14,426 bases of DNA from Candidatus Sumerlaeota bacterium (GCA_016928995.1 JAFGJS010000035.1:1-14426); one strand, 5' to 3'; counted from the first letter of the stretch, positions 1 through 14,426 are shown. Program-made: numbers and translations. Notes: generated by a model not told the origin, from the sequence alone.

Positions 1-33
1 GATTGATTATCGCAGGAGCGAGGATGCCTCAAC

Positions 34-402
34 TCACTGCTTTGTCAACCACCCCGTGGGGGGGGCACTTGGAAGTTGAATCCGGGACATGAAAAGCACG
101 GGAAGAATCCAGGCTTTATGCGGAGCGCGTGGCGAGAGAGCGTCAGGATTAGGAATATGCTGGCGTCCAATCAACAACCATATGGCACAGGCGAAAGCAG
201 TAGAGACTTGCAGCGCGAGATGCAGCGTCGCCCAAGGTCCGGGCTGTCCCCAGGGGCTGCCGGCCCAGACGTGATCGAAAGGCAGCCAGCGAGGAGTGCA
301 GGCGACCGCCGCGCCGAAGATTAAGCATAAAGCAAGCGGCCAATATCGAGCGGAATGATTCGGAAGAATAGGGGATTTGTTTGAGAGAGAGGAATCCAGC
401 AT
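34..402 (-). CDS. Small hypothetical two-helix membrane protein (uncertain)
   Basis: I do not recognise this 122-residue product. It shows two hydrophobic stretches, about residues 20-40 (YWPLALCLIFGAAVACTPRW) and about 60-79 (LHLALQVSTAFACAIWLLIG). They are separated by a Trp/Pro/Gly-rich loop and followed by a polar, Pro-rich tail, so an inner-membrane protein is possible. Against it, no Shine-Dalgarno sequence precedes the ATG (the upstream bases read AAAATAAC), and the gene starts only 57 bp past the terminator of the preceding minus-strand operon, leaving little room for a promoter. The overlapping shorter ORFs in other frames look like low-complexity shadows, and this frame is the best candidate in the first 400 bases. 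It may be a genuine orphan or a chance ORF. Confidence 0.42.
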   Translation of the reverse strand: MLDSSLSNKSPILPNHSARYWPLALCLIFGAAVACTPRWLPFDHVWAGSPWGQPGPWATLHLALQVSTAFACAIWLLIGRQHIPNPDALSPRAPHKAWILPVLFMSRIQLPSAPPTGWLTKQ

Positions 403-458
403 GTTATTTTAAATGGTCGATGAACTTGAGTCATATGAAAAAAAAGTCGTTCAAATAA

Positions 459-494
459 CGAAACCCGAAGCCTGTTATAGGGCTTCGGGTTTCG
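459..494 (-). terminator. Rho-independent terminator of the two-gene secreted-protein operon
   Basis: A perfect 14-bp inverted repeat (CGAAACCCGAAGCC at 459-472, complement at 481-494) encloses an 8-base loop. On the minus strand it is followed directly by TTATTT and, a few bases later, by a run of eight T (plus-strand A438-A445). It begins 33 bp after the stop codon of the propeller gene, as expected for an intrinsic terminator. A T run also lies on the plus side (505-511), but 10 bases away from the stem and with no plus-strand gene feeding into it, so minus-strand use is far more likely. Confidence 0.88.
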
Positions 495-526
495 AAGGTC
501 TATCTTTTTTTATGCGTTGGCGGCTC

Positions 527-3500
527 TCATTGGACCGGCGTGCCGGGCGTTGCGCTGCCGTCAACACGGGTATAAGCGGCCGCGCCGGAAGAGCGCCAGT
601 ACATGGCGCGTTCGGCGATCACCGGCACAGTGCAATCGACCAGGGCCGCGGCGGAGATCGTGCCGCCGGTTTGCGGAATAACGTCGTTGGCCTTCACCGT
701 GACGCGCGTTCCAGCGGGAATGACCACAGGATCGGACGGATTTTCGGGGTTTTGATATTCATAGGTCGTGCCGTCGTTGTCCGAGAGTTGGAATTGCACG
801 GATAGTACGCCGTCCGTTTCGCTGGGATTGTAAATCAGAATGAAATCCTCGAATTGCGAACTGCCGCCCGTGGCGCCTTCCGCGAAATACCATTTGTTCG
901 AGGGCTCCTGGATGCCGATCGAGTTCGTGGCGCCGGAGCGGTTCGCGAAGCCGGCGGAGATCCAGTACATCGAGCGCTCAGCCACGACCGGGGCGTCGCC
1001 ATCGGTCTGCACCTTGATGGCGAATCCGGGATTGCTTTCCATTCCCTCGACCATTCCGATGTCGATGGTCTCGCGTTCATTGGCCGCAATGGACTGCACA
1101 TGAGTGACCGGAGCGCCGCCGCCTGTCGGCAGGAAATAAACGTTAGCCGTCACGTCGTAGTCATTGGGATTGGCGATCGTCAAATAAGTCTTGAAGGAGC
1201 TGTGCGTCGCGCCTTCGGCGAAGTACCAGGTGGAAGATGGTTGCGTGGCGCCCATCGTATTGTGGCCCCAGACGCGGTTAAAGTTATCCAGCGCGCCATA
1301 CATCGTGCGCTCGACCACGACGCCGCTGCCAATACCGCTGGATGCAGCCGCGGTAATCTCCATGGAGAATTGAGAGTTTGGCACGTAGCCGGCGGCGTCC
1401 ACCGTAATGCGGGTTTGTGGATCGACTTTCAGTTTTGCCGTGACATTCGTACCGTCTTCAACAAGGAAGTCGATTGTGATCAACTGCGTTTCAGGTTTGG
1501 GATTGAAAATCGCCAGTTCGGTTTGACGTCCATTAGCCGTGCTGCCTTCCGCAAAGCACCATTCTGCGGAGGAGGTGACCACGGCCGGACTGGCATGACC
1601 GCCGATCCGGTTCACCCCATTCTCATCCCAATACATGGCGCGTTCCAGGATGATCGGAACGGGAGAATCTCCCGTGCTTTGGATGAGAACACTAAAGGGC
1701 TGGCTGATGTCGAGATTGGAACTCATCTGCAAATCGTCAGAGGCCAAAAGCTCGTTCAGGTTCATCGTTTTACGCGCTCCGGGAGGAATGGACACCGGAG
1801 TATCGAGCCAAGCCATGCCGCCGCCTTCAAAGTAAAAAATAGGATCGAAAAAGGCGTAGTAATAATCCGATCCGTTGGCCAGGGTCAGATGGGTTTCGAA
1901 GTCATCCGAGATTTTGCCCTGCGCCAGCATCCCGGTCAGCATGTCCGCCAGGGCGACGCTGCGTCCTGCTGAAGATGCATAAGAAGTGACCACGGAAAGC
2001 GAAGGCGTCAGGATCACCAGATCGATTGATCCGGGATTGGCGCCGTCTTCGAGGATGATGCGCAATGTGATGCTTGCGGAAAGCGAACTGGTGTTAATCC
2101 AGGAGACGGTTTCGAAACTGCCGTTGAACGATGAGCGGGTCAGCGTCACGTCGTTGCGAATGATCTCCAGCGAGTAGTCATACAGGGCGGAGTCGAAGAA
2201 GCCGTTGACGATCAACTGCGAGTTCGGCGGGACGTTGATCGTAAAATCGCGCTGGTTGAAAATCTCAATATCATCGGTGGTGCCCAGCGTCAGGTTTTGC
2301 GATGGAAGCGCGGAGAATTTCGCGATCCATCCTTCGTACATGTTTTGTTGCATCGTTTGGTAGGCATTCACACTGCACCAGAAATCGTTCGAGACGGTGG
2401 AGCCGCCCACAACAATATCATTGGACGGATCAAGAACGACGGAGAGGCAATAGTCGTCATTGGAGCCGCCGTAATGCGCGCCCCAGAAGAAATCGCCGCC
2501 GCGGGTGAAGGCGCCGATGTAGGCGTCGGTGCTGTCCGGTTCTGTTTTGAAGGGATAAACCGGGGTTAACATGGCGTCCCAAACGAATGGACTGTCGATG
2601 TTTCCGGTTCCGCAATAAACGATTTTGTCATTATCGGAAATTGTAGAATCGTAGATGAAAGTATCCTCAACGATAGAAGTAAAACTGGACCAGACGAACA
2701 TTCCGTTGTGATCAACACGGCAGACATAACCCGATCCCGTAGACTGATCAGGTTCAACAAACCGAATCGGAGGCGTTGTATATTTCGCATTGCCCACGGG
2801 GAAATCCGATGCAGTCTGGCCCGCGGAGCGGTATGTATTGCCCGTGATATAAACTTCGGCAGTGTCGGTTGAGTGAATCCGGATACGACTATCCCCGGAA
2901 GAAATTCGACCTGTGCCACCCCAGGCGCCGGGGCCAACCGAGAAACGGTCGCCTTCGGAACCGAGTGAATTATAGAATCGCGACATTTCGTACTCGCCTG
3001 CGCGAGTGGAGAATTTCACAAGGAACATTTCGGGATCTGGCCAGGCCTCGGAATAGGTCGGTGAAGTGAGATTGGGATTATCAAGGAATGCTATGCCGGT
3101 GGTGGTGAATGTATCGACGCCGGTTGTTTCCACATCAAGACTGCCAGTGACTGGAAAGCCAAAACTGCCGTTGCCGTTGGAATAGGTATATCCAACCACA
3201 TAAACATTTTGCGCCTCGTCGTGCGCGATGTCCGTGGCAACGTCATATTTGGTGCCGCCGAGGTACGTGCTCCAGCTCAAACCGCCATTTTCGGTCAAGC
3301 ATACAATGAAACCATCCGGCGGAGGATCGTAGTAATAGATTGTGCCGATAAAATCGTCGTCTGGATTGCTATCGGGATCATACGCGTAATAATACGATGT
3401 CCATGAGGAGTTGTCACTATATGTGCCCATAAACCAGCTTTCAGATCCTCCAGAGTTGGCAGTGCCAAAAGCCACGGGTTGAAGCCACTCTTGATTTGCC

Positions 3501-5026
3501 GCGTAGATTCCATCGGGTCCGACTTGATCGCCGATGCGAAACCAATTGAATCCAACGTTAAAGTCATCAGCGGCAGTTGAACCGCATACATACACGAATT
3601 CGCGATCTTGCATCGATATGACATCAAGACCATAACATGCGTCGTCTCTTCCCGGATGAGCGTCTCCGCCAACGACAAAAGCCGCGGAAGGATTCCTCAT
3701 GGAACCCGGTTCCGATGTCGGTTGACTGTGCTCCGTGCCGCCAATGAATGTGCCCCAGATAAAGCTGCCGTCACTGGTAGCCATTTTAAATAAAAAACCA
3801 TCGGAATGGAAATAGTTTGGATCTGAGAATGATGACTGCAGCGTCAGATTGTTTCCAGTCGCCACGCCAACAGGAAAGTCGGCGAATGTCGTCCAACCGC
3901 AAACATAGAGGGCGCCATCTCGGCCAAATTCCGCATCAAATGTGTATGCTGCTTCCCAGCCTGAATTCGTAATTTCAATGATATTTTGCCAGACCGGAAT
4001 TCCGGTACGCGTCATTCGGGTGATCCAGTAGTCGTTGCCGTTGCGCCAGCCGAAGGTGTATAGATTGCCGCTTAAATCGGAACGGATTAATTCAATGCCA
4101 TCGCCGCCGATGCCGGTGGTGTAGTAAAGGTATGTGGACCATGTGACGCTGGGATCGATCACCAGCGGGAGTTGCGAATCGTATTCGCCTGTGATTTGAA
4201 AGCCATAGGTCTTGTTGTCGATCAAGCGATATTCCGCTTCCACTTTGCGGCGTTCGCCGTTCACTTCCTGATAAATGTAAGGCTTGGAATCGGTCAAGTC
4301 GCCGGTTGGAGTTTCGACGACGATTTGTCCATGAGAATCGATTTTCACCTGACGCGCGCCTTCGCAACGCACCTGGATTTGTTTCCAGTCCGCGCCAGGA
4401 TTCAAGTGATAGTCCAGTTTCACGCCGTTGTTGTCCGTTTTGACCACGACATCAACGCCGGGATACAAGCCGGAATAGCGCAATTGGCGGTACGTCGGAA
4501 TATTCAGGAACTGCTTGTCCGGTGTTTTGCCTTTGTAGTAGTTGAGTTTCATTACAGCCTGATCTTCAGGCTGAGGATCAACGTCGCGGGAGCCGGGAAA
4601 ACTGTAGTGCACTGTCGAGCGACGTTCGGTCTTGCCGGTTTCAGCGAGATAATTGAAAATCTCGTTCTGTTTTTGCCGGGCTCCCATGCGTTTCACCTGG
4701 CCGTCGGAGTTCTTCTGCTCCATGCGTTGATTGATTTCCGCCCAGTCCTCGTCGGTCAATTCTGGAGGCAGCACCAGATTGAAGTCGAGTCTTGATTTCC
4801 CCGCATTCAACTCAACGCCCTTGGCTTCCAGGCGGTATTGCACGTCAAAACCTTCGCATTGCCCTTTGTTTTGAGCAAAGAGAGGCTCCTGTTTCATGGC
4901 GGGATAGCCGCCGGGCGATTCAACATCGGCGCTGAGCGATGCTTGAACTGCGAAGAGCATGCTGAGAGCCGCCCAGATCGTCATCGCGCGTTTGGATCTG
5001 GATACGGTTGAAGTTTGTTTGAACAT
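527..5026 (-). CDS. Secreted DUF7948/SBBP-type beta-propeller protein with PPC-like domain and four-module C-terminal tail
   Basis: This 1499-residue protein has a signal peptide: basic residues 10-13, a hydrophobic core at about 15-30, and likely cleavage after LSA near 33. Residues about 48-292 resemble the DUF7948 domain that precedes SBBP propellers (FAQNKGQ near 50, Y-x-G-[IL]-Y-P-G-V-D at 184-192, LPLVIDPSVTWSTYL at 286-300). Residues about 293-906 carry degenerate SBBP blades; the clearest is at 588-614 (YLGGTKYDVATDIAHDEA), with another at 851-877 (HYGGSNDDYCLSVVLD). Residues about 912-1005 look like a PPC domain (FETVSWINTS at 971-980). Four modules follow, at about 1035-1153, 1156-1264, 1267-1374 and 1378-1490, the last three opening with W-[CY]-F-A-E-G. 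There is no enzymatic motif, so binding or surface display is the likely role. AGGAG lies 10 bases before the ATG. It is the second gene after the protease, 70 bp downstream with no terminator between. Confidence 0.93.
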   Translation of the reverse strand: MFKQTSTVSRSKRAMTIWAALSMLFAVQASLSADVESPGGYPAMKQEPLFAQNKGQCEGFDVQYRLEAKGVELNAGKSRLDFNLVLPPELTDEDWAEINQRMEQKNSDGQVKRMGARQKQNEIFNYLAETGKTERRSTVHYSFPGSRDVDPQPEDQAVMKLNYYKGKTPDKQFLNIPTYRQLRYSGLYPGVDVVVKTDNNGVKLDYHLNPGADWKQIQVRCEGARQVKIDSHGQIVVETPTGDLTDSKPYIYQEVNGERRKVEAEYRLIDNKTYGFQITGEYDSQLPLVIDPSVTWSTYLYYTTGIGGDGIELIRSDLSGNLYTFGWRNGNDYWITRMTRTGIPVWQNIIEITNSGWEAAYTFDAEFGRDGALYVCGWTTFADFPVGVATGNNLTLQSSFSDPNYFHSDGFLFKMATSDGSFIWGTFIGGTEHSQPTSEPGSMRNPSAAFVVGGDAHPGRDDACYGLDVISMQDREFVYVCGSTAADDFNVGFNWFRIGDQVGPDGIYAANQEWLQPVAFGTANSGGSESWFMGTYSDNSSWTSYYYAYDPDSNPDDDFIGTIYYYDPPPDGFIVCLTENGGLSWSTYLGGTKYDVATDIAHDEAQNVYVVGYTYSNGNGSFGFPVTGSLDVETTGVDTFTTTGIAFLDNPNLTSPTYSEAWPDPEMFLVKFSTRAGEYEMSRFYNSLGSEGDRFSVGPGAWGGTGRISSGDSRIRIHSTDTAEVYITGNTYRSAGQTASDFPVGNAKYTTPPIRFVEPDQSTGSGYVCRVDHNGMFVWSSFTSIVEDTFIYDSTISDNDKIVYCGTGNIDSPFVWDAMLTPVYPFKTEPDSTDAYIGAFTRGGDFFWGAHYGGSNDDYCLSVVLDPSNDIVVGGSTVSNDFWCSVNAYQTMQQNMYEGWIAKFSALPSQNLTLGTTDDIEIFNQRDFTINVPPNSQLIVNGFFDSALYDYSLEIIRNDVTLTRSSFNGSFETVSWINTSSLSASITLRIILEDGANPGSIDLVILTPSLSVVTSYASSAGRSVALADMLTGMLAQGKISDDFETHLTLANGSDYYYAFFDPIFYFEGGGMAWLDTPVSIPPGARKTMNLNELLASDDLQMSSNLDISQPFSVLIQSTGDSPVPIILERAMYWDENGVNRIGGHASPAVVTSSAEWCFAEGSTANGRQTELAIFNPKPETQLITIDFLVEDGTNVTAKLKVDPQTRITVDAAGYVPNSQFSMEITAAASSGIGSGVVVERTMYGALDNFNRVWGHNTMGATQPSSTWYFAEGATHSSFKTYLTIANPNDYDVTANVYFLPTGGGAPVTHVQSIAANERETIDIGMVEGMESNPGFAIKVQTDGDAPVVAERSMYWISAGFANRSGATNSIGIQEPSNKWYFAEGATGGSSQFEDFILIYNPSETDGVLSVQFQLSDNDGTTYEYQNPENPSDPVVIPAGTRVTVKANDVIPQTGGTISAAALVDCTVPVIAERAMYWRSSGAAAYTRVDGSATPGTPVQ
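557..1924 (-). repeat. Four tandem WYFAEG-type modules, C-terminal tail of the propeller protein
   Basis: Four imperfect protein modules of about 108-119 residues lie in tandem, at roughly 1924-1568, 1561-1235, 1228-905 and 895-557. The usual module opens with W-x-F-A-E-G-[SA]-T, continues with an [IL]-x-N-P strand, a central [RK]-x-T-[IV] strand, and ends with V-x-[AV]-E-R-[AST]-M-Y-[WG] and a Gly-rich turn. The first module has lost the opening WxFAEG motif but keeps the LERAMYW end. I believe the motif belongs to the DUF5719-like group seen in several bacterial secreted proteins; this assignment is from memory of the motif. Confidence 0.85.
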
Positions 5027-5096
5027 CTTTATAAACTCCTCTTCCCTTCCGCCTGTGGGATGAATGGTTATTTTTCTATTTTAGGTCCGTCCCGTT

Positions 5097-8000
5097 TTAA
5101 TCAATCTTCACACCGCCGACTGCGTGCCCGCCAATGCGGCTTTCAGTCAATGACACCGTCGAAACTCCCGGGAATGACGTGGCGCCGCCGCTCCAGTACA
5201 TCGCTCTTTCCGCCAGGATCGGCACGCCGTTCAGGCTGACGATTTTCGCCGCCATGGACGTGGTGTCCGAACCGGCCGGAACGACCGTGTCGGCGATCAC
5301 GGTGGCGCGGCGTCCGGGAGCGATGTCGAGTTCCTTCGCATATTCCTCGTTTTCACTGAGCACGAACGTGGCTTTGACCGTGGCTGTCGTGGCGGATGGA
5401 TTCGCCAGCGTGATGAAGGATTCAAAGCCGGAGCCGCCGCCAATGGCGCCTTCCGCGAACCACCAGTTCGTGGAGAGGCTGCTGATGCCCGTGGAATCCG
5501 TGCCGCCCGTGCGGTATGTGATGCCGTCCAGTTTCCAGTAGACCGAACGCTCGACGTAGAATTCCGAGCCGTCTAGCGATGTGATTTTTGTGGCGAATCC
5601 GCTGTTGTTAGCCATGCCGGCCACGTCGTTCACTTTCACCGTTTTGCGGCTGTAAGCCGGAACGACTCGGGTGATGGTGACCGGATCGCTGTTCGACGCG
5701 AAAAATTCGTACTGGATCGTTGTATCCACGCTGTTCGGATTGGCGGCCAGGATGAATGTCTCGAAGTTTTTATGCGTGGCGCCTTCAGCCAGATACCACT
5801 CGGACGAGGCTTCGGGGCTGCCCATCGCATGATGGCCCCAGATCTTCGGATAGTTCGTTGTGCCGCCGTACATCGTGCGTTCCACGATGACGCCCGGATG
5901 ACCCGCCGTGATCGTTTGCGCGCGGATGGAGAAGTCGCTTTCCGGCAGGTAATCGCCGGCGTTGATCGTCATGCGGCGCTGCGCCGGAATGGTGATTGTT
6001 TCGGTGAGGTTGGTTCCTTCTTCCACCAGCAGCGTCAGCATGACCTGGACATCGGCCGGGTACGGATTGAGCAATTCGATCTGCGTTTTGCGGTCGGCTC
6101 CGGTGGAGCCTTCGGCGAGGAACCAGTCGCGCGAGGCGCAGTTTACGCCCGCCGCGGCATATCCGTCGCAGCGATAGATGTTCGCTTCGGTCCAGTACAC
6201 AGCCTCTTCAATGGTCACATCCACTTTGTTGAGGCTCATCAAGTAAACGCCGAAGTTATGTTTGCCGCCCATGCCGCGATGTTGAGTGAATCCTCTGTCG
6301 ATGTTGATGAATTCCTTGGCGAAGTTGATCGTATACCGGCTGTTTGCGGGAATTTCGTAGGTCAGCGGAAGCGGCTCGTAATCTTCAAAGTAGACCATCA
6401 CCAGCACTTCCGCCGCGGATTTTGCCGATTCATTCAGCAGGGTCAGATAGGACATGTGATCGTTGTCCGTGCTGCCGCTGGCGAACAGCCAGATGTCGCG
6501 CGCCGCCGAGGCTGCCACCGGCAATTCAGACACAGTCATGGTGTACACGTTCGAGGAAGCGGATGGCGTGAAGTTAAACACGTGTATAAGGATGTTGACC
6601 GCGGCGGCGGTTGTATTGGTCCAGGAGAGGGATTCGTAATCGCCTTGGTTGAAGGATGATCCCAGCAGAACGCCGCTGGCGCTATAGAGTTCCAAATCGA
6701 TGTCGGAAAGCGAGCTGTTGAATTCCAGATTGACGACGAGCTGCATGCCTGGATCCACCGGCACCCGGTAATAATCGTCGTCGCGCAGGACCAGCGATGT
6801 ATAGTTTCCTAATCCAATCGGGGCGGCTGTAACCTGCGTGTCGTTCTCTTCATATCCGTCTTCAAGGTATGTGATGAACATGTTATAAGCGTTGGATGGA
6901 TCGGTTGAGTAAAAATTGAACACGCGGATGATGACGGTGATTGGGGCGCCGGTTGTGTTCAAATAGGAGACCGATTCGTAATCGCTCGTGCCGAACGATT
7001 GCACAAGCAGCGTACCGTATGCGTCATACAGGTCCATGTTGATGTTTGAAGTCGCGTTGCTGAAGTTGATATTGACGATGAGCTGCATGCCCGCGTCCAC
7101 CGTCACGGCGTAATAGTCGTCGTCGCGCATGACCAAGCCTTGATACCATCCCAGTTCCATCGGGCTGTAGGCCGTGGAGAGCGTGTCGTTGTCTTCATAG
7201 GCGTCATCCAGCGGCAGGAAACTGATGGTCAGCGCATAGTTGAGGGGCGAGTCGGGATTGATCACGGTTGAATTCGCCTCGATCAGCACGGCCACCGGCC
7301 CGCCGGTTGTGTTGGCCCAACTCACCGTGCGCCGTAAGGGCTCCTGCTCCGCATAGAATGCCAGGTTCGTGCCGAGGAGCACGATGATCCGCAAATCCAG
7401 AGATGGGTTGTAGTCGCCGTCGGGAAAAGTCGCCGTCACGTTGAGTTCAACGCCGTTCGGCACAGTGACGATGTACCAGTCGGAGTCCCGCAGCACGAGG
7501 TCGTTGAATTGACCTGATGTCAGCTGGGCCGCATCGCCCGAGATGTCATTTTCCTCGAACCGGTCGTCTGTGTCGGTGGTTTCCGTATCAATGCAGAGTT
7601 CATATGACTGAGCGCGCGGACCGTCGACGTACCGGACCTCGACATACAGATTCACCGGGCTGGCCCCGGTATTGGCCCACGCCGCCTCTTCATAGCCGGT
7701 GGGCGAGCCATTAGTGGATGATCCCACCAGAGTCAGGGTCGTCCCGCCGGTGTTGATATAAAGATAAAGATCCAGATCGATGCCGGTATCTGAGGCAAGA
7801 TTTCCGTTGAACGACAATGTGACACCAGTGATGCCTGACGCCGGAGCTGAGAAAACGTACCAATCGTCGTCGTTGGCCTTGCCCGTGAGGCAGCCTTCCG
7901 GCACGCTGGCGGATTGAGTGTATGTGTCGTTGTTTTCATATTGATCTTCGTCGTTGTTGTTCATGTATTGGCTGATCAGCGGATACGTCACGTCAAAGCG

Positions 8001-9437
8001 GCCCCAGTATGTAAGCCCTCCTTCGCAGCCACTGGGGCCAACCGAGCCGCCGAGAAGTTGACCGACCAATCGAAGGTTTTCGCCAAAGAGCGCGGAACCG
8101 GAAGATCCCGGTTCTGGAGTTCCTTTAGTGGGTGTTACTTCCGTATACATATCCGGATTGTATTGCTGAACAACGTTAACGTAGCCCAGCATCAAAGCTT
8201 TATAATCGCCGTAAGGATGGCTGATATTCACCACAAAATCCGCTGAGTCGGGAACATTAGTGGTCCATCCCAGCATGGTGGCGCCTGCCGGCGGCTCCCC
8301 ATCCCCTTCCAGCAGAAACATGTCATTGCCGCCATTCGTCGGACTATAGGCTAGCGTGGTTGCGCCCAATGTGTTGGGGAATTGTTCCGAGATCGGAGAA
8401 TCTCCAAAGACAATGGGAGGAACGTCGCAGTACATCGTCTCGTAATTGTAGACCATCAGCAGGCCGACTTCCGCGTAGTCCGCGCAATCGGCGCCAATGC
8501 AGTGATATGCCGTGAGAATAAAATAGCGTTGTCCTGTGTTATTCAGCAGATTGCCGGTGCACAATCCCCCTCCGCTGATGGAGCAATCGGCGCCGGAGAA
8601 CACAGGGGTTTCCAGCATCATCACCCCGGCTTGTTGAGAAGCGTATGCGGTATAGCAGGTTGGATCGAGATAGCATTCTCTAGGCTCCTTCTCAGGGAGC
8701 GCTCGTTTGGTCGTATTGCGTGAGAGATATTTTGGAGTCTCAAAGTACTGCAAACAGCCGTCGAAAGCCAGGTTGATCCGCGGAGTTTGACCCGGTTGCA
8801 GCAGTTCGGCGGGAACATGGCACTCCAGCACGATGGTGTCGCTCATCACCGGGTGCGCGATTAACAGGCCTTTATTCAGCGGACCGCGATTGGTATACGG
8901 CCCGTACGCCTCATCGGGATCAGAGAAATTGTAGACATTCACCTCAATGCCTTCGCTGAGTTCGAACACGGAAAAATACGGCCGCATCCCAATTGCATCG
9001 GGGGAGTAGACTTTGATATGCCAAACACGACTGCCATCCGGCAGGTCTTCCCATACGCCGGCCGAAGCGCCTTTCAGCGTAACGATCACCTGAGAATCGA
9101 CTCGATTCATCAACGAGACACGTCGCATCCCTGCGTCGTTGTCCGTTTTTCCCGCGGCGCGGAAATTGTCAACTTCCTGCGGATCGAGTTCATTCAAGGC
9201 GACAATCGCATTCGATGTAAAGTTGCGTTGCGCCGATTCCAGGCTGTGAATGTTATTCGTGAGGGGAGAGCGGTATCCCGATCCGTCGACTGGCGCGGAG
9301 TCCATGTAGACGTGACCTTGAGCGTCACGCATGATTTCCGGCGCTTGGGAGTATCCGGATGTCGCCAGGGCGAATATCGCTGCGATCATCATCACGAGAA
9401 TGGTAAGTCGATTGAGCTTGAGAGCTTTGGCTGACAT
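5097..9437 (-). CDS. Secreted trypsin-like serine protease (lysyl-endopeptidase type) with four PPC domains and four-module C-terminal tail
   Basis: This 1446-residue protein opens with a signal peptide (basic residues 4-10, hydrophobic core about 11-27, likely cleavage near SQA 32). Residues about 55-250 form a pro-region-like segment. The protease domain spans about 265-492 and shows the complete triad: His312 in LTAYHC, Asp372 in GNDMFLLE and Ser446 in EPGSSGSALF, followed by RLVGQLLGG. This arrangement matches the Achromobacter lysyl endopeptidase group of chymotrypsin-fold enzymes; substrate specificity cannot be read from this. Several cysteines (285, 293, 313, 318, 337, 471) could form disulfides. 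Four PPC domains follow, at about 497-617, 625-740, 744-858 and 860-971, each opening with an E-[ED/N]-N-D motif. The final 460 residues are the tail modules. AGAGGAG lies 8 bases before the ATG. It is the first gene of the likely operon. Confidence 0.93.
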   Translation of the reverse strand: MSAKALKLNRLTILVMMIAAIFALATSGYSQAPEIMRDAQGHVYMDSAPVDGSGYRSPLTNNIHSLESAQRNFTSNAIVALNELDPQEVDNFRAAGKTDNDAGMRRVSLMNRVDSQVIVTLKGASAGVWEDLPDGSRVWHIKVYSPDAIGMRPYFSVFELSEGIEVNVYNFSDPDEAYGPYTNRGPLNKGLLIAHPVMSDTIVLECHVPAELLQPGQTPRINLAFDGCLQYFETPKYLSRNTTKRALPEKEPRECYLDPTCYTAYASQQAGVMMLETPVFSGADCSISGGGLCTGNLLNNTGQRYFILTAYHCIGADCADYAEVGLLMVYNYETMYCDVPPIVFGDSPISEQFPNTLGATTLAYSPTNGGNDMFLLEGDGEPPAGATMLGWTTNVPDSADFVVNISHPYGDYKALMLGYVNVVQQYNPDMYTEVTPTKGTPEPGSSGSALFGENLRLVGQLLGGSVGPSGCEGGLTYWGRFDVTYPLISQYMNNNDEDQYENNDTYTQSASVPEGCLTGKANDDDWYVFSAPASGITGVTLSFNGNLASDTGIDLDLYLYINTGGTTLTLVGSSTNGSPTGYEEAAWANTGASPVNLYVEVRYVDGPRAQSYELCIDTETTDTDDRFEENDISGDAAQLTSGQFNDLVLRDSDWYIVTVPNGVELNVTATFPDGDYNPSLDLRIIVLLGTNLAFYAEQEPLRRTVSWANTTGGPVAVLIEANSTVINPDSPLNYALTISFLPLDDAYEDNDTLSTAYSPMELGWYQGLVMRDDDYYAVTVDAGMQLIVNINFSNATSNINMDLYDAYGTLLVQSFGTSDYESVSYLNTTGAPITVIIRVFNFYSTDPSNAYNMFITYLEDGYEENDTQVTAAPIGLGNYTSLVLRDDDYYRVPVDPGMQLVVNLEFNSSLSDIDLELYSASGVLLGSSFNQGDYESLSWTNTTAAAVNILIHVFNFTPSASSNVYTMTVSELPVAASAARDIWLFASGSTDNDHMSYLTLLNESAKSAAEVLVMVYFEDYEPLPLTYEIPANSRYTINFAKEFINIDRGFTQHRGMGGKHNFGVYLMSLNKVDVTIEEAVYWTEANIYRCDGYAAAGVNCASRDWFLAEGSTGADRKTQIELLNPYPADVQVMLTLLVEEGTNLTETITIPAQRRMTINAGDYLPESDFSIRAQTITAGHPGVIVERTMYGGTTNYPKIWGHHAMGSPEASSEWYLAEGATHKNFETFILAANPNSVDTTIQYEFFASNSDPVTITRVVPAYSRKTVKVNDVAGMANNSGFATKITSLDGSEFYVERSVYWKLDGITYRTGGTDSTGISSLSTNWWFAEGAIGGGSGFESFITLANPSATTATVKATFVLSENEEYAKELDIAPGRRATVIADTVVPAGSDTTSMAAKIVSLNGVPILAERAMYWSGGATSFPGVSTVSLTESRIGGHAVGGVKID
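5124..6500 (-). repeat. Four tandem WYFAEG-type modules, C-terminal tail of the protease
   Basis: Residues about 980-1438 hold four modules opening with WLFASGST (983), WFLAEGST (1105), WYLAEGAT (1214) and WWFAEGAI (1325). The first ends with VTIEEAVYW and the last three with IVERTMY, YVERSVYW and LAERAMYW. The second module matches the second module of the propeller protein, the third the third, and the fourth the fourth, better than the modules match each other inside one protein. The protein ends soon after the last module (GGVKID) with no hydrophobic anchor, basic tail or known sorting motif. Confidence 0.85.
6525..7949 (-). repeat. Four tandem PPC (bacterial pre-peptidase C-terminal) domains in the protease
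   Basis: Four beta-sandwich modules of about 115 residues each begin with acidic E-x-N-D-x motifs (ENNDT, EENDI, EDNDT, EENDT). They carry a D-[DS]-[DW]-[DWY]-Y strand and end near a [VI]-x-W-x-N-T-[TG] strand (AAWANTG, VSWANTTG, VSYLNTTG, LSWTNTTA). PPC domains are usually found C-terminal to secreted peptidases and are often removed on maturation. Copies three and four are so close that their DNA aligns in register with a period of 342 bp (for example GACGACGAGCTGCATGC at 6732 and GACGATGAGCTGCATGC at 7074), which indicates a fairly recent tandem duplication. Confidence 0.85.
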
Positions 9438-9503
9438 GAAGGGGTCTCCTCTGTATATTTACGTCACGCTCCGCGGCAGCGCTTGTCCCGCAGCCATGGA
9501 TCG

Positions 9504-9537
9504 ATCGAATCGCCCATGGCTTGCATGGGGATTCGAT
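9504..9537 (-). promoter_or_regulatory. Strong hairpin in the leader of the protease operon
   Basis: A 14-bp stem pairs ATCGAATC + CCCATG (9504-9511 and 9513-9518) with CATGGG + GATTCGAT (9524-9537), with a single bulged G at 9512 and a 5-base loop. It lies about 67 bp upstream of the protease start codon. No T run follows on either strand, so it is not an intrinsic terminator. It could be an mRNA-stabilising or regulatory leader structure, or an operator. Confidence 0.5.
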
Positions 9538-9575
9538 ATATTACATTGCTTCTATTTATATTTCACCATAATATC

Positions 9576-9619
9576 AACTCCGCGATTCGCGTGTTTTATT
9601 TCACGCTTTCAGCGGAGTT
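9576..9619 (-). promoter_or_regulatory. Two-tier stem-loop in the leader of the protease operon
   Basis: An outer perfect 8-bp inverted repeat (AACTCCGC 9576-9583 / GCGGAGTT 9612-9619) encloses an inner 5-bp stem (GCGTG 9589-9593 / CACGC 9602-9606) with an 8-base AT loop. The two stems are separated by a symmetrical 5x5 internal loop. This shape is typical of a folded RNA rather than a chance repeat, but no known riboswitch class is recognised. Confidence 0.42.
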
Positions 9620-9634
9620 ATACGTTTTCTCTCC

Positions 9635-9660
9635 GGCGCCTGTGAATTTTCCACAGGGCC
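9635..9660 (-). promoter_or_regulatory. Hairpin near the predicted transcription start of the protease operon
   Basis: GGC + CCTGTG (9635-9637, 9639-9644) pairs with CACAGG + GCC (9652-9660), with one bulged G at 9638 and a 7-base loop. It lies immediately downstream of the second promoter candidate, so it would form the very 5' end of that transcript or act as a palindromic protein-binding site (CTGTG-N7-CACAG). Confidence 0.42.
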
Positions 9661-9666
9661 TTATAA

Positions 9667-9696
9667 AGATTACTGATACCGCCCGATTTCCGTCAA
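9667..9696 (-). promoter_or_regulatory. Candidate sigma70 promoter P2 for the protease operon
   Basis: On the minus strand TTGACG (9696-9691) is followed after 18 bases by TAATCT (9672-9667). The -35 box is five of six and the -10 box is four of six. A start near 9660 would give a leader of about 220 bases containing all three hairpins. Confidence 0.4.
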
Positions 9697-9722
9697 GTTA
9701 TTTTATCGCAGCAAACTAAAAA

Positions 9723-9750
9723 ATTATACCTCGTAAAATGATGGCGTCAT
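9723..9750 (-). promoter_or_regulatory. Candidate sigma70 promoter P1 for the protease operon
   Basis: On the minus strand a perfect TATAAT (9728-9723) is preceded after 16 bases by ATGACG (9750-9745), a four of six -35 box. It lies in the AT-rich core of the 473-bp gene-free region, about 285 bases upstream of the protease start codon. The rest of that region (9751-9910) holds only the weak 9770-9804 inverted repeat and no convincing gene. Confidence 0.42.
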
Positions 9751-9769
9751 AGCCTGTTGACGGTTTTCT

Positions 9770-9804
9770 CGCTCGTATATTAACAGAGCATTTTCAAACG
9801 AGCG
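9770..9804 (-). other. Weak inverted repeat between the cytochrome gene and the protease promoters
   Basis: A 7-bp repeat (CGCTCGT 9770-9776 / ACGAGCG 9798-9804) flanks a 21-base AT-rich spacer. It sits 20 bp upstream of the -35 box of P1 and about 107 bp after the cytochrome gene. It lacks a T tract, so it could be an operator or a weak transcript end for the cytochrome gene; I cannot tell which. Confidence 0.25.
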
Positions 9805-9910
9805 CCCCTGAATCAGCAGTCTTGCAGAGTATGTGCATCGCTTTCTAGAGCAACTTAACAAATTTCAGCAATCAATGCATTTTCGATATCAAACCGCCCA
9901 TTTTTTTTGA

Positions 9911-11527
9911 CTATGGGCGATCCTGAGCCGGATCCTCCTGTGCTGTTTTTTGGTGCGATATGCTCTTAATATCTTGCATAAAGTCGAAGTGACTGTCGTT
10001 ATCCACGTCATGGCATTGCACGCAAAACGACTCGTCGAATGCTGTGCGCATGCGATGTTTATACGTCTGTACACCAGGTTGGTTAGTCTTCCGTGAAAGG
10101 GCCAGCTGAAGCAGCATGCGCTGCCGTTCATCGGTGTGCAGATATCCCGGTCCGTGGCAGACTTCGCATTGCACGTCGCCGAGATGCGGCGTTTTTTCCA
10201 GGTTGTAGAAGCCTCCCTGCATATATCCCACCGTGTGGCATTTCAAGCAATCCGGATCATAATGCCGCTTTTTTTCCCGCAAAGTCTCCAGCGCATGGGC
10301 GTGTTGCGTGGCTTGCCAGGATGTATGTTCCTGTTCATGACAATTGGCGCACATCCGGACGCCCACATAGCGGTTTGATGGCTGATAAGCTTCCGGTGGT
10401 TTGTATTCCGCCAGGTAAGCGGGATTTTTCCCTCTGTAGCGCTGGATTGTCTCGGAGGTATATTCATCGAGCAGCTGTGTCAGATTAGCTTCCCGTGCAT
10501 AGCCCGAAGGCACGGGCACGGTGGTTAAAGCAGCCATCCGGGCTGCTTTACCAGCCGCTTCCCGGGTAATGGCCATTTCCTGAAAAAATCGGCCGCGATA
10601 GCCCGCCGTGACCATTCGATTGGGTCCGATGTGGCTCTCTCGAGGCTGGCCCAAGTAGTGAAATCCATTCATCACCAAGTCGACTGGCGGCATGTTTTCC
10701 ATGATAATTGGCGAGCGGGACGGGTCGCTGAAGAGTAGGACCACGACGATGTCGCCCTCGCGGCGTTGAGTTTGAATAATTTGCCGGGCCGTTTCCGCCG
10801 GATCGAGAAACTTAACCTTGCCGCGGATGTTTTCGGTGTAAAATTCCTCTGTATTGAATTCATCTTTGGGATAGACGTCCGTGATGGGAACCAGCAGCAG
10901 CCTTGCCGGCGGATCGCCAGGCAGATCGATGGTTTTGAAGGTCGTAAAAGCCGGTTTGCTGGTTTCCGTGTCGATGATATTGGCGGAGAGCAGTTCGATT
11001 CCCTGCGCCTGGCTCTGTTCGCGCAGCATCGGCAGCCCCAACGCCAAATCCGACCAGCCGGCGTTGACCAGCCGGTAATCCAGCCGGGCCAGCGCCCGCA
11101 GCACATATTCCGCTTTCAGATGCTCGTGCGCGGTGAACAACGGCGCGGAAAATCCCCCTGCGTCGATGCGAATTTGCGGCGCTCCTTCCCGCTTGAATTC
11201 CCGCAGCAGCGTCGCCTCGCGGTCCACTCCGCCGTATTGCAGCGAGCGGCACTCGCATGGAGCCAGTTCGCCAAAGCGGGCGCCGGAGAAGATCACTGTC
11301 GCAACGAGATGTTCAAATTGCGGCGGCGGCGGCACAACGATCTCCGCATCTGCGGCGGGATAATGATCGTATCCATGAGCCGCCGGCGATGTTGAAGCGT
11401 CATGAGAATGAAGAGGGGAGGAGTCTACCGGTGTTTTCAGGGCGTCGTCCGCGCCTGTGAGCAGCAGCGACAGCGGCGGCAAAAGCAGGGCGACGAGCAT
11501 CAGCGGCAATAAAAATGAACGTTTCAT
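9911..11527 (-). CDS. Periplasmic tetraheme cytochrome c554-type protein with N-terminal phosphoesterase/5'-nucleotidase-like domain
   Basis: I chose the ATG at 11527 (538 residues) because it begins directly with a signal sequence, MKRSFLLPLMLVALLLPPLS; a start seven codons earlier (11548) has no ribosome site and adds an odd leader. A linker rich in His and Ala follows (about 38-60). Residues about 72-315 resemble the UshA-like calcineurin phosphoesterase fold, with the GELAPCECR...YGGVDREATLL signature, a DAGGF strand near 122, NAGWSDLALG near 155 and LLSAN near 180. Usual metal-ligand histidines seem missing. Residues about 385-515 match the cytochrome c554 domain, with four CXXCH heme sites: CANCH 393, CLKCH 427, CEVCH 454 and CVQCH 502. 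Such fusions presumably work in periplasmic electron transfer; the substrate is unknown. No clear terminator follows the gene. Confidence 0.9.
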   Translation of the reverse strand: MKRSFLLPLMLVALLLPPLSLLLTGADDALKTPVDSSPLHSHDASTSPAAHGYDHYPAADAEIVVPPPPQFEHLVATVIFSGARFGELAPCECRSLQYGGVDREATLLREFKREGAPQIRIDAGGFSAPLFTAHEHLKAEYVLRALARLDYRLVNAGWSDLALGLPMLREQSQAQGIELLSANIIDTETSKPAFTTFKTIDLPGDPPARLLLVPITDVYPKDEFNTEEFYTENIRGKVKFLDPAETARQIIQTQRREGDIVVVLLFSDPSRSPIIMENMPPVDLVMNGFHYLGQPRESHIGPNRMVTAGYRGRFFQEMAITREAAGKAARMAALTTVPVPSGYAREANLTQLLDEYTSETIQRYRGKNPAYLAEYKPPEAYQPSNRYVGVRMCANCHEQEHTSWQATQHAHALETLREKKRHYDPDCLKCHTVGYMQGGFYNLEKTPHLGDVQCEVCHGPGYLHTDERQRMLLQLALSRKTNQPGVQTYKHRMRTAFDESFCVQCHDVDNDSHFDFMQDIKSISHQKTAQEDPAQDRP

Positions 11528-11613
11528 GCAGAGTCTCAATAGCAGCATTCAGCTGGTTTCAAGAGTCGCGGGAATTTGGAGCAATGAGCAATATACTCTC
11601 AGAAACTCCATGG

Positions 11614-11641
11614 ATTGTACCTTGATTCGAGCATAGTGCAA
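11614..11641 (-). promoter_or_regulatory. Weak promoter candidate for the cytochrome gene
   Basis: On the minus strand TACAAT (11619-11614) is preceded after 16 bases by TTGCAC (11641-11636). The -10 box is good and the -35 box is poor. It lies in the 120-bp gap between the glycosyltransferase stop and the cytochrome start, which shows no terminator, so read-through from the glycosyltransferase gene is equally possible. Confidence 0.28.
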
Positions 11642-11668
11642 GCAATTCCTTGTTCAAACCGATGAAAA

Positions 11669-13495
11669 TTATTCCTCGGATCCTTGTTGCTGGCGGGAGA
11701 TCTTCAAAAAGCGATGATGCTTTGCGGTTGGATTTTCCCGCACGTCAAGACCGGACTGGCGCAGGAATTCCAGCAGCGGCGCAACACGGCTTTCCTGCTC
11801 GCGATCCGCCAGTAAAAACAGACTTCCATACCGATCCAGCAGTTTGCCGAGGAATGCGGTCTGCACGCTCTGGCGCTTCACGTCGTACAGGAAGCATGCA
11901 TAAGGCTGATCCGGCCACAGCGAACGATCCTCCAGCCATCCCGCTGGTGGAGCCATGGACTGATGCAAGATTAAATCGCAATACATGTTGATGTTCTTAT
12001 CCACGGGCTCAATCATCGGCGCCACTACGCGCGGGTGGCGCTCCAGTCCCATTAATACGCGATAGGCGACCAGGTCGCGGCCGTAGACGAACAGCGGATA
12101 ATCCGTCGCCGCCACAATCGCGCCCAGGCGGCGCAATTCCGCGTTGTTTTGTTCCGCATGCAGGATTTCCGTTTCATTCGGACGGTGATTTCTCACGCTC
12201 CGATAGACTGGCTTGGCGTGTAATGCCACCATCAATGGCAGCGCGGCCAGCGCCGTGATCGCGAGCTTGCGCCGGATGTTTCCGGCGTCGCGCTGGAGCG
12301 CGCGTTTCAGCGCGAGGCTCCACCCCGCCATGCCCAGCAGCACGATGCACGGATACGCCAGAATCCAAAAGCGCCAGCTGTAAAAGAAATAGAAGTGATG
12401 CAGTGCGAATTGCGTAATCAGAAACAGCGCCAGCGCGACCATTTGCTCGTATAACCGCTTATCCGGCGCTGGCAGCAGCGTTGCCATCCATGATTCCGGT
12501 GCGATGTCCGGTTGCGGCCAGTCTTTGTCGCGCACGCGTTCGATCAACGCCCAAAGTCCGAGCAGCGCCAATGGTATCATCGCCAGCGGACCGAAGGCTG
12601 TGGCCTCGGGTTGAAAACCGAACCAGTCGCGCAGCATCATCAGCGCCGCGGGGTGCGGCTCTCCCATGGCGTCCGAAACAAATGGCGGTTGCCAGAGCTG
12701 ACGCCAGAGGAACGAATTGGTGAAATAATGCCCCCAATGTGCGTAGGAGAATAGGCCGAATCCCGCGCCGGTGTACCCGTTCCAAGTCAATTGCGCCGCA
12801 AACACCGCCGCGCAAGCCGTCGCTGTAGCGGCCAACGCACGCCACTCTCCTTGACGGAAATAGAGATGCGTTCCTGCCATGCACGGAGCCAATACGATGT
12901 ATGTTCCGCGAATTGCGATCAGCAAGCCTAAAACCACGCCTATTGCAGTTCCCAACACATGCAGCCGCCAGCGCGGTTTATCGGGCTGTTCCAGCATCCG
13001 CAGCCAAGCGAGCCATCCGAGCATCGTCAACCCAAACAGCATGAATATAGTTGATTCTTGCATGATGGTTTGTGACATGCGAAAAAATAGCGGAGTGAAG
13101 AGGATCATGCCCACGGCGCCTAGACGCGCCAGCGCGTCGAGGCCGCCAAGCCAAAGCCAGAGCCAGACTGCCAGCAGACCCATGCATATGCCGACAGGCG
13201 ACCATTGATGGATGCCTGCCATTCCCCTCTGCCATCGTGCGGCCAGTTGCAGGAAGAATGGATGCGCTGGCGAATATCGCGAAGGTCGCAGTTGATTGCC
13301 GATTTTCAGCCGCGGATCAAAACCGTGCAGCATCGACGATGCCAGCCATGCCTGTTCGGGGCTATCCGGGCTGGGCATCAGGCGCACCGATCCCGGACTC
13401 GCATGTCCGAAACCATACCACGACGCGACGCTCAGCATCCCGATCAGCGCGGCGCATTCCAGCGCCAGCGCGAACGCTCTTTGTTTTTGTTTCAT
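11669..13495 (-). CDS. GT39/ArnT-like integral membrane glycosyltransferase
   Basis: This 608-residue protein is mostly membrane-embedded, with about nine to eleven hydrophobic helices between residues 10 and 425 and a soluble C-terminal domain of about 170 residues. The first extracytoplasmic loop carries PSPDSPEQAWLASSML (41-56), where the Asp-x-x-Glu pair matches the catalytic-acid position of GT-C transferases. RYSPAHPFFLQL (73-84) resembles the HPPLY-type motif, and MQESTIFMLFGL (145-156) the family's conserved Glu segment. GT-C enzymes of this kind move a sugar from a polyprenyl-phosphate donor to a lipid, glycan or protein on the periplasmic side; the acceptor here is unknown. No strong ribosome site precedes the ATG (only GGCGG). 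It is divergent from sfsA and lies 141 bp upstream of the cytochrome gene. Confidence 0.8.
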   Translation of the reverse strand: MKQKQRAFALALECAALIGMLSVASWYGFGHASPGSVRLMPSPDSPEQAWLASSMLHGFDPRLKIGNQLRPSRYSPAHPFFLQLAARWQRGMAGIHQWSPVGICMGLLAVWLWLWLGGLDALARLGAVGMILFTPLFFRMSQTIMQESTIFMLFGLTMLGWLAWLRMLEQPDKPRWRLHVLGTAIGVVLGLLIAIRGTYIVLAPCMAGTHLYFRQGEWRALAATATACAAVFAAQLTWNGYTGAGFGLFSYAHWGHYFTNSFLWRQLWQPPFVSDAMGEPHPAALMMLRDWFGFQPEATAFGPLAMIPLALLGLWALIERVRDKDWPQPDIAPESWMATLLPAPDKRLYEQMVALALFLITQFALHHFYFFYSWRFWILAYPCIVLLGMAGWSLALKRALQRDAGNIRRKLAITALAALPLMVALHAKPVYRSVRNHRPNETEILHAEQNNAELRRLGAIVAATDYPLFVYGRDLVAYRVLMGLERHPRVVAPMIEPVDKNINMYCDLILHQSMAPPAGWLEDRSLWPDQPYACFLYDVKRQSVQTAFLGKLLDRYGSLFLLADREQESRVAPLLEFLRQSGLDVRENPTAKHHRFLKISRQQQGSEE

Positions 13496-13536
13496 GGCCG
13501 CCAGTTTTCACGATCACAGTGAATCACGTTCAGGGA

Positions 13537-13566
13537 AAATTACGCTGTGCTTCAATACGAATGCAA
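13537..13566 (-). promoter_or_regulatory. Promoter candidate for the glycosyltransferase gene
   Basis: On the minus strand TTGCAT (13566-13561) and TAATTT (13542-13537) are 18 bases apart, about 40 bp upstream of the ATG. Both boxes are four of six matches to the sigma70 consensus. Confidence 0.33.
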
Positions 13567-13637
13567 GGTTTGATTCTTGGATCGCCCGATTCGGCGCGCC
13601 TTTTGGCGGCAACCGCACGGGAAAAGTTTGAAAACAC

Positions 13638-13665
13638 TTGCAAAGATCGGACATTGCTGTATGAA
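13638..13665 (+). promoter_or_regulatory. Promoter candidate for sfsA
   Basis: TTGCAA (13638-13643) and TATGAA (13660-13665) are 16 bases apart, about 90 bp upstream of the sfsA start. They lie in the 259-bp divergent gap, which contains no convincing gene. Confidence 0.33.
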
Positions 13666-13754
13666 GAAAGCAGCTCTAGACGGCGCATAGGCGGATTGCG
13701 ATTTGTTTTCGCTAGTTTAGCAGCGCCGTATCCTGCGAGCATCGGAGCAAGGCT

Positions 13755-14426
13755 TTGTTTTACGAACACCGTTTCCCTCAGCCCCTGACGCCCGGCGTGC
13801 TGATCAAGCGTTATAAGCGCTTCATGGCCGACGTGCAGTTGAAGAACGGCGATGTCGTGACAGCGCATTGCGTCAACACCGGCTCGATGGAGGGCATCGC
13901 GCTGCCAGGCCTCAAGGTCTGGCTCTCTCCGGCGGACAATCCCAACCGCAAATTGAAATGGAACTGGGAACTGGTTCAAAAAGACGGCCAGCTCATCGGC
14001 GCGAACACGGCCCTGCCGAATGCCGCGGTGTTCCAGGCGATTCAACAGCGCCTGCTGCCGGGTTTCAAGCAGTGGACGGAAGCCCGCGCCGAAGTGAAAT
14101 ACAATTCGGATTCACGCATTGATGTGTGGTTGAAGCACCCCAGCGGGATCGAGCATTTCATTGAGATAAAAAATTGCCACTTGTCGTATCCTGACAAGCG
14201 CGCGTACTTTCCGGACACTGCGAGCGTCCGTGCGACGAAGCACTTGCGCGAGTTGGAGAAAAAGGTGCGGGAAGGGCATAAGGCCACGGTGATTTTCTTC
14301 GTGCAGGCGCCTCAGGCGGAGAGCTGCCGCCCCTCCGATGTGCATGATCCGGCATTCGCCGCCACGGCGCGCGAGGTCTGGCGCTCCGGCATTGAATTCA
14401 AGGCGATACTGGCGGCGCCATCGCCA
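13755..14426 (+). CDS. sfsA: SfsA family protein (sugar fermentation stimulation protein A), 3'-truncated by window end
   Basis: Reading from TTG at 13755, 224 codons are open to the window edge; Escherichia coli SfsA has 234 residues, so only the last few should be missing. The family core is plain: VLIKRYKRFMADV (15-27), HCVNTGSMEG (37-46), WLSPADNPNRKLKWNWELVQ, SEVKY-like AEVKYNSDSRIDVWL and HFIEIKNCHL (134-143), then YFPDTASVRATKHLREL. The SRID...EIK residues fit the PD-(D/E)XK nuclease-like fold proposed for SfsA, a DNA-binding protein of uncertain role linked to maltose metabolism in E. coli. The TTG start is supported by GGAG seven bases upstream, by an in-frame TAG at 13713, and by the absence of an in-frame ATG until residue 24, inside the conserved core. 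Confidence 0.93.
   Translation, partial: MFYEHRFPQPLTPGVLIKRYKRFMADVQLKNGDVVTAHCVNTGSMEGIALPGLKVWLSPADNPNRKLKWNWELVQKDGQLIGANTALPNAAVFQAIQQRLLPGFKQWTEARAEVKYNSDSRIDVWLKHPSGIEHFIEIKNCHLSYPDKRAYFPDTASVRATKHLRELEKKVREGHKATVIFFVQAPQAESCRPSDVHDPAFAATAREVWRSGIEFKAILAAPSP

Follow-up and report, generated by a model that had tools for sequence, protein, structure and literature searches.

The window analysed here, a stretch of 14,426 nucleotides, is one whole contig of a 4.55 Mb draft genome. Two adjacent genes on its minus strand, P1 (527–5026) and P2 (5097–9437), are separated by 70 bp, with P2 lying upstream of P1 in the direction of transcription. P1 encodes a protein of 1499 residues, made up of a signal peptide, a DUF7948 domain (PF25778; residues 50–292, encoded at 4151–4879 on the minus strand; Pfam E 2.7e-50), an SBBP β-propeller (PF06739; best repeat stretch at residues 585–617, 3176–3274, minus strand; E 1.7e-8), a weak PPC-like domain and a four-module tail. 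The 1446-residue product of P2 carries a signal peptide, a Trypsin_2 protease domain (PF13365; residues 293–459, 8061–8561, minus strand; E 3.7e-7), PPC-like repeats, the best of which (residues 774–826, 6960–7118, minus strand) matches PF04151 below the cut-off with E 0.027, and likewise a four-module tail. Judged by eye, both proteins start with ordinary-looking Sec signal peptides, so that secretion in itself can be explained without a further export tag; an earlier note on this DNA had named export among the candidate roles of the tail.

Three further genes were noted in the window. In the product of the minus-strand gene at 9911–11548, an N-terminal part that has no Pfam match precedes a multihaem domain of the cytochrome c554 type (PF13435, E 9.6e-15), in which several CxxCH motifs occur. 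The gene at 11669–13495, also on the minus strand, encodes a 608-residue, apparently polytopic membrane protein for which Pfam gave no match at E 0.001. An SfsA (sugar fermentation stimulation) gene on the plus strand, 13755–14426, is truncated at the contig end.

A homologous tail in P1 and P2

The C-terminal end of both proteins is formed by a homologous four-module tail, encoded at 530–1939 in P1 and at 5100–6497 in P2. The arrays had been noticed earlier, with limits at 557–1924 and 5124–6500; their presence holds, while their true extents, as given here, run to the last codon. In P1, modules 1 to 4 occupy 1565–1939, 1232–1564, 896–1231 and 530–895, and in P2 6129–6497, 5802–6128, 5469–5801 and 5100–5468, all on the minus strand, with module 4 ending at the stop codon in each case. 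All modules were delimited by alignment. Module 1 of P1 is degenerate, lacking the WYFAEG start, and scores 93 bits against a single-module profile. The best module of the whole genome is module 3 of P2, with 132 bits.

Aligned position by position, modules 1 to 4 of P1 and P2 score 82, 244, 213 and 190 (identities of 27, 42, 40 and 46%; z-scores against shuffled sequences of 9.4, 25, 21 and 20). All four values lie far above the shuffles, and those of modules 2 to 4 also far above the off-diagonal pairings, which score 36–123, confirming that the two secreted proteins share a common tail whose modules pair by position; the pairing is least clear for module 1. The likeness is visible in the DNA at 1251 and 5821 and again at 1301 and 5871, both pairs being offset by exactly 4570 bp, precisely as had been reported. 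As also stated previously, the N-terminal parts of the two proteins differ, giving no blastp match to each other at E ≤ 1; a weak likeness does reach upstream of the tails, where one PPC-like domain shows 35% identity across 43 residues.

Nine tails in one genome

The earlier note suggested searching a genome of the same species for other proteins ending in the array, and a search of the window's own genome yielded seven more, on contigs C62, C159, C136, C67, C97, C25 and C118, making nine proteins in total. Their N-terminal domains comprise FG-GAP repeats (C97 and C25, with the C136 protein being a truncated close relative of these two), Ig-like Big_3_5 domains (C62 and C159), a PPC domain with BACON (C67) and a cohesin domain (C118). 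A single-module profile, which is unbiased for module count, returned exactly 36 matches in the whole genome, corresponding to nine times four, with none outside the nine proteins. A 36-base DNA match on contig C20 sits in an open reading frame without modules and was taken as chance.

A tree of the 36 modules groups them by position rather than by protein, requiring four label changes where the minimum is three and the shuffled mean is 20.5. The best partner of a module is found at the same position for 33 to 35 of the 36 modules (at most 35/36), and all nine arrays group together in a single clade, apart from those of other phyla (SH-aLRT 99). These observations support the proposal made from the window alone, that the array diversified first and was duplicated as a whole afterwards; within this lineage, the copies came to sit on proteins that are otherwise unrelated.

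The tail turned out to belong to a known domain family. Both window proteins match the Pfam family DUF5719 (PF18986), which we take to be an actinobacterial two-domain ASRAH lipoprotein family, with 37.3 and 30.4 bits against a curated cut-off of 26.2. The same family matches all nine arrays of the genome, and ASRT (PF07100) matches five of the nine. When the single-module profile was compared with all PDB sequences, the only matches were TM1070 (1NC7, E 2.8e-7) and ASRT, the Anabaena sensory rhodopsin transducer (2II7, E 3.5e-4). AlphaFold models of the tails had a pLDDT of 89.1 and a pTM of 0.89 for P2, and a pLDDT of 95.8 and a pTM of 0.94 for P1, showing computationally that the tail is one rigid predicted body. 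Searched with VIA, these models retrieved 1NC7 and 2II7–2IIA first, at an rmsd of 1.4–2.0 with the single best module aligned (for P2, Z 15.9 with an rmsd of 1.7 across 105 residues; for P1, Z 8.0), and Foldseek assigned 1NC7 and 2II7–2IIA a probability of 1.00. Both programs also matched multi-domain Ig-like proteins, including complement and PrgB; we disregarded these because either the rmsd was very high or Z was low.

The ASRAH superfamily was defined by De Souza, Iyer and Aravind, its hallmarks being a Trp with which strand 1 begins and a nearly invariant Asn that closes strand 2 (PMC2739507). In the tail modules the Trp is present, having been lost in module 1 of P1 and module 1 of the C62 protein, and the Asn is found at all four positions in 100% of 239 tetrads. 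With the profile and structural matches, membership of the tail in ASRT/DUF5719 is near certain. The SHExxCxxN pocket signature of ASRT is absent in the tail modules, which have F-E/D-T-x-x-L-x-x-N in its place; ASRAH families other than ASRT are described as each having distinct residues there (PMC2739507). Since the His/Cys signature is missing, any ligand that the tail might bind would differ from that of ASRT.

Solo ASRAH domains form tetramers, while tandem forms occur as dyads or tetrads, the latter known in 2009 only in secreted amidases (PMC2739507). The tail shares with ASRT and TM1070 the module fold and the two hallmark residues, and it would probably also resemble them in assembling four domains; those proteins, however, are stand-alone, intracellular, single-domain homotetramers with the SHExxC pocket signature, whereas the tail has four domains per chain, is exported and has other pocket residues. 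The amidase-fused tetrads, mainly of Chloroflexi, are also secreted, in tandem of four and fused to another domain, but they were described as always accompanying an amidase, unlike the promiscuous tail seen here on many unrelated domains (PMC2739507). The actinobacterial lipoprotein family has two ASRAH domains, special extensions and a lipobox (PMC2739507); despite the significant match of the DUF5719 profile to both window proteins, the tails differ from the family so equated in having four domains and no visible lipobox. The papers of the literature library that we searched contained no mention of DUF5719. The domain family itself is known, and what is new here is a fixed ASRAH tetrad serving as a promiscuous tail.

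The count of four and a predicted ring

Scanning a public genome collection with a profile built from a two-row alignment revealed 78 related loci, mostly in uncultured Actinomycetota, with some in Acidobacteriota and one in a PVC-group MAG; no relatives were found in viral contigs. Ten of the relatives' genomes gave 23 to 252 profile matches each, where one array may give several, and a single 3.9 Mb MAG of an uncultured actinomycetote encodes at least 51 distinct tetrad proteins (30 from retrieved regions and 21 from the scan). Within the window's own class, the tail is present in three of 39 genomes.

Among all retrieved loci, the window's genome included, we counted 225 complete open reading frames with modules. 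Exactly four modules were present in 207 of these, and one contained two separate tetrads, the rest being mostly frameshifted or partial. Arrays of roughly four were favoured by the profile used in the search, although longer ones would still have shown. In 204 of the 225 (about 90%), at most 20 residues follow the array before the C-terminus, in line with its original description as a C-terminal tail; that description falls short for 17 of the 225, in which the array is internal or N-terminal. Here too the count is mostly four, with a partial fifth module scored in three of the 17. These arrays precede, for example, polysaccharide deacetylase, multicopper oxidase, M23 peptidase or GDSL lipase domains, and GH17 is also among the partners examined. 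Stray modules inside cytoplasmic proteins had been named as an observation that would contradict the idea of a shared tail; the internal and N-terminal cases examined carry secreted-type enzymes.

Several individual loci deserve description. The protein with two complete tetrads (L207, 8753–14824, plus strand) has one at each end. At L233, two adjoining tetrad genes on the minus strand (5761–8321 and 8488–11177) are both split 3+1 with overlapping frames at nearly the same place, reflecting either sequencing error or frameshifting. N-terminal tetrads precede regions of about 1000 residues of the same type in three genomes (L198, 8150–12913; L209, 6263–10939; L260, 5477–10405), and the region following the tetrad at L198 has weak multicopper oxidase matches. 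Another genome contains three close FG-GAP/tetrad paralogues (L033, L034 and L031) with near-identical last modules, one of them truncated at the contig start.

Module identity is not maintained between lineages in the way that module number is. Position-specific HMMs built from the window's genome did not classify the modules of other phyla, and a universal module order, or a circular permutation of one, was rejected, as no rotation aligns the modules across lineages. In relatives from other phyla (loci from L056 on), mean identity within an array is 44%, compared with 29% in the window's genome, as if those arrays had been homogenised by concerted evolution. Because the count is kept while the identity of the modules differs between lineages, a structural reason for the number four is favoured. 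This bears on whether the tail might be no more than a passive stalk, a string of independent Ig-like beads keeping the N-terminal domain at a distance from the cell. Many secreted proteins do end in β-sandwich repeats, but the copy number of such a stalk would be expected to vary rather than be fixed at four, and whole-array pTM values of 0.89–0.94 do not suggest independent beads, so that we regard a stalk as highly improbable.

To look for contacts between modules, we computed mean-field couplings between module columns from the 239 tetrads, choosing column pairs on the steps 1>2, 2>3 and 3>4 only and holding out 4>1. The held-out step had a mean z of 2.17, against 0.4–0.7 for the diagonals and 1>4 and a permutation null of 0.00 ± 0.26. 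When columns were required to be variable in all four modules, the ring signal came mainly from a single pair, 35>21, the clearest one, in which column 35 is coupled to column 21 in the module that follows. With phylogeny controlled, this pair scored 24.5 (same) versus 5.3 (opposite) in the ring direction, 6.3 versus 1.9 for 4>1, and 9.9 versus 8.5 for the diagonals. At the pairs 7>50 and 7>80, part of what is seen for 4>1 stems from one large clade. A plain antisymmetric mutual-information test gave no closure signal, and is uninformative because position-specific conservation swamps it.

The same 4–1 couplings would be produced by an intermolecular head-to-tail chain. The tail could thus act as a docking or assembly module, building a surface lattice through head-to-tail 4–1 binding between molecules or through one common partner, and its occurrence on dozens of proteins in one genome would suit such a role. 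An open polymer, however, offers no reason for exactly four modules, and the predicted monomer is already a confident single body (pTM 0.94), making this arrangement unlikely in our estimation. From the models and couplings, it appears likely that the four domains instead close in the order 1-2-3-4-1 into a covalent pseudo-tetramer ring, which would be a single-chain version of the ASRT/TM1070 homotetramer. Closure of this ring would account for the constant number of modules.

A putative binding head for exported proteins

The N-terminal partners of the tail in 80 relatives include SpoIID (11), Amidase_3 (4), NlpC/P60 (3) and SLH (3), as well as propellers, TIG domains and proteases. ASRAH domains have been argued to bind sugars, from gene context and from the ligand in the pocket (PMC2739507). 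The partners of the tail are rich in cell-wall domains, which fits a role as a cell-surface or glycan-binding module; many others (propellers, FG-GAP, TIG and a cohesin domain) give no hint of sugars. We consider such a role probable, with weaker support than the ring. Of the functions proposed for the tail at the outset, anchoring and partner binding stay plausible, as does glycan binding, while export has become less likely.

The export role deserves consideration in its most specific form, that of a C-terminal sorting signal for a dedicated secretion or surface-attachment machine, comparable to the C-terminal domain of the type IX secretion system (T9SS). That domain is likewise a C-terminal β-sandwich (PMC4804311), and it too is common to many secreted cargoes; the prevalent C-terminal position of the tail, and its many unrelated cargoes with at least 51 copies in one genome, are what such a signal would show. 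The T9SS domain, however, is one domain read by the T9SS machinery, whereas the tail comprises four domains forming a rigid predicted structure of about 450 residues, which can be internal and crosses phyla. Among these phyla is Actinomycetota, whose members mostly lack an outer membrane. The Por_Secre_tail profile gives one genome match, below the cut-off and inside a PPC region, and matches none of the nine tails; a search of the genome for the SprA translocon gave no match, as was also the case for the control genomes. Four observations make a sorting signal of this kind less likely, and we think it quite doubtful: by eye, the cargoes start with signal peptides of the Sec type; the tetrad can also be N-terminal or internal; its spread is cross-phylum; and in the window's class only three of 39 genomes contain it.

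The explanation that we find somewhat better than even is that the four ASRT-like (ASRAH, DUF5719) β-sandwich domains of the tail form a ring. This ring would serve as a general surface- or glycan-binding head, tethering enzymes and propeller proteins exported by Sec to the cell surface or to envelope polysaccharide. Because they carry tails of one kind, the protease P2 and the propeller protein P1 would then come to lie at one and the same site. More tentatively, and with the balance slightly against it, the closed ring may be a widespread surface-targeting head used in several phyla, carried by dozens of unrelated exported proteins per genome, its strict count of four dictated by closure, and recognising one shared ligand or partner in the envelope. 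Were the tail such a surface-binding ring, it would provide a testable location and mechanism for a large share of the exported proteome of the tetrad-rich uncultured Actinomycetota, and its quartet rule would represent a clean case of oligomer symmetry setting the number of tandem repeats.
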